From the NCBI GenBank assembly GCA_002687745.1, contig NZBE01000004.1, positions 1 through 51,496 on the forward strand: a stretch of 51,496 nucleotides of DNA. The letters are read 5' to 3'. Positions 1 to 51,496 of this stretch are shown piece after piece (position 1 is the stretch's first letter; each line of letters begins with the position of its first letter). Made by a program: the position numbers and the translations under genes. The notes beneath the pieces are model-generated. The model did not search any database and was not told where the DNA came from. It saw only the letters and a list, made by a program, of their open reading frames with translations. The stretch is from Acidimicrobiaceae bacterium (GTDB lineage: Bacteria; Actinomycetota; Acidimicrobiia; Acidimicrobiales; MedAcidi-G1).

Positions 1-119
1 TGCGACATCGGCCCTCCCTCAGCCGTTACCAGGCCACCCACCATGCCCAGCACCATGTTGTAGGCGGGTGAGGTGGTGCGGGTGACGAGGATCTCGCCGA
101 GAATTCGACGGTCACCGGC
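1..119 (-). pseudogene. PEP-utilising swivelling-domain fragment, no visible start
   Basis: Read on the minus strand, this edge encodes the core of the phosphohistidine (mobile) domain of PEP synthase/pyruvate phosphate dikinase-type enzymes: GEILVTRTTSPAYN, then VTAEGGPMS, just short of the catalytic His, which would lie beyond the window edge. In this frame there is a TGA about nine bases upstream of the readable part and no ATG, GTG or TTG start before the domain core. The whole upstream half of such an enzyme is therefore absent. The stop codon of the neighbouring amine oxidase lies inside this fragment. It may be the remnant of a deletion that fused two loci, or an assembly join. The domain identity is convincing from motif spacing; the status of the gene is not settled. 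Confidence 0.5.
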
Positions 120-1410
120 GGTCCAGCCTCACGTTGTTGGCCGCGTCCCTTGCACGAAAGAGCATGTCGGCAAAGGGAAGGAACCACGGTGGCCCCCGAT
201 GCCACCAGCGGGTCGGAAACCCGGAGCGTGTGAACACCGTCTCACCCTCAGGGTCGCCCAGAATCTTGAGAGCGGCCTTGTGGCCCAGGTAGGGGGCCAT
301 CGAGTTGCCGCTACCCGAATAGCCCATGGCGTACCAGATACCGTCGTAGCACCCCACGTGGGGCGTGAAGTCGAAGGCGAAGCCGGTTCGGGCATTCCAG
401 CTGTGCGAAAAGGTCACCTCCCCCAGTTGGGGAAATATCGAGCCGATGAGGCGTCTCAACTGCGAAGAGGCGAATCCCTCAGGCACCGGTGTCATGGCGG
501 CTCGGCCGCCGAACACCAGGCGCTGTCCGTCAGGTGATGGTCGGTAGTAGCAGTGCCGGTTGCGTGACTCGGCGACCATACGGCCGTTTGGGAACAGGCC
601 CTTGACGGTGTCTGCACCGAGTGGCTCGGTTGCAACGAGGAAGCTGGGCACCGGCACGATGCGCCGCCGTGCGAAACCTAGTGTCGCCGGCGTGTAGCCG
701 TTGGTGGCCACCAGCACGTTGCCGGCCCGAACCGACCTACGGGTGGTCTCCACGATGAAGCCGCTCCCGTTGTGGGAGACGTCGAGCACGGGCGTGTCAC
801 CCTGGACCACGGCGCCCCGGCTCCGAGCGGCTTCCATGACCCCCGCTACGTACTTCGCCGGGTTCAGGCCGCCGTGAAGGGGAAGCACAGTTCCGCCGGC
901 GTAGATGTCGGTAGCCACTTCCTCGTGCTGGCGTTCCCGTGGAACCATTTCGGCCTCAACCGGAACGATCTTCTTCAGCCGGTCCAACTCCCGTCCGGCT
1001 GCGTCGTACTCCCGCTTCGACCAGAGGCCACGGAAGCGGCCGGTGACAGCCAGGTCGCAGTCGATCTGCTCGTCGGCGATGAGCGCCTTGATGAAGGCGT
1101 TGGCGTCCAGGTGGGTCTCTCGCAGCAGCGGCTCGACCATGCTGCTACCGAATTTCGCTGCGATCTCGTCGATGTCGAGCTGGTGGCCTCCACCGATCAT
1201 CCCCCCGTTGCACGAGCTGGCACGAATGCCGGGAGCGGAGGCATCAAGTGCCAGAACCGACCGGCCCGACATGGCAAGCGTTCTGGCGGCTGAAAGGCCC
1301 GTGAGGCCTGCACCAACCACCACCACATCGACCTCACCCGGGAGGGCTACCTCTGGTGGGCTCGTCGGCGCTCCGGCATCCACCCACCAGAACGGTGTCG
1401 TCTCGGACAT
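112..1410 (-). CDS. FAD-dependent amine oxidase (DAO family, PuuB-like)
   Basis: Predicted flavoprotein of 432 residues in the D-amino-acid-oxidase (DAO) fold family, closest in style to gamma-glutamylputrescine oxidases, which oxidatively deaminate amines in the cytoplasm. The dinucleotide-binding glycine motif VVVGAGLTG lies at about residues 30-38. The C-terminal family signature YAMGYSGSGNSMAPYLG lies in the last quarter. The start at 1410 (MSETTPFWW) gives the FAD motif its usual distance from the N-terminus; a longer reading to 1533 would run into the upstream gene. It starts 10 bases after the F420-type oxidoreductase stop, so the two are probably cotranscribed. Substrate cannot be read from sequence. 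The last few codons merge with the PEP-domain fragment at the window edge, so the extreme C-terminus may not be native. Confidence 0.85.
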   Translation of the reverse strand: MSETTPFWWVDAGAPTSPPEVALPGEVDVVVVGAGLTGLSAARTLAMSGRSVLALDASAPGIRASSCNGGMIGGGHQLDIDEIAAKFGSSMVEPLLRETHLDANAFIKALIADEQIDCDLAVTGRFRGLWSKREYDAAGRELDRLKKIVPVEAEMVPRERQHEEVATDIYAGGTVLPLHGGLNPAKYVAGVMEAARSRGAVVQGDTPVLDVSHNGSGFIVETTRRSVRAGNVLVATNGYTPATLGFARRRIVPVPSFLVATEPLGADTVKGLFPNGRMVAESRNRHCYYRPSPDGQRLVFGGRAAMTPVPEGFASSQLRRLIGSIFPQLGEVTFSHSWNARTGFAFDFTPHVGCYDGIWYAMGYSGSGNSMAPYLGHKAALKILGDPEGETVFTRSGFPTRWWHRGPPWFLPFADMLFRARDAANNVRLDRR

Positions 1411-1420
1411 GGTCGGGTAG

Positions 1421-2392
1421 CTACCCCTCGAGAAGTGGACCCACCTCCTCGGTGAACTTCTCCATCTGCCTCTTCGCGAAGTCGATGGTCTCCAACCCGT
1501 GGAACTGGAACTCGATGACAAAGTGCCACACACCTGCTTCGTGGAGTGCCCTTATGCGTTCGGCGCACGCCTCGGGCGAACCGGAAATCGTGACCTTCGC
1601 AGGGTCCGTCGAGGGGTCGTCGAAGGCGACGGCTGTCTGCAACTTGTCGGCGTAGGAGTCCAGGTCTGCCTGGTCGTCTGCCACGTAGGAGAATGTGAAC
1701 GCCGCCAACTTCGGGTCTGTTCCGTGTTTCTCACCGGCCTCGGCAAGACCCGGCACCCACATGTCGCGTGCCACCTGTTCGTCGGGCCAGAAGGCCAGGA
1801 TGCACTCGCCGTAGCGTGCGGCCCGTTCGATCGACTTGACCCCGCCACCGATCCAGATGGGCGGATGTGGCTTCTGTACCGGCTTGGGCACCAGCGGAAT
1901 GTCGTCAAGTTGGTAGTGCTCGCCGTGGAACGTCACCCGGTCCTCGGTCCACAGGCGGGTGATTGCCTCCAGTTGCTCGTCGAACAGGCGGCCCCGCCTG
2001 CGGCGGTCCACGCCGACCGAGGTGAAGTCCTCCTCCCACCAGCCCATCGCCATGCCGACTATCAGGCGGCCATCTGAGACCACGTCGAGCGTCGAGAGGT
2101 ACTTGGCCCACTGGTAGGGGGGAAGCAGTGGAGGAAGGATCGAGTTGAAGCCGATCTTTATCGTGTCGGTTGCTGCAGCCAGGATCGGTGCCATCACCAG
2201 ACCGTCCAAAATATCCTGATTGGGGAAGGTCTCAAAGAGCCACGACGGCGACATCGTCATGTGCGTCGGCAGCGTGGCCGAGTAGAAGCCCAGGTCCTCA
2301 GCCAACTTGACCAACTCGACTGTCTCGTCCATTGAGGGGCTCTCGGCACCCCACGGGAACACCATGATGCTCAGATCCGACATTGACGGCAT
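1421..2392 (-). CDS. LLM-class, probably F420-dependent, oxidoreductase
   Basis: Luciferase-like monooxygenase-fold TIM-barrel protein of 323 residues. Family features visible are an N-terminal strand followed by GAESPSMDETVELVKLAEDLGF, the DGRLIVGMAMGWWEEDF segment near the middle, and the PPIWIGGG strand. Actinobacterial members usually use reduced coenzyme F420 for hydride transfer or monooxygenation. The start at 2392 is chosen because GGAGGTGA ends five bases upstream of the ATG; another in-frame ATG nine bases later is too far from this site. It is the first gene of a two-gene unit with the DAO-type oxidase, suggesting a shared catabolic role for an amine or heterocycle. This pairing is inference. 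Confidence 0.85.
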   Translation of the reverse strand: MPSMSDLSIMVFPWGAESPSMDETVELVKLAEDLGFYSATLPTHMTMSPSWLFETFPNQDILDGLVMAPILAAATDTIKIGFNSILPPLLPPYQWAKYLSTLDVVSDGRLIVGMAMGWWEEDFTSVGVDRRRRGRLFDEQLEAITRLWTEDRVTFHGEHYQLDDIPLVPKPVQKPHPPIWIGGGVKSIERAARYGECILAFWPDEQVARDMWVPGLAEAGEKHGTDPKLAAFTFSYVADDQADLDSYADKLQTAVAFDDPSTDPAKVTISGSPEACAERIRALHEAGVWHFVIEFQFHGLETIDFAKRQMEKFTEEVGPLLEG

Positions 2393-2499
2393 GGCTCTCA
2401 CCTCCGGTTGCACGGGTATCTCCGCGCCGACGCTAGCCGCCCTTGAGGGCCTGGTCGGCAGCCGACGAAGGACTCCAGGTCCCATGTCGAAAGAGGTGT

Positions 2500-2511
2500 C
2501 CTACCGGTAGG
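2500..2511. promoter_or_regulatory. 12-bp perfect palindrome between divergent genes
   Basis: CCTACCGGTAGG is a perfect palindrome in the 183-bp gap between the minus-strand F420-type oxidoreductase and the plus-strand pnt operon. Its place makes it a possible operator for either side. No -10/-35 pair could be assigned with confidence, so the role is speculative. Confidence 0.25.
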
Positions 2512-2575
2512 GTCACGGTGCCCGTTAGCGGCGGGTCGATGACGACAACAGGGCGTTGGTCTTGAGAGGTGTGGC

Positions 2576-3682
2576 GTGCGGATCGCAGTAACGCGTGAGC
2601 GGACAGATGGCGAACGTCGCGTCGCGATCTCTCCCGAAGCCACCAGGGTCCTGGTCGCCGCAGGCCACGACCTGGTCATCGAGTCCGGTGCCGGATCGGC
2701 AGCCGGAATGCACGATGCCGACTACGAGTCAGCCGGTGCCACAATCACTCCCGACAGGGCCGCCACGATCGGCACCGAGGGCCTGCTCGTCAGCGTCCAC
2801 GGGCCAACCAGCCCCGACGACCTTGTCGGGGTCACCGCCGAACACGTCGTAATCGCCCTCCTTGACCCCGTCTGGAACCCGCTGGCGGCACAGGCAGTGG
2901 CCGCTACGGGAGCGACCGCCTACTCACTGGACCTGGTGCCGCGCAGTACGAGAGCCCAGTCAATGGACGTGCTCTCCTCCACAGCCACGGTTGCCGGCAC
3001 CCAGGCCGTCCTCACCGCCGCCTACCGGCTCCCCAAACTGATGCCCCTCATGATCACCGCCGCCGGCACAATCCCCCCAGCACGCCTCGTGGTGTTGGGG
3101 GCCGGGGTGGCAGGCCTGCAGGCCATCGCCACCGCACGCCGCCTCGGCGCCGTAGTCGAGGGCTTTGACATCCGCGAAGAGGCCCTCGAACAGATCCGCT
3201 CGGTCGGCGCCAAGTCCATCAACGTTCCGGTAGCCGAGGACGGCGCCGACCAGGCAGCCCACAACCAGGCTGCGCTCACACCACACCTGGCCGAAGCCGA
3301 CATCGTCATCACCGCAGCCCAGATCCCGGGAAGAAAGAGCCCCATCCTTGTTACCGAGGCCATGGTCAGCGCCATGAAACCGGGCGCCATGATCATCGAC
3401 CTGGCTGCCATCCATGGCGGCAATTGCGAGCTCACCCGGGCCGATGAGGAGGTCACCCACAACGGTGTAACCATCCTGGGACCGACCGACCTGGCCTCCG
3501 GCTCCGCATTTTCCGCATCACGCATGTTCGCCAACAACGTCGTCAAGCTGATCGAACTGGTCGTGACCGAGGACAACACAATCAACCTCGACACCGACGA
3601 CGAAATCATCGCCGCCATGCTCGTTGCCACCGGCGGCGAGGTTGTGCACCCACAGGTCATCGAAGCCGGAGGAATGCAGTGA
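2576..3682 (+). CDS. pntAA: NAD(P) transhydrogenase subunit alpha 1
   Basis: NAD(H)-binding domain (dI) of proton-translocating transhydrogenase, 368 residues. It opens with MRIAVTRERTDGERRVAISP, typical of the AlaDH/PntA fold, and carries the Rossmann motif VLGAGVAGLQAIATARRLGA near residue 175. The reaction is hydride transfer between NADH and NADP+ driven by the proton-motive force, supplying NADPH. Start is GTG with GAGAGGTG just upstream. This is the split form, with the membrane part in a separate small gene, as in Rhodospirillum and many actinobacteria. Its TGA overlaps the GTG start of pntAB by four bases, indicating translational coupling. Confidence 0.95.
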   Translation: MRIAVTRERTDGERRVAISPEATRVLVAAGHDLVIESGAGSAAGMHDADYESAGATITPDRAATIGTEGLLVSVHGPTSPDDLVGVTAEHVVIALLDPVWNPLAAQAVAATGATAYSLDLVPRSTRAQSMDVLSSTATVAGTQAVLTAAYRLPKLMPLMITAAGTIPPARLVVLGAGVAGLQAIATARRLGAVVEGFDIREEALEQIRSVGAKSINVPVAEDGADQAAHNQAALTPHLAEADIVITAAQIPGRKSPILVTEAMVSAMKPGAMIIDLAAIHGGNCELTRADEEVTHNGVTILGPTDLASGSAFSASRMFANNVVKLIELVVTEDNTINLDTDDEIIAAMLVATGGEVVHPQVIEAGGMQ

Positions 3683-3969
3683 CCCTTCTCATAGCGCTCA
3701 CGCTGTTCGTGCTGACCGTCTTCCTCGGCCTCGAGCTCATCACCAAGGTACCTGCCACACTCCACACGCCGCTCATGTCGGGGTCCAACGCAGTCTCGGG
3801 AATCACCCTCATCGGTGCCCTCGTGTCGGCCGGCTCAGACCACACCATGCTCACCACAACGCTCGGCTTCGTGGCGGTCATGCTCGCCACCATCAACGTT
3901 GTCGGCGGCTTCCTCGTCACCAACCGCATGCTCACCATGTTCGCCGGGTGGAAGAAGCGCCGGCCATGA
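3679..3969 (+). CDS. pntAB: NAD(P) transhydrogenase subunit alpha 2 (membrane)
   Basis: Small integral membrane subunit of 96 residues with three predicted transmembrane helices. The segments LLIALTLFVLTVFLG, SGITLIGALVSAG and LGFVAVMLATINVVGGFLV separate short loops, and the HTPLMSGSNAVSG loop is characteristic of the family. It forms part of the proton channel with PntB. The gene overlaps both neighbours by four bases (GTGA with pntAA, ATGA with pntB), so the three subunits should be made in coupled amounts. Confidence 0.93.
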   Translation: MTLLIALTLFVLTVFLGLELITKVPATLHTPLMSGSNAVSGITLIGALVSAGSDHTMLTTTLGFVAVMLATINVVGGFLVTNRMLTMFAGWKKRRP

Positions 3970-5351
3970 CCACCCCCGACATCATCTCGATCGGCTACCT
4001 GATAGCCGCCGTCCTGTTCATCCTGGGCCTCAAGGGACTTGGCAGGCCACGTACCGCCCCCCGGGGCAACCTCATGGGTGCAAGCGGAATGCTCCTGGCG
4101 GTCCTCGTCACCATGTTGGACCAGGCCATCATCTCCTACCTGGCCCTTGCCGTGGCGCTGGTGATCGGCTCGGCCGTGGGCGCCTTGCTGGCAGTCAAGG
4201 TCAAGATGACATCCATGCCCGAGTTGGTCGCGCTCTTCAACGGCTTCGGAGGCGGCGCATCGGTCCTGGTGGCGATCGCCTCGTTCATCGAGGCCATCGA
4301 GCTCGGCAGGGCCGACAACCAGTTGGCCACAGCGGCTGCTGCAACCGCACTCATCGGCGCCGTCACCTTCACCGGCTCGGTAATAGCGTTCTTCAAGCTG
4401 CAGGAATCACTCAAGTGGTCGGGCTTCACCGGCCTGCCCCTGGCACGGGCGATGGTGATGGTCGTCGCGCTCCTGTTGGTCGTCATGGTCGCCCTGCAGC
4501 CAGACACCAGGGCGTGGCTGTGGGCACTGGTGGCCGCCGGCCTCATCCTGGGCGTCATCAGCACCGTCGCCATCGGCGGCGCCGACATGCCTGTCGTCAT
4601 CGCACTCCTCAACGCCTTCTCTGGCGTCGCAGCCTCTACCACCGGCTTCGTGCTCGACAACCCGCTTCTCATCATCGCTGGGTCGCTCGTTGGCGCCAGC
4701 GGTCTGATCCTGACCCAGATCATGTGCAAGGCCATGAACAGGTCCATCTTCGAGGTCATCTTCTCTGAGACGCCGGCGGCAGTCGCCGGAGGCCGCGACG
4801 ACTCCGACGTCTACGGCGACCGGGTCACCTCAACGTCGGCCGAAGAGGTCGCAATGCTGCTGGAGGTGGCCGACCGGGTCGTCATCGTTCCCGGCTACGG
4901 CCTGGCCGTCGCCCAGGCGCAACACGCCGTGCGAGACCTCATGACCTCACTCGAAGCCTCCGGCAAGGAGGTGATGTTCGGCATCCACCCCGTGGCGGGC
5001 CGCATGCCGGGTCACATGAACGTGCTCCTGGCCGAGGCAGAGATCGGCTACGAGCACCTCCTCGACATGGACCAGATCAACCCCACCTTCTCGGAGACCG
5101 ACGTGACCATCGTGATTGGAGCCAACGACGTCGTGAACCCGGCGGCCCGCAATGACCCCAGTTCACCCATAGCTGGCATGCCGATCCTGGACGTCGACGA
5201 GTCCCGCACCGTGGTTGTCATCAAGCGTTCGCTCAGCCCCGGTTTCGCCGGTATCGCCAACCCGCTGTTCGCAGCCGACAACGCCCTCATGCTCTTCGGT
5301 GACGGCAAGCAGGCCGTCATCGACATTGCAGCGGCGCTCGTAACCGTCTGA
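3966..5351 (+). CDS. pntB: NAD(P) transhydrogenase subunit beta
   Basis: Subunit of 461 residues with N-terminal transmembrane helices (about residues 1-260) and a C-terminal NADP(H)-binding domain. Diagnostic segments are VALFNGFGGGASVLVA in the membrane part, then VPGYGLAVAQAQH, FGIHPVAGRMPGHMNVLLAEA and IGANDVVNPAA in the nucleotide-binding part. The start is ATG at 3966 inside the ATGA overlap with pntAB. Longer upstream readings in this frame lie inside pntAA/pntAB and are not real. Length matches the family. The operon ends here with a hairpin immediately after the stop. Confidence 0.95.
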   Translation: MTTPDIISIGYLIAAVLFILGLKGLGRPRTAPRGNLMGASGMLLAVLVTMLDQAIISYLALAVALVIGSAVGALLAVKVKMTSMPELVALFNGFGGGASVLVAIASFIEAIELGRADNQLATAAAATALIGAVTFTGSVIAFFKLQESLKWSGFTGLPLARAMVMVVALLLVVMVALQPDTRAWLWALVAAGLILGVISTVAIGGADMPVVIALLNAFSGVAASTTGFVLDNPLLIIAGSLVGASGLILTQIMCKAMNRSIFEVIFSETPAAVAGGRDDSDVYGDRVTSTSAEEVAMLLEVADRVVIVPGYGLAVAQAQHAVRDLMTSLEASGKEVMFGIHPVAGRMPGHMNVLLAEAEIGYEHLLDMDQINPTFSETDVTIVIGANDVVNPAARNDPSSPIAGMPILDVDESRTVVVIKRSLSPGFAGIANPLFAADNALMLFGDGKQAVIDIAAALVTV

Positions 5352-5368
5352 CCGGCCGCTTCGGCCGG
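5352..5368. terminator. GC-rich hairpin between convergent genes
   Basis: CCGGCCG-CTT-CGGCCGG is a perfect 7-bp stem with a 3-base loop starting directly after the pntB stop and ending four bases before the stop of the minus-strand hydrolase. The position suggests a shared bidirectional terminator. There is no T-run on either side, so termination efficiency is uncertain. Confidence 0.6.
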
Positions 5369-5372
5369 CCGC

Positions 5373-6275
5373 CTACAGGCCCAGGCGGGGCCCCAACCAT
5401 GCGGCGATCCTTGCTACGGCCTCGTCGGCCTCGGGCATGTTGCCGGTGAACAACTGAAACACGTGCTGCATCTCGGGGAACACCTCGAGGCTCACGTCAA
5501 CTCCCGCCGAACCCGCAACCTCGGCCATCCGCGTGGAGTCGTCAAGCAGGGTCTCCTCGTCGCCGACTTGGACCAGTAGCGGTGGGATGCAGTCGAAGTT
5601 TCCGTAGAGGGGAGCGGCCAACGGATCACGGGTGTCCTGTCCCGCAAGGAAAGCTTCAGCCCAATCCGTCAGGCGTTCCTTGCTGATCAATATGTCAACA
5701 TCTTTTCGAGTCACCATGGACTCTCCAATGATCTCCATGTCGACCCACGGCGAGATCGCTACACCGGCCGTAGGGAGAGCTACGCCATCGTCTCGAAGCT
5801 TGAGCAGGGTGGAGATCGTGAGTCCTCCACCTGCTGAAGCGCCTGCGATTGCCAGACTTTCAGTTCCATACCCCTGATCGAGGAGCCACCGGTAGGTGGC
5901 GGTGCTGTCCTCGACCGCTGCAGGGTGTGGGTGTTCAGGCGCCAAGCGGTAGTCCACGCTAAGCACGCGACAACCAACTGCTTTGGCCAACTGCCCGGTG
6001 AAGTGTTGGCTTCCAGTGGCTGAGCCAATCACGTATCCACCACCGTGTAAGTACAAGACGACGTGGTCCATTGAGCCGTCCTCGGGGTCGGCCCAGATAG
6101 CGGGCACGCCGCTGGCATCCACCTCATTCCAAGTGACCCCTGCAGGTCGAGCAGTCATGAGTCCTTGGGCCATTTCAAACCGTGCCCGTTGTTCCTCTAC
6201 CGACTCAGCCTTGCCAGCCGATTCGGACAACTGTCGCATTAGCTCCTTGGTCTCGTTCGCCTGCTCGCTTGCCAT
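5373..6275 (-). CDS. Alpha/beta hydrolase, HSL-type esterase
   Basis: Carboxylic-ester hydrolase of about 300 residues of the hormone-sensitive-lipase group (bacterial family IV). The oxyanion-hole motif HGGGYV and the nucleophile motif GASAGGG are both present, with VDYRLAPEHPHPAA between them as usual. A C-terminal Asp (QVGDEETLLDD) and His (MQHVFQ) complete the triad. No signal peptide, so cytoplasmic. The start at 6275 is preferred because it has GGAAAGG upstream; a TTG ten codons earlier is the alternative. Codon use is AT-richer than that of pnt. It lies 82 bases from the MFS transporter on the same strand, so the two may form one unit. Confidence 0.85.
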   Translation of the reverse strand: MASEQANETKELMRQLSESAGKAESVEEQRARFEMAQGLMTARPAGVTWNEVDASGVPAIWADPEDGSMDHVVLYLHGGGYVIGSATGSQHFTGQLAKAVGCRVLSVDYRLAPEHPHPAAVEDSTATYRWLLDQGYGTESLAIAGASAGGGLTISTLLKLRDDGVALPTAGVAISPWVDMEIIGESMVTRKDVDILISKERLTDWAEAFLAGQDTRDPLAAPLYGNFDCIPPLLVQVGDEETLLDDSTRMAEVAGSAGVDVSLEVFPEMQHVFQLFTGNMPEADEAVARIAAWLGPRLGL

Positions 6276-6357
6276 GTTGGAAGTACCTTTCCGTTCTTTT
6301 TGCAAGCACCAGCACTGTTCGTGCTGCTCCAGCCTTGTTGTCTGTCTGGGGGATTGG

Positions 6358-7728
6358 CTAGATAGCCCCTTCGTGTTGGAGCCAGCAGGTGAGTGCTCCC
6401 GGAGTAGCTCGACCCTCGTCGTGAGACAAGTTCATCATTGTGGCAAGACCAAGTAGTAGCCATAGGACAGCGGCGCTGGCAGGTATGACGATCCGAGGGC
6501 GAGGGGGCACAACAACCAAAGGGGGTGCGGGGCCTTCGTCGATAAACATGTGGACTAGAACGGCAAAGATGCCCATGCCCACAGCCACCCACCACCAAAC
6601 TTCGTAGGAACCTGTGCTGTCGCGGATGATGCCGGCCCCCCAGGAACTGACGAATGCTCCGATCTGATGGCTGACGAAAACGATTCCGAACAGAGTTCCT
6701 GCATGTTGGGTGCCGAACTGGGACATCACTATTCCTGACGTCAGCGGAATCGTCGAAAGCCAGAGGAGGCCGATCAAGCAGCCGAAGGTGATCGACAGTG
6801 CAGGACTGCTCGGCAGCATGATGAATCCGAGAATTACGAGACCGCGTGCCCCGTAAACGAGGCTGAGTAGGCGGGCTTTTGAATGGCGTTGGCCAAGAGA
6901 GCCAGCTGTTAGTGAGCCAGCAATGTTAAAGAGGCCAATGAGTGCTAGTGCCGCAGCTGCCACCGTCGAAGACTGGCCCAAGTCTTCGAGGTGCTTTGGT
7001 AGGGGAACGCCAATGAAGGTGACGTGGAAGCCACACACGAAGAATCCAGCGTTCAACAGCAGGTAACTGCGGTTTCGTGATGCCTGGCGGAGTACCTCGC
7101 GCAGTGGTTTGGTGTCAACGCTTGGGCTGTCGGGGACGCCGGCACGCCCAATCTCGACTGAGGAGCGCAGCGGCAGACATATCACGGCGATCGTTAGGGC
7201 AAGACCAGCTAGGACGATGAGTGCCGTTTCCCAAGAGGTGGAGTTGATGATCACACTCGAGACCGGAATGAGGATGAACTGGCCGACAGAGCCGAAAGCA
7301 GTAGCAACGCCTAGCGCAAACGAGCGCCGAGACTCAGGTACAAGGCGGCCTATGGCTGCGAGGACCACTGAGAAGGAGGCTGCCGACATGCCGAGACCCA
7401 TTAGGACCCCTCCACCAAGGTGGAGGCCGGTGGGTCCGATGGCTTTGGCCAAGACGACTAGGCCACTTGAATAAATGACTGCACCGGCCATGAGAACCCG
7501 CCGGGCTCCAAAGCGATCGGCCAGGCCTCCTGCAACGGGTTGTCCAAAACCCCAGACCAGGTTTTGAATAGCGATCATTAAGGCGAACGAATCGGTTTGC
7601 AGCCCAAGGCCGTCGCTCACTGGGCCCAGGAACATCCCCATGGTTGAGCGGGCACCCAAGGCGATTGCCGTTATGGCACTGCCAGCTATCAGCACCACAA
7701 GAAAGGGTGGTTTTTTCTTGGAGGACAT
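6358..7728 (-). CDS. MFS transporter (oxalate/formate-antiporter-like)
   Basis: Twelve-helix major facilitator protein of 456 residues in the inner membrane. After a short Lys-rich N-terminus (MSSKKKPPF) helices alternate regularly. The loop 2-3 signature appears as GGLADRFGARRVLMAG and a related one in the second half (GSLGQRHSKARLL). The N-terminal layout (NLVWGFGQPVAGGLADRFG) resembles the oxalate/formate antiporter and monocarboxylate group. The substrate is unknown; the adjacent esterase suggests a carboxylate or ester product, which is inference. The start at 7728 is chosen from the membrane topology; no clear ribosome-binding site is visible. Sequence is AT-richer than the flanking pnt and IOR genes. 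Confidence 0.85.
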   Translation of the reverse strand: MSSKKKPPFLVVLIAGSAITAIALGARSTMGMFLGPVSDGLGLQTDSFALMIAIQNLVWGFGQPVAGGLADRFGARRVLMAGAVIYSSGLVVLAKAIGPTGLHLGGGVLMGLGMSAASFSVVLAAIGRLVPESRRSFALGVATAFGSVGQFILIPVSSVIINSTSWETALIVLAGLALTIAVICLPLRSSVEIGRAGVPDSPSVDTKPLREVLRQASRNRSYLLLNAGFFVCGFHVTFIGVPLPKHLEDLGQSSTVAAAALALIGLFNIAGSLTAGSLGQRHSKARLLSLVYGARGLVILGFIMLPSSPALSITFGCLIGLLWLSTIPLTSGIVMSQFGTQHAGTLFGIVFVSHQIGAFVSSWGAGIIRDSTGSYEVWWWVAVGMGIFAVLVHMFIDEGPAPPLVVVPPRPRIVIPASAAVLWLLLGLATMMNLSHDEGRATPGALTCWLQHEGAI

Positions 7729-7949
7729 CTGTGAAGTTTCTGCTCTAGGTGTGGAAGATTTGGTTCTACAAGAACTGGATTCCCACAGTAGTAATAGATC
7801 TTGTACGACCCCAGACCAGAAACTAAACCCGGCTCCTACAGACACCTGGACTACATGCCGATGCTAAAGCCGATTCAGGATCCAGTTGGTCTTCTAGGGC
7901 TTGTTGGTATCAGGATCCAGTGCGGGCCGACCGCATAAGAGGGAGAATC

Positions 7950-8834
7950 ATGACAAAGGTCCAGGCAAACGGCATTGACATCGAGGTGGAGGCCTCCGGT
8001 GACACTCGGGATCCGACGATCCTGTTGATCATGGGCCTCAGTTTCCAACTGGTTCACTGGCCCGACGGACTTGTGGAGCAGTTGACTGGTAGGGGGTTCC
8101 ACGTGATCCGCTTTGACAACCGCGACGTGGGCCTGTCCACTTGGTTCGACGACCATCCCCGACCCAACTCGGCACTCCTGTGGTTGAAGTCTGCTTTGGG
8201 TATTCGGCCGAAGTCGGCCTACACGCTGAGTGACATGGCTGGGGATGCCGCCGGAGTGCTGGATTCCTTCGGAATCGACTCGGCACATGTCGTTGGGGTA
8301 TCCATGGGCGGCATGATCGCCCAGCGCCTCGCCATCGAACACCCAGAGCGCGTCCGTTCTCTGTGCTCGATCATGTCGTGCACCAGGCCACCCAGCGCGT
8401 CAGTGGGACTGACGATGAAACTACTGAAATTGAACTCCAGTCCTGAGAGCAGGGAGGATCGCATCAACAACACGATGGAGACATTCAGGCTCATCAGCGG
8501 CAGCGGCTTTGACTTCGACGAGGAGTACATGGGCCAGCTAGCGGTTACCGCTGTCGACAGAGGATGGCACCCTGAAGGCACCGACCGTCAGTACGCGGCA
8601 ATCACGGCTGACGGAAATCGACGAGCGGCCCTCGCTGGTTTGAACGTAACGACAACCGTTGTGCACGGCACCGAAGATCGCCTCGTGCCACCCGGGTATG
8701 GCCAGAGAACTGCTGACACTATTCCCGCAGCGGAGATGGTCTGGATCGAAGGTATGGGTCACGAATGGCCCGAAGGGGCGTGGCCACAGATCCTGGACGC
8801 AATCACAGACCTCGTTGAGCGCTCAGGCGCCTGA
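7950..8834 (+). CDS. Alpha/beta fold hydrolase
   Basis: Hydrolase of 294 residues with an N-terminal MTKVQANGIDIEVEASGD strand and DPTILLIMG. The HG of the classic oxyanion site is replaced by MGLS, as in a subgroup of epoxide-hydrolase-like and aclacinomycin-methylesterase-like proteins. The nucleophile elbow is GVSMGG at about residue 119. The acid (TEDRLVPP) and the His (GMGHEWPEGAW) follow in the C-terminal third. The start at 7950 has GAGGGAG upstream. Divergent from the MFS gene, with a gap of about 220 bases. Function beyond hydrolase cannot be assigned. Confidence 0.82.
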   Translation: MTKVQANGIDIEVEASGDTRDPTILLIMGLSFQLVHWPDGLVEQLTGRGFHVIRFDNRDVGLSTWFDDHPRPNSALLWLKSALGIRPKSAYTLSDMAGDAAGVLDSFGIDSAHVVGVSMGGMIAQRLAIEHPERVRSLCSIMSCTRPPSASVGLTMKLLKLNSSPESREDRINNTMETFRLISGSGFDFDEEYMGQLAVTAVDRGWHPEGTDRQYAAITADGNRRAALAGLNVTTTVVHGTEDRLVPPGYGQRTADTIPAAEMVWIEGMGHEWPEGAWPQILDAITDLVERSGA

Positions 8835-8985
8835 TGGACTAGAGCGGAGAGCACCCCGGCGTCTCTTACGTATTCCGAAGTGGAGGTGGCAGACTCAAGT
8901 TTCCAACTGCACCGCGCCCAGCAGATGGCGATATTGCCTACGCCATAGCCCCTCCGATACCTAATAAGGATGATCTGTTCCGCAA

Positions 8986-9651
8986 ATGTCACTAAGCCCC
9001 TACGAGATTGCTAGGCGACGGATGGTTGACGACCATCTGGCTGCACGCGACATACAGGACCCACGTGTTCTTGCAGCTATGGAAGCGGTGCCGCGACATC
9101 GCTTCCTCCCAGCCGACCTGGTCTATGCCGCCTACGAGGACAGGCCCCTGCCGATCGGATACGGCCAGACAATCTCACAGCCCTACATCGTCGCTTTCAC
9201 CGCACAGGCCCTCTCCCTCCAAGCAGATGACCGACTATTGGAGGTGGGTACCGGATCGGGGTATGCGGCGGCCGTGTTTGCAGAATTGTGTGCTGAGGTG
9301 GTGAGCGTCGAGTGTGTTCCCTTCCTAGCTCGTATGGCCCGCCAGCGACTCGGCCAGTTGGGGTATGAAGACGTGGTCGTCGTGGAAGGCGACGGTGGGC
9401 TGGGGTGGATTCAGAGTGCTCCCTACGACGCCATAGCGCTGGCTGCTGCGGCTCCGCAGGTTCCCAGCCAGCTATTGGAGCAGTTGGCTCCGGATGGTCG
9501 GATGGTTCTCCCACTTGGCGGGAAGAACCAGAACCAGAAATTGATTCGTCTTGTCAGTGCAGGGAAAGAAATCAACGAAGAGGAACTTCTGCCAGTCAGC
9601 TTCGTGCCTCTAGTTGGTTACGCCGGCCAGGTCCCGCCTGAGGTCCTCTAG
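8986..9651 (+). CDS. pcm: Protein-L-isoaspartate O-methyltransferase
   Basis: SAM-dependent methyltransferase of 221 residues that repairs isoaspartyl residues in aged proteins. Family hallmarks are VPRHRFLP near residue 37, YGQTISQPYIVAFT at about 58-71, and the SAM motif LLEVGTGSGYAAAV at about 84-97. The C-terminus ends in FVPLVGYAG, close to the usual Pcm end. No good ribosome-binding site precedes 8986, so a start at the second Met (residue 13) is possible. The last 42 bases overlap, on the opposite strand, the 3' end of the indolepyruvate oxidoreductase gene. Confidence 0.9.
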   Translation: MSLSPYEIARRRMVDDHLAARDIQDPRVLAAMEAVPRHRFLPADLVYAAYEDRPLPIGYGQTISQPYIVAFTAQALSLQADDRLLEVGTGSGYAAAVFAELCAEVVSVECVPFLARMARQRLGQLGYEDVVVVEGDGGLGWIQSAPYDAIALAAAAPQVPSQLLEQLAPDGRMVLPLGGKNQNQKLIRLVSAGKEINEEELLPVSFVPLVGYAGQVPPEVL

Positions 9652-12600
9652 GAATACTTCGCCGCGTTGAAGCTTGAGGCCTTCGAAGCCTCTGACCTCC
9701 ATGGCCGATGTGGCCATGTTGACGGCCCCATCGAGGTTCTCGCCTGATAGGGAATCCACAACGATGGCGATGGCCGACTGATATTCCGCCAGCATCATGC
9801 GCTCCAGGCGCCTTACCCGGGTCCGGCCGAACGGATCCAACGGCGTGCCGCGCAGGTGACGACCCAACCGCAACAAGGCCATGACGGGGCGGCCCAGATT
9901 GGAGGGGATTCGTAGTTTCCTACCCACTCCAAGTGCTTGTAGCAGAGGAGGATGGAGGTGCCACGTGGCCTTTGCTCCTTGGCCACCGACAACCTCGATC
10001 ATTGCCCGCGAGTCGCTACCTGATAGCAGCCGCGCCACCTCGTACTCGTCCTTGTAGGCAGTCAACTTGTGGAGCCCGCGGGCCATGGCCTCAGTGAGGC
10101 GCGTAGACCCAGGAGCCACCTTCTGTTCAGCTGCATGGGCGAACCCCATGGTTTCCACAAAGTCGGCTGCGCACTTCCGGTCCTGATAGCCGACCAGGTC
10201 CGCAGCCAGTACCTCGACAAGGCCCGCCAGGGCGGTGTCTTTGATTTGGGTGTAAACCGTGGCCCGGAGGCTGTCGGGAAGGTCTGGAAGCTCCATCAAG
10301 GCTGGGCCAGTGCTGGTAGGCGAGGTGGAGGCCTCAACCCGTTCAGGGTCTAGTGTCCAGGCACGACCCCAACGAAAGGCTGCAAGGTTGGCGTCAACGG
10401 CCACTCCATTCAGGGTGATCGCTCTCTCCAGCGCTATCGGGGTAACAGGAATGACTCCAGCCTGAACTGCGACACCCAGCAGGAACACGTTTGCATGCTC
10501 GGTTCCACCCAGCAGGCCGACACAGAGTGCACCGGCGTCCACAAACCGGTTCGACTCGACCTTCGTGTTGTCCTCAACCCGACGCACGAGTCCGGGGATG
10601 TCGGGGCCTGTCATCTCGGGGTGGCCGATCATGGATCCCGTGGGGGTGGACGTCGTCGATGCGACAACGACCGTGTGTTCCTTTCGGGCGCCGGCCAATG
10701 CCTTCGAGCCGGCGGCAACCAGCAGGTCGAACGCCACGATGACGTCGGCCTCACCTGTGCCGACCAGGTTGGATGCCATCTCGACGGTGCGTGAAAGGCG
10801 CAGGTCGCTCACCACGGGCCCGGCCTTTTGGGAAAGGCCCGTCTGGTCCAGCCCGCGCACGTCGATTCCGTCGAGCATCGCAGCGGTTCCCAGCAACTGT
10901 GCAGCCGTGACGACACCGGTGCCGCCGATGCCAGCCAGGCGTATGTCGACGATGTCGGAGTCGGAGAGAGGGGTCGGATCCGGAAGGTCCTCTATCGACG
11001 GGCCGACTACAGGTACGACCCCTGAGGAATTGGACGGGACCGCAACGGTCATGAAACTGGGACAGTCGCCCTCCAGGCACGAGGCGTCGATGTTGCACGA
11101 CGACTGGTCGACCGAGGTCTTGTTTCCGAGAGGCGTGTCGACGGTGTGAAGCGACAGGCAGTTGCTGGCATCGCCACAGTCGCCACAGGCTTCGCAGATG
11201 CGGTGGTTGATGACCACCCGGAACTCGGGGCTCTCAGCCAGGCCGCGCCTCCGGAACCGTCGCTGCCGGGCGGCACATGCCTGATCGTGGATCAGGACGG
11301 TCACACCCTCGATGTCGGCCAGCATCTCCTGGGCTTCGACAATGCGGGTCCTGTCCCAGACCTCGACACCCTCGGGAAGGTTGACTGCGCGGTAGGGGGC
11401 GGTGTCGTCGGTCGTCACAAGCACTCGCCTGACCCCGTATGCGAGAAGCATCGTGGCTATCTCGGGGACCCCGACAGCCGCTGGGGTGTCCTGCCCGCCG
11501 GTCATGGCGACGGTGCCGTTGAACAACAGCTTGTAGGTCATGGACACGCCGGCACCTACGGCTGCCTGGATTGCCAGCTGGCCCGAGTGGAAGAAGGGGC
11601 CGTCCCCCAGATTCTGGGTGAAGTGGCCCCGTTCCACGAACGGTGACATTCCTATCCACTGTGAACCCTCGCCTCCCATTGCGGCAATGCCGACCTTGGC
11701 GCCCACACGGTCCTCGTCCATCAGCATGGACATCCCGTGGCAGCCGATTCCGGCCCCGACGAGCGCACCATCGGGGACCTTGGTGCCCCAGTTGTGGGGG
11801 CAACCAGAGCAGAAGTACGGGCGCCGGGCCTCGGTCAGGGGTATGAGGAGTCGTTCGGGCGGTGGGGTGGGCAGCAGGGCAAGGCGGTCTGCGATGCGGA
11901 CCGAGAGCCGTTCATGCAGCCCACCCATGATCGTGTCGGCATCGAGGATTCCGAAGCTGGGCATGAGGGTGCGGCCGTCGGGGTGGGTCTTGCCCACAAC
12001 CCGGGGCTGGTCGGGACCGCCATAGAGAGCGTCCTTTACAAGCCACTCCAGCGTCGGGTTCTTCTCCTCGACAACGACTATCTCGTCGAGGCCCCGGGCG
12101 AAGTTCCTGACGTTGGCGGGCTCGAAGGGCACAGGCAGCTGCATGTGCATGATCCTGATTCCGGCCGCCGCGATCTCAGCCGGGGTGGTCAGGCCGATTC
12201 GCCGGAGAGCGTGGAGCATCTCGTGGTACGTGAACCCGCTGGCAATGAGGCCGATCCAGGCGTCGGACGGGTCGACGGTTACGTGGTTGAGGCGGTTTGC
12301 AACCATGTACCTGCGGACCAGCTCGGAGCGCACCTGCCTGAAGTCGCGTTCCATGTCAAGCGTGTAGGGGGTCAGGAGGTTTCCGCTGGGGTGGTGGACA
12401 TGGGGTCGGCCGTCGATGTCGAGGTCCGGAACAACCGGAACCACACGGTCGGGGGAGAGGTCGATGGTGGAGGTGCCGTCGGCCACGTTGGTCACGATCT
12501 TGAGTGCCGACCAGACCCCGGTGAGGCGGCTCAGGGCCACGGCGTGCATCCCCAGATCAAGTGTCTCCTGCACGTCGCCGGGGTAGAGGATCGGCATGTG

Positions 12601-13101
12601 CAGGTCGACGAGGGTCGCATCCGAACTTGTGGGAATCGTAGAACTCTTCGCAGCAGGGTCGTCTCCGACGACTGCGATCGCCCCACCATGGCGTGAGGTT
12701 CCCGCGAACACGGCATGGCGGAGTGCGTCGCCGGCACGGTCCAGACCCGGGGCCTTGCCGTACCAGATGCCGAGGACCCCGTCGTACCTGCAGTCCGGCT
12801 GTTCGGATGCCAGTTGGCTGCCCATGACAGCGGTGGCAGCCAACTCCTCGTTGACGGCTGGACGGTTGACGATGGGGAGATCGGGGAGCAGGGCGGCGAC
12901 ACGTGCCATCTCCAGGTCCAAGCCGCCCACGGGTGAGCCCGGGTAGCCGGAGGTGAACACCGCCGTGTTCAGGCCGGCGACACGGTCGGCCAGAAGTTGC
13001 TGTATCGGTATCCGGGCCAGCGCCTGGATGCCTGTCAGATAGACCCTGCCCTCGCTGGTGCGGTAGCGGTCGTCGAGTTGGTAGTCGTCGAGCATGGTCA
13101 T
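9610..13101 (-). CDS. Indolepyruvate:ferredoxin oxidoreductase, fused
   Basis: Large single-chain enzyme (1163 residues) that joins the alpha and gamma modules usually split between IorA and IorB. It oxidatively decarboxylates aryl-pyruvates from aromatic amino acid degradation to aryl-acetyl-CoA and reduces ferredoxin. Order: pyruvate-binding module with TSGYPGSPVGGLD near residue 50; thiamine diphosphate module with GIGCHGMSM and GDGPFFHSGQLAIQ at about 440-510; a ferredoxin-like region with CEACGDCGDASNC and a second Cys cluster at about 640-690; the gamma module GIGGTGVVTAAQLLG near 730; and a long C-terminal domain seen in fused family members. The length is normal for this fused type. 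The start has GGGGG just upstream. The divergent AsnC/Lrp gene is the likely regulator. Confidence 0.93.
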   Translation of the reverse strand: MTMLDDYQLDDRYRTSEGRVYLTGIQALARIPIQQLLADRVAGLNTAVFTSGYPGSPVGGLDLEMARVAALLPDLPIVNRPAVNEELAATAVMGSQLASEQPDCRYDGVLGIWYGKAPGLDRAGDALRHAVFAGTSRHGGAIAVVGDDPAAKSSTIPTSSDATLVDLHMPILYPGDVQETLDLGMHAVALSRLTGVWSALKIVTNVADGTSTIDLSPDRVVPVVPDLDIDGRPHVHHPSGNLLTPYTLDMERDFRQVRSELVRRYMVANRLNHVTVDPSDAWIGLIASGFTYHEMLHALRRIGLTTPAEIAAAGIRIMHMQLPVPFEPANVRNFARGLDEIVVVEEKNPTLEWLVKDALYGGPDQPRVVGKTHPDGRTLMPSFGILDADTIMGGLHERLSVRIADRLALLPTPPPERLLIPLTEARRPYFCSGCPHNWGTKVPDGALVGAGIGCHGMSMLMDEDRVGAKVGIAAMGGEGSQWIGMSPFVERGHFTQNLGDGPFFHSGQLAIQAAVGAGVSMTYKLLFNGTVAMTGGQDTPAAVGVPEIATMLLAYGVRRVLVTTDDTAPYRAVNLPEGVEVWDRTRIVEAQEMLADIEGVTVLIHDQACAARQRRFRRRGLAESPEFRVVINHRICEACGDCGDASNCLSLHTVDTPLGNKTSVDQSSCNIDASCLEGDCPSFMTVAVPSNSSGVVPVVGPSIEDLPDPTPLSDSDIVDIRLAGIGGTGVVTAAQLLGTAAMLDGIDVRGLDQTGLSQKAGPVVSDLRLSRTVEMASNLVGTGEADVIVAFDLLVAAGSKALAGARKEHTVVVASTTSTPTGSMIGHPEMTGPDIPGLVRRVEDNTKVESNRFVDAGALCVGLLGGTEHANVFLLGVAVQAGVIPVTPIALERAITLNGVAVDANLAAFRWGRAWTLDPERVEASTSPTSTGPALMELPDLPDSLRATVYTQIKDTALAGLVEVLAADLVGYQDRKCAADFVETMGFAHAAEQKVAPGSTRLTEAMARGLHKLTAYKDEYEVARLLSGSDSRAMIEVVGGQGAKATWHLHPPLLQALGVGRKLRIPSNLGRPVMALLRLGRHLRGTPLDPFGRTRVRRLERMMLAEYQSAIAIVVDSLSGENLDGAVNMATSAMEVRGFEGLKLQRGEVFLEDLRRDLAGVTN

Positions 13102-13162
13102 CAGGTGGCCCCCGGTCGCTGCGATGCTGATCCATCAGACTCTCATGGGTACGATCATCGCT

Positions 13163-13183
13163 CAACTACACCAAACTAATACC
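13163..13183. promoter_or_regulatory. Possible AsnC/Lrp operator: direct repeat
   Basis: In the 97-bp gap between the divergent IOR and AsnC genes, CAACTACACC is followed directly by AAACTAATACC. The AACTA cores are ten bases apart, one helical turn. This suits binding by a dimeric or multimeric AsnC-type protein on one DNA face. It is based on position and repetition only. Confidence 0.3.
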
Positions 13184-13198
13184 GGAAAGAACATCACT

Positions 13199-13666
13199 AT
13201 GGCGAACATCGACCGGACAGACGTCCGAATACTCGCTGCACTCCAGTCAGATGCACGACAGACAAACCGGGCGCTCGCCGCCACCGTCGGCCTGGCACCC
13301 TCCACGGCGCTGGACCGGGTGCGCTCGCTCGAGGAGCGGGGGGTCATCACCGGCTACCACGCCACCACCGACCTGTACGCCCTGGGTCGGCCGATCCAGG
13401 CGATGGTCGCCATCCGTCTCCGGCCAAAGACGGGCGCAATAGTGGATCAGGTCATGGAGCGACTCTGGTCGATTCCAGAGACACTGGCGGTGTTCATGCT
13501 GTCAGGTATCGACGACATCCTCGTGCACATGAGCGTCACCGACACCGAGGCCCTCCGTCACCTGGTTCTGGACCGCATCTCGAGCATCGAGGGCGTCGTC
13601 GACGAACGAACCTCGCTGGTGTTCGAACACCGCCGCCGAACCGTTGTCGCTCCGTTGGATTCCTGA
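13199..13666 (+). CDS. Lrp/AsnC family transcriptional regulator
   Basis: Regulator of 155 residues. N-terminal winged helix-turn-helix (about residues 1-60) with IDRTDVRILAALQSDAR and the recognition region APSTALDRVRSLEERGVI. The C-terminal effector/oligomerisation domain (RAM, about 70-145) contains PETLAVFMLSGIDD, the usual glycine/aspartate turn for amino-acid binding. The start ATG at 13199 gives the standard distance to the first helix and has GGAAAG upstream; a longer reading from 13094 would overlap the IOR start. Divergent from the aryl-pyruvate oxidoreductase, so it probably senses an aromatic amino acid and controls that gene and itself (inference). Confidence 0.9.
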   Translation: MANIDRTDVRILAALQSDARQTNRALAATVGLAPSTALDRVRSLEERGVITGYHATTDLYALGRPIQAMVAIRLRPKTGAIVDQVMERLWSIPETLAVFMLSGIDDILVHMSVTDTEALRHLVLDRISSIEGVVDERTSLVFEHRRRTVVAPLDS

Positions 13667-13772
13667 GCCGGCACTACCGTGCTCGAAGTCACCCCCTGAA
13701 CTGCCTGATCGGCCCCAGAGCCGGTACAGCCGGTGGCGCCCATAGCGGTGTCAGGCGTGCGATCCTTTCGAG

Positions 13773-14900
13773 GTGCGTGTCATTCTCGCCATAGCGGCCC
13801 TCATCGCGGTGACCGCCTCTGCATGTGGTGGCACAGACGAGGTCGTGACGCCAGCCACCACACCGGACCTCTTCGGTAACAGCGCAGCCATCACAACCGT
13901 CGCTCCACTGAAGGTTGACGGCTGGGTCCCGGTAGACCTGCCTGACCTTCGAGCCGCCAACGACGAGTGTGTCCGGGACGCCCAGCCCGAGAGCGTCCAG
14001 ATCGTCGAGGAGGGCCCTGAGACAGTCACAGTCGAGTCCGGCGACACCCTGGGCAAGATCGCCAAGCAACACGAACGCACCGTCGAGCAGTTCCTGCGGG
14101 CAAACGGCCTGAGCGATCCGAACATGTTGAAGATCGGACAGGTCCTGCTCATCCCACGTGAGAACTCCAAGGAACTTGACGTGCCCGGTGGGCCGCTCAT
14201 CAGGTTCGCCGACCTCGTGTGCGTGATCGATACCCGGGTCATGGCCTTCGGTCCAGACGGCACTGCCCTGAACAGAACGGGCCTCATTCAGGTGTTTGCA
14301 CGATGGCCGCGCATTGAAGGCCCCCGCGAGTCGCCCAAGGTCAACGGTCGCCTTCTGGGAATCACCCAGGGAGCGGTACAGAAGTTCCTTGACGAAACGA
14401 CCACGGCCATTGAGCGCAACGGCTACGCCTGCCTGGAATCAGTTGAGGGCAGGTGCATGTGGCTCCAGCACCAGTACGAGGTACTCCTTGCCACAGATGA
14501 GGTCCTCAGCCTGCGCAACACAGTCCGGCGGCTGCTGCCCGGGGTTGCCGGTGAGACCTCAGAAATCCTGACTGAGACCTTCAACCTCTCCACCGGGCAG
14601 CCAATTCAGGTGACCGACCTCTTTGACCCGACCACGGAATGGGTCGAGGCGGTGTCCACCGAGGCCCAGGCCAGGCTTGAACTCGAGCCCTGGACCGACC
14701 AGCGGAGGGTGGCCGGTGCAGGCAGCAACGCCGCCAACTTCGAACGCTTCAACCTGACACATGGCGGCCTGGTCCTGTCGTTCGCCCCGTTCAGCGTGGG
14801 TGGATCCGGTACCAACACCTTGTCCATCACAATCCCGTACCCGGCGCTGGACGGTTACTGGGCCCAGGGAGGGTACGTGGCCCGTCTGGCCCAGAGCTGA
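13773..14900 (+). CDS. LysM lipoprotein with RsiV-like C-terminal domain
   Basis: Exported lipoprotein of 375 residues. The first 18 residues form a signal peptide with lipobox TASAC. A LysM domain follows at about residues 88-130 (VESGDTLGKIAKQHERTVEQF ends in IGQVLLIP), predicted to bind peptidoglycan. The C-terminal region (about 225-370) resembles the DUF3298/RsiV fold: NLSTGQPIQVTDLF, then GLVLSFAPFSVG and ITIPYPAL, a sugar- or lysozyme-binding-type domain in other proteins. Start is GTG. The gene lies 23 bases before the PEP-utilising protein on the same strand. The combination suggests a cell-wall sensor or anchor; ligand unknown. Confidence 0.75.
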   Translation: MRVILAIAALIAVTASACGGTDEVVTPATTPDLFGNSAAITTVAPLKVDGWVPVDLPDLRAANDECVRDAQPESVQIVEEGPETVTVESGDTLGKIAKQHERTVEQFLRANGLSDPNMLKIGQVLLIPRENSKELDVPGGPLIRFADLVCVIDTRVMAFGPDGTALNRTGLIQVFARWPRIEGPRESPKVNGRLLGITQGAVQKFLDETTTAIERNGYACLESVEGRCMWLQHQYEVLLATDEVLSLRNTVRRLLPGVAGETSEILTETFNLSTGQPIQVTDLFDPTTEWVEAVSTEAQARLELEPWTDQRRVAGAGSNAANFERFNLTHGGLVLSFAPFSVGGSGTNTLSITIPYPALDGYWAQGGYVARLAQS

Positions 14901-14923
14901 GCCTGCGACAGGAGGCACCCCTG

Positions 14924-16669
14924 ATGGACCTGGTCGACTCTGGCCTCGGCCCGTATGTGCAGACCACCCCCAGCAGCCGCTTCCCGGTCTACACCCGCGC
15001 CAACGCTGGCGAGGTCTATCCGGAGGTGGTCTTCCCCCTGAGCACAACCATGGCCAGAGACCTGGGCGGCGACCCGTTCAGCGATGCCCTGCTCTCAACA
15101 GGGGTGATCACCCGTGCCGAGTGTGACGAGGACGCCGACGTCCACATGGGAATCTTCGGCGGCTACTCGTACCTGAACCTCTCGGTATCACGGGTGATAG
15201 CGGTGAGGACCCCCGGCGTGACCATCGTCGAGACCGATGCGACATTCCTCGGAGCCGAAGGCATAGCCCCGCCGCACGTGTCCAGACCGGCCGACCGGAA
15301 CCCCGTGGCGGTCCTGCGCGGGGTGCTCCACGGTCTGAAGGTGCTGTTGACCGATGAGATTCCACATCTGTCCACCGACCTTGCCAAGGCGGCAGAGTGG
15401 CGTGTATCGCTGCCAAGTCCACAGAGCGCATCAGACGACGACCTTGTTGCCGTGATGACAGATTCCGCACCGATGCTGGCCCGGATGTTCACCGGTCACC
15501 TGCTGGTCTCAGGAGGTGCCGGAGCCGCCTTCTACATGCTTCGCGACATCTGCTGCCGGAAACTGGACAATGGACCCCTCGCCCTGACCCTGGTCTCTGG
15601 GATAGGCGAGGTCGCCTCAGCCGAGCCGTCGTTCGCCCTCTGGGACCTGAGCCGCCTGGTCGCCGCCGACACGACCCTGACATCGCTCTTCGATGACGGT
15701 GACGCCGGCCTGTTCGACAGGCTGTCGAGCGCCAGGTGCATGCCGTCTGTCGAAGGCTTCCTCGCGGAGTTCGGCACGTTCCTCGACAACCATGGGAGCC
15801 GAGGCCCAAACGAGTGGGAGATGGCGTGCGAGGTCTGGGGGACCGATCCAGCCATGCCCCTGGCGATCATCGACCGGATGCGCCATGCAGGCGAGGACCA
15901 CGCACCTGCCACGCGCTTGACTGCACGTGCCGGTGAGCGTGAGGCGTCCGCGCATGCAGCCAGGTCCCGCCTGCGTGGCGTCACCAGGTGGTTGTTCGAC
16001 CGTGCGCTCACCTCAGCCGTGGTCCACAGCCGTGCCAGGGAACAGGGAAAGACCATGTTGGTCAAGGTCATCCACGATGTCCGACTGGCCGCACGCGAAC
16101 TGGGACGCAGGATGGCCGAACTGACACCGGAGGGCAGACCTGACGACCTCTGGTACGTGACCTACGCCGAGTTGCATGACTACCGGCGGGATCCAGGCGC
16201 ATTTGCAGACCTGGTGGCATCGAGGAGAGCGACACGCGATGCCCTCTCACTGCTGGTTCCGCCGTTCTGCTTCTCCGGAGAGATGCCTGACATCGGGACA
16301 TGGGAGAGGCGGGCGGAGCGCACCATCGAAGCCGCAACAACAGGAACGGTGCTGACCGGCATTCCCGGCTGCAGCGGGGTCGTGCGGGGTCGCGCCTGCG
16401 TGGTCACCGACCCTTCAGATCCGGGTGACCTGGGGCCCGGCGACATCCTGATCGCACCTCTCACCGACCCGAGTTGGACACCGCTGTTCGTCCCGGTCGA
16501 GGCGGTGGTCGTAGATGTCGGAGGCCAACTCAGCCATGCCGTGATCGTGTCACGCGAACTGGGCCTGCCGTGCGTGGTCAGCGTTACGGGTGCATCCCTG
16601 TCGATACCCGACGGAGCCCTGGTTGAGGTCGACGGAGCTGCGGGCACCGTGACCCTGCTCGCGGACTGA
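14924..16669 (+). CDS. PEP-utilising enzyme lacking the ATP-grasp half
   Basis: Protein of 581 residues that starts at the central domain of PEP-synthase/rifampicin-phosphotransferase-like enzymes (YTRANAGEVYPEVVFPLS near residue 22) and ends in a complete swivelling phosphohistidine domain: PGDILIAPLTDPSWTPL and GGQLSHAVIVSRELG with the catalytic His near residue 540. The N-terminal ATP-binding module of such enzymes is absent. The start is firm: AGGAGG lies seven bases before the ATG, and the stop of the upstream lipoprotein is close by. It must therefore either work with an ATP-grasp protein made elsewhere or use the His domain for something other than ATP-driven phosphotransfer. Cytoplasmic; substrate unknown. 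Confidence 0.8.
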   Translation: MDLVDSGLGPYVQTTPSSRFPVYTRANAGEVYPEVVFPLSTTMARDLGGDPFSDALLSTGVITRAECDEDADVHMGIFGGYSYLNLSVSRVIAVRTPGVTIVETDATFLGAEGIAPPHVSRPADRNPVAVLRGVLHGLKVLLTDEIPHLSTDLAKAAEWRVSLPSPQSASDDDLVAVMTDSAPMLARMFTGHLLVSGGAGAAFYMLRDICCRKLDNGPLALTLVSGIGEVASAEPSFALWDLSRLVAADTTLTSLFDDGDAGLFDRLSSARCMPSVEGFLAEFGTFLDNHGSRGPNEWEMACEVWGTDPAMPLAIIDRMRHAGEDHAPATRLTARAGEREASAHAARSRLRGVTRWLFDRALTSAVVHSRAREQGKTMLVKVIHDVRLAARELGRRMAELTPEGRPDDLWYVTYAELHDYRRDPGAFADLVASRRATRDALSLLVPPFCFSGEMPDIGTWERRAERTIEAATTGTVLTGIPGCSGVVRGRACVVTDPSDPGDLGPGDILIAPLTDPSWTPLFVPVEAVVVDVGGQLSHAVIVSRELGLPCVVSVTGASLSIPDGALVEVDGAAGTVTLLAD

Positions 16670-16674
16670 ACCGC

Positions 16675-17766
16675 TCAGGCGTTGGCCGATCTGAAGTCGG
16701 CCATGAACCCAACGAGGGTCTCGACACTCTCGACGGGCATTGCGTTGTACACGCTGGCCCTGATTCCACCGACGCTGCGGTGGCCCTTCAGGTTCACCAA
16801 TCCGGCAGCGGCGGCCTCCGCCACGAAGCGCTGCTCAAGGTCCTCATCGGGTAGCCGGAACACGATGTTCATGTGCGACCGTGAGGCCACATCCACCGGC
16901 GACCGGTACCAGCCGTCGCTACCGTCGATCGCCCCGTAGACGAGGTCGGCACGCCGGGCTGCACGTCGCTGGAACTCGCCGAGACCGCCAGCGGCCTTCA
17001 TCCAGGCGAGGACCTTGCCCATCACGTAGATGGGAAACATCGGAGGCGTGTTGGCCATTGAGTCAGCAGAGGCATGTGTTCGGTAGTCGAGATAGGAGAC
17101 GAGGTCACGACCGCTGCGTCCCAACAGGTCGGTTCGGACCACTACAACTGCCAGACCGGCGGGACCCAGGTTCTTCTGGGCTCCCCCGTATACGAGGTCG
17201 AAGCGGCCCCAGTCGATGGGGCGGCTCAGGAAGTCGGAGCTCATGTCTGCAACCAGCGGAATGCCGAGTTCGGGGAAGTCGGGAAATCGGATGCCACCGA
17301 TCGTCTCGTTGCTGGCAAGGTGCACGAACCCGGCGCCGTCACGGACGTGGATCTCATCGGCCGTAGGCACACGGGTGAAGCTGCCCTCGGCACCGCTCCA
17401 TGCCTCGTAGACGTCGGCAACCAGGCGGGCCTCGGACAGTGCCTTGCCGCCCCAGGTTCCGGTGTCCACATAACCGGCCGTCTCATCTGGAGCCAGCAGG
17501 TTCATCGGCACCTGTCCGAACTGGAGGCTTGCCCCACCCTGCAGGAACAAGACGGTGAACTCGTCCGGCACCGAGGCCAGTTCCCTGAAGTCAGCAAGGG
17601 CGCCCATGTGCACGGCGTCGTATGCGTCTGCCCGGTGGCTGGCCTCAACTATCGACATGCCGGTGCCGCCGAAGTCGAGCATCTCGTCGCGAACCTCTTC
17701 GAGGACGCTCACCGGGAGGGTGCAGGGGCCCGCACAGAAGTTGTGGACCCGGGTGGAGGTGGTCAT
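16675..17766 (-). CDS. serC: Phosphoserine aminotransferase
   Basis: PLP-dependent class V aminotransferase of 363 residues that converts 3-phosphohydroxypyruvate and glutamate to phosphoserine and 2-oxoglutarate in serine synthesis. Family motifs: NFCAGPCTLP at the N-terminus, GTGMSIVEASHR near residue 35, LFLQGGAS near 74, and the PLP lysine in VYGGAQKNLGPAG at Lys198. Length matches SerC. GGGAG precedes the ATG. It is convergent with the PEP-utilising gene (5-base gap). The CapA-like gene lies 102 bases upstream on the same strand, so serC probably has its own promoter. Confidence 0.94.
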   Translation of the reverse strand: MTTSTRVHNFCAGPCTLPVSVLEEVRDEMLDFGGTGMSIVEASHRADAYDAVHMGALADFRELASVPDEFTVLFLQGGASLQFGQVPMNLLAPDETAGYVDTGTWGGKALSEARLVADVYEAWSGAEGSFTRVPTADEIHVRDGAGFVHLASNETIGGIRFPDFPELGIPLVADMSSDFLSRPIDWGRFDLVYGGAQKNLGPAGLAVVVVRTDLLGRSGRDLVSYLDYRTHASADSMANTPPMFPIYVMGKVLAWMKAAGGLGEFQRRAARRADLVYGAIDGSDGWYRSPVDVASRSHMNIVFRLPDEDLEQRFVAEAAAAGLVNLKGHRSVGGIRASVYNAMPVESVETLVGFMADFRSANA

Positions 17767-17868
17767 GGATTGCTCCCTTGGTCGAGCCCGGTCCGGCCGA
17801 GGCGGGATACAGGGTCGTGGTCGCTGACCCCGAAAGGCTAGCGGCGGTGACGGATGGGCCGGTACGGC

Positions 17869-19173
17869 TCAGTCGAAGGTGATGCGGCGAAGGGGGGGCT
17901 CGAGCACCGATGCCGTACGCCCCTCCGACTCGGCCAGCACCGCTGGATCGGCGCCCGGCGGGTTGTCAATGCCGAGCGGCACTATCTCGTAGGTGGAGCG
18001 GTCGACCCATGTGGGCACGTAGCCGGCATCTACCACGGCAACCGAACCATCGGGCCGGTCGGCCACGGCGAACCACGCGACCACACCGTCCTGGGTGGAG
18101 TCAGGACATTCTGGACGGCAGTTCCTGCGCTCATCACCCGGCTGGTTCGACAGGAAGTTGCCCAGCCCGATGGCCGCGTACTTGTCTGAGAACTGCAGCA
18201 CAGGTTGGATCACATGTGCCTGGTGGCCGATCAGCAGGTCGATCACCGGAGATGCGAGGAGTTGTGCCGACACCTCGGCCTGCCTGTCCGTGGGCTCGCT
18301 CTGGTACTCGATTCCCCAGTGGATGCTGACCACGACGAACTCGGCACCCTCGGCCACCGCCACCTCGGCGTCGGTTACAACCTTCACCGGATCGAGGCTT
18401 GCGACCAGCCATGGCGGGTCGGTTGGAAGTGAGGCCCCGTTCATGATGTCGGTGTAGGACAGGTGAGCCACAGAGATGCTGCCCGGGGCGAACCAGGCCG
18501 GTCCTGCCCCGGCCTGGTCGAGGGCCATGCCGGAATGGGCCACACCCGCCCGGTCCAGGTGGCTCAGGGTGGCACGTACACCTGAGGCTCCGGCATCCAG
18601 GCTGTGGTTGGATGCCACCGAGCAACCGTCGTAGCCGGCCGCACCGATGGCATCTGCCAACTCGAACGGCACCCGGAAGTTCGGGTAGTAGACGAGGTCG
18701 CTGTTGTCCTCCGACAGCGGCGTCTCCAGGTGGCATATAGCGAGGTCGGCACCGGCCAGCACCGGCTGGACACGCCTGAACATGGGGTTGAAGTCGTAGG
18801 CACTGTCGCTGCCGTAGAAGCCGGCCATGTCGGCCACGTATTCGTGAACCAGCAGGTCGCCGGTGGCCACCATTGTGAAGGTGCGTGCCTCGAACGGGAG
18901 TGTCGTGGTGGTGGGGGACCCCTGGGGGAGGCTGGTTTCGGACCCGCCGTCGGCTGGTGTCTGGGGAGGTGCGGTGGTGGTGGCAGGAGCCGGACCACTC
19001 TCGTCGCGGCTGACCCCGGTGAGCGTTGTCAGGTCAATCGACAGGTCCGCCCAGATCATCACGAGCGCAACGGTGAAGAAGGCCATGAGCATCCTCGTCA
19101 GGTGCCATGCCACCCGGCGCTCCGTCTCGGACATGACGTCGTGTTCCGGGTCGATACCGGTGGGGTCGCTCAT
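17869..19173 (-). CDS. CapA-like metallophosphoesterase, membrane-anchored
   Basis: Protein of 434 residues of the CapA/PgsA family, linked to poly-gamma-glutamate and other surface polymers. An N-terminal membrane helix at about residues 28-44 is followed by a Pro/Thr-rich linker and then the catalytic domain outside the cell. Metal-site motifs are all present: TGDLLVHEYV, CHLETPLS, SNHSLDAG, SIHWGIEY and IGHQAHVIQP. Its ATG overlaps the stop of the upstream amidohydrolase-like gene by four bases (ATGA), so the two proteins are translationally coupled and presumably work together at the cell surface. Substrate unknown. Confidence 0.85.
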   Translation of the reverse strand: MSDPTGIDPEHDVMSETERRVAWHLTRMLMAFFTVALVMIWADLSIDLTTLTGVSRDESGPAPATTTAPPQTPADGGSETSLPQGSPTTTTLPFEARTFTMVATGDLLVHEYVADMAGFYGSDSAYDFNPMFRRVQPVLAGADLAICHLETPLSEDNSDLVYYPNFRVPFELADAIGAAGYDGCSVASNHSLDAGASGVRATLSHLDRAGVAHSGMALDQAGAGPAWFAPGSISVAHLSYTDIMNGASLPTDPPWLVASLDPVKVVTDAEVAVAEGAEFVVVSIHWGIEYQSEPTDRQAEVSAQLLASPVIDLLIGHQAHVIQPVLQFSDKYAAIGLGNFLSNQPGDERRNCRPECPDSTQDGVVAWFAVADRPDGSVAVVDAGYVPTWVDRSTYEIVPLGIDNPPGADPAVLAESEGRTASVLEPPLRRITFD

Positions 19174-20786
19174 GTCAGGTCGCGCAGGATCGGTACGCCT
19201 GGCCTCACGTCCCGGTTGTTGACCCCGTTGGTCCGAACGGCCCGACCAGCGACCAGAACGTGGCGCACCCCCTCGGCCTCACGGGCCGGGTCGGCAATGG
19301 TCGACCGGTCGATGATGGTCGCCGGGTCAAAGACGGTGATGTCGGCAACAGCACCCGACTGGATGCGACCTCGCCGTGCCATGCCGGAACTGATGTCACC
19401 CAGCATCCTGGCCGGGAGGATCGTCATCCTGGCCAGAGCATCGGGCAGGGAGAGCAGACCACGCTCGCGTACGTAGTGGCCGAGCACCCGGCTGAAACAA
19501 CCCGTGGAACGGGGATGGTTCTTGTGGGGACGCTCCAGGATGGCATCGGAGCCGATCATCACCCAGGGTGTGAGCAGCGAGGTATCGATGTCCTCGTCGC
19601 TCATGGCGAATGCCGCCGTCAGCGTGTTGTTCCTCCGGGCGGCCTTGAAGGTCTCCTCGGTGAGCCGCTCGTTGGTGCCGGCAATCTGGAGGTCTTCCCA
19701 GGAAATGCCGTACTTCTGGCGGAAGTTGTTGTAGCGCTCGGTGGCAGCGTAGGTGGCCCAGAACCTGTATGGATAGGTGCATGCTGTGATCGAGAGGCCC
19801 GAGGAGCGTGCAGCCTCCAGTTGAGCGATTGCCTCGGCCATTCGACCGGTTCCACCGGTGGAGTTGATGTGCTCCATGTGGATCCGACAGCCCGTCTGGG
19901 TGGCCACCCTTATGGCCTCGTCGAGGGCCTCCTCCTGGGTGCCCGGTGTGAGGTTCTCCGAGTAGCGGACATGCAGGCACAGTGGCACCGAGAAACGGGC
20001 AGCCACCTCGCCGTGGCGGAGCATCTCATCGAAGCTGACGTCAACGGTGTACTCGGGCTGCTCGTGGATGCCCAGTGCTCCCGCCAACAGGTCGGATTCG
20101 GCCCGTCCGACAAGCTCGTCGAGATCATCTCCACGGGCCCTGCCGATTCCCAGGTCCATGATCTTGCGGTGCTCTGCCTGGTCGGCGGCGCCGCCGTAGT
20201 TGACCGGAGGGTCGTTGTCTGCTGCCTTGTCGAGGAAGTCGGCCATCGGATCGTCGATGCCGTGGAGGTTCAGGTTGGTGGTTACGCCGTCGGCAACCTT
20301 GAACCACTCGCCGTAGCCGTTGGGTGGGTACGAGAGGATGTCGATGAAGCCCGGGGACACCACAAGGCCGGTGGCGTCGATGGTTCCAGCGGCGGTGAGG
20401 GGTTCGAGGCTGATCCGGGTGATCGTGTCTCCGTCGATACCAACGTGGGCCACGGCATCGAACCCCGAGTCGGGGTCGATTACCCGACCTCCGGAGATCA
20501 CCGTGTCGTAGACATGGTCGTCGGTGGCCGCCTCCACCGAGTCATCGAGTACTGGTGGCACTGTTGAGGTGCTGGTGGCCGGCGGGCCGGTCGTGGTGGT
20601 GGCCGGGAGCGACAGAGGTGTTGGCGCCGGTGCGGTCGACAGCCGTCTGGGTCGGGTGGTGATGCGCCGCAGAAGGGCAAGGTTGGCTGCACCGAAGCCC
20701 AGGCCGAACAGCACCCTGCGACGTGCAATGGCGGCAGGTCCCGACTCGACAGGCGTGTTCCCGTCGTCGGTCGGCTGGTCCTCCAT
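19170..20786 (-). CDS. Tat-exported D-aminoacylase-like protein, atypical metal site
   Basis: Amidohydrolase-fold protein of about 538 residues related to N-acyl-D-amino-acid deacylases. A twin-arginine signal is visible (ARRRVLFGLGFGAANLALL, near residues 21-40), then a Pro/Thr linker, then DTVISGGRVIDPDSGFDA. In active relatives the strand-1 motif is PGFIDxHxH; here it reads PGFIDILSYPP, so both His ligands are gone. The bridging Cys region is replaced by TTNLNLHGID. HMEHINSTG and the late Asp (MIGSDA) remain. It may be a pseudo-enzyme or use a different metal arrangement. The start at 20786 is chosen to suit the Tat signal; no strong ribosome site is seen. Coupled to the CapA-like gene. 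Confidence 0.75.
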   Translation of the reverse strand: MEDQPTDDGNTPVESGPAAIARRRVLFGLGFGAANLALLRRITTRPRRLSTAPAPTPLSLPATTTTGPPATSTSTVPPVLDDSVEAATDDHVYDTVISGGRVIDPDSGFDAVAHVGIDGDTITRISLEPLTAAGTIDATGLVVSPGFIDILSYPPNGYGEWFKVADGVTTNLNLHGIDDPMADFLDKAADNDPPVNYGGAADQAEHRKIMDLGIGRARGDDLDELVGRAESDLLAGALGIHEQPEYTVDVSFDEMLRHGEVAARFSVPLCLHVRYSENLTPGTQEEALDEAIRVATQTGCRIHMEHINSTGGTGRMAEAIAQLEAARSSGLSITACTYPYRFWATYAATERYNNFRQKYGISWEDLQIAGTNERLTEETFKAARRNNTLTAAFAMSDEDIDTSLLTPWVMIGSDAILERPHKNHPRSTGCFSRVLGHYVRERGLLSLPDALARMTILPARMLGDISSGMARRGRIQSGAVADITVFDPATIIDRSTIADPAREAEGVRHVLVAGRAVRTNGVNNRDVRPGVPILRDLT

Positions 20787-20880
20787 CGGGGCGACGTTAC
20801 CGGTGGAGCCCGCCGCGTACACGGCACAGGGATGTTCAGGGCGCGGCAACCGGACACCGGCAGCTGGCTAGCGTTGGAAC

Positions 20881-21921
20881 GTGGAAACCCGCCACCCCGG
20901 TGCACTCGCCGCCCTGGTAGTCGTTGGCCTGGCGACACTTGTGACCGCCATCGCAACCAGCGGTTCGGGTGACCTGTCGATGACCAGGGTGTCGGCCGAT
21001 CCACTGTCTGAGGTGCCTCCAGGTCTTGTCGTGGCCGAGCGGCATACCGGCGGCATCGGCCCCTACTACGGCCTGGGTGCATGGGTCGACTCGTATGACG
21101 CCGACCCGGCCTACACCTCGGGCCGGCCGACGGTGCAACCTGGTGATACAGCAGAGATGGCGGCCGTCGGAGTGCAGACCCTGTTCATGCAGGCAGCACG
21201 CTCTGATGACCGGGCAACCGGGCCGACCACCGACCCATGGGTGCTGGCCGAGTTCCTTATGAACGCCCACGCAGACGGCCTGGACGTTGTCGGCTGGTAC
21301 CTGCCCAAGTGGAGTTCCGACGAGGAGGACCTGGAGCGCCTCCTGGCGATACATGGGTTCGAGGTTCTGGGCCATCGCTTTGACGGCCTGGCTGTGGACA
21401 TCGAGTGGAACAGGGGCGAACTCGAAGACGATGCCAGGGAGCGCAGCCGTCGTCTGCTTCTGCTCTCTCTGCAACTTCGCGACTCCATCGGCGAGGCAAC
21501 CCTCGGAGGCATCGTGATGCCACCGATCGTGACAGACCAGATCAACCCCGACTTCTGGCCTGACTTTCCGTGGGCGGGGATTGCAGGCCTCTACGACGTG
21601 TGGCTACCCATGAACTACTGGTCGTTTCGCACCGAGGAACACGCCGATCCGCTCTACTACAGCGGTGAGAACATCAGGTTGCTGCGCCAGAACCTGCGCC
21701 ACGACGGTGCGGTGGTGCACGGCATCGGGGGCGTGGGTGCAGAGAGCGGCGACGTGTACGGCGCCGACGAGCCCTTGGCGGAACTCGATGACATGACCCT
21801 GTTCGTTCAGTCGTTGTCGGACACGGGAGCCATCGGGGGTTCCATCTACGACTGGGCGACCACAGGAGATGCAGCCAGGGAACGCCTGGCCGGACTGTTC
21901 GCTGAACAGCGAATCGGATAG
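20881..21921 (+). CDS. Secreted TIM-barrel, glycoside-hydrolase-like protein
   Basis: Unnamed protein of 346 residues with an N-terminal membrane or signal segment (LAALVVVGLATLVTAIA). The mature part looks like a (beta/alpha)8 glycosidase fold: LGAWVDSYDAD, GVQTLFMQAA, GLDVVGWYLPKW, FDGLAVDIEW (an acidic pair at a strand end, typical of a catalytic site) and VWLPMNYWSF. I do not recognise a specific family. GTG start; no good ribosome-binding site. It is divergent from the Tat-exported amidohydrolase-like gene with a gap of under 100 bases, so it may share regulation with that surface group. Confidence 0.65.
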   Translation: METRHPGALAALVVVGLATLVTAIATSGSGDLSMTRVSADPLSEVPPGLVVAERHTGGIGPYYGLGAWVDSYDADPAYTSGRPTVQPGDTAEMAAVGVQTLFMQAARSDDRATGPTTDPWVLAEFLMNAHADGLDVVGWYLPKWSSDEEDLERLLAIHGFEVLGHRFDGLAVDIEWNRGELEDDARERSRRLLLLSLQLRDSIGEATLGGIVMPPIVTDQINPDFWPDFPWAGIAGLYDVWLPMNYWSFRTEEHADPLYYSGENIRLLRQNLRHDGAVVHGIGGVGAESGDVYGADEPLAELDDMTLFVQSLSDTGAIGGSIYDWATTGDAARERLAGLFAEQRIG

Positions 21922-21933
21922 CAACGGGGCGCA

Positions 21934-22647
21934 TCAGTCGAGGCCCATGTGCTCAAGGGTCTCGTGAGACAGCAACTCCGTCAGGTCAGCGACGATCTCG
22001 ACCGGGTCGGGCAGCCCCGACTCGACGAGACGGTAGAGCGAGCCGTCATCGAGCCAGTCAGCGGCCGCCGGGTCGACCCCGGGAATCTCCAGAGAACCGT
22101 TGGAGCAGCGGAGGCGGACCTGAGCCCAGTCGTCGACCGGATCGGGGCACATCCGGGAGACGTCTCCCGGGGTGGGGGATGGTGACCCGAGAGGACGGTC
22201 CAGGACAGTAGTCAGAACGCGGTTGATCCAGATGTGGCTGAGGAAGCGCATCGGGTCGACTGCCGGCGGAGGCGTCGGCTGGCCGAGCAGTCGGCGAAGA
22301 AGGTCTGTGAGCAGCCCCTGACCACCTTCGAGCAACTCGACGTGACTGCCCCAGTCGACGGCTGTAGCCGGTGGGCCGTGTCGACCCAGCAGGTAGAGAA
22401 CCTCGGCACGCGGGGTCTCGGGCTGGCCGTTTCGTGAGACCTGTCCTGACACATGCAGACCCACGGCCGCCCAGCAGTCAGGAACGCTGTGCCCGACGAG
22501 GTCAGCCAGGTCGATGATGGGCTCTCTCAGGACCTGGATGGCACGGCGATGCCTGACAACACCGACCAGGAGGGGTAGGTCCGGGTTGACGAGCGTGACG
22601 AGTCGTGTCGCCAACTCGGCTGTTGAAGGTACCGGATGCAGGGCCAC
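21934..22647 (-). CDS. Hypothetical protein
   Basis: Protein of 237 residues of unknown function. The start GTG at 22647 is chosen because AAGGGAGG sits five bases upstream; a reading from 22932 would cross into the DNA methyltransferase promoter region. It has no signal peptide or membrane helix. A possible helical repeat of hydrophobic segments, LPLLVGVVRHRRAIQVL and PIIDLADLVGHSV, lies near the N-terminus, and three Cys are scattered (DCWAAVGL, RMCPDPV, RLRCSNG). The SLEIPGVDPAAADWLDDGSL segment suggests a compact alpha/beta C-terminus. Convergent with the TIM-barrel gene (12-base gap). No family recognised. Confidence 0.6.
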   Translation of the reverse strand: MALHPVPSTAELATRLVTLVNPDLPLLVGVVRHRRAIQVLREPIIDLADLVGHSVPDCWAAVGLHVSGQVSRNGQPETPRAEVLYLLGRHGPPATAVDWGSHVELLEGGQGLLTDLLRRLLGQPTPPPAVDPMRFLSHIWINRVLTTVLDRPLGSPSPTPGDVSRMCPDPVDDWAQVRLRCSNGSLEIPGVDPAAADWLDDGSLYRLVESGLPDPVEIVADLTELLSHETLEHMGLD

Positions 22648-22835
22648 GGGGGCCTCCCTTGACGAGGGGTGGGAGGCGGCCGAAGAGCCGGTCGCAAGGC
22701 TTGTGACGATCATCCCAGTCGGGTGGGACAGGCTCAAAGAGGTGCCTGTGGAGGCCCCAGGTGGCCAGCGCGCGCGGGTCGCGTAGCCTTGGGTGCCGGG
22801 CACTGCGTGGCCGGTCCAGCCGAAAGGGGGTCCAC

Positions 22836-24374
22836 GTGAGCGAGAAGCGCCAGCCAACCGCAACGACGGCCTTCGGGGTGGGCCGCCGTGAGAACCACGA
22901 TTCGTCGGCCTTCTACGCCCGATTCCGGCCACCAGAGGTGTCTGACGACGACGCCATCGCCGATGCCCCAGACCTCGGCGACGGCTGCATCCTGGGCGAC
23001 GCCCGCGACATGCACCACCTGCCCGACTCGTCGGTCGCCCTCGTGGTTACCTCGCCGCCCTACTTCGTCGGCAAGGAGTACGAGCTTGCTGTGGCCGGCA
23101 ACGGCTCACCCGGCATTCCGACCTCATACCTCGAGTACCTGGAGATGCTCTCTGAGGTGTTCACCGAATGTGTGAGGGTGCTTGAACCCGGTGGCCGCAT
23201 CGCCGTCAACGTGGCCAACCTGGGTCGCAAGCCCTACCGCAGCCTCTCGGCCGACATCATTCGCATCCTCCAGGACGACCTGGGACTGCTCCTCAGGGGC
23301 GAGGTCGTCTGGCAGAAGGCCGAGGGTGCGACGGGATCGGTGGCATGGGGCTCGTTTCGCAGGGCAGCCAACCCGGTGCTCCGCGACATGACCGAAAGGG
23401 TCGTCATCGCAAGCAAGGGGCGCTTCGACAGGGCACGTGTGCCGAGGAAGCGCGAGGAGGATGGCCTTCCCCACGAGAGCACCGTCACAACGGACGAGTT
23501 CATGGAGGCCACCCTCGACCTCTGGCGTATCGACCCGGAGCAGGCCAGCAGGGTCGGCCATCCGGCCCCGTTTCCTGTTGAGCTGCCCAGGCGTCTGATC
23601 GACCTCTACACCTACCGCGACGATCTTGTCCTCGACCCGTTCCTGGGTTCCGGCTCCACTCTCGTTGCGGCACTACGGGCCGGACGGCGCGGTGCCGGCT
23701 ACGACCTCGAATCCGAATACATCGACCTTGCACGCGAACGCCTCAGGACTGAGAGGGGACGCATCGAGGCGGGTGCCGTCGCCGAGTGGCGCCGCAGCGA
23801 CCTTGCTGGCCGGGCCGGGCCACAGGACGCCCTGTTTCCGGTGCTGAACGGCCACGACGACACCGAGCACCTGCTGGAACGTGCCGCAGAATCGGGCAAG
23901 AAGGTGGCTGACATCGCCGAGGGCATCCTGGTCGAGGCAGGCTTCGACATAGTCAAGGCCGGTGTGGTCCGCCGCGACCTCGGCGCACACTTCTCGTTTC
24001 TCGTAACTGACACGGCGGTCGGCCGCCAGTGGTACGTCGAGGTCTCTGGAGCGTTCACCACCGCAAGGCCCGGTATGCGGCGCACCGACGCCCTCTGGAA
24101 GACACTTGGGCGGGCCCACGTGCTGGCCAGCGGACACGCCGGCGATTCAGCCGGGGACCGCCCCCGACTGCTGGTGCTAACGCCCCGCCTGCCGCGCAGC
24201 GGAAGCGAAGGTGACCGTGCCATGCGGGCAGTCGGCGGATCCGGCTTCTTTGATGCCGTCGAGATGTTCGACGATGCGGCGGTGGAACGTCTACGTCACT
24301 ACGCCGAGAGTGCTCCCGATCGGCCGCTTCCAGGGTTCTGGGACGAAGACGAGATCTCCCACAGGTTCGCCTGA
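22836..24374 (+). CDS. DNA methyltransferase with extra C-terminal domain
   Basis: N4-cytosine/N6-adenine type DNA methyltransferase of 512 residues. Catalytic motif TSPPY is at residues 72-76 and the SAM motif DPFLGSGST at 267-275, the beta-class order. The core ends near residue 310. Another 200 residues follow, including AGFDIVKAGVVRRDLGAHFSF and GRQWYVEVSGAF, a beta-alpha-beta layout reminiscent of PD-(D/E)xK nucleases, but the usual D/ExK is read as EVS, so nuclease activity is doubtful. The GTG start at 22836 has AAGGGGGT four bases upstream. No restriction gene is adjacent; it may be a solitary, regulatory methyltransferase. Confidence 0.85.
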   Translation: MSEKRQPTATTAFGVGRRENHDSSAFYARFRPPEVSDDDAIADAPDLGDGCILGDARDMHHLPDSSVALVVTSPPYFVGKEYELAVAGNGSPGIPTSYLEYLEMLSEVFTECVRVLEPGGRIAVNVANLGRKPYRSLSADIIRILQDDLGLLLRGEVVWQKAEGATGSVAWGSFRRAANPVLRDMTERVVIASKGRFDRARVPRKREEDGLPHESTVTTDEFMEATLDLWRIDPEQASRVGHPAPFPVELPRRLIDLYTYRDDLVLDPFLGSGSTLVAALRAGRRGAGYDLESEYIDLARERLRTERGRIEAGAVAEWRRSDLAGRAGPQDALFPVLNGHDDTEHLLERAAESGKKVADIAEGILVEAGFDIVKAGVVRRDLGAHFSFLVTDTAVGRQWYVEVSGAFTTARPGMRRTDALWKTLGRAHVLASGHAGDSAGDRPRLLVLTPRLPRSGSEGDRAMRAVGGSGFFDAVEMFDDAAVERLRHYAESAPDRPLPGFWDEDEISHRFA

Positions 24375-24383
24375 CCGCACCGC

Positions 24384-25220
24384 TCAGCCTGCCCGGAACT
24401 CCACCTCGAAGAGGGACGGCCAGTACTTGCCTGTCAGGAGGAAGCGTCCAGTGGAAGGGTCGTGTGCGATGCCGTTCAGGACCGAGCCGGGGGCCAGCGA
24501 AGCCCTCTCCACCGGCAGCGAGGAGGCGTCAACTGCAGCAAACACGATTCCCGTGGTCGGGTCGATGCCGAGGATCGTGTCGGCCTTCCAGACGTTCGCC
24601 CAGACCGTTCCGTTGACGCACTCAAGTTCGTTCAGGAGTTCCTGAGGTAGTTCCTCCCGCGCAACCACCACGCTGCCCAGCGCATGGAAGTCAGCCGCTG
24701 ACCTGAACGTCAGGGTCGCCGAACCGTCGGACACGACCAGGGTCTCCGGGTCGAGCAGGCACACACCCCACCCCTCTCCCTCGTAGGACCAGGTGTCGAC
24801 GCGCTCAAGGTGGTCGAGGTCCCAAACTGTTGCGATGCCCGCCTTCCATGTGAGTTGGAGCAGGCGGCCACCGCCGATTGCCGTGATCCCCTCACCGAAC
24901 ACGGTGTCGTCTAGCCCTGTTGAGGCCAGGATCCCCCCGGTTGCCAGATCAACCTCACGGATCGTCGACGTGCCGTAGCGGCCCGTGCTCTCAAAGAGGC
25001 GTCCGTCGACCAACTCGAGACCCTGGGTGAAAGCGGTCGGATCGTGGGGGTGTTCGGCCACCACCTCGACGCGCATCTCACCTGTGGTACTGCCCGGTTC
25101 GGGTGCAGCAGGGCCGGACAGGGAAACGGGCGTCCCACCATCGCCAACGCCGCATGACGTTGCCAGGGTCAGCCCGCAGGCGAACACCGCGGCATGGAGG
25201 GATGCGGTTCCCGGGTTCAC
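24384..25220 (-). CDS. Glutaminyl-peptide cyclotransferase
   Basis: Five-bladed propeller enzyme of about 278 residues that forms N-terminal pyroglutamate from glutamine. Hallmarks: DPTAFTQGLELVDGRLFES near residues 63-81, GRYGTSTIREVDL, LNELECVNGTVWANVW, and LNGIAHDPSTGRFLLTGKYWP at the C-terminal end. A signal peptide ending in lipobox LATSC suggests it is a lipoprotein acting outside the membrane. The GTG at 25220 is preferred because it places the lipobox near residue 22; an ATG at 25304 would add an Arg-rich stretch and overlap the divergent hydrolase. Convergent with the methyltransferase gene. Confidence 0.88.
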   Translation of the reverse strand: MNPGTASLHAAVFACGLTLATSCGVGDGGTPVSLSGPAAPEPGSTTGEMRVEVVAEHPHDPTAFTQGLELVDGRLFESTGRYGTSTIREVDLATGGILASTGLDDTVFGEGITAIGGGRLLQLTWKAGIATVWDLDHLERVDTWSYEGEGWGVCLLDPETLVVSDGSATLTFRSAADFHALGSVVVAREELPQELLNELECVNGTVWANVWKADTILGIDPTTGIVFAAVDASSLPVERASLAPGSVLNGIAHDPSTGRFLLTGKYWPSLFEVEFRAG

Positions 25221-25272
25221 GGATCGTCGCCTGTGTAGGCGTGGCCGGCTCACGGTGTGGAAGGGTAGTGAT

Positions 25273-26154
25273 GTGAATGGGACCGGGCCCAGCGGCGGGT
25301 GCATTGAGCACGACGGCCTGGAGATCGCCTACCTGGACTGGCGTACCGCCGCAGGGGCCACCCACCATGAACCGCTCGTGGTTCTGCACCCCACCGGTTT
25401 CTGCGCCGGCGTGTTTGATCCCCTGGTGCCGCTGGTCGGTGGAACCTTTGAGGTCATCGGCGTTGACCTCCGCGGGCACGGTGCCAGCCAGACGGTTATC
25501 GCCGTGGATCAACTCGGCAATGACCAGATGGCGCTCGACGTCCTCGCCGTGGTCGACCATCTCGGCATCGACCGTTTCTGCCTCCTGGGGGTGTCGCTGG
25601 GTGGAGGCATCGCAATCGAGGTCGCCGCTGCAGCCCCTGGCAGGGTTGCGTCGATGATGCTCTGCGAGGCGATCGCAATCGACAGTGGCACCCGCGAGGC
25701 ACACCACTTTGCGTACGAGGGCGGAGAGCACCCGCTGGCTGTCGCAGCCAGGCGGCGTCGGCCGGTGTGGCCGGACCGGACCACTGTCGTGGAGTCGTAC
25801 GGCTCACGGCCACCGCTCAGCATCCTGGCTCCAGAAGTTCTCGACGCCTACGTGAGATGGGGTTTCGTCGACACCCCCGACGGCCAGGTGGAGTTGGCCT
25901 GTGCGCCAGACACAGAAGCCAACATCTTCGGGTCAGCCGAACGGCACGGACCCACCAGCACGTTTGAGCGCCTCGCCGACGTGACCTGTCCGGCGTCGGT
26001 TCTGGCCGGCACCGACACGAACCTGGAGCGACAGTGGTTCGAGGCCCAGGCCCGGCTGCTCGACACGGAACTGGTCCTGGTTGACGGAAGCCACTTCTTC
26101 CTCTTCGAGGACCTCGACAGGGGAGCATCGCTGATCCTCAAGCATCTGGGCTGA
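25273..26154 (+). CDS. Alpha/beta fold hydrolase
   Basis: Hydrolase of 293 residues. HPTGFCAGVFDPLV replaces the usual HG oxyanion motif; VDLRGHGAS is the classic loop, and the nucleophile elbow is LGVSLGGG at about residue 114. DTNLE and DGSHFFLFED supply the acid and His near the C-terminus. The GTG start at 25273 has GGAAGGG upstream; longer readings lie over the divergent cyclotransferase. No signal peptide. It is 75 bases upstream of the MBL-fold gene on the same strand, so possibly cotranscribed. Substrate unknown. Confidence 0.8.
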   Translation: MNGTGPSGGCIEHDGLEIAYLDWRTAAGATHHEPLVVLHPTGFCAGVFDPLVPLVGGTFEVIGVDLRGHGASQTVIAVDQLGNDQMALDVLAVVDHLGIDRFCLLGVSLGGGIAIEVAAAAPGRVASMMLCEAIAIDSGTREAHHFAYEGGEHPLAVAARRRRPVWPDRTTVVESYGSRPPLSILAPEVLDAYVRWGFVDTPDGQVELACAPDTEANIFGSAERHGPTSTFERLADVTCPASVLAGTDTNLERQWFEAQARLLDTELVLVDGSHFFLFEDLDRGASLILKHLG

Positions 26155-26229
26155 GCGTCTGATCCGGCGACCCCTCCACATGGTGTCTACGCTTTCGGTT
26201 CGCCGCCCCACACCTGACAGGAGCATCCG

Positions 26230-27576
26230 GTGAGCACGCCTCCAGACCCAGTAGAGCTCTCGAGCCGGATCATCGACACCGGTACGGCCGAGCCCCCTCA
26301 CAACCGCGTAACCGGGGAGTTGACCGTGGTCGACGACGACATCGCCGTCGTGGAGTCGTTCTCTCACTGCTGGGTGATCCGAACCGACGAGGGCCTCGTC
26401 TGCTTTGACACCAGCGGAACCGGCTCCGGTGCCGGGGTCGTCGAGTCCATCAGGAACTGGGGCAACGAACCCTTTCACAGCCTGGTCTACACCCATGGCC
26501 ACCTCGACCATGTTGGAGGCAGCGGCGCATTCATCGCCGATGCCGAGTCCAGGGGTGGACCCCGACCCAGGGTTCTAGCCCACGAGGCGGTTCCGGCCCG
26601 CTTCGACCGGTACCGCACCACCAACGGCTGGAACATCGTCATAAACATGAGGCAGTTCGGCGGTGTAGTGAAACCCGATGCCATGGGCATCGGGGGGTCA
26701 GGGCGAACCTTCCTTCCCGACACCGTTGCCGAACCCGATGAGACCTTCCGCGACTCCCTCGCGTTCAGCGTCGGGGACAGACGCATCGAACTGCGTCACG
26801 CCAGGGGAGAAACCGATGACCACGCCTGGGGATGGGACGCCTCAGACCTGACTGCCTACACCGGTGACTTCATGTCCTGGGTGTTCCCGAATGCAGGCAA
26901 CCCCCAGAAGGTCCAGCGCTACCCGATCGAGTGGGCCGCAGCGCTACGGGAGATGCTTGCCGCCGGGGCCGAGAGGGTGTTTCCCGCCCACGGCCTGCCA
27001 ATAGTGGGGCGCCAGAGGGTCGAGTTGGTTCTGGGTGATCTGGCTGAGGCGCTCGAGCACCTAAGCGGTCGAACCCTTGAGCTGATGAACGAAGGAGCGA
27101 CCTTGGACACCATCATCCATGAGGTGACCGTTCCCGACCACCTGCAGGACAGGCCGTGGCTGGCTCCCCAGTACGACGAACCCGAGTTCGTCGTACGAAA
27201 CGTGTACCGGCAGTTCGGTGGCTGGTGGGACGGCAACGCAGCCAACCTGAAGCCCGCGCCCGAGTCGGCCCTGGCCGCCGAGGTGGTGTCCCTGGCCGGG
27301 TCTGTTGAAGCGCTTAGCGACCGTGCCCGGGAACTCGCCGAAGCCGGCGACCTTCGGCTGGCCTGTCACCTGGTCGAGATGGCCGTAGCGGCCGAACCGC
27401 ACCACGAGGGAGCCCATCGGGCCAGGGCAGCCATCTACTGGCAGCGACGGAAGGCAACCGGGTCGCTCATGTCCAAGGGCATCTTCGCCGCTGCCGCCCG
27501 TGAGTCCGAGGCCGAGGTTGGGCAAGAGGTTGTGGCCGATCCGCTGGGCGAGAGCCTCGGCAAGGCTCTCGGCTAG
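26230..27576 (+). CDS. MBL-fold hydrolase, alkylsulfatase-like
   Basis: Zinc metallohydrolase of 448 residues. The metal motif HGHLDH is at residues 89-94 within VYTHGHLDHVGGS, with further ligands in HARGETDDHAW and FPAHGLP. The C-terminal part (about residues 270-410) resembles the dimerisation domain of SdsA1-type alkyl sulfatases (YDEPEFVVRNVYRQFGGWWDGN). No signal peptide is seen, unlike secreted SdsA1, so it probably acts inside the cell. The GTG start has AGGAG six bases upstream. It converges on the ABC ATPase gene, and the two overlap by four bases at their stops. Confidence 0.85.
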   Translation: MSTPPDPVELSSRIIDTGTAEPPHNRVTGELTVVDDDIAVVESFSHCWVIRTDEGLVCFDTSGTGSGAGVVESIRNWGNEPFHSLVYTHGHLDHVGGSGAFIADAESRGGPRPRVLAHEAVPARFDRYRTTNGWNIVINMRQFGGVVKPDAMGIGGSGRTFLPDTVAEPDETFRDSLAFSVGDRRIELRHARGETDDHAWGWDASDLTAYTGDFMSWVFPNAGNPQKVQRYPIEWAAALREMLAAGAERVFPAHGLPIVGRQRVELVLGDLAEALEHLSGRTLELMNEGATLDTIIHEVTVPDHLQDRPWLAPQYDEPEFVVRNVYRQFGGWWDGNAANLKPAPESALAAEVVSLAGSVEALSDRARELAEAGDLRLACHLVEMAVAAEPHHEGAHRARAAIYWQRRKATGSLMSKGIFAAAARESEAEVGQEVVADPLGESLGKALG

Positions 27577-29123
27577 GAGTTGGTCTGAGGGGCAGGGTCC
27601 ACCACACCGGCCATCAGGAGTCCGACCTTGTCCCTTGTGGCTTCTTCAGCAGGGACAATGGCGACGATCTCGCCCTCGTACATGACGGCGATCCGGTCGG
27701 CCAGGCCTAGAACCTCGTCGAGGTCCTCGGAGATGAGGATGGTTGCGGTTCCGATGCTCCTCTGCTCGATCAGGCGGGTGTGGATGTACTCGGCAGCACC
27801 GATATCGACCCCACGGGTCGGTTGACACGCCAGCAGCACCGTCGGCGAGGCCGACAACTCCCTCGCCAGGATCACCTTCTGAATATTGCCGCCGGAGAGG
27901 CTCGAGGTCGGAGTGTCGATTCCCGGGGTCTTTACTGCGAACTCGTCGACCAGTCTTCTGCTGTGTTGCCCAATTGCTCCGAAGGCGAGCATTCCCCGGC
28001 TGGTGAACTCATCGGATCCGTAGTCCACGAGAACCAGGTTCTCACTAACGGTGAACTCAGCGATGGCCCCGTCGCGCATGCGCTCCTCAGGAATAAAGCC
28101 GAGGCCCCTGTCACGCCGGGCACGGGTGTCGTCGCCCGTTGCGTCGACACCGTCGAGGCGGATCGAACTGCCCGGCTCCACGCCACGGAGGCCTGCAATT
28201 GCCTCTGCGAGTTCACGCTGACCGTTGCCGGACACCCCGGCGATTCCGAAGATCTCACCCGACCGCACGTCAAAGGAGATGTCGTCGACAGCGACGGTCT
28301 CGCGGTCACCGTGGACAGTGAGGTTCTCCACCGAAAGGAGGGCAGGGCCGTCATCGAGGACTGGCTTCTCAGGGGTGAGCCGAACAGTCCGACCGACCAT
28401 CATCTGTGCCAACTCCTCGCGGCTGGTCTGGGCCGGCGTGGTGCCGCCTACAACCCTGCCGTTGCGTAGGACGGTGATCCGGTCGCTGAGGCTCATGACC
28501 TCGCGGAGTTTGTGGGATATGAAGATCAGGCCACGTCCAGCGTCGGCCATGCGCCGCAGGATCACGAACAGATCGTCGACCTCTCCAGGGGTCAAGACGG
28601 CCGTCGGCTCATCCAGAACCAGCAACTCTGCATCCCGGTAGAGGGCCTTGATGATCTCGACCCTCTGGCGCTCACCGACGGCGAGTCGACGGACCTCTAC
28701 CGACGGGTCGACCGCAAGCCCGTGCTCCTCGGAGATCTCAGAGACACGTCTGGAGACAGCGTCGAGGTCGGTGAAGGGTCGCCTTGAAGAGGTCATTCCG
28801 AGCGCCACATTTTCGGCCACGGTCAAAGTCGGTACCAGCATGAAGTGCTGGTGGATCATCCCGATCCTCGAGGCGATTGCCTCAGATGGGGAGCCGACTG
28901 CAATGGGCTGACCGCGTAGGAGGATGCTGCCTTCGTCGGCCTTGTAGAGGCCGAAGAGGATCTTCACGAGGGTGCTCTTGCCGGCGCCGTTCTCACCCAA
29001 CAGGGTGTGGACCTCGCCGTAACGGACGTCGAGGTCGACGTTGTCATTGGCGACGACGCCGGGGAAGACCTTGGTGATCCCCCTCATCTCCAGAATGTTC
29101 TCGTCAGATCCCATCGGGTGCAT
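27573..29123 (-). CDS. ABC importer ATPase, double-domain (BMP/nucleoside type)
   Basis: Cytoplasmic ATPase of about 516 residues with two fused nucleotide-binding domains, as in nucleoside and ribose-type importers. Domain 1 has Walker A GENGAGKST, Q-loop HQHFML, signature LAVGERQR and Walker B LLVLDEPT. Domain 2 has a degenerate Walker A (GVSGNGQRE) and the signature LSGGNIQK, which is normal for this subfamily. Start at 29123 has AGGA only three bases upstream; the ATG at 29114 is an equal candidate. It is the last gene of an operon with two permeases and a BMP-type binding protein, separated from the latter by two hairpins. Confidence 0.92.
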   Translation of the reverse strand: MHPMGSDENILEMRGITKVFPGVVANDNVDLDVRYGEVHTLLGENGAGKSTLVKILFGLYKADEGSILLRGQPIAVGSPSEAIASRIGMIHQHFMLVPTLTVAENVALGMTSSRRPFTDLDAVSRRVSEISEEHGLAVDPSVEVRRLAVGERQRVEIIKALYRDAELLVLDEPTAVLTPGEVDDLFVILRRMADAGRGLIFISHKLREVMSLSDRITVLRNGRVVGGTTPAQTSREELAQMMVGRTVRLTPEKPVLDDGPALLSVENLTVHGDRETVAVDDISFDVRSGEIFGIAGVSGNGQRELAEAIAGLRGVEPGSSIRLDGVDATGDDTRARRDRGLGFIPEERMRDGAIAEFTVSENLVLVDYGSDEFTSRGMLAFGAIGQHSRRLVDEFAVKTPGIDTPTSSLSGGNIQKVILARELSASPTVLLACQPTRGVDIGAAEYIHTRLIEQRSIGTATILISEDLDEVLGLADRIAVMYEGEIVAIVPAEEATRDKVGLLMAGVVDPAPQTNS

Positions 29124-29144
29124 CTGTCCTGTCAGGTTGAAGGC

Positions 29145-29190
29145 CTCAACCCCTGCCTGACACCAGAGAGGTGCACCGGCAGGGGTTGAG
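29145..29190 (-). terminator. 13-bp inverted repeat between binding protein and ATPase
   Basis: CTCAACCCCTGCC (29145-29157) and GGCAGGGGTTGAG (29178-29190) are perfect complements around a 20-base loop. In the minus-strand transcript this stem forms after the BMP-protein stop and before the ATPase start. No T-run follows, so it is more likely a partial terminator or an RNA-stabilising element that keeps the binding protein more abundant than the ATPase. Confidence 0.6.
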
Positions 29191-29197
29191 AACCTCC

Positions 29198-29212
29198 ACC
29201 ACTTGAAGTGGT
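29198..29212 (-). repeat. Short 7-bp hairpin after binding-protein gene
   Basis: ACCACTT-G-AAGTGGT is a perfect 7-bp palindrome around a single base, lying between the BMP-protein stop and the larger stem at 29145-29190. With only one central base it cannot form a full 7-bp hairpin in RNA; a shorter stem or a protein-binding site is possible. It adds to the impression of a processing or attenuation region. Confidence 0.4.
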
Positions 29213-29226
29213 CGTCTTCCTGTGGG

Positions 29227-30219
29227 CTACGACCCGGTGTTCACGGTGCCGTTGGTGATGCCCTCGATCATCGCGTCGGCTGCATCTCGCACACCGGCGG
29301 GCAGTTCGAAGGCGTCGTTGAACTCGATAACCAGGCCACCGTTGGCGAGGTTGATCTCAAAGGCCTGACCTCCCAGTACGCCGCTGTCGCGCAGCGTCAA
29401 CATCTCCTCCAGTACCACCTCCCAGTGGTAGACCTGAGAGGCCACTACCAGGTCCGGAGCAAGCGAGGTCTGGTTCGCCTGTGTGCCGAACCACGGCACA
29501 CCAGCATCGGCAGCCACACCGACAGCGCCAACGACCATCTGGGCGGTTCCGGTCAGTACATCGACCTTGTTTGCAAGATGCGCCTCGGCTGCCTCGGCAG
29601 CCAGGGCCACGTCGCCGAACGAACCCGTGTACGTGATGTTCACCTCAGACGCACCACCAGCGATGGCACCGGCTTCAAAGCCGTTGATGTAGGCGACAGC
29701 GTCGCCAGCCTCAATGGGGCCGACCACGCCGATCACACCGGATTCGGAGAGGGAGGCAGCGATTGAGCCGTTCACGTAGCCGCCCTCGTCAGCGGCAGGC
29801 GCGTACGCAAACACGTTGTCGAGGCCCTGGGTGTCAGAAGCTGTTCCCCACACGAAGGTCACGTCAGGGAAGTCGGGTGCTATCTCCATGAGGGACCCAC
29901 CAAACTGGGTGCCGTGGGCGATAACGACGTCGTTGCCATCTTCGGCGTAACCACGGATGGCCGCAGCGGCATCTTCGACGATGAACGTCCCGTCGGTTAC
30001 CGACAGCTCGACATCACGCTCAAGGGCGTTGACCGAATCAACCATGCTCTGGCTGAACGCAAGGTCGTCAGAGGCACTCGGTGCCACGATCGCAACCCGT
30101 AGTGCGCCTCCTTCGCCACTGCCCGTCGCAGGGGCGTCGTCGCCACAGGCTGCACCGACGAGTGCGAGCGCACCGAGCATCACCAGCACGGAAGGGATGA
30201 GCTTCCATTGTTTCTTCAT
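29227..30219 (-). CDS. BMP-family substrate-binding lipoprotein
   Basis: Solute-binding lipoprotein of 330 residues of the Bmp/Med (PnrA-like) group, whose known members bind nucleosides. Signal peptide with lipobox LVGAAC at residues 20-25, then a short Gly/Ser linker and the type I periplasmic-binding fold: VAIVAPSASDDLAFSQSMVDS, HGTQFGGSLMEIAPDFPDV, GGYVNGSIAASLSESGVIG, VPWFGTQANQTSLAP. AGAGGAA precedes the ATG. It sits between the permease and ATPase genes and delivers substrate to them. Ligand identity (nucleoside, purine or other) is inferred from the family only. Confidence 0.92.
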   Translation of the reverse strand: MKKQWKLIPSVLVMLGALALVGAACGDDAPATGSGEGGALRVAIVAPSASDDLAFSQSMVDSVNALERDVELSVTDGTFIVEDAAAAIRGYAEDGNDVVIAHGTQFGGSLMEIAPDFPDVTFVWGTASDTQGLDNVFAYAPAADEGGYVNGSIAASLSESGVIGVVGPIEAGDAVAYINGFEAGAIAGGASEVNITYTGSFGDVALAAEAAEAHLANKVDVLTGTAQMVVGAVGVAADAGVPWFGTQANQTSLAPDLVVASQVYHWEVVLEEMLTLRDSGVLGGQAFEINLANGGLVIEFNDAFELPAGVRDAADAMIEGITNGTVNTGS

Positions 30220-30270
30220 CTCTGTTCCTCTCTTTTCCTGGGGGTCTCCCCATTTTGGGTATTCAACAGA

Positions 30271-31200
30271 TCAGTGTCTTGTGAAGGGCCTGGTGAGCGC
30301 TGCTGGGGCGTGGACCCGGCGTGCCAGCACAATAAGCGCCAGAATCGTGAGAACTGCCGGGGCCATGTTGGCAAGGTCTGAGCCGCTCACGGGAATGATG
30401 CCCAGAGCCTTCCACTGCAGGACGGTTGCGTTGACAAGCCCGTAGAGCAGCGCACCTCCCATGACGCCGACAGGTCTCCATGCACCGAAGTAGACGAGTG
30501 CCACGGCGATGAACCCGAGCCCCTGGGTGAGGTTCGGCTGGAAGATGCCGAGTTGCAGTACCAGTGCCGCCCCTGCGAGGCCGGCCATGGAGTTGCCCAT
30601 GAGGATGGCAATGAACCGGGTTCGCTCGACCGATACGCCGAGGCTGTCGGCTGCTTGGGGGTTCTCACCCACGGACCGGATGTTGAGACCGAAGGTGGTC
30701 CGCGACAGTAGGAGCGCAGTTGCCGGTACCAGAAGGAACGCCAGATAGGTCAACAGGTTGCGCTGGAAGAGGGCCTCGCCGAGATAGGGGATGTCTGACA
30801 GGACTGGAATGTCCACGTTCGGCAGGCGTCGGACCGGCTTCGGGGTTCCGACCTGCCGGCGAAACAGCAGGTCGCTGAGGCCGAGGCCGAAGATGAAGAT
30901 GCCGATGCCGCTGATCCCCTGCGTTGCGCTCAACCTGACCGTTATCACGCCGTAGAGAACGCCCACGGCAAGTCCTGTGACGAGGCCCACCAGCACGGCC
31001 AGCCACAGGTTTCCGGTCTCGAGAACCGTCCAGTAGGAGAAGAACGCGCTCAACAGCATCACTCCATCGACACCCAGATTCAGCACGCCACTGCGTTGGC
31101 CGATTGTCTCGCCGAGAGAGGCAAGCAGGTACGGCGTGGCGAGCCGGATCGCCGACGCAGCAGTGGCGACCAGCACGCTGAGTGTGAAGAAGTCGCCCAT
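30271..31200 (-). CDS. ABC importer permease (BMP system, second)
   Basis: Inner-membrane permease of 309 residues in the branched-chain/ribose-type family. ATPYLLASLGETIGQRSGVLNLGVDGVMLLSA near the start and the EAA-like loop SVGENPQAADSLGVSVERTRF are diagnostic of nucleoside/BMP permeases (YufQ/NupC type). About eight to nine helices. It begins two bases after the stop of the first permease, so translation is coupled. The two permeases form the heterodimeric pore. Confidence 0.92.
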   Translation of the reverse strand: MGDFFTLSVLVATAASAIRLATPYLLASLGETIGQRSGVLNLGVDGVMLLSAFFSYWTVLETGNLWLAVLVGLVTGLAVGVLYGVITVRLSATQGISGIGIFIFGLGLSDLLFRRQVGTPKPVRRLPNVDIPVLSDIPYLGEALFQRNLLTYLAFLLVPATALLLSRTTFGLNIRSVGENPQAADSLGVSVERTRFIAILMGNSMAGLAGAALVLQLGIFQPNLTQGLGFIAVALVYFGAWRPVGVMGGALLYGLVNATVLQWKALGIIPVSGSDLANMAPAVLTILALIVLARRVHAPAALTRPFTRH

Positions 31201-31202
31201 GT

Positions 31203-32309
31203 TCAGTCGGCCTCAGAATGGTTGCCAGAGCGTCTGAACAGGCCCGAGTCGGCGAGAGACCTCTGCAGCCAGCCACGCACCGGAGTGGAGCTGATTACGA
31301 AGATGACGATGATCCCGTTGAGGGCGACTGCCAGTGCTGCCGGGACCTGCAGTACGCGCTGGAGTTGGGTGGCGCCGGTGAGAAGTGCGCCGAACAGCAT
31401 TGCCGAGGGGATGGTCCACAGTGGGTGCAGCCCGCCGAAGAGTGCGGCCACGATGCCGTTGAAGCCGGCGCTACCTGTGAATCCTGCTGCTGAACCGTCG
31501 GTGACCATGCGCTGGCTCTCGCTGCCGAACACCAGGATGGAGCCTGCGGTTCCGGCCAGGGAACCGGACAGTGCCATCGCCAGGGTCACGTTTCGTTTCA
31601 CGCTGATTCCGGCAGCGCGGGCGGCCTCGGGCGAGTGGCCGACGGCCCGAAGACGAAAGCCCGTGGGGGTGCGCCAGAGGATCAGATAGGCGGCAACGGC
31701 TGCAAGGATCGCAACCGGAACGCCGATGTGGAGCCTCGTGCCGTCGATCAGGGTGGGCAGCGCAGCGTTGTCGGAGAGACGTTGGGTCTGTGGGATGCGC
31801 GTGCCCGCCTCCATCTCGAAGGGGTCGATTAGGGGCCCTCTGAGGAGGTAGTTCATGACCTGGACCATCACCAGGTTCAACATGATCGTTGAGAGGATCT
31901 CGTTGACCGAGGCGTAGGCCTTGAGTGCCCCGGGGATCGCCCCGAGAAGCGCGCCGCCGGTCGCGCCGGCCAGTAGCACCAGTGGAACAAGAATGAACGC
32001 AGGTAGGTCCGGGAGGGTGAGTGCCACGACGGTAGAGAGGAGCGCTCCGGCGATGATCTGACTCTCACCACCGATGTTGATGACGCTGGTCCGGAAGGCG
32101 ATCGCAATTCCCGCACCGACAAGGATCAGGGGGGTGGCCTTGACGGCAGTGGCTGCGATCCGGGAGCCGCTGCCAAACGCTCCGTCGAGCATGGCGTTGA
32201 GGCCATCCAGGGGGTTCGCCCCGAGTGCCAGCAGCATGATTGCGCCGAATGCGAACGCGACAACCGCAGCGAGTAGCGGTACCAGTGCTCCGAGGACCGC
32301 CTTGAGCAC
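31203..32309 (-). CDS. ABC importer permease (BMP system, first)
   Basis: Inner-membrane permease of 368 residues. N-terminal helices LGALVPLLAAVVAFAFGAIML lead to TPLILVGAGIAIAFRTSVINIGGE, a family signature (YufP/NupB type). The cytoplasmic loop AVGHSPEAARAAGISVKRN contacts the ATPase. GTG start at 32309 with AGGGGGGA about nine bases upstream. It is the first gene of the importer operon and lies 85 bases downstream of menC on the same strand, so it could be read both from its own promoter and by run-through from the men operon. Confidence 0.92.
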   Translation of the reverse strand: MLKAVLGALVPLLAAVVAFAFGAIMLLALGANPLDGLNAMLDGAFGSGSRIAATAVKATPLILVGAGIAIAFRTSVINIGGESQIIAGALLSTVVALTLPDLPAFILVPLVLLAGATGGALLGAIPGALKAYASVNEILSTIMLNLVMVQVMNYLLRGPLIDPFEMEAGTRIPQTQRLSDNAALPTLIDGTRLHIGVPVAILAAVAAYLILWRTPTGFRLRAVGHSPEAARAAGISVKRNVTLAMALSGSLAGTAGSILVFGSESQRMVTDGSAAGFTGSAGFNGIVAALFGGLHPLWTIPSAMLFGALLTGATQLQRVLQVPAALAVALNGIIVIFVISSTPVRGWLQRSLADSGLFRRSGNHSEAD

Positions 32310-32394
32310 CGGTTGTTCCCCCCTGTCGACATCAACCTCGGGTATGTCTATAACACTTTGTCTAAGCGTGCTGCGATCGGCGGCCGGCTCTCGG

Positions 32395-33387
32395 CTAGGA
32401 GTGGAGCCTCAGGTATCCGTTGTCGGCCAGGAGCGGTACTCCCACATCGGTCGCCAGGAGGTCGGATGTGGCCAGCCCGGGGACCGGGTCGAGGGCGTCG
32501 ATCGCCGAAGCCAGGTGCGCGGCAGCCCGGATTCCCACCGAACTCTCCAGCAGTGAGGTGACAACGACACCCAGGCCGCCGGAGCGGGCCCTTGCGGCCC
32601 ATCCAGCCGCTACCGAGATACCGCCAATGGCCGACGGTTTGAGGACCAGCAGGTCGGCAGCACCTGTGGCGATGAGCCTGTCCAGGTCAACTGGGGTGCG
32701 GACAGACTCGTCGGCCGCTACCGGAATCGGTGACACGTGCATGATGTCGGCAAGTGCCGCAATGCCCGAGACCGGCTCCTCGATGAACTGGATGTCAAAC
32801 GCTGCCAGCCGTTCCAGGTGCCCTGGGGCCTTGTCCGGGCTCCAGGCCCCGTTGGCATCCAACCGGATCTCGAACTCAGGGCCGACCGCCTGACGGACAG
32901 CCGCAAGCCGTTCCAGGTCCTCGCTGATCGGCAGGGCACCCACCTTCACCTTCAGGGTGCGGTAGCCGCTGACTGTCGCTGCCAGGGCTGCGTTGAGCAA
33001 CTCGTCGGGTGTCTTTCCGACCACGAGTGTCGACACCGGTAGCGAAGCCGGGCTGTCCGGGTTCAGGTAGTGGTGCAGTGGCATCCCGGCCTCAGTCGCA
33101 GCTAGGTCGTGGAGCGCCGCATCCACGGCTGCCTGCGCCGTGGGAGAGCCTTCGAGGGATTCGCCACCTTCGTCTCCGGCCCATCCCAGCAGGGCTGCCT
33201 CGGCCTGGTCGACAGTGTCTGTGGTGAAGCCGTTCAGGGGAGCGGCCTCGCCGATGCCGGTGTGGCCATCCTCGTCGGTGAGGGTCAACAAGAGGACCGG
33301 GCGTTCGGCGATCTGCCCGTGGGCCGTCGTGATGGAACTGCGGTAGGTGAGCGTGTGGCGTGTCACACCGGCCTCGACGACTCTCAC
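32395..33387 (-). CDS. menC: o-Succinylbenzoate synthase
   Basis: Enolase-superfamily enzyme of 330 residues that dehydrates SHCHC to o-succinylbenzoate in menaquinone synthesis. Active-site features: TLKVKVG with the catalytic Lys pair at about residue 146, the metal Asp in RLDANGAWS, FIEEP with the next ligand, and the distal Lys in VLKPSAIGG. The GTG start overlaps the menH stop by four bases (GTGA). Last of four men genes on this strand. Dipeptide epimerases share the fold, but the operon context settles the assignment. Confidence 0.92.
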   Translation of the reverse strand: MRVVEAGVTRHTLTYRSSITTAHGQIAERPVLLLTLTDEDGHTGIGEAAPLNGFTTDTVDQAEAALLGWAGDEGGESLEGSPTAQAAVDAALHDLAATEAGMPLHHYLNPDSPASLPVSTLVVGKTPDELLNAALAATVSGYRTLKVKVGALPISEDLERLAAVRQAVGPEFEIRLDANGAWSPDKAPGHLERLAAFDIQFIEEPVSGIAALADIMHVSPIPVAADESVRTPVDLDRLIATGAADLLVLKPSAIGGISVAAGWAARARSGGLGVVVTSLLESSVGIRAAAHLASAIDALDPVPGLATSDLLATDVGVPLLADNGYLRLHS

Positions 33388-34187
33388 AGGGAGGTGACCT
33401 CGTCGAGGAAGGCCCGGATCGCAGTCACTGCGGCGGCCGGGTTCTCCAGGTGGGCGGCGTGGCCGGCATCGGGAAGCACTGCAATTTCAGCCCGGGGGAG
33501 CCCTGACGCCATCCGGATCGCCAACGACCTGAACCTGGGGTCCTCGTCCCCAACCATGAGAAGAACCGGTCCGGCAACCCGGTGGAGTTCGCGCCACAGG
33601 GAAGGCTGGTTTCCACTGCCTGAACCGCGGAGGCTGCCGGCCAGCCCGTCGGGATGGTTTCTGAGCCGTTGCTCGCGGGCATCGTGCAGTGCGTCCTCTC
33701 CGAGGCGCACCTGGGTTTCGAAGAGAGGCAGGTCCATCCAGTAGTCCACGAACGAGTCGATGCCGTCGGTGAGGATCACTTCGGCAAGATCGTCGTCGGT
33801 GCGGCGACGGATATCGCGCTCAACGTCGCTGACAATCCCCGCCGTGGCACCGATCAGCACGCTTGACCTGACCAGACCGGGGTGCCTCACCGCCAGACCG
33901 AGTGCGATGCGTCCACCCATTGAATAGCCGATCACATCCACGCTGTCATGGCCCAGCTGCCTGGCCGTCTCGGCCAGGGCATCGACGGTGTTCTCGAAGC
34001 GGTAGCCGGCATGGTCGTCGAGTACCCCCGTCGCGCCGTGGCCCGGTAGGTCCACGGCGATGACGGTTCGGATGCCGGTGATTTCGTGGCCTAGCGGCCA
34101 CATGGTCGATGAGTCGCCGGTGAAGCCGTGCAGAAGCATGAGGGGATGACCCCGGCCCTCAACCTCGGTGTGCAGGCGGGTGCTCAC
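33384..34187 (-). CDS. menH: SHCHC synthase (MenH), alpha/beta hydrolase fold
   Basis: Enzyme of 267 residues that eliminates pyruvate from SEPHCHC in menaquinone synthesis. MLLHGFTGDSSTMWP near residue 17, the nucleophile elbow IGYSMGGR at about residue 86, GDEDPRF and AGHAAHLENP complete the fold. HGFTG and YSMGGR agree with MenH rather than a general hydrolase. GTG start overlaps the menD stop by four bases. The gene order F-D-H-C in one direction strongly supports the role. Confidence 0.9.
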   Translation of the reverse strand: MSTRLHTEVEGRGHPLMLLHGFTGDSSTMWPLGHEITGIRTVIAVDLPGHGATGVLDDHAGYRFENTVDALAETARQLGHDSVDVIGYSMGGRIALGLAVRHPGLVRSSVLIGATAGIVSDVERDIRRRTDDDLAEVILTDGIDSFVDYWMDLPLFETQVRLGEDALHDAREQRLRNHPDGLAGSLRGSGSGNQPSLWRELHRVAGPVLLMVGDEDPRFRSLAIRMASGLPRAEIAVLPDAGHAAHLENPAAAVTAIRAFLDEVTSL

Positions 34188-35935
34188 GGGTTCATGCCGC
34201 CAAGTGACCCAGCGACGCCAGTGGCGGCGGCCCGGTGCAGGCCCACGTTTGTGGATGCGTTCGTTCGCACGTGCACGAGGTGGATTCCGGGATGCCCCAC
34301 TGATGTTGCCAGGGCAAGGTCCAGGTCGGTTCGGTTGGAGACGCGGTCGAGGGTGGCACCGGCGAGAGAGGCGGCATGGCCCAGGTCAAGGCCGTGCGGA
34401 GTGTGGAAGAGACGGTCATGGTCAACGTCGGACTCTGCTGTAATGGGAAGGAAGGAGAAGATTCCACCGCCGTCATTGTCGACCACCACCACTGTCAGGT
34501 CCACCTCGAGTCGCACGCCCGCCACGAGGCCGGCGAGATCGTGGAGCAGGGCCAGGTCGCCGGTGAAGAGGAGCGTCGGGGCTTCGGATCCTGCGGCGAT
34601 GCCGAGCGCGGTGGAGACCTGTCCGTCGATTCCGTTGGCACCTCGGTTTGCGTACACGGCCAGCGGCCGCTGGTTGAGCGGCATGAAGGCATCCAGGTCT
34701 CTTATCGGCATGGAGTTGGACACGACCAGGTTGGCTCCGCCGGGCATTGCCTGACAGAGGGCGACGGCGACACCGGGCTCGTCGAATGGGGCACTGGCGG
34801 CCAGGCTGGCCACAGTTGCGGCCGCAGCCGCCTCGGCATCGAGCCAGAGGCGCGTCCAGTTGGTGTTGCTCCGCTGCTCAGCGGCACCGGCAGCGGCGGG
34901 GGCGAGGGCGGCAGCCATCTCACCGGAGTCGGCGGCAATCCGGTCGGTGACCGCGAAGGAGGGGTCCGGGAATCGGCCTGTGTGGTCGACAGCGACGACC
35001 CGCTCCGCCTCGCAACGCTCGAGCCAGAGCCTGTAGGCCCGACTTGTTGGCATTCCGCCCAGCTGCAGGACAACGTCGGGTGGATGGGTGTCGGCCATAC
35101 CGGCCGCCAGGAGGTGATCGCCACAGGCCATGACAGGGGAGTGGATGGTGCTTGGACCCCGGCGGAGCCCCGATGCCGGGTCGGCCATTAGCGGCCAGCC
35201 GCTGGCAGCTGCGAGCTCTGAAACTGCGGCCTTGCCCCGGGTGTCAAGGTCCATCGGGCCGGCCACGATCAGACCCTTCTCCAGCGACAGCAGCGCGCTG
35301 AGGGTTCTGACATCACCTGCCTCAGGCTGACGTGCTGGTGCCGGCTTTGGCAAGAGGGTGACCTGTGGTGGGTCGCCGACAGGAGGCTCAAGTGGCTCCC
35401 TGAACGGACAGTTGAGGTGGGCAGGTCCCGGTACAGGGTTGAGCGAATGCTCGACGGCGAGAACTGCCAGACGTGCCGCCTCCTCGGGAGGTTCCGTACC
35501 GATGACGTCTGCCTGGTGCTCCCAGCGGACGTGGGAGCCGTAGAGCCCCGTCTGGTCAATGGTCTGGGGAGCACCTCGCCCCTGAAGTTCTGGTGGCCTG
35601 TCAGCGGTGATCACGATGAGTGGCACGCCGGAGTGGAATGCCTCGACCACAGCCGGCAGGTAGTTGGCGGCTGCACTTCCCGAAGTGCACACCAGGGCGA
35701 CCGGCCGGCGGCTGGACCTGGCCAGGCCCATTGCGAAGAAGCCGGCAGACCGTTCATCAAGGTGTACTGAAACCGTGAGGTCGGGGGTCCGGTCGGCGGC
35801 AACGGTGAGCGGCGTGGACCTCGAGCCCGGAGAGACGGCCACGTGTGACACACCCGATGCGACCAGTTGTGCGAACAGGGCCCGGCATGCGGCCTGCACC
35901 CGCATCGGGTCGGCGGTCGGTGTGGTGGCTTTCAC
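34184..35935 (-). CDS. menD: SEPHCHC synthase (MenD)
   Basis: Thiamine-diphosphate enzyme of 583 residues that joins isochorismate and 2-oxoglutarate. N-terminal VAVSPGSRSTPL at about residue 38 and HLDERSAGFFAMGLA with the conserved Glu near 61 bind the cofactor of the partner subunit. The C-terminal TPP motif is FTGDLALLHDLAG, then VVVVDNDGGGIFSFLP. GTG start overlaps the menF stop by four bases. Length is usual for MenD. Confidence 0.95.
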   Translation of the reverse strand: MKATTPTADPMRVQAACRALFAQLVASGVSHVAVSPGSRSTPLTVAADRTPDLTVSVHLDERSAGFFAMGLARSSRRPVALVCTSGSAAANYLPAVVEAFHSGVPLIVITADRPPELQGRGAPQTIDQTGLYGSHVRWEHQADVIGTEPPEEAARLAVLAVEHSLNPVPGPAHLNCPFREPLEPPVGDPPQVTLLPKPAPARQPEAGDVRTLSALLSLEKGLIVAGPMDLDTRGKAAVSELAAASGWPLMADPASGLRRGPSTIHSPVMACGDHLLAAGMADTHPPDVVLQLGGMPTSRAYRLWLERCEAERVVAVDHTGRFPDPSFAVTDRIAADSGEMAAALAPAAAGAAEQRSNTNWTRLWLDAEAAAAATVASLAASAPFDEPGVAVALCQAMPGGANLVVSNSMPIRDLDAFMPLNQRPLAVYANRGANGIDGQVSTALGIAAGSEAPTLLFTGDLALLHDLAGLVAGVRLEVDLTVVVVDNDGGGIFSFLPITAESDVDHDRLFHTPHGLDLGHAASLAGATLDRVSNRTDLDLALATSVGHPGIHLVHVRTNASTNVGLHRAAATGVAGSLGGMNP

Positions 35936-37257
35936 CGGTCCGTGCCTTCTGGAACGCCCGAGGTGGCCAGTACCGGGCCCAACATGGCACTCAGCTTGAC
36001 CTCGGTCTCAAGCAGCTCGCGCTCGGGGTCGGAGCCGGCGACCACTCCGGCGCCTGCGAACAGGGTGGTTCCCAGGTCGTCGATCAGGGCCGAGCGCAGT
36101 GCCACCCGGAACTCGCCGTTGCCGTCCGCGTCGAGCCAGCCGACAGGACCGGCGAACCAGCCCCTGTCCAGGTTCTCGTGGAGTCCTCTCAACTCGATTG
36201 CCCGACTGATCGGAGCCCCCGAAACCGCCGGTGTGGGGTGGAGTGCACCGACCACGTCGAGGATGCCGACACCGTCCGGCAGCTCACAGCTGATCGGGGT
36301 GTGAAGGTGCTGGATTCCATGGAGGCGCAACAGGACAGGCCCGGCCGGAAGCGACGGTGAGAGGTTGAGGCCGACGAGAGAGTCAGCCACCGCGTCCACC
36401 ACAACGGCATGTTCGTTCCTCTCCTTGGGGCTTGTCATCAGGCCCTGGCCGAGGGCGTTGTCGATGTCGGCGACTGGGTGGCGTGGAGCTGATCCGGCGA
36501 GGGCAGCAGTATCCAGGTGGCCGCTGTGAACGGCGGCAAGCCTCTCGGGGGTGGCTCCGGTGAAGACGGTCCGTCCAGTGTCCACACAGAAGGTGGCACA
36601 GGCTGGGAAGGTCTCCCTGAGGGTGGCCAGCAGACGCGGGAGGTCCGGGCTTCGGTCCACGCGGATGGAGCGACAGGGGACCGCCTTGGTGATCTCACCG
36701 TCGGCAATGGCCTTCAGGGCCGTGGCAACCAGGTGTCGGTACGTCGACCGTTCCTCGCCGGAGGCCCATCTGGAGGCATCGGCCTCCTGTGCATGGTCGA
36801 CAGAGCGGGTCTCCGTGTGGGGAGCGGGAACCGTCTGGTCGCCGATGCTGGTTACCCAGGTCCGGCCATGCTGTCTCAGCACCTGGAGTGCCGGCAGAAC
36901 CAGGCGGCCACCCCCCAACTCCTTCCAGGACGTCTCGCCTCCAGCAGGTTCAAATGCGAAGCCGGCGGCGAGGCGAGGCAGTGGAGCCCCGTCCGGGGCA
37001 TCGATGACGAGCCCGTCCAGGATGTCGGCCGCTACCTCGGCAGCATCGCTGAAGCGGTCGTGTCCAGCGACGGTGGCGGTGGAGACCGAGCCGATACCTG
37101 CCCATGAGGAGTCGTCGTCGGGGATCTCCCAGAACCAGCGTTCGACACCGGCCGGGGAACTGTCCAGCCAGGCCAGGGGGTCGCGGCCCGGTCCGTCGGC
37201 CACCTCGACTGTGGTGGCGACGGCTAGGCCTGCGGCTGTGGGCTCGGTCAGCGCCAT
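35932..37257 (-). CDS. menF: Isochorismate synthase
   Basis: Chorismate-utilising enzyme of 441 residues that makes isochorismate, the entry step to menaquinone. Signature segments of the family: GEITKAVPCRSIRVDR, CATFCVDTGRTVFTGATPERL near residue 245, SPKERNEHAVVVDAV, and the metal/substrate end PTPAVSGAPISRAIELRGLHENLDRGWFAGPVGW. Its ATG lies inside the 3' end of the MerR gene (10-base overlap) without a good ribosome site, implying coupling to the regulator's translation. The chemistry (menaquinone versus siderophore) is set by the menDHC genes that follow. Confidence 0.92.
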   Translation of the reverse strand: MALTEPTAAGLAVATTVEVADGPGRDPLAWLDSSPAGVERWFWEIPDDDSSWAGIGSVSTATVAGHDRFSDAAEVAADILDGLVIDAPDGAPLPRLAAGFAFEPAGGETSWKELGGGRLVLPALQVLRQHGRTWVTSIGDQTVPAPHTETRSVDHAQEADASRWASGEERSTYRHLVATALKAIADGEITKAVPCRSIRVDRSPDLPRLLATLRETFPACATFCVDTGRTVFTGATPERLAAVHSGHLDTAALAGSAPRHPVADIDNALGQGLMTSPKERNEHAVVVDAVADSLVGLNLSPSLPAGPVLLRLHGIQHLHTPISCELPDGVGILDVVGALHPTPAVSGAPISRAIELRGLHENLDRGWFAGPVGWLDADGNGEFRVALRSALIDDLGTTLFAGAGVVAGSDPERELLETEVKLSAMLGPVLATSGVPEGTDR

Positions 37258-38012
37258 TCGCAGGTAACGACCAGGTGTTCGGTGTCGGCAGCGACCAGGG
37301 CGTCGGTGAGGGTTTGCCTCTTGCCGTCGGCCACCCTTTCGAGGGCACGTGAAACGAGAGACCGGTGGAAGTGCTGTGCCACGAGTCGGGTTACGGCTGG
37401 CAGAAGTGCATGGACCACTTCGACGAGGTCGTCATCGCCGGCATCGCCGGCATCGTCGTCATCGTCGTCAACGTGATCTTCAAATAGCGCGACTGCCCTG
37501 CGCACGATCTCGTCGACGTTGCCTGCATGGTCGACCGCAAGGTTGACGAGTTCGTCAAGCGGCACGCCGGCAGCGCTTACCGCAAGGCCGGCTCTGACCA
37601 TGGAGACCGCACCCTGGTCGAAGAGCTGTTCGCCGTCGACGAGGGTTGTCTCGAGAAGGCCGTTGTCGCACAGCAGTGCAACGAGGCCCTCAGGCACCTC
37701 GGCCTGGCCTGCCACCTCGGAGCGCGTCAGGCGGCGTGCCCTGGCAGCTTCGGCTGCAAGGCCACCGAGGTTGTCGGTTCCCTCGGTCGTCTCCGACAGG
37801 CGTCCGATCTGGGCGAGTGTGAATCCGGCGTCGGCGAGGCGTCTGATCTCGGTAAGGCGATTCACGTGGTCGGGCCCGTAGACGGCCCGACGGCCCTGCC
37901 GGTCTGGTGGCTCCAGGAGGCCAAGCCGCTGGTAGTAGCGGATGGTGTCGACGTTCAGGTCGACCTTGGCTGCCACCTGTTCAACCGACAGTTCACGGGT
38001 AGTGGGATCCAT
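37248..38012 (-). CDS. MerR-family regulator heading the men operon
   Basis: Regulator of 254 residues. The N-terminal MerR winged helix (residues 10-80) shows LSVEQVAAKVDLNVDTIRYYQRLGLLEPP and YGPDHVNRLTEIRRLADAGFTLAQIG. The remainder is a long effector region with a very acidic Asp/Gly run (DHVDDDDDDAG) near residue 185. No metal-binding Cys pair is seen. The start is ATG at 38012; there is no ribosome site, but a promoter -10 element ends six bases before it, so the transcript is probably leaderless. It overlaps menF and is divergent from the selenoprotein gene, so it may control both. Confidence 0.85.
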   Translation of the reverse strand: MDPTTRELSVEQVAAKVDLNVDTIRYYQRLGLLEPPDRQGRRAVYGPDHVNRLTEIRRLADAGFTLAQIGRLSETTEGTDNLGGLAAEAARARRLTRSEVAGQAEVPEGLVALLCDNGLLETTLVDGEQLFDQGAVSMVRAGLAVSAAGVPLDELVNLAVDHAGNVDEIVRRAVALFEDHVDDDDDDAGDAGDDDLVEVVHALLPAVTRLVAQHFHRSLVSRALERVADGKRQTLTDALVAADTEHLVVTCEWR

Positions 38013-38018
38013 ACGGGG

Positions 38019-38047
38019 ATTGTAGGAGTAAATGCTCACAGAGTCGA
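38019..38047 (-). promoter_or_regulatory. Leaderless promoter of the MerR/men operon
   Basis: On the minus strand, TCGACT (38042-38047) and TACAAT (38019-38024) are separated by 17 bases. TACAAT ends six bases before the ATG at 38012, so transcription should begin at or next to the start codon, giving a leaderless mRNA, which is common in actinobacteria. Confidence 0.6.
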
Positions 38048-38119
38048 TGCTCGTAGATGGCCTTCCCGGCGCCTGCAGCCGATCCACCATCGCAACTCCG
38101 CACATGAGAAGATGCTGGG

Positions 38120-39025
38120 GTGGACCTGAGCGAACCGGTTGACTACATCACGCGTACGATCGAGCAGTACTCGGCCCTCGGCTACGAGCCCTACCAGTGG
38201 GCGCACCGTCCCGACCCACCAGCGTGGCAGCCTCTCGGCCAGCCGCTCTCCGAGTCGACTGTTCTGCTCGTCGGATCCGGTGGCGCATACCGGGAGGGAC
38301 AGGTGGCCTTCCACTGGAAGGACGACACCGGCATCCGCCGTATCCCAACCGACCAGCCGGCCAGTGATGTGAGGGTGACCCACTTCGCCTACGACCTGGA
38401 ACCCGCTCGCAGCGACCCCAACATCGTCTTCCCGGTCGACCGCCTGAACGAGATGGTGGCCGCAGGTGTCATCGGTGGCCTGGCACCGGAGGCACTGGCC
38501 TGCATGGGGGGCATCTACTCGGTCAGGCGTGCCGAAGAGGAACTTGCACCGGCAATCGTCGATGCGGTGCAGCAGATGCCGACCGACATCGACCTGGTGG
38601 TCCTCGTACCCGTTTGACCGGTATGCCACCAGACCGTGGGCCTGGTAGCGAGGGCAATCGAGGCAGCCGGCACGCCGACCGTGTGCCTCACAGCAGCACG
38701 GAGCATCACCGAAGCGGCCAATCCGCCCAGGGCCGCGTTCGTCGACCTGCCGCTCGGCTACACAGTCGGCCGCCCACACGATCCCGGCTTCCAGACCGAC
38801 CTGCTCAACCGGGCCCTGACCGCAGCATGGTCGATCACAGAACCCGGCACCATTGTTGACCTCGGAGTCCGCTGGTCTGACGACCAGTCCTGGAAGGACG
38901 CAGCCACAAGCGGACTCGACAACGGAATCCGCCAGGCCGACGGCGACAGCCGCAGCCCACGCGTCGACGAACCCCAGTACCAGTATGAATCCGACCGTGC
39001 CGCCGCTGATGCAGCTACAGCCTGA
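38120..39025 (+). CDS. Selenoprotein of the GrdB/PrdB reductase family (Sec at TGA 38615)
   Basis: One gene of 301 residues interrupted by an in-frame TGA at 38615-38617 (codon 166). Upstream part: PPAWQPLGQPLSESTVLLVGS, VTHFAYDL, DPNIVFPVDRLNEM and CMGGIYS, all typical of the glycine/betaine/D-proline reductase selenoprotein B family. Across the TGA the frame reads VLVPV-U-PVCHQTVGLVARAIEAAG, which is the family's U-x-x-C redox site; after it come FVDLPLGYTVGRPHDPGFQ and a normal TGA stop at 39023. A stem-loop directly after the TGA fits a bacterial SECIS. It is shorter than GrdB and no other reductase subunit is nearby, so substrate is unknown. GTG start, weak AGAAG upstream. It is 15 bases before the phosphatase gene. 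Confidence 0.92.
38615..38649 (+). promoter_or_regulatory. UGA codon and bacterial SECIS-like stem-loop
   Basis: The Sec codon TGA is at 38615-38617. Seven bases later GCCACCAG (38625-38632) can pair with CTGGTAGC (38642-38649) around the loop ACCGTGGGC: seven pairs with one C-A mismatch. Bacterial SECIS elements lie just 3' of the UGA inside the coding region and present an apical loop with G residues to SelB. Position, stem and G-rich loop all agree. Confidence 0.8.
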
Positions 39026-39040
39026 GACGCCTGACAGCAC

Positions 39041-39583
39041 GTGATCCTCTTCGTCTGCACAGGCAACATCTGCCGGTCGGCAATGGCCGAAGGACTGTTG
39101 GCACACGACCTCTTCCAGGCTGGTTCGGATCTCGTCGTGGCATCGGCAGGCACCCACGCAATGACAGGTGGACCGGCAACCAGCCACTCGGTCGATGTGC
39201 TGGCCGAGCAGGGGATCGACATCTCAGGCCACCGCAGCAGCCTGCTTACCGACTACCTGCTCGCCGAGTCCGACCTGGTCGTGGCGATGACCCGCGTGCA
39301 CGAGTCGAGCGTTGCGGCCCTTGACCAGGACGCCCGGGCACGGACCTTCCTTGCGGGCGAGGTGCCGAGGCTGGGCGGGACAGTTGGCCCACTGCAGCCG
39401 GGCATGGACCTCAGGGAATGGGTGGCGCTCCTCCATGCTGCGCGAGGAGGGCACATGACAGCCGGCCGTACCCCCGACGAGGTGGGTGACCCCTACGGAA
39501 TGGATCGCTCCATCTATGAGGCCCTCCACATTCGCCTCAGCGGAATGAGCTCAGCCATGAGCCGCCTGCTGGCCCCTCGATAG
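39041..39583 (+). CDS. Low-molecular-weight protein tyrosine phosphatase-like
   Basis: Protein of 180 residues. The phosphate loop CTGNICRSAMAE (Cys6, Arg12) is at the N-terminus and the general-acid motif DPYGMD near residue 150. Targets in bacteria include tyrosine kinases, arginine phosphate and, in related proteins, arsenate. A family-typical AGTHAMTGGPATSHSVDVL segment lies between. The insert after residue 100 is longer than in the smallest members. Starts GTG, 15 bases after the selenoprotein stop, so probably cotranscribed with it. No membrane segment. Confidence 0.88.
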   Translation: MILFVCTGNICRSAMAEGLLAHDLFQAGSDLVVASAGTHAMTGGPATSHSVDVLAEQGIDISGHRSSLLTDYLLAESDLVVAMTRVHESSVAALDQDARARTFLAGEVPRLGGTVGPLQPGMDLREWVALLHAARGGHMTAGRTPDEVGDPYGMDRSIYEALHIRLSGMSSAMSRLLAPR

Positions 39584-39641
39584 CTGCTGGCAGCGCGGAG
39601 GTCGCCCCGACGGCCGTGCCGCCGCCGGTAGCCTCGGCCCG

Positions 39642-40982
39642 GTGACCCACCGAGTCAGGTTTGCGCCATCTCCAACCGGCTTCCTCCACGTCGGAAGTGC
39701 ACGGACCGCCCTGTTCAACTGGTTGTTCGCCCGCTCGACGGGCGGCACCTACGTTCTGCGGGTCGAGGACACCGACGCCGAACGCAACCGTCCCGAGCTG
39801 ACCGAGAGCCTCCTGGCCGAACTCGAGTGGTTGGGCCTCGACTGGGACGAAGGGCCCCTCTACCAGTCCGAGCGCCGTGATCGCCACCGCGAGGTCGTCG
39901 AAGACCTCCTGGGCAGGGGCCTCGCCTATCTGTGTGATGCCGACAACGCCGAGGTGGAGGGCTCTTCGATAACCGATGGCATGGCCGTGCGGTTCCGGAT
40001 GCCTCCGGGCCGGACCGTGGAGTTTGAGGACATCGTGCGCGGTGGGGTCTCGTTCTCCACCGACGACCTCGAGGACTTCGTCATCTGGCGCTCAAACGGC
40101 TCACCCATGTTCCTGCTTGCCAATGCGGTCGACGACGCCGACATGGGAATCACCCACGCAATCCGGGGCGAGGACCTGCTCTCCGGGGTACCCAAGGTGC
40201 TCCTCATGCTCGACGCCATCGGCGCCCCACACCCGACCTACGCCCACCTTCCCCTCCTGGTCAACGAGCAGCGAAAGAAGCTCTCCAAGCGTCGTGACGA
40301 CGTCTCGATCGCCGACTACCGAGAACGCGGCTACCTGGCCGAGGCAATGGTCAACTATCTGGCGCTCCTCGGATGGGGCCCGCCAGACGACGTCGAGGTA
40401 AGGCCACTGTCGGAGATCGTCGACGTGTTCCGGATCGAGGACGTCAACAAGGCAGCGGCCTTCTTCGACCTCAAGAAGCTCGAGCACATAAACGCCACCT
40501 ACCTGAGGGCGCTGCCAAGGGCCGAGTTCATTGAGCGGGTTGGGCCGTGGATGGGAGAGGCCGCACCATGGCCGACCGAGAGGTTCGACCGGGGAGTGTT
40601 TGAGACCATGGCCGACCTGATCCAGGAGAAGCTGCGGACCTTCAGCGACACCCCCAGGTTCGTGGACTTCCTGTTCCTGGACGACCCTGTCGACGATCCT
40701 GATTCATGGCACAAGGCAATGGTGAAGGGAAAGTTCGCCGCTGAGATCCTCGACGGAACCGCAGCGGCATTCGCCGACTGCACCTGGGATGCCGAGGTGC
40801 TCAAGGACACGGTGATGCACGTCGGCGAGGCCGTCGGCCTCAAGTTGGGCAAGGCCCAGGCGCCTCTGCGGGTGGCCGTTACCGGCCGAACCGTGGGACC
40901 ACCGCTGTTTGAGACCATGGCCGAGTGCATGGATCGGGCCGAGGTGCTGCGCCGGATCGCCCGGGCAAGGGCCCGCCTGTAG
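39642..40982 (+). CDS. gltX: Glutamyl-tRNA synthetase
   Basis: Class I synthetase of 446 residues. The HIGH-type motif is PSPTGFLHVGSARTAL (residues 10-23) and the KMSKS-type motif KKLSKRRDD at about residues 211-219. The anticodon-binding C-terminal domain is helical and complete. Aminoacylates tRNA-Glu; in actinobacteria without GlnRS it also misacylates tRNA-Gln for later amidation by GatCAB. Start GTG at 39642 gives MTHRVRFAPSPTG, the usual beginning. Followed within 65 bases by its own substrate genes tRNA-Gln and tRNA-Glu, an informative arrangement. Confidence 0.96.
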   Translation: MTHRVRFAPSPTGFLHVGSARTALFNWLFARSTGGTYVLRVEDTDAERNRPELTESLLAELEWLGLDWDEGPLYQSERRDRHREVVEDLLGRGLAYLCDADNAEVEGSSITDGMAVRFRMPPGRTVEFEDIVRGGVSFSTDDLEDFVIWRSNGSPMFLLANAVDDADMGITHAIRGEDLLSGVPKVLLMLDAIGAPHPTYAHLPLLVNEQRKKLSKRRDDVSIADYRERGYLAEAMVNYLALLGWGPPDDVEVRPLSEIVDVFRIEDVNKAAAFFDLKKLEHINATYLRALPRAEFIERVGPWMGEAAPWPTERFDRGVFETMADLIQEKLRTFSDTPRFVDFLFLDDPVDDPDSWHKAMVKGKFAAEILDGTAAAFADCTWDAEVLKDTVMHVGEAVGLKLGKAQAPLRVAVTGRTVGPPLFETMAECMDRAEVLRRIARARARL

Positions 40983-41046
40983 CTTCTGGTATGCGGGCCG
41001 CTGCAATCTGACCGTTACGCTGTCGTGGCCCTCCGGGGCCCACCTT

Positions 41047-41118
41047 TCGGGGGTGGTGTAATTGGCAACACAGCTGGTTCTGGTCCAGTCGTTGGGGGTT
41101 CGAGTCCTCCCCCCCGAG
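41047..41118 (+). tRNA. tRNA-Gln (anticodon CTG)
   Basis: A 72-base cloverleaf. Acceptor arm TCGGGGG pairs perfectly with CCCCCGA. The D arm is GTG...CAC. Anticodon arm GCTGG-TTCTGGT-CCAGT shows anticodon CTG at 41080-41082. The T arm is GGGGG-TTCGAGT-CCTCC. Discriminator G at 41118; the 3' CCA is not encoded (GCA follows). Confidence 0.95.
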
Positions 41119-41164
41119 CAAGAGGCGCAACCTCCGAGCGTCGCTACAATGCGCTGCTCCAGAG

Positions 41165-41195
41165 GTTGACATCGTGCACCCGCATGGATGTCAAC
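41165..41195 (+). repeat. 9-bp inverted repeat between the two tRNA genes
   Basis: GTTGACATC (41165-41173) and GATGTCAAC (41187-41195) are perfect complements around 13 bases, with an inner TGC...GCA pairing. The stem ends nine bases before tRNA-Glu. There is no T-run, so it is not an ordinary terminator. It could guide processing of a joint tRNA precursor. Alternatively TTGACA here could serve as a -35 element, but no matching -10 is clear. Confidence 0.55.
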
Positions 41196-41203
41196 AGGTA
41201 CAG

Positions 41204-41276
41204 GCCCCGTTCGTCTAGAGGCCCAGGACGCCAGATTCTCAATCTGGTAACACGGGTTCGAATCCCGTACGGGGTA
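41204..41276 (+). tRNA. tRNA-Glu (anticodon CTC)
   Basis: A 73-base cloverleaf. Acceptor GCCCCGT pairs with ACGGGGT (one G-U). The D arm GTCTAGAGGCCCAGGAC is the canonical tRNA-Glu form. Anticodon arm CCAGA-TTCTCAA-TCTGG gives anticodon CTC. T arm ACGGG-TTCGAAT-CCCGT. Discriminator A at 41276, and the CCA end is encoded at 41277-41279, unlike the neighbouring tRNA-Gln. Confidence 0.96.
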
Positions 41277-41337
41277 CCACCTCTGTTCCGCTCCACCCCC
41301 CTCCGGGGCACCGGTGTGCCGCCGCCGAACTTTCCAC

Positions 41338-41366
41338 GGGACAAACCGTCATGGCGGGACTATGGT
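41338..41366 (+). promoter_or_regulatory. Candidate promoter of the downstream RNA
   Basis: GGGACA (41338-41343) and TATGGT (41361-41366) are 17 bases apart, a fair match to TTGACA/TATAAT. It lies in the gene-free stretch after tRNA-Glu and would start transcription near 41373. Confidence 0.4.
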
Positions 41367-41372
41367 TTCTGT

Positions 41373-41537
41373 CAGAGCGGGTAGCCGGTCCACTGGCCCT
41401 TAGGGGTCTGGGGGAGTGGTCCGCACAGACGGGTTGATACACATCGGTGAGCACGCCTGATTCCCGCCGAATTGGCGCCACCGGTATCGATCCCAGGTCA
41501 GCCCCTGGCTCCCGCCGCCGGGGGCTGACCGCTTTTT
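41373..41537 (+). ncRNA. Candidate structured small RNA, about 165 nt
   Basis: No open frame explains 41280-41604. From the candidate start near 41373 to the T-run at 41537 the sequence can fold into three domains: GGTCCACT...AGTGGTCC with one mismatch and an inner CCC-TTA-GGG; a long arm with GATAC...GTATC, CGGTG...CACCG and CGCC-GAATT-GGCG; and the terminator stem. A promoter-like pair precedes it and an intrinsic terminator ends it. I do not recognise it as 6S, SRP or tmRNA. It could also be a trailer of the tRNA-Glu transcript. Confidence 0.45.
41496..41537 (+). terminator. Strong intrinsic terminator
   Basis: GGTCAGCCCC (41496-41505) pairs perfectly with GGGGCTGACC (41521-41530), 10 bp, with an inner GGC/GCC pairing in the loop. 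It is followed by GCTTTTT. It ends transcription from the tRNA/sRNA region and comes before the minus-strand membrane protein gene. Confidence 0.88.
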
Positions 41538-41604
41538 GGGATGTCTGCCGATGACGTCACCCGCCAGCACCACCAGGGCCGGCAGCAGCCTCATAGGGCG
41601 CTCC

Positions 41605-41934
41605 CTAGCTGGCCCTGTCCGCTTTCTCCTGCGGCTCGCCCTCGTCTTCGTCCTTCTCCCAGAGGTCGTTTACGCGGTCCCAGCTCTGCTCGAGGCGCCT
41701 GTTCGCCTTCAGTGCGGTGGCGGCCAGCACCGTCACTAGCACGGTCACAGCAACGGCTGTGATGAACATTGAGAGCAGGGAACCGTTGTCGCTGTCGGGG
41801 ATGATGGAGGCCACGAGGGCGTTGATGGCGTCCTTCCACGCCAGGGCCACAACCAGGCCAAAGGCGGTCATGAGGGACGCCATGATGATGCCCCTGACAT
41901 TCAGCTTCTCTACGTGTTCCTGGAAGTCGCTCAT
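41605..41934 (-). CDS. Small membrane protein, DUF5654-like
   Basis: Protein of 109 residues with two transmembrane helices: GIIMASLMTAFGLVVALAWK near residues 15-34 and MFITAVAVTVLVTVLAATAL near 56-75, then a charged, Glu-rich tail. The layout and the AFGLVVALAWKDAINALV segment resemble the DUF5654 family, whose role is unknown. The start at 41934 is chosen because it places the first helix near the N-terminus; AAGGGA is 13 bases upstream, somewhat far. A longer frame to 42114 would overlap the esterase gene. Confidence 0.7.
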   Translation of the reverse strand: MSDFQEHVEKLNVRGIIMASLMTAFGLVVALAWKDAINALVASIIPDSDNGSLLSMFITAVAVTVLVTVLAATALKANRRLEQSWDRVNDLWEKDEDEGEPQEKADRAS

Positions 41935-42035
41935 AGCGGCTGGGTTCCCTTCTCGCCTAGTGGCCGGATGACCTGTTAAGTCATGAGAATATTGCCCCAA
42001 GGGGTTCGGGCCCCACCTAATGTCGGGATATTGGA

Positions 42036-44033
42036 TTAATGGAACAGGGCGCGATCCAGGAAGTCGAAGATCGCCTGGCCGATAGGACGACCGTCGGCAG
42101 TGGTTTCTTCCCACTCATCCCAGATGTGTGAGACATCCTCGAGCGGATGAAACTCGTAGGTGATCCCTGCGGCGATGGTTGCGTCGATGATGCTCACGGC
42201 GTTGGAAAATGCCGTGTCACCACCATCCTCGGTTCCGTGTGCGACGAACAACATGGGTTCACCAGATCCGATTACAGCACCCCTGTCGCATGAACTGGTA
42301 AGCACCCCCGAGAGGTCGATGACAGCGGCGATAGGTGGTCGATTGATTCCAAATTTGTCGGTGCAATAGGCGACGGTAAGCGCGGTGATCGCACCAGCCG
42401 AACCGCCCTTCAGGACGATTCGATCTGTGTCCAGGTTCAACTCATTGGCGTTGGCGATCAGGTAGTCCAGAGCCGTCAGGGTGTCGTCCGTGGCTGCCAC
42501 GAAGGCCCGTACTAGGGCAGGCCCTTCTGAGCCTCCGACAGCGGCGAGGAGACTGTCTACCCGGACACTGGGTGCAGGGTTGTCACGGGCCAATCGGTAG
42601 TCAATGGATGCGACCACCCAACCTCGTGCTGCGGCCTCCCTGACACCGCGTTTCTCCTCTTGTGACGAACAGGACGCTCGTTGGCCTGAACTGAAGGCAC
42701 CACCGTGGATGTGGATGAGCAGTGGTCGGGGGCCCTCATCGCCGGTGTCAGGTATACAGAGATTTAGGAGTAGTTCAACCGAGCTGCCGTCAGCTAGCGC
42801 TCCTGTTCCATAGATAATCCCATCGGAGGCAGTGAATTCGAAGGTCTCACCCAGAGATGGAGTGAAGGCGGCAGGGCCAAGCGTGTCAAGGGTTTGTTGA
42901 GAGGGTCCTGTCGGCGCGGAAATTGTCGGTGGCGGATTGGCCGGCTCGGCCCCTATTCCTCCGGGGGAGGGAATGGCTCCACCCTGACCTGGCTTGGGCA
43001 GGTGAAGCATCCAGTCACTGCCAGAGATCCTGGCAGGACCACAGGTCTGGCTACGGATCGGCTCAGAGGGCTCCCAGTTGCGACCCTCAAATGAGAGGTG
43101 GGTCTCCAACATTCCATCACCGCAAACGGTCAAGCGGATAGAACCGTCGGATTCCATAACAAGGTCGGGATCGCCACCTGGCACTGAAGCCGTCATTTCG
43201 AATCCACCATCTGGGGTTCCGACGAAGAGTTGGATCACCTGTTGGTTGAAGACCTTGGCTGCCAAGACCCACTCGTTGTCGACGACCACCGCCGGATCCT
43301 GGACTCCGGACTCGTCTAGCAATACCTGAAGGGTTTCGAAGTCCTGGCCGTTTTCGGAGCGCATGAGGCAGATCGGTCCCGGCTGACGAGGCGTTCCCGT
43401 GATGCGCATTCCGTTTACAGCCGCCAAGCCGATTCCACCATCCGGGAGCCGGAAGACGTCCGGGTCGATGAAGCCCTCAAACACTTCACCGTCAACCGAG
43501 ATCGGTCCTAGGTCGGTGAACAGGTCATTGGCAAAGGTGGCGTGGTGCGGAACGTTGTCTCGGGCATTCATGGCCCAGATATGGGCGACACCGTCAATCA
43601 TTAGCCCGTCACCCACCGACCAACCGGTACCAAGTAGTTGCTGGTTAGCAATCTGGTTATCCACGAGGCGTCCGATCCAGAGCTCGTGCTCGGAGATGCC
43701 CTCCGCGAAGCCGGGTGTCCGGCGTTTGATGTCCGAACAGCCCGGGATCAACGGATTGCTGGCAACCGCCTCTGTGCTGGTTGCGGTCGGGTCGGTGACC
43801 GTGCTGATCGGCGGTGTCGTCGTGGGGGGAGTGGTGGTGGCTGGAGTTTCACTGCTAGTTGGTGTGGTTGATGTAGTTGGTGTCGTCGTGGGGGGAGTGG
43901 TGGTGGCTGGAGTTTCACTGCTAGTTGATGTGGTTGACGTGGTTGCCGTTGTGGCTACTGGTTCCATGGAGATGGCATCTCCTGAACAGCCCGCACTCAA
44001 CAGCACAGCAAACAGGAAACAACTTCTTTGCAT
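42036..44033 (-). CDS. Surface lipoprotein: propeller-like domain fused to esterase
   Basis: Lipoprotein of 665 residues. The signal peptide ends in lipobox SAGC (residue 16). A Thr/Pro/Ser linker with a 22-residue tandem duplication follows (about residues 30-75). Residues 95-350 look like a five-bladed propeller of the GH43/GH32 style (FIDPDVFRLPDGGIG, VQDPAVVVDNEWVLA, GGDPDLVMESDGSIRL). The C-terminal 270 residues are an alpha/beta esterase with HGGAF at 443-447, nucleophile GGSAG (Ser545) and His636 in VSHIWDEW. GAGGA is seven bases before the ATG. The two-domain arrangement is unusual; it may act on an acylated glycan outside the cell (inference). Base composition is AT-richer than men or pnt. 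Confidence 0.8.
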   Translation of the reverse strand: MQRSCFLFAVLLSAGCSGDAISMEPVATTATTSTTSTSSETPATTTPPTTTPTTSTTPTSSETPATTTPPTTTPPISTVTDPTATSTEAVASNPLIPGCSDIKRRTPGFAEGISEHELWIGRLVDNQIANQQLLGTGWSVGDGLMIDGVAHIWAMNARDNVPHHATFANDLFTDLGPISVDGEVFEGFIDPDVFRLPDGGIGLAAVNGMRITGTPRQPGPICLMRSENGQDFETLQVLLDESGVQDPAVVVDNEWVLAAKVFNQQVIQLFVGTPDGGFEMTASVPGGDPDLVMESDGSIRLTVCGDGMLETHLSFEGRNWEPSEPIRSQTCGPARISGSDWMLHLPKPGQGGAIPSPGGIGAEPANPPPTISAPTGPSQQTLDTLGPAAFTPSLGETFEFTASDGIIYGTGALADGSSVELLLNLCIPDTGDEGPRPLLIHIHGGAFSSGQRASCSSQEEKRGVREAAARGWVVASIDYRLARDNPAPSVRVDSLLAAVGGSEGPALVRAFVAATDDTLTALDYLIANANELNLDTDRIVLKGGSAGAITALTVAYCTDKFGINRPPIAAVIDLSGVLTSSCDRGAVIGSGEPMLFVAHGTEDGGDTAFSNAVSIIDATIAAGITYEFHPLEDVSHIWDEWEETTADGRPIGQAIFDFLDRALFH
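43813..43944 (-). repeat. 66-bp tandem duplication in the lipoprotein linker
   Basis: Two copies of a 66-bp unit, 43813-43878 and 43879-43944, differ at only a few positions near their ends. The period is 22 codons and encodes a SSETPATTTPPTTTP-type block. The near identity points to a recent duplication, and copy number may vary between strains. Confidence 0.85.
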
Positions 44034-44155
44034 AGGCTCATCCTCACAGGAATGACCATGCGTGGTCCAGCCATTGTTGAGTCACCCAGGACAGGGTGGA
44101 ACCGTTTGGCCTAATCTGCTTTCGTGGCATCAGCGAGACCGACTGACCTGAGAAC

Positions 44156-45079
44156 ATGGCCATAGACAGTCTGCAATCCGCCCTCCCGCCCGATCCTCCT
44201 GACTTTGGGCCCCGTGAGTTTCCAGCGGCCCTGGTGAATGTCACCAATCGGTGCAACCTGAAGTGCACGCACTGCTTCGTCTACCGCGATGCCAACCCCA
44301 ACGCTTCGATCGACAAGATGGACGATGCCACGATGCTCCATCAACTGGAAGTGCTGCGGGACCGACATGGGATAGAGAGCATGCTCTTCATGGGTGGAGA
44401 GCCAATGGTGCGCCGCAAACTGGTCTTGGCGGCCATGAGTCTCTTCGAGGACTCCTCCATTGCGACCAACGGAACCTACGGGATCCCGTCCACCCCAGGG
44501 CGTCTGGTCAGTGTGTCCCTCGATGGCCCCTCAGAAGAGAATGATGCGATCCGGGGACAGGGAGTCTTTGAGCGGGTAGAGCAGGCAGTCAGAGGACGTG
44601 ACCGCGAAGATGGCACCATCGTGATGCTCCAGATGGCCGTCACCAAGGAGAACTCACCAAGCATCGAACGGTTCGTCGACGTGGTGGCCGATTGGCCCGT
44701 GGACGGCGTTGCCTTCACCTTCTACGTTCCGCGAAAAGGGGAATGCAGCGGCCAGGCATGGGAAACCAATCAGGAACGAGATGAAGTTGTTGAGCGTGTC
44801 ATAGCCCTCAAGGAGGCCTACCCCGACCTCGTTAGAGCGAACGTCGCGACCCTCAGGTTGATGAAGTCTGACCAGTGCGGTGCTTACGTCGGTGATCGCT
44901 GCGCCTTGAAGGCGATGCTGCCGCTCTACGTCGGCGACGGTGGAGTGTTTGAGAGGACCTTTTGTTGTTACGGCAACGACGTTGACTGCAACCGGTGTGG
45001 TGCCTACGCGGTGTTCAACGCTGTGCGTCACCGCGGGTGGGGCTCCACACCAGGTCCGACCACACCCGTGAGCGACTGA
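44156..45079 (+). CDS. Orphan radical SAM protein
   Basis: Radical SAM enzyme of 307 residues. The [4Fe-4S] motif CNLKCTHC gives Cys33, Cys37 and Cys40; MLFMGGEPM is the GGE motif that binds SAM, and VSVSLDGPSEENDAIRG is the next family block. The C-terminal part has a Cys-rich stretch (DQCGAYVGDRCALK, then FCCYGNDVDCNRCGAY) that could hold an auxiliary cluster as in SPASM/Twitch proteins. No peptide precursor or partner gene is apparent next to it. The start is ATG at 44156 with weak GAGAA upstream. Function unknown; peptide or cofactor maturation is possible. Confidence 0.8.
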   Translation: MAIDSLQSALPPDPPDFGPREFPAALVNVTNRCNLKCTHCFVYRDANPNASIDKMDDATMLHQLEVLRDRHGIESMLFMGGEPMVRRKLVLAAMSLFEDSSIATNGTYGIPSTPGRLVSVSLDGPSEENDAIRGQGVFERVEQAVRGRDREDGTIVMLQMAVTKENSPSIERFVDVVADWPVDGVAFTFYVPRKGECSGQAWETNQERDEVVERVIALKEAYPDLVRANVATLRLMKSDQCGAYVGDRCALKAMLPLYVGDGGVFERTFCCYGNDVDCNRCGAYAVFNAVRHRGWGSTPGPTTPVSD

Positions 45080-45105
45080 TCGAATCAATGCGGCCACCGC
45101 GTAAC

Positions 45106-45111
45106 TAGGCT
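45106..45111 (+). promoter_or_regulatory. Possible -10 element of a leaderless transcript
   Basis: TAGGCT (TAnnnT type) ends seven bases before the ATG of the F420-type oxidoreductase, which has no ribosome-binding site. This agrees with a leaderless start. No -35 element was identified. Confidence 0.35.
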
Positions 45112-45118
45112 CACCTTC

Positions 45119-45886
45119 ATGACGAACATAAAGGTTGGTGCCGTTATACGTCCCCAGGCCACGAGCGTCGAGGCCATGCGGAGTGCATGGACCGGGGCCG
45201 ATGCCATGGGTGCCGACTCGATCTGGACGTGGGACCACTTCTTTCCCTTGTTCGGCGACATGGATGCCGAGCACTTCGAGGGATGGACCCTGTTGTCGAC
45301 GATGGCGGCCGACACGAACAACGCCATGGTCGGGATGATGGTCACCTGCAACGGCTACCGGAACCCGGAACTGCTGGCTGACATGGCCCGCACCCTCGAC
45401 CACGTCAGCGGCGGGCGTATGTACCTCGGAATCGGGTCCGGCTGGTTTGAGCGCGACTACAACGAGTACGGCTACGAGTTCGATACGGCCATCGGCCGGC
45501 TGCGCAAGCTTGAAGCCGACCTGCCCCGCATGAGATCCAGGCTCTCCAAGGTGAACCCGCCTCCAATGGGGCACCTACCCATACTCATCGGCGGCAAGGG
45601 CGAGAAGGTCACCCTGCGCCTAGTGGCCGAACACGCCGATTCATGGAACACGTTCGGGCCACCGGAGAACTACGGGCGCCTCTCGGGAATCCTGGATGAG
45701 TGGTGTGAGAAGGTCGGCCGCAATCCCGGCGAGATCGAGCGGACCGTGTCTGTCCAGGCCGACGATGTCCACGACGTGGGCCGCTACGTGGATGCCGGTG
45801 CCGACCACGTGATAGTCGCCCTCAATGCACCGTTCGACCTGTCTCCGCTCGCTTCGCTGATCGAACAGCGCGACGCTCTGGTCTGA
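45119..45886 (+). CDS. LLM-class, probably F420-dependent, oxidoreductase
   Basis: Luciferase-like TIM-barrel protein of 255 residues. DSIWTWDHFFPLFGD near residue 33, VTCNGYRNPELLADMARTLDHVSGGRMYLGIGSGW at about 75-110 and HLPILIGGKGEKVTLRLVAEHAD near 157 are the family's cofactor and substrate strands. Shorter than the copy at 1421-2392 and not a close duplicate. Actinobacterial members mainly use F420. No ribosome site is seen; a -10-like hexamer just upstream suggests leaderless translation. Convergent with the lipoprotein protease gene. Confidence 0.85.
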   Translation: MTNIKVGAVIRPQATSVEAMRSAWTGADAMGADSIWTWDHFFPLFGDMDAEHFEGWTLLSTMAADTNNAMVGMMVTCNGYRNPELLADMARTLDHVSGGRMYLGIGSGWFERDYNEYGYEFDTAIGRLRKLEADLPRMRSRLSKVNPPPMGHLPILIGGKGEKVTLRLVAEHADSWNTFGPPENYGRLSGILDEWCEKVGRNPGEIERTVSVQADDVHDVGRYVDAGADHVIVALNAPFDLSPLASLIEQRDALV

Positions 45887-45898
45887 GTCCTCTCAGCA

Positions 45899-47191
45899 TC
45901 ATGGAACGCGGCTCCACGAGTCTTCGATGGCATTCGCGCCGACGGGGTCGTGGGTGACGACGTCGGCCCTGTTGAAGGGGAAGTAGTCGTTGGAGTCAAA
46001 CCAGGCCTCTGACAGTTCGGCGAAGTACTCGGCGTCATCGGTGGCTGCATAGGCCCTCTCGTCCTCGCCGTAGAGGTAGGGGACCGAGTCGTAGAGGTCG
46101 TCGGACATGGCTGCCGCGTACGCCGACATGATCCTCGTGCCCGACCAGCACGGGTCGTAGGCGAGGCAGTGCCATGCGTGTGCCAACTCGTGGATGGCGA
46201 AGCCCTCGGATTCCTCGTATGCGAGCTCCTCCTCGATGGCGTCGACGCTGACCCGGACACCGTTCACGTAGGGGAGGTCGAGGCTGCCCGGATCCTGGAC
46301 GTCCTCCATGTAGATGGCCATGTTCTCAGGGTCCTTGAACGAGATATCGATCCAGACAGGTGTGTGCCGCAGGGTGCCTATCGAGGAATGGGGCAGAAGG
46401 TCGGCCGCCAGGTCCATCTCGGCCTGGACGTATCTGATCGTCCTCTCAGCCAGCCCCGGGGTGTCATAGACGAGGCACTCCACGTAGACGGTCCACCAGG
46501 CCATCTGGTGGCGCTCATGTACCAGCGGTCGACGGGTTGAGGAGTCACCACAGTCCTCGACGACCTCCAGGCCCCGGTCGTGGCGTCGGACTACCAGGAC
46601 ATCACCCGAGTAGACGGTCAGGTAGGTGGTGCGGCGGGAGAACGACTGGACGTGGTGCTCAACGCCCTCGTCGTCCAGCCAGTAGACGGCGAAGGGTCCA
46701 CCGTCCCAGGGGCCGGGTGCAGCTACCCGGATCTCCACCTCGTCGCCCAGGAACTCGGGAACCAGGCCTTCTGCGGTTTCACAGGATTCAGGGGCGGCGA
46801 CCATGCCGATGTCGGTCTGTAGCGGGTCCAGCGCGTAGTCGAACAGGGTCGTGGGAGCGATCTCGCCGTTCCGGGGTGTCACCACGATGACCTCGATGCA
46901 CGCACCCGGTTCCATCGGAAGGCTCGGCTCCGGAAGGGTCGTGGTCGTAGTCGGGGGAGCTTGGGTGGTCGTGGTGGTAGTCGTTGTCGTGGTGGATGAA
47001 GTGGAGGTCGAGGTGGTGGTTGGTGCCCGAGTTGTCGTGGCTGGCACAGCAGTCGTCGTGACCGGAGGCGAGGTCGTGGTTGTCGTAGTAGCAACTACAG
47101 GTAGGCCCGACAAGGCAATACTCGACAGATCTGGAGGGGAGCAGGCAGAAGCCACCAGTAGCAGGGCAATACCCGCCGAGGGGAGTCTCAC
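45899..47191 (-). CDS. Surface lipoprotein with HELAH zinc-protease motif
   Basis: Lipoprotein of about 430 residues. Signal peptide PSAGIALLLVASAC with lipobox, then a long Thr-rich linker (about residues 35-90) and a globular domain. The motif AIHELAHAWHC (HExxH-like, HELAH at about residue 334) is followed by AEYFAELSEAWFDSNDYFPF, whose Glu residues fit the third zinc ligand of a gluzincin. I do not recognise a defined peptidase family. The start is uncertain: GTG at 47191 gives a neat signal peptide; a TTG at 47242 would add 17 residues. Likely an outer-surface protease or a relative that only binds zinc. Confidence 0.7.
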   Translation of the reverse strand: MRLPSAGIALLLVASACSPPDLSSIALSGLPVVATTTTTTSPPVTTTAVPATTTRAPTTTSTSTSSTTTTTTTTTTQAPPTTTTTLPEPSLPMEPGACIEVIVVTPRNGEIAPTTLFDYALDPLQTDIGMVAAPESCETAEGLVPEFLGDEVEIRVAAPGPWDGGPFAVYWLDDEGVEHHVQSFSRRTTYLTVYSGDVLVVRRHDRGLEVVEDCGDSSTRRPLVHERHQMAWWTVYVECLVYDTPGLAERTIRYVQAEMDLAADLLPHSSIGTLRHTPVWIDISFKDPENMAIYMEDVQDPGSLDLPYVNGVRVSVDAIEEELAYEESEGFAIHELAHAWHCLAYDPCWSGTRIMSAYAAAMSDDLYDSVPYLYGEDERAYAATDDAEYFAELSEAWFDSNDYFPFNRADVVTHDPVGANAIEDSWSRVP

Positions 47192-47268
47192 AAGACAAGT
47201 GTGGCATGGCACCAAGCAGTCCCGACGGGTACGCCCCCACAAGTGTCCCTATTGGCACAAGATGACAC

Positions 47269-47727
47269 CTAGTGGTTTGCCCTCCACTCTTCAGGCCAGA
47301 CCTCGGAACCAAAGTGCCACTCATCGGTTCGGTATGTGATCCCCGTTGCAGAGCCAACTAGTTCCCCGCCAACATGGAGTTCCAGGTGGTGGTTGGCAAT
47401 GCGACGTGTCCGACTTGTCTCACTTGCGGTTGCGATGACCTCGTCACCGGGAGTGACACCGCGGTGGTATGCGATGTCCACCTGGATGGCAAGGGCAATC
47501 CGACCGTGGCCGTTGGATGCGAACGACAGGGCAATATCGGCCAGCGTGAAAAGGGTTCCTCCGTGGACGACCCCCATGAAGTTGGCATCTGGGTTGTCCA
47601 CAACCGTGCTGACAGTGGCGTGGCCTGGGTGCCAACGAATTAGTTCTGCTCCTAGGCGCGTAGCGACGTTGTCGGAGCGAAAGAGGTCATCAAGGCGCCT
47701 GCGGAGGTCATCAGGAAGATCAGCCAC
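47269..47727 (-). CDS. PaaI-type hotdog thioesterase
   Basis: Acyl-CoA thioesterase of 152 residues with the hotdog fold. The motif NFMGVVHGGTLFTLADIALSFAS (near residues 49-71) has the HGG turn and the Asp that marks PaaI-type enzymes, and LAIQVDIAYHRGVTPGDEV is the following strand. The GTG start has no ribosome site, but TACTGT ends six bases upstream (47734-47739), so the transcript is probably leaderless. Cytoplasmic; substrate, probably an aryl- or acyl-CoA, not determined. Confidence 0.86.
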   Translation of the reverse strand: MADLPDDLRRRLDDLFRSDNVATRLGAELIRWHPGHATVSTVVDNPDANFMGVVHGGTLFTLADIALSFASNGHGRIALAIQVDIAYHRGVTPGDEVIATASETSRTRRIANHHLELHVGGELVGSATGITYRTDEWHFGSEVWPEEWRANH

Positions 47728-47733
47728 GCCGGG

Positions 47734-47739
47734 ACAGTA
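47734..47739 (-). promoter_or_regulatory. -10 element of a leaderless transcript
   Basis: TACTGT on the minus strand ends six bases before the GTG start of the thioesterase gene, the same geometry as TACAAT before the MerR gene. No convincing -35 element. Confidence 0.4.
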
Positions 47740-47839
47740 GCGTTCGCCTCGGCGATTAATGCAACGCGGTAGCGAAGCCCCCGACTGCAGTTATGAGGAT
47801 CCCAGGGGGGGTTGGTCGTCTCTAGAGGGAAAGGCCCGT

Positions 47840-48154
47840 TTAGTCCTGAAGAGCGTCGTAGAAGACTGTCGTTCCCTTCATCTGCAGGTCTGGGTATGCC
47901 TCGGCGACAGCTTCCATGGTCTGGGACCACCACTCATGGGCCCGCATGGCATCCATGAACTTCCCGTGGGCCTCGTGTGAGTCAAAGTCGATCGCGTAGT
48001 GGGCCACCCCTAGTTCACCGTTCGAATCTCGCATAAGCCTGGGGTTCCTTGCCCCCAGGGACTCGTGTATCTCAATTGCCGCCTTGGAACCTGCCACCAC
48101 CAGCGTTATTGCAGTTGGAGTTCCCTCCCATGTTGTTACCGCCGTTACCGTCAT
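47840..48154 (-). CDS. Small dimeric alpha/beta-barrel-like protein
   Basis: Protein of 104 residues of unknown function. The predicted beta-alpha-beta-beta-alpha-beta order and the segment IEIHESLGARNPRLMRD, with GVAHYAIDFDSHEAHGKFMDAM after it, resemble ferredoxin-like dimeric alpha/beta-barrel proteins such as monooxygenase-like or NIPSNAP types. Start ATG with GGGGAGA upstream. It is clearly related to the gene at 49346-49717 on the other side of the DMT transporter. No catalytic motif can be named. Confidence 0.7.
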   Translation of the reverse strand: MTVTAVTTWEGTPTAITLVVAGSKAAIEIHESLGARNPRLMRDSNGELGVAHYAIDFDSHEAHGKFMDAMRAHEWWSQTMEAVAEAYPDLQMKGTTVFYDALQD

Positions 48155-48279
48155 TTCAGTCTCCCCAAGTTGTTTTGGCCCCGGCGACGGTAGTCAGTAG
48201 AGCAATGTCCTGCAAGCAGCAACCACCTATCTGTCGAGGAACGTGTTGCTTGCTGGAACACCGTGCATACTTCTGACCC

Positions 48280-49113
48280 ATGTCTGTGGTCTACGCGGTG
48301 CTCGCGACCTTCGCAATTGGGCTGAGCGACTTCTTGGCTTCCGACGTGACGAAGCGCACTCGCTCTAGTGAAGCCACTTCCACGATGTTGTTCTCAGGCG
48401 TCGTGTTAATGGTGGTCACCACCTTGTTCTGGCCCGGCGAGCCCACAGCAACAGACTTGGTTTACGGAGCCTTAGCCGGTGTCGCCAACGGTGTTGCCAT
48501 ATTGCTCTTGTTTGTCGCCTACTCGCGAGCGTCTTTGCACTCCACGGCGCCGGTAGCGGCGGTGGTGATGTCGTGTGGCCCGGTGCTGTGGGATGTTCTC
48601 GTCTTGGGCAACATGCCGTCGACGGTTGGATCGGTCGGGCTCTCGTTGGGCATCGTTGCTATTGCGCTGTCGTCATATGAGCGAGGCCAATCTGGTAGCG
48701 GGTTCTCAGGGGTCTTCGTGGCGGCCTTGGCCGGGATTGCCTTCAGCGTCCTGTTGATCCTGCTCAACTACATCGGAGATGCTGCCGGGGGGTCGCCCCT
48801 GTTGGTTCAACGTTTCGTGGCCTTCCTCATAGCGATGTCAGTTTCTCGATCTACTGGACCCCGTATCTTTCCCAAGGCGCGAGCCGATTTCATCACGTCC
48901 CTATGGGTCGGCGCATTTGCGGCTGGTGCGGTGATCCTGTTCATCATGGCCATAAGGGAAGGCAGTCTGGCTGTGGCTGGCGTCGTGGGCTCGCAGTACG
49001 CCGCAGTGGCAGTGCTCCTTGGTGTCTTAGTGCGTGGCCAGAGGATGTGGTGGTGGCAGGGATTGGGACTCGGTGGGTCAAGCATCGCAGTAGCCCTGAT
49101 CGCGATTGGATGA
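48280..49113 (+). CDS. EamA/DMT-family transporter
   Basis: Inner-membrane protein of 277 residues with about nine to ten helices in two repeats, typical of drug/metabolite exporters. The first helix (VVYAVLATFAIGLSDFLAS) starts at once. VAYSRASLHSTAPVAAVVMSCGPV and its counterpart FIMAIREGSLAVAGVVGSQYAAVAVLLGVL are the paired EamA signature helices of the two halves. CATACT lies eight bases before the ATG with no ribosome site, again suggesting leaderless expression. Flanked by two related small barrel proteins. Substrate unknown. Confidence 0.85.
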   Translation: MSVVYAVLATFAIGLSDFLASDVTKRTRSSEATSTMLFSGVVLMVVTTLFWPGEPTATDLVYGALAGVANGVAILLLFVAYSRASLHSTAPVAAVVMSCGPVLWDVLVLGNMPSTVGSVGLSLGIVAIALSSYERGQSGSGFSGVFVAALAGIAFSVLLILLNYIGDAAGGSPLLVQRFVAFLIAMSVSRSTGPRIFPKARADFITSLWVGAFAAGAVILFIMAIREGSLAVAGVVGSQYAAVAVLLGVLVRGQRMWWWQGLGLGGSSIAVALIAIG

Positions 49114-49345
49114 GAGTCGAGTTCAAAGAGTGACCCACCACCTCACATTGCCTTGTCTGACCTGGTCGACTAGCCCGTGACAACCAACTAGGCCAGTGAG
49201 AGTTCGAGTTGTCGCTGAATCACCAGGGCCAGAAGTGATCACCACCGTTTGGTGCAGTGGGCCAGGTACGGCCGGTGCCGACTACGTGTACGTGTTAGCG
49301 GGCCATACAGCGGAAACCATGATCCTCGGGGAACCCATCGGTGGA

Positions 49346-49717
49346 TTAGGAAAACAGGTTTAGGCCAGTATCCGAACTGATGAGTCGAGCGGGTGGGTCG
49401 GCCACGAACTCCTGTCCCAAGGTGGTCCACTCCGTATCGGAGGTCAGTGCATCCACGAATGTGCCGTATCCAGCAGCGTTCTCGAAGTGGAGCACATAGG
49501 TCATTAGGTGTCCAGGACCTGTGTTGTGGTCGACGAGTGCGGAATTGGTTGCGCCGAGGCGTTTGTGGATTTCAGATGCCCGCCCACAGATGCCGATGAA
49601 ATCACCCTCGCGGCCTTGATGAACTTCCCAGACATGCCTCGATACGTACATCATCTCCTGGTCCCCATTCTGTTTGACGAATACCTCGTTGGTCGGAGGC
49701 TGCACAGATGGTGCCAT
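49346..49717 (-). CDS. Small dimeric alpha/beta-barrel-like protein, second copy
   Basis: Protein of 123 residues related to the gene at 47840-48154: IHKRLGATNSALVDH and MTYVLHFENAAGYGTFVDAL align with the corresponding parts of that protein. The start at 49717 follows GAGAG at a workable distance; an ATG pair 21-22 codons later is an alternative that gives a size closer to the paralog. It faces the DMT transporter across 232 bases in which I see nothing. Function unknown. Confidence 0.6.
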   Translation of the reverse strand: MAPSVQPPTNEVFVKQNGDQEMMYVSRHVWEVHQGREGDFIGICGRASEIHKRLGATNSALVDHNTGPGHLMTYVLHFENAAGYGTFVDALTSDTEWTTLGQEFVADPPARLISSDTGLNLFS

Positions 49718-49828
49718 CAATAACTCTCTGGCTCAAGAACATGCTGGTGGAAACGGTGGACACGCCACCGCTGGACTAGGCCCTAGGTGCAGATACGCAC
49801 AGGCATTGAGGGAACCTGGTTGGACTGG

Positions 49829-49951
49829 TCAGCCACCCAGAGGAGGAAGTGTGAATCGGATCTTCCCACCTGAGGCTTCCCACATGTTGTTGTTGAAGTC
49901 ATCTCCAACCTGGATGGACCAGCCGTCGGGGCCGGCAGTGCATCTGACAAC
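49829..49951 (-). pseudogene. Headless gene fragment (40 codons and stop)
   Basis: On the minus strand a 40-codon stretch reads like the end of a real protein (CTAGPDGWSIQVGDDFNNN, then GGKIRFTLPPLGG and TGA at 49829). Codon use matches the AT-richer region to its left. Upstream of codon 1 the frame passes into the hairpin at 49951-49974 and the GC-rich oxidoreductase sequence, and no natural start is found. It looks like a gene cut by a recombination or assembly boundary. Protein family unknown. Confidence 0.4.
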
Positions 49952-49974
49952 GCTCCGGTCGCGGTGCCGGAGCG
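49951..49974 (-). terminator. Hairpin downstream of the molybdopterin oxidoreductase
   Basis: CGCTCCGG (49951-49958) and CCGGAGCG (49967-49974) form a perfect 8-bp stem with an 8-base loop, 23 bases after the oxidoreductase stop. The following bases in the minus-strand transcript (TTGTCAG) are only weakly U-rich. It coincides with the change in base composition. Confidence 0.55.
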
Positions 49975-49997
49975 ACGGCGGGCGGGCCGGGAGGGGG

Positions 49998-51496
49998 TCA
50001 GGGAGCGACCGCCTCCAGGCGGGCCGGGACGTGCTTGTGCCATGGGGTTCCGGCGATCGGGTCCCGCCAGTCGGTGCTGGTGAGCTCGTTGGGGGCCACG
50101 CCCACCAGCTCGGGTTCGCCGCCGGCCGGCGCGTAGGCCAACCCCATCCCGTTGGGCAGGGTCACGTGGCCGTCCATCACCGTGTCGTCCACCGAGGCCA
50201 CGGCCACCGCGGTGCCGCCCGGGGTGGTGATGCGGATCCGACCGCCCGTCTCCACGCCGAGCGACGCCGCATCGGCCGGGCTGAGCCGCAGGGCGCCTTC
50301 CCGGTCCTTCTTGCGCCACTCGGGGTCGCGGACCACGGTGTTGGCGGTGAACGAGCGTCGCTCGCCGGCGGCCAGGACGAACGGGAACTCCGCGCTGGTG
50401 TAGGACGTCGGGGCCTCGGCGAGGCGATCCAGATCCTCGAGCAGTTCCGGGATGGCCAGGTGGACCTTCTGGTCTGGCGTGCCCAGCAGGTCGAACGAGT
50501 CCCCGTGGTCGTGCCGGGTGAAGGCCACCCCGTCGGGGCTGGTGACCATGGCGGTGAAGAGGGCGTCGCCGAGGGCCGGACCGTCGCCCTCGTGGCCGGC
50601 GGCGCGCACGGCGTCGGGGTGGCGGAGCGCGACCTGGTGGGCCATGAACCACAGGGAGGCCGCTCCGGCCATTCCCTCCGGAAGGGCCGGCCCCAGCGTC
50701 TCGAAGAGCACCACGGCGCCGACCGAGGCCACCTCCGGGTGATCGGCGGCCAGGCCCATGAACGCCGCGCCGTAGGCCTCGAGGCCCTCGCCGGCCGCCT
50801 CGTGGAGTGGGGTCAGGTCGACGTCGTCGAGGATCCCGGTGGCCCGCACCAGGCGCCGGTGGATCTCCGGTTCGGACAGCGTCCCCTCCAGCGGTTCGAG
50901 GATCGGGCCCCGCACGTGGGCGTGGTTGGTGGGGAACCCGCCGGCGAAGAAGGTGGTCTCGGCCTTCTCGTACTGGGTGGACGCCGGGAGGACCCAGTCG
51001 GCCTCGCGCGCCGTCTCGGTCAGGAACGGGTCGATGACGACGGTCAGCTCGCAGGCCCGCATGGCCTGGCGGAATGCCTCCGACCCGGCCAGCGAATGGA
51101 CGGGGTTGCCGCTTTCGATGAACAGGGCCCGGGTGCGCTCCGGATGGTCGCCGAGGATCCCCTCGGCGATCTCGTTGCAGGGCACCAGGTCGTTGATGAT
51201 GGCGCCACCGGTGGCCGGGTCGCGGGGTTCGGCGCCGGCCGTCGAGTAGGAGAAGAGCGGGGCCAGCACGGTGTGGGCCGACATCCCCCCGGGTGCGCCG
51301 TAGGCGCCGAGCAGGACCGACACCACCCGGTGCAGGTACGACACCAGGGTCGAGTGCGGGGCCATCTCGATGCCCAGGTCCTCGTAGACGGCGATCGACC
51401 CGTTGGCCGCCGCCATCCGGCGGGCCACGGTCCGGACCTGGTCCTCGGGCACGCCGCACCGTGCCGCGAACTCGGCGATGGGCACCCGGGCGAAGG
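49998..51496 (-). CDS. Molybdopterin oxidoreductase, C-terminal part
   Basis: At least 499 codons, open to the window edge, so the N-terminus and any [4Fe-4S] or Sec/Cys ligand motif are not visible. The part seen belongs to the DMSO-reductase superfamily (formate dehydrogenase/thiosulfate reductase type): GAYGAPGGMSAH, ALFIESGNPVHSLAG, VVIDPFLTETAREADWVLPASTQYEK, and the C-terminal molybdopterin-dinucleotide-binding domain (LRLSPADAASLGVETGG, then VTLPNGMGLAY, NELTSTDWRDPIAGTPWHKH). It is markedly more GC-rich and third-position GC-biased than the genes to its left. Substrate unknown. Confidence 0.88.
   Translation of the reverse strand, partial: FARVPIAEFAARCGVPEDQVRTVARRMAAANGSIAVYEDLGIEMAPHSTLVSYLHRVVSVLLGAYGAPGGMSAHTVLAPLFSYSTAGAEPRDPATGGAIINDLVPCNEIAEGILGDHPERTRALFIESGNPVHSLAGSEAFRQAMRACELTVVIDPFLTETAREADWVLPASTQYEKAETTFFAGGFPTNHAHVRGPILEPLEGTLSEPEIHRRLVRATGILDDVDLTPLHEAAGEGLEAYGAAFMGLAADHPEVASVGAVVLFETLGPALPEGMAGAASLWFMAHQVALRHPDAVRAAGHEGDGPALGDALFTAMVTSPDGVAFTRHDHGDSFDLLGTPDQKVHLAIPELLEDLDRLAEAPTSYTSAEFPFVLAAGERRSFTANTVVRDPEWRKKDREGALRLSPADAASLGVETGGRIRITTPGGTAVAVASVDDTVMDGHVTLPNGMGLAYAPAGGEPELVGVAPNELTSTDWRDPIAGTPWHKHVPARLEAVAP

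Follow-up and report, generated by a model that had tools for sequence, protein, structure and literature searches.

Selenoproteins of the PrdB type, recognised by a UxxC motif, are among the commonest marine selenoproteins and were catalogued in 2005 and 2008 (PMC1088965, PMC2398784): the Sargasso Sea yielded 42 of them (PMC1088965) and the GOS survey 235 (PMC2398784). Clostridial PrdB is the 26-kDa selenoprotein subunit of D-proline reductase, and GrdB, GrdF and GrdH are the selenoprotein B of the glycine, sarcosine and betaine reductases. The selenocysteine (Sec) of the UxxC motif is the reactive group in PrdB and GrdB, and for GrdB-like proteins an attack of this residue on a polar bond has been proposed (PMC13188914, PMC10838667).

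The gene described here lies in a stretch of 51,496 nucleotides (the window) from the draft genome of an Acidimicrobiaceae bacterium (1.85 Mb in 38 contigs, 89% complete). Its product is of a kind already known from sea water, with which it shares the UxxC Sec motif, the homology to the PrdB family, a marine origin and a downstream SECIS element. The Sargasso Sea and GOS proteins, labelled "proline reductase PrdB", come from metagenome reads and are likened to ours by their description, whereas the window belongs to the draft genome of a host with Sec machinery and a fixed gene neighbourhood. What is added here is the host genome, a SECIS with comparative support and the lack of a reductase partner in the assembly. 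The protein is homologous to clostridial PrdB over 217 residues and has the Sec in UxxC in common with it, but it is longer at the C-terminus, has no PrdA in its assembly and belongs to a probably aerobic host. With GrdB, GrdF and GrdH the homology is weak and covers the Sec region, and the window's assembly contains neither a GrdE-like nor a GrdA partner.

The reading frame and the selenocysteine codon

The complete gene occupies positions 38120–39025 of the forward strand, with a GTG start, 301 codons and a final TGA stop at 39023–39025. Standard translation (table 11) yields two open reading frames, of 165 residues (38120–38617) and 129 residues (38636–39025). When TGA is read as Sec, the same interval is a single uninterrupted frame, whose sole internal break is the TGA at 38615–38617; the split by gene calling and the continuity through this codon, both pointed out in a preliminary description of the locus, are thus borne out. 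The codon corresponds to residue 166, the first position of a UPVC motif in the context V-P-V-U-P-V-C-H-Q-T (flanks LVPV-U-PVCHQTVGLVARA), and the putative resolving cysteine of UxxC is encoded by the TGC at 38624–38626 on the same strand. By analogy with PrdB and GrdB, UPVC is most likely the redox centre of the protein. Judged from the sequence evidence set out below, the locus almost certainly encodes one Sec-decoded, PrdB-like selenoprotein, a confidence that applies to the decoding and the family and excludes the reaction.

The SECIS element

A stem-loop at 38625–38649 (forward strand), which the preliminary description had called SECIS-like, lies a short distance 3' of the codon. Its core stem of 8 bp pairs 38628–38635 with 38639–38646 around the loop 38636–38638 (GTG) and starts 10 bases 3' of the TGA; two lower G-C pairs (38625/38649 and 38626/38648) extend it, and the pairing can be written as GC.ACCAG.CC-GTG-GG.CUGGU.GC. 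The folding energy of the single sequence was no better than expected from shuffling (three windows, z from -0.9 to +0.5), and an Rfam scan gave no relevant match.

The comparative evidence comes from a gap-free alignment of 42 distinct sequences, in which 94% of the cells of the 8-bp stem are paired. Compensatory changes, on both sides of the stem, occur in 35 cells against 9.0 in shuffles, and the covariation score of 0.380 (0.138 for shuffled alignments) was reached by 0 of 500 shuffles. Sliding the stem by one base reduces pairing to less than 50%, with covariation scores of at most 0.092 in these slid controls. The four codons at +4 to +7 from the TGA (CAC CAG ACC GTG) show a synonymous diversity of 0–0.11, while the conserved codons overall have a mean of 0.52 (permutation p<1e-5), and the fold signal measured against synonymous recoding peaks just 3' of the TGA. 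Because of the covariation and the nearly frozen synonymous sites, the hairpin is regarded on comparative grounds as a genuine SECIS; single-sequence folding is uninformative here.

The stem of the window itself carries one A.C mismatch, in which an A-U pair is broken by a private synonymous codon, GGC at 38639–38641, with the third base C at 38641. The same codon is GGT in the compared orthologues (AGT in two), including the 93%-identical locus L064. This mismatch may slightly weaken the SECIS of the window, or it may be an assembly error.

Conservation of the TGA and alternative readings

The gene or a paralogue was detected in 42 of the 61 related genomes searched, nearly always with one in-frame TGA. 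In a set of 34 non-identical orthologues from independent assemblies, whose protein identity to the window goes down to about 52–55% (Myxococcota locus L065), the Sec column is TGA in every case, and TGC or TGT follows three codons later in all 34. Purifying selection is equal on the two sides of the codon, with a median dN/dS of 0.25 upstream and 0.25 downstream. In distant homologues of the phylum, L068 (VVLVPNCPVCHQTV) and L072 (VLVVPFCPQCHQAD), a Cys occupies the exact Sec column, so the comparison of this column proposed in the preliminary description gives Sec among orthologues and Cys farther away. Among the relatives compared, none has TAA or TAG at the Sec column, and no close relative terminates at the TGA.

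In a draft genome, a lone TGA that differs from a Cys codon by one base could be taken for a nonsense mutation, for a sequencing error in which TGC or TGT was misread, or for the mark of a decaying pseudogene. The recurrence of the TGA in 34 of 34 non-identical orthologues from independent assemblies refutes this explanation, and the purifying selection 3' of the codon, the covariation of the SECIS and the presence of the Sec machinery also argue against it; its probability is practically nil. The table 11 frames would likewise allow two proteins, a 165-residue one that stops at the TGA and another that begins with the GTG at 38636. Between the two, however, the codons for PVCHQT are conserved as protein, the Cys homologues L068 and L072 are single uninterrupted frames, and the TGA position is TAA or TAG in no relative, all of which makes the two-protein arrangement extremely improbable. 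Taken together, the invariant TGA, the selection on both sides and the Cys homologues exclude error, pseudogene and two separate products, in favour of a single selenoprotein.

A reassignment of UGA was also considered and rejected. The codon that ends the gene varies among orthologues (TGA, TAG or TAA) and the internal one is always TGA; the variation at the end implies that TGA still serves as a stop and that there is no genome-wide reassignment.

Two further groups of relatives were observed. PrdB-like proteins of the same phylum (L071 in G173 and L077 in G140) have two in-frame TGAs three codons apart, in the motif A-U-P-I-U-H-Q-S, a putative double-Sec UxxU. Sister genomes contain a second, longer PrdB-like paralogue (e.g., G003:C67:39979-40635 and G006:C4:74918-75604), of 33–37% identity, in a frame of roughly 390–500 residues that also has an in-frame TGA; this paralogue was not found in the 89%-complete assembly of the window's genome (G000).

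The selenocysteine machinery

The existence of selA, selB, selC and selD elsewhere in the genome had been predicted from the gene alone, and all four were found in G000. SelA (396.6 bits) adjoins SelB (272 bits) on contig C20, which also carries the tRNA-Sec with anticodon TCA, and SelD (361 bits) is encoded on contig C5 (L018:1501-2421). Of the two outcomes that the preliminary description had set against its own reading, a genome devoid of Sec machinery and close relatives ending at the TGA, both are excluded. The SelD gene has an in-frame TGA within the active-site motif GAGUGCK, so that SelD is itself a predicted selenoprotein. It adjoins a class V aminotransferase gene, whose product is possibly a cysteine desulfurase.

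Across 396 genomes of the phylum, SelA is present in 71 of the 75 carriers of the PrdB-like family and in 165 of the 321 non-carriers (Fisher p=6e-14). Those carriers that lack SelA, four in all, are metagenome-assembled genomes (MAGs) of 82% completeness or less.

Relationship to PrdB and GrdB

The NCBIfam model of D-proline reductase PrdB, TIGR04483, matches residues 33–249 with E=1.4e-39 and spans the Sec site, but the score of 136 bits does not reach the curated equivalog cut-off of 300. Pfam GRDB (PF07355) just passes its gathering score (26 bits against 22), and TIGR01918 (selenoprotein B) remains below its cut-off (29.7 against 65.45). About 50 C-terminal residues extend beyond the PrdB model and end in a conserved PQYQxxxDRxAA. 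On these profile matches the protein is a PrdB homologue and not demonstrably a strict PrdB or GrdB; the wording "PrdB-like" was chosen because the scores fall below the equivalog cut-offs. The earlier assignment to the GrdB/PrdB family accordingly holds as homology and needs tightening beyond that.

No solved homologue was found: a PDB sequence search gave no significant match, and the AlphaFold model, of fair quality (mean pLDDT 81.7, pTM 0.86), had no significant Foldseek match among PDB structures and viral models. Even the top PDB matches remained weak (E of 0.003 and above).

Reductase partners and the host

The notion of a true D-proline reductase PrdB, or of a glycine-reductase-type GrdB, acting with an unseen PrdA or GrdE partner draws on the strength of the TIGR04483 match, on the Pfam GRDB score above its gathering value and on the incompleteness of the assembly. 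The distribution of the partners is against it. PrdA had no match and no candidates in the 89%-complete G000, with a model whose control consists of sub-cut-off relatives and includes no true PrdA; such sub-cut-off matches occur in 13 of the 396 genomes of the phylum, most of them at about 1.4 kb from GrdB-type genes that match weakly rather than next to strongly matching PrdB-like genes, and they may represent GrdE-like proteins. No GrdE-like gene was found in the G000 assembly, and GrdA is absent from G000 in a search that was positive in G019, G023, G045 and G057. The absence of both reductase systems' partners, noted in the preliminary description, thus holds in the assembly, of which the missing part could still contain a partner gene. 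Considering as well the score, 136 bits where the cut-off is 300, and the oxidase genes described below, we regard a true PrdB or GrdB as very unlikely, and the stand-alone PrdB-like protein is preferred.

The GrdA genes of these relatives, which belong to the same order as the window, carry an in-frame TGA (G019:C24, G023:C45, G045:C77 and G057:C187), and some members of the order may thus possess a system of the glycine-reductase type.

Three COX1-family genes in G000 suggest that the host respires aerobically, in line with the earlier expectation of a probably aerobic host. Among named loci, the nearest come from MAGs of marine origin with the labels Actinomycetota, Acidimicrobiales or Candidatus Microthrix; by this the host probably belongs to the Acidimicrobiia and lives in the sea. 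The product is therefore classed as a stand-alone PrdB-like selenoprotein, and its host as a marine actinobacterium that is probably aerobic.

The genomic neighbourhood

A divergent gene for a MerR-family regulator (37248–38012, reverse strand; PF13411, E=7e-18) precedes the selenoprotein gene in a conserved order, and this gene, with menF/menD upstream, recurs in almost every relative from the same family for which flanking sequence is available. The MerR-family protein is a possible regulator of the selenoprotein gene. On the other side, 15 bp 3' of the selenoprotein gene, lies the gene of a low-molecular-weight phosphatase (LMWPc; 39041–39583, forward strand; PF01451, E=7.8e-26), and the two genes, judged from the gene order in relatives, are probably co-transcribed in the window's genus. 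The next gene downstream is gltX, for glutamate-tRNA ligase (39642–40982, forward strand, from its ORF translation), also in conserved order.

In other genera of the family the phosphatase gene is displaced, and other genes stand between it and the selenoprotein gene (L054:4924-5922, L062:4919-7107 and L060:2314-4788). One of them encodes an alpha/beta hydrolase, an Abhydrolase_3 by Pfam in L054, and in L060 and L062 a CoA-transferase III gene also intervenes. Among the more distant relatives examined there are no shared neighbours. Since the downstream genes vary and distant relatives share none, the neighbourhood was dropped as a guide to function and no partner is proposed.

Proposed role and significance

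The comparative sequence evidence shows that the UGA at 38615 is decoded as Sec, by SelB together with tRNA-Sec(UCA) and under the direction of the SECIS hairpin. In the mechanism that we propose, the protein would most likely work without PrdA, GrdE or GrdA. By analogy with PrdB and GrdB, the selenolate of U166 would attack a small substrate at a polarised bond, or reduce an oxidised or disulfide substrate, and Cys169 would resolve the intermediate by forming a selenenyl-sulfide with U166. A cellular thiol or thioredoxin may then reduce the selenenyl-sulfide and return the enzyme to its starting state. The most likely activity is that of a thiol- or selenol-dependent reductase acting on a small molecule.

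A broader proposal, to which we give slightly less than an even chance, is that selenoproteins of this stand-alone PrdB-like kind form an enzyme class of their own, aerobic selenol reductases without a pyruvoyl subunit, conserved throughout one family of marine Acidimicrobiia and encoded beside a dedicated MerR regulator.

Standard annotation splits the gene in two, and thereby conceals, in the organisms that carry it, a selenoprotein family that ranks among the more abundant in the sea. Because the draft genome combines a full Sec machinery and oxidase genes with no PrdA, GrdE or GrdA, "proline reductase" is probably a misnomer for the stand-alone PrdB-like branch, and the real reaction of this branch becomes a testable question.

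Follow-up and report, generated by a model that had tools for sequence, protein, structure and literature searches.

The locus lies within a stretch of 51,496 nucleotides (51.5 kb; hereafter the window) from a host genome of 1.85 Mb in 38 contigs. A putative small RNA gene begins 93 nt after tRNA-Glu on the same strand, and the DUF5654 gene, on the other strand, ends 67 nt from it. The features of the region are the following:

39642–40982, plus strand: gltX, with the Pfam domain tRNA-synt_1c
41047–41119, plus strand: tRNA-Gln
41204–41279, plus strand: tRNA-Glu
41338–41343, plus strand: predicted −35 element GGGACA, aligned in the ten homologues
41361–41366, plus strand: predicted −10 element TATGGT, TANNNT in 10/10 homologues, at a spacer of exactly 17 nt
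41373–41537, plus strand: putative small RNA gene of about 165 nt, with a likely 5′ end at CAGA (41373/41374)
41377–41424, plus strand: hairpin 1, with a variable loop, a 7-nt indel between genera and a mostly conserved 5′ strand CCGGTCC
41431–41493, plus strand: hairpin 2, a long stem with internal loops and compensatory pairs
41462–41470, plus strand: loop motif of hairpin 2, TCCCGCCGA; unpaired probability of CCGCC 0.99–1.0 in 10/10 homologues (here and for hairpin 3, Ns in G030 were taken as A)
41496–41530, plus strand: hairpin 3, the terminator stem, of 14 pairs, three of them changed on both sides
41510–41516, plus strand: loop motif of hairpin 3, TCCCGCC; unpaired probability of CCGCC 1.0 in 10/10 homologues
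41531–41537, plus strand: GC followed by a T5 tail, read from the sequence
41605–41934, minus strand: DUF5654 gene, convergent

The initial annotation had placed a candidate structured small RNA at 41373–41537; these coordinates were accurate, and the stretch was gene-free as described, with no convincing plus-strand ORF across it. At 42036–44033 (minus strand), the window also encodes an alpha/beta hydrolase-like protein in which an apparent lipoprotein signal precedes a long N-terminal stretch of Thr/Ser/Pro repeats (43700–44033); stretches of this type also occur within large proteins encoded on L004 and L038.

A promoter-like pair of boxes had been noted earlier; a generic sigma-70 scan detected no promoter, but the comparison of ten homologues revealed a conserved one. 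The −35 element reads GRGACA in nine of the ten homologues and GTGACA in G030, whose promoter (GTGACA-N17-TAAGTT) was read from the printed sequence, while the other nine matched the homologue-derived pattern by script. This pattern occurs a single time in the whole window. Moreover, CAGA (or CGAA) was found 5–7 nt 3′ of the −10 element in the ten homologues compared, and from these alignments we infer that transcription starts near CAGA. At the 3′ end, the stem of the proposed intrinsic terminator with a T-run comprises 14 pairs, not 10, followed by GCTTTTT. Hairpin 3 was present in all ten homologues and the T5 in six, the T-run being lost or broken in G014, G018, G009 and G030. Since the hairpin 3 sequence is kept in these four, it has probably been retained for more than termination.

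As a single sequence, 41373–41537 was predicted to fold into three separate hairpins with an energy of −88.1 kcal/mol; its shuffled versions averaged −70.05 (z −4.2), and none of 200 was as good. The nested complementary segments that had been pointed out (GATAC/GTATC, CGGTG/CACCG and CGCC/GGCG) all fall within hairpin 2. The fold was compared in an alignment of ten homologues (A2; 165–174 nt) built without structural guidance, which contained the window, G003, G006 and G004 from the first genus (g1), a contig of a Phycisphaerales MAG, and G014, G026, G030, G018 and G009 from the second genus (g4). RNAalifold kept 38 pairs, and 99.2% of the 380 cells (38 pairs in ten homologues) were paired; changes on both sides were found in 18 cells, belonging to 6 of the 38 pairs. 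None of 500 shuffles reached the observed paired percentage, number of doubly changed cells or covariation score; the number of doubly changed pairs was reached in 30 of the 500, and further pair types were no more numerous than in the shuffles (491 of 500 were as high). When partners were slid by 1–3 columns, pairing fell to 29–54%, a control somewhat biased in favour of the consensus structure, which was drawn from the same alignment. A lack of structural conservation in relatives had been named beforehand as one result that would speak against the candidate; the fold is conserved and compensatory changes are present, which together with the RNA's own promoter and the synteny described below support a structured small RNA.

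Over nucleotides 59–165 of the RNA, the window differs from G004 at 1 of 107 positions, from G003 at none and from G006 at 2; over nucleotides 1–58, these three differ from the window at 3–6 of 58 positions. At the third codon positions of gltX, 119 of 357 (33%) differ between the window and G004. This comparison shows strong purifying selection on the putative sRNA.

The distribution of the RNA was analyzed with two covariance models, R1 and R2, under which the window, itself among the sequences used to build them, scores 188.1 and 174.5 bits. Matches of 92–190 bits were obtained in nine genomes plus one contig. Across the 48 genomes of the family, R1 found the RNA in four of the seven g1 genomes and five of the six g4 genomes, all at 92 bits or more, and in none of g2 (8 genomes), g3 (9), g5 (17) and g6 (1) once a weak match in G022 was dropped. 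That match (28.7 bits) was not recovered by R2, and its other strand reads by eye like what we take to be an alanyl-tRNA synthetase. Weak family matches of R2 with E of 0.02–1 (G001, G010, G034, G067, G070 and G071) were left out of the counts. The RNA is missing from G001, G002 and G005 of g1, possibly because of incomplete assembly, since in G001 and G002 gltX likewise went unmatched at the threshold applied, and the G005 contig ends 678 bases past tRNA-Glu. R1 gave five further matches across the order's 298 genomes, at 28–30 bits and near chance level, and R2 matched six of 395 class genomes, all from g1 and g4; in these order- and class-wide searches only 7–9 candidates were scored per genome, so that more distant relatives could have escaped detection. 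Inspection by eye of the DUF5654 neighbourhoods, five in g5 and four in g3, showed no such RNA, and most of the g5 genomes read have a plain hairpin after tRNA-Glu. In viral contigs, an exact-motif scan gave nothing, nor did a search with the DUF5654 protein turn up a relative. The Phycisphaerales-MAG contig (L038; DOVP01000006.1, 86–2303) matched at 173.9 bits, and its DUF5654 protein is nearly identical to that of the window; because of this likeness it was taken as an Acidimicrobiia relative that had probably been misbinned. The RNA family looks confined to a small group of marine actinobacteria.

No known RNA class had been recognised from the letters, and the Rfam covariance search likewise found no family for the RNA: the searches at gathering level, of the window and of eight homologue loci, and at E up to 10, of the region, gave only tRNAs and chance matches to miRNA, snoRNA and lncRNA families. 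The 6C RNA (RF01066) was not listed for the region at E up to 10, and in the RNA's own genome nothing exceeded the 6C gathering threshold of 47 bits, the best match being 22.9 bits, elsewhere. The 6S RNA (RF00013) gave no covariance match for the region, and no 6S was found over cut-off in any of seven genus genomes; the present RNA is like 6S in its similar length and free-standing gene, but has separate hairpins, with no end-joining helix, no large central bubble and no long rod. In Staphylococcus, RsaE and RsaA carry unpaired UCCC in loops that are aimed at Shine-Dalgarno sequences. Unpaired UCCC in loops is shared by the present RNA, which comes from a different phylum and has no Rfam match. 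With its own promoter, conserved fold and terminator and no ORF, and with an intact T-run in six of ten homologues, it has the features of a free-standing terminated sRNA; we regard it as a new family, of a known sort.

Both loops of hairpins 2 and 3 contain an invariant CCGCC core in all ten homologues, mostly as UCCCGCC, while the hairpin 3 loop of G014 reads ACCGCC. The loop of hairpin 1 varies in both length and sequence. Among 368 simple hairpins on both strands of the window, CCGCC loops occurred in four, two of which are hairpins 2 and 3. This rarity, combined with the invariance, suggests that the twin loops are working parts of the RNA.

B11 of Mycobacterium abscessus is reported to have two C-rich loops of 6–7 C, either of which can repress a reporter whose 5′ UTR is G-rich, and compensatory mutations rescue repression (PMC10470900). 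The 6C/B11 RNAs of mycobacteria and other actinobacteria resemble the present RNA as small actinobacterial RNAs with two C-rich hairpin loops, and differ from it in that the loops here read CCCGCC, with an interrupting G, instead of at least six C in a row. There are, moreover, three hairpins in about 165 nt here, against the 75-position 6C model. Based on this analogy, pairing in trans through the twin loops was proposed. The sRNA would be made from its own housekeeping-type promoter and ended at hairpin 3, and its single-stranded CCGCC loops would pair with G-rich (GGCGGG-like) stretches of mRNAs, blocking or changing their translation; the redundancy of two loops would give robustness or more than one target.

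Targets were sought in partial samples of three genomes, with crude gene calls (the longest ORFs, with a minimum of 150 aa). Loop complements of 8 nt within 25 nt of starts were found in 8 of 300 genes of G000, against a control mean of 4.67, a count reached or exceeded in 25 of 200 controls; the corresponding counts were 2 of 240 in G004 (control 3.8) and 3 of 302 in G006 (control 6.4). One candidate, secA, has a 9-nt loop complement directly before its ATG that is conserved in G000 and G006; it was rejected, the match being lost in G009, a carrier of the RNA, which has TCGGCGTCG there. The secA comparison covered G000, G006 and G009; in the G004 and G018 samples the gene was not found. As a separate observation, the secA leaders (L143, 15660–15741; L167, 13119–13201; L224, 15990–16071) carry GGTAGCCTCGGCG in two genera, located a few nucleotides upstream of the start codon, which looks like the −10 box of a nearly leaderless secA mRNA.

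Taken from the sequence comparisons, the locus is very probably an independent structured sRNA gene. Our main reading, to which we assign a probability of roughly 0.48, is that of a free-standing non-coding sRNA acting in trans through twin-loop pairing with mRNAs; action by loop base-pairing, argued from analogy, falls somewhat short of an even chance. Because complementary sites were not enriched and secA failed in the second genus, we only infer this mechanism. The RNA is presumed to be transcribed and trans-acting. A more specific view can be offered tentatively, namely that this is a lineage-restricted family of marine Acidimicrobiia in which twin-loop regulation of the 6C/B11 kind arose independently, the two identical CCCGCC loops being interchangeable seeds against mRNAs, one of which would also form the loop of the terminator.

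The main rival to loop pairing is a protein-binding role, in which the CCCGCC loops would be protein sites, or the RNA would sequester an enzyme in the manner of 6S or Ms1, with no mRNA pairing. Loop conservation is just as compatible with protein binding, and here both loops and much of the stem sequence are invariant; complementary start sites were not enriched, and no recognised 6S fills such a role in the seven genus genomes. We nevertheless consider this role rather unlikely: the fold is not of the 6S type, no candidate protein is known, and the RNA was not found in the family's four other genera, which would be unexpected if its role were a general one.

In a locus of variable make-up, the RNA is what stays the same. 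The distance from tRNA-Glu to the RNA is 70 nt in G004, 4.3 kb in G003 and about 740–790 in the five g4 genomes; no tRNA occurs on the stretches compared of G006 and the MAG contig. An opposite-strand histidine phosphatase gene lies between tRNA-Glu and the RNA in G014, and an ABC transporter gene (G003), a luciferase-like monooxygenase gene (G006) or a dihydrodipicolinate-synthase-like gene (MAG contig) lies between or just upstream of the RNA. On the other side, the spacing between the RNA and DUF5654 varies as well, with values of about 70 nt up to 2.6 kb across homologues. Gene content flanking the RNA was also seen to vary between close relatives in window 41280–41605, L084, L087, L086 and L038, the flanking genes including ABC transporter, luciferase-like and DHDPS-like genes and genes for large secreted-looking proteins without a Pfam match. 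The tRNA-Glu/DUF5654 interval may be like a small insertion hotspot.

It is very unlikely that the locus is a DNA-level or termination element of which only the terminator hairpin matters, for gltX-tRNA read-through or for the convergent DUF5654. Hairpin 3 is indeed the strongest part, and DUF5654 ends close by on the other strand in the window; but conservation extends to hairpin 2 and the promoter, four homologues have no intact T-run, genes separate the RNA from DUF5654 in G004 and the MAG contig, and in relatives that lack the RNA, as judged by eye, tRNA-Glu is directly followed by a different, plain hairpin. The proximity of tRNA-Glu on the same strand would fit a trailer of the tRNA-Gln/tRNA-Glu transcript, a reading that is most improbable, since other genes intervene in several relatives (4.3 kb in G003, the opposite-strand gene in G014) while the RNA keeps its own conserved promoter; it is neither always directly 3′ of a tRNA nor promoterless, and the synteny contradicts a trailer. 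It is scarcely credible that the RNA encodes a very small protein, whether as a plain mRNA or with a dual function: in the second genus, which is GC-rich, some frames remain open, but all three plus-strand frames are interrupted by stops in the window and in G003, G004 and G006, and 1- and 7-nt indels occur among the homologues.

An open-licence literature search found no paper joining Acidimicrobiia, Acidimicrobiales or Candidatus Microthrix with small or non-coding RNA, and the RNA may thus represent one of the first small-RNA families of marine Acidimicrobiia to be well supported. If the trans-acting, twin-loop mechanism is true, the C-rich two-loop design of the mycobacterial 6C/B11 RNAs would recur in a distant actinobacterial class, and RNA regulation in GC-rich bacteria could be put to a clear test in this family.
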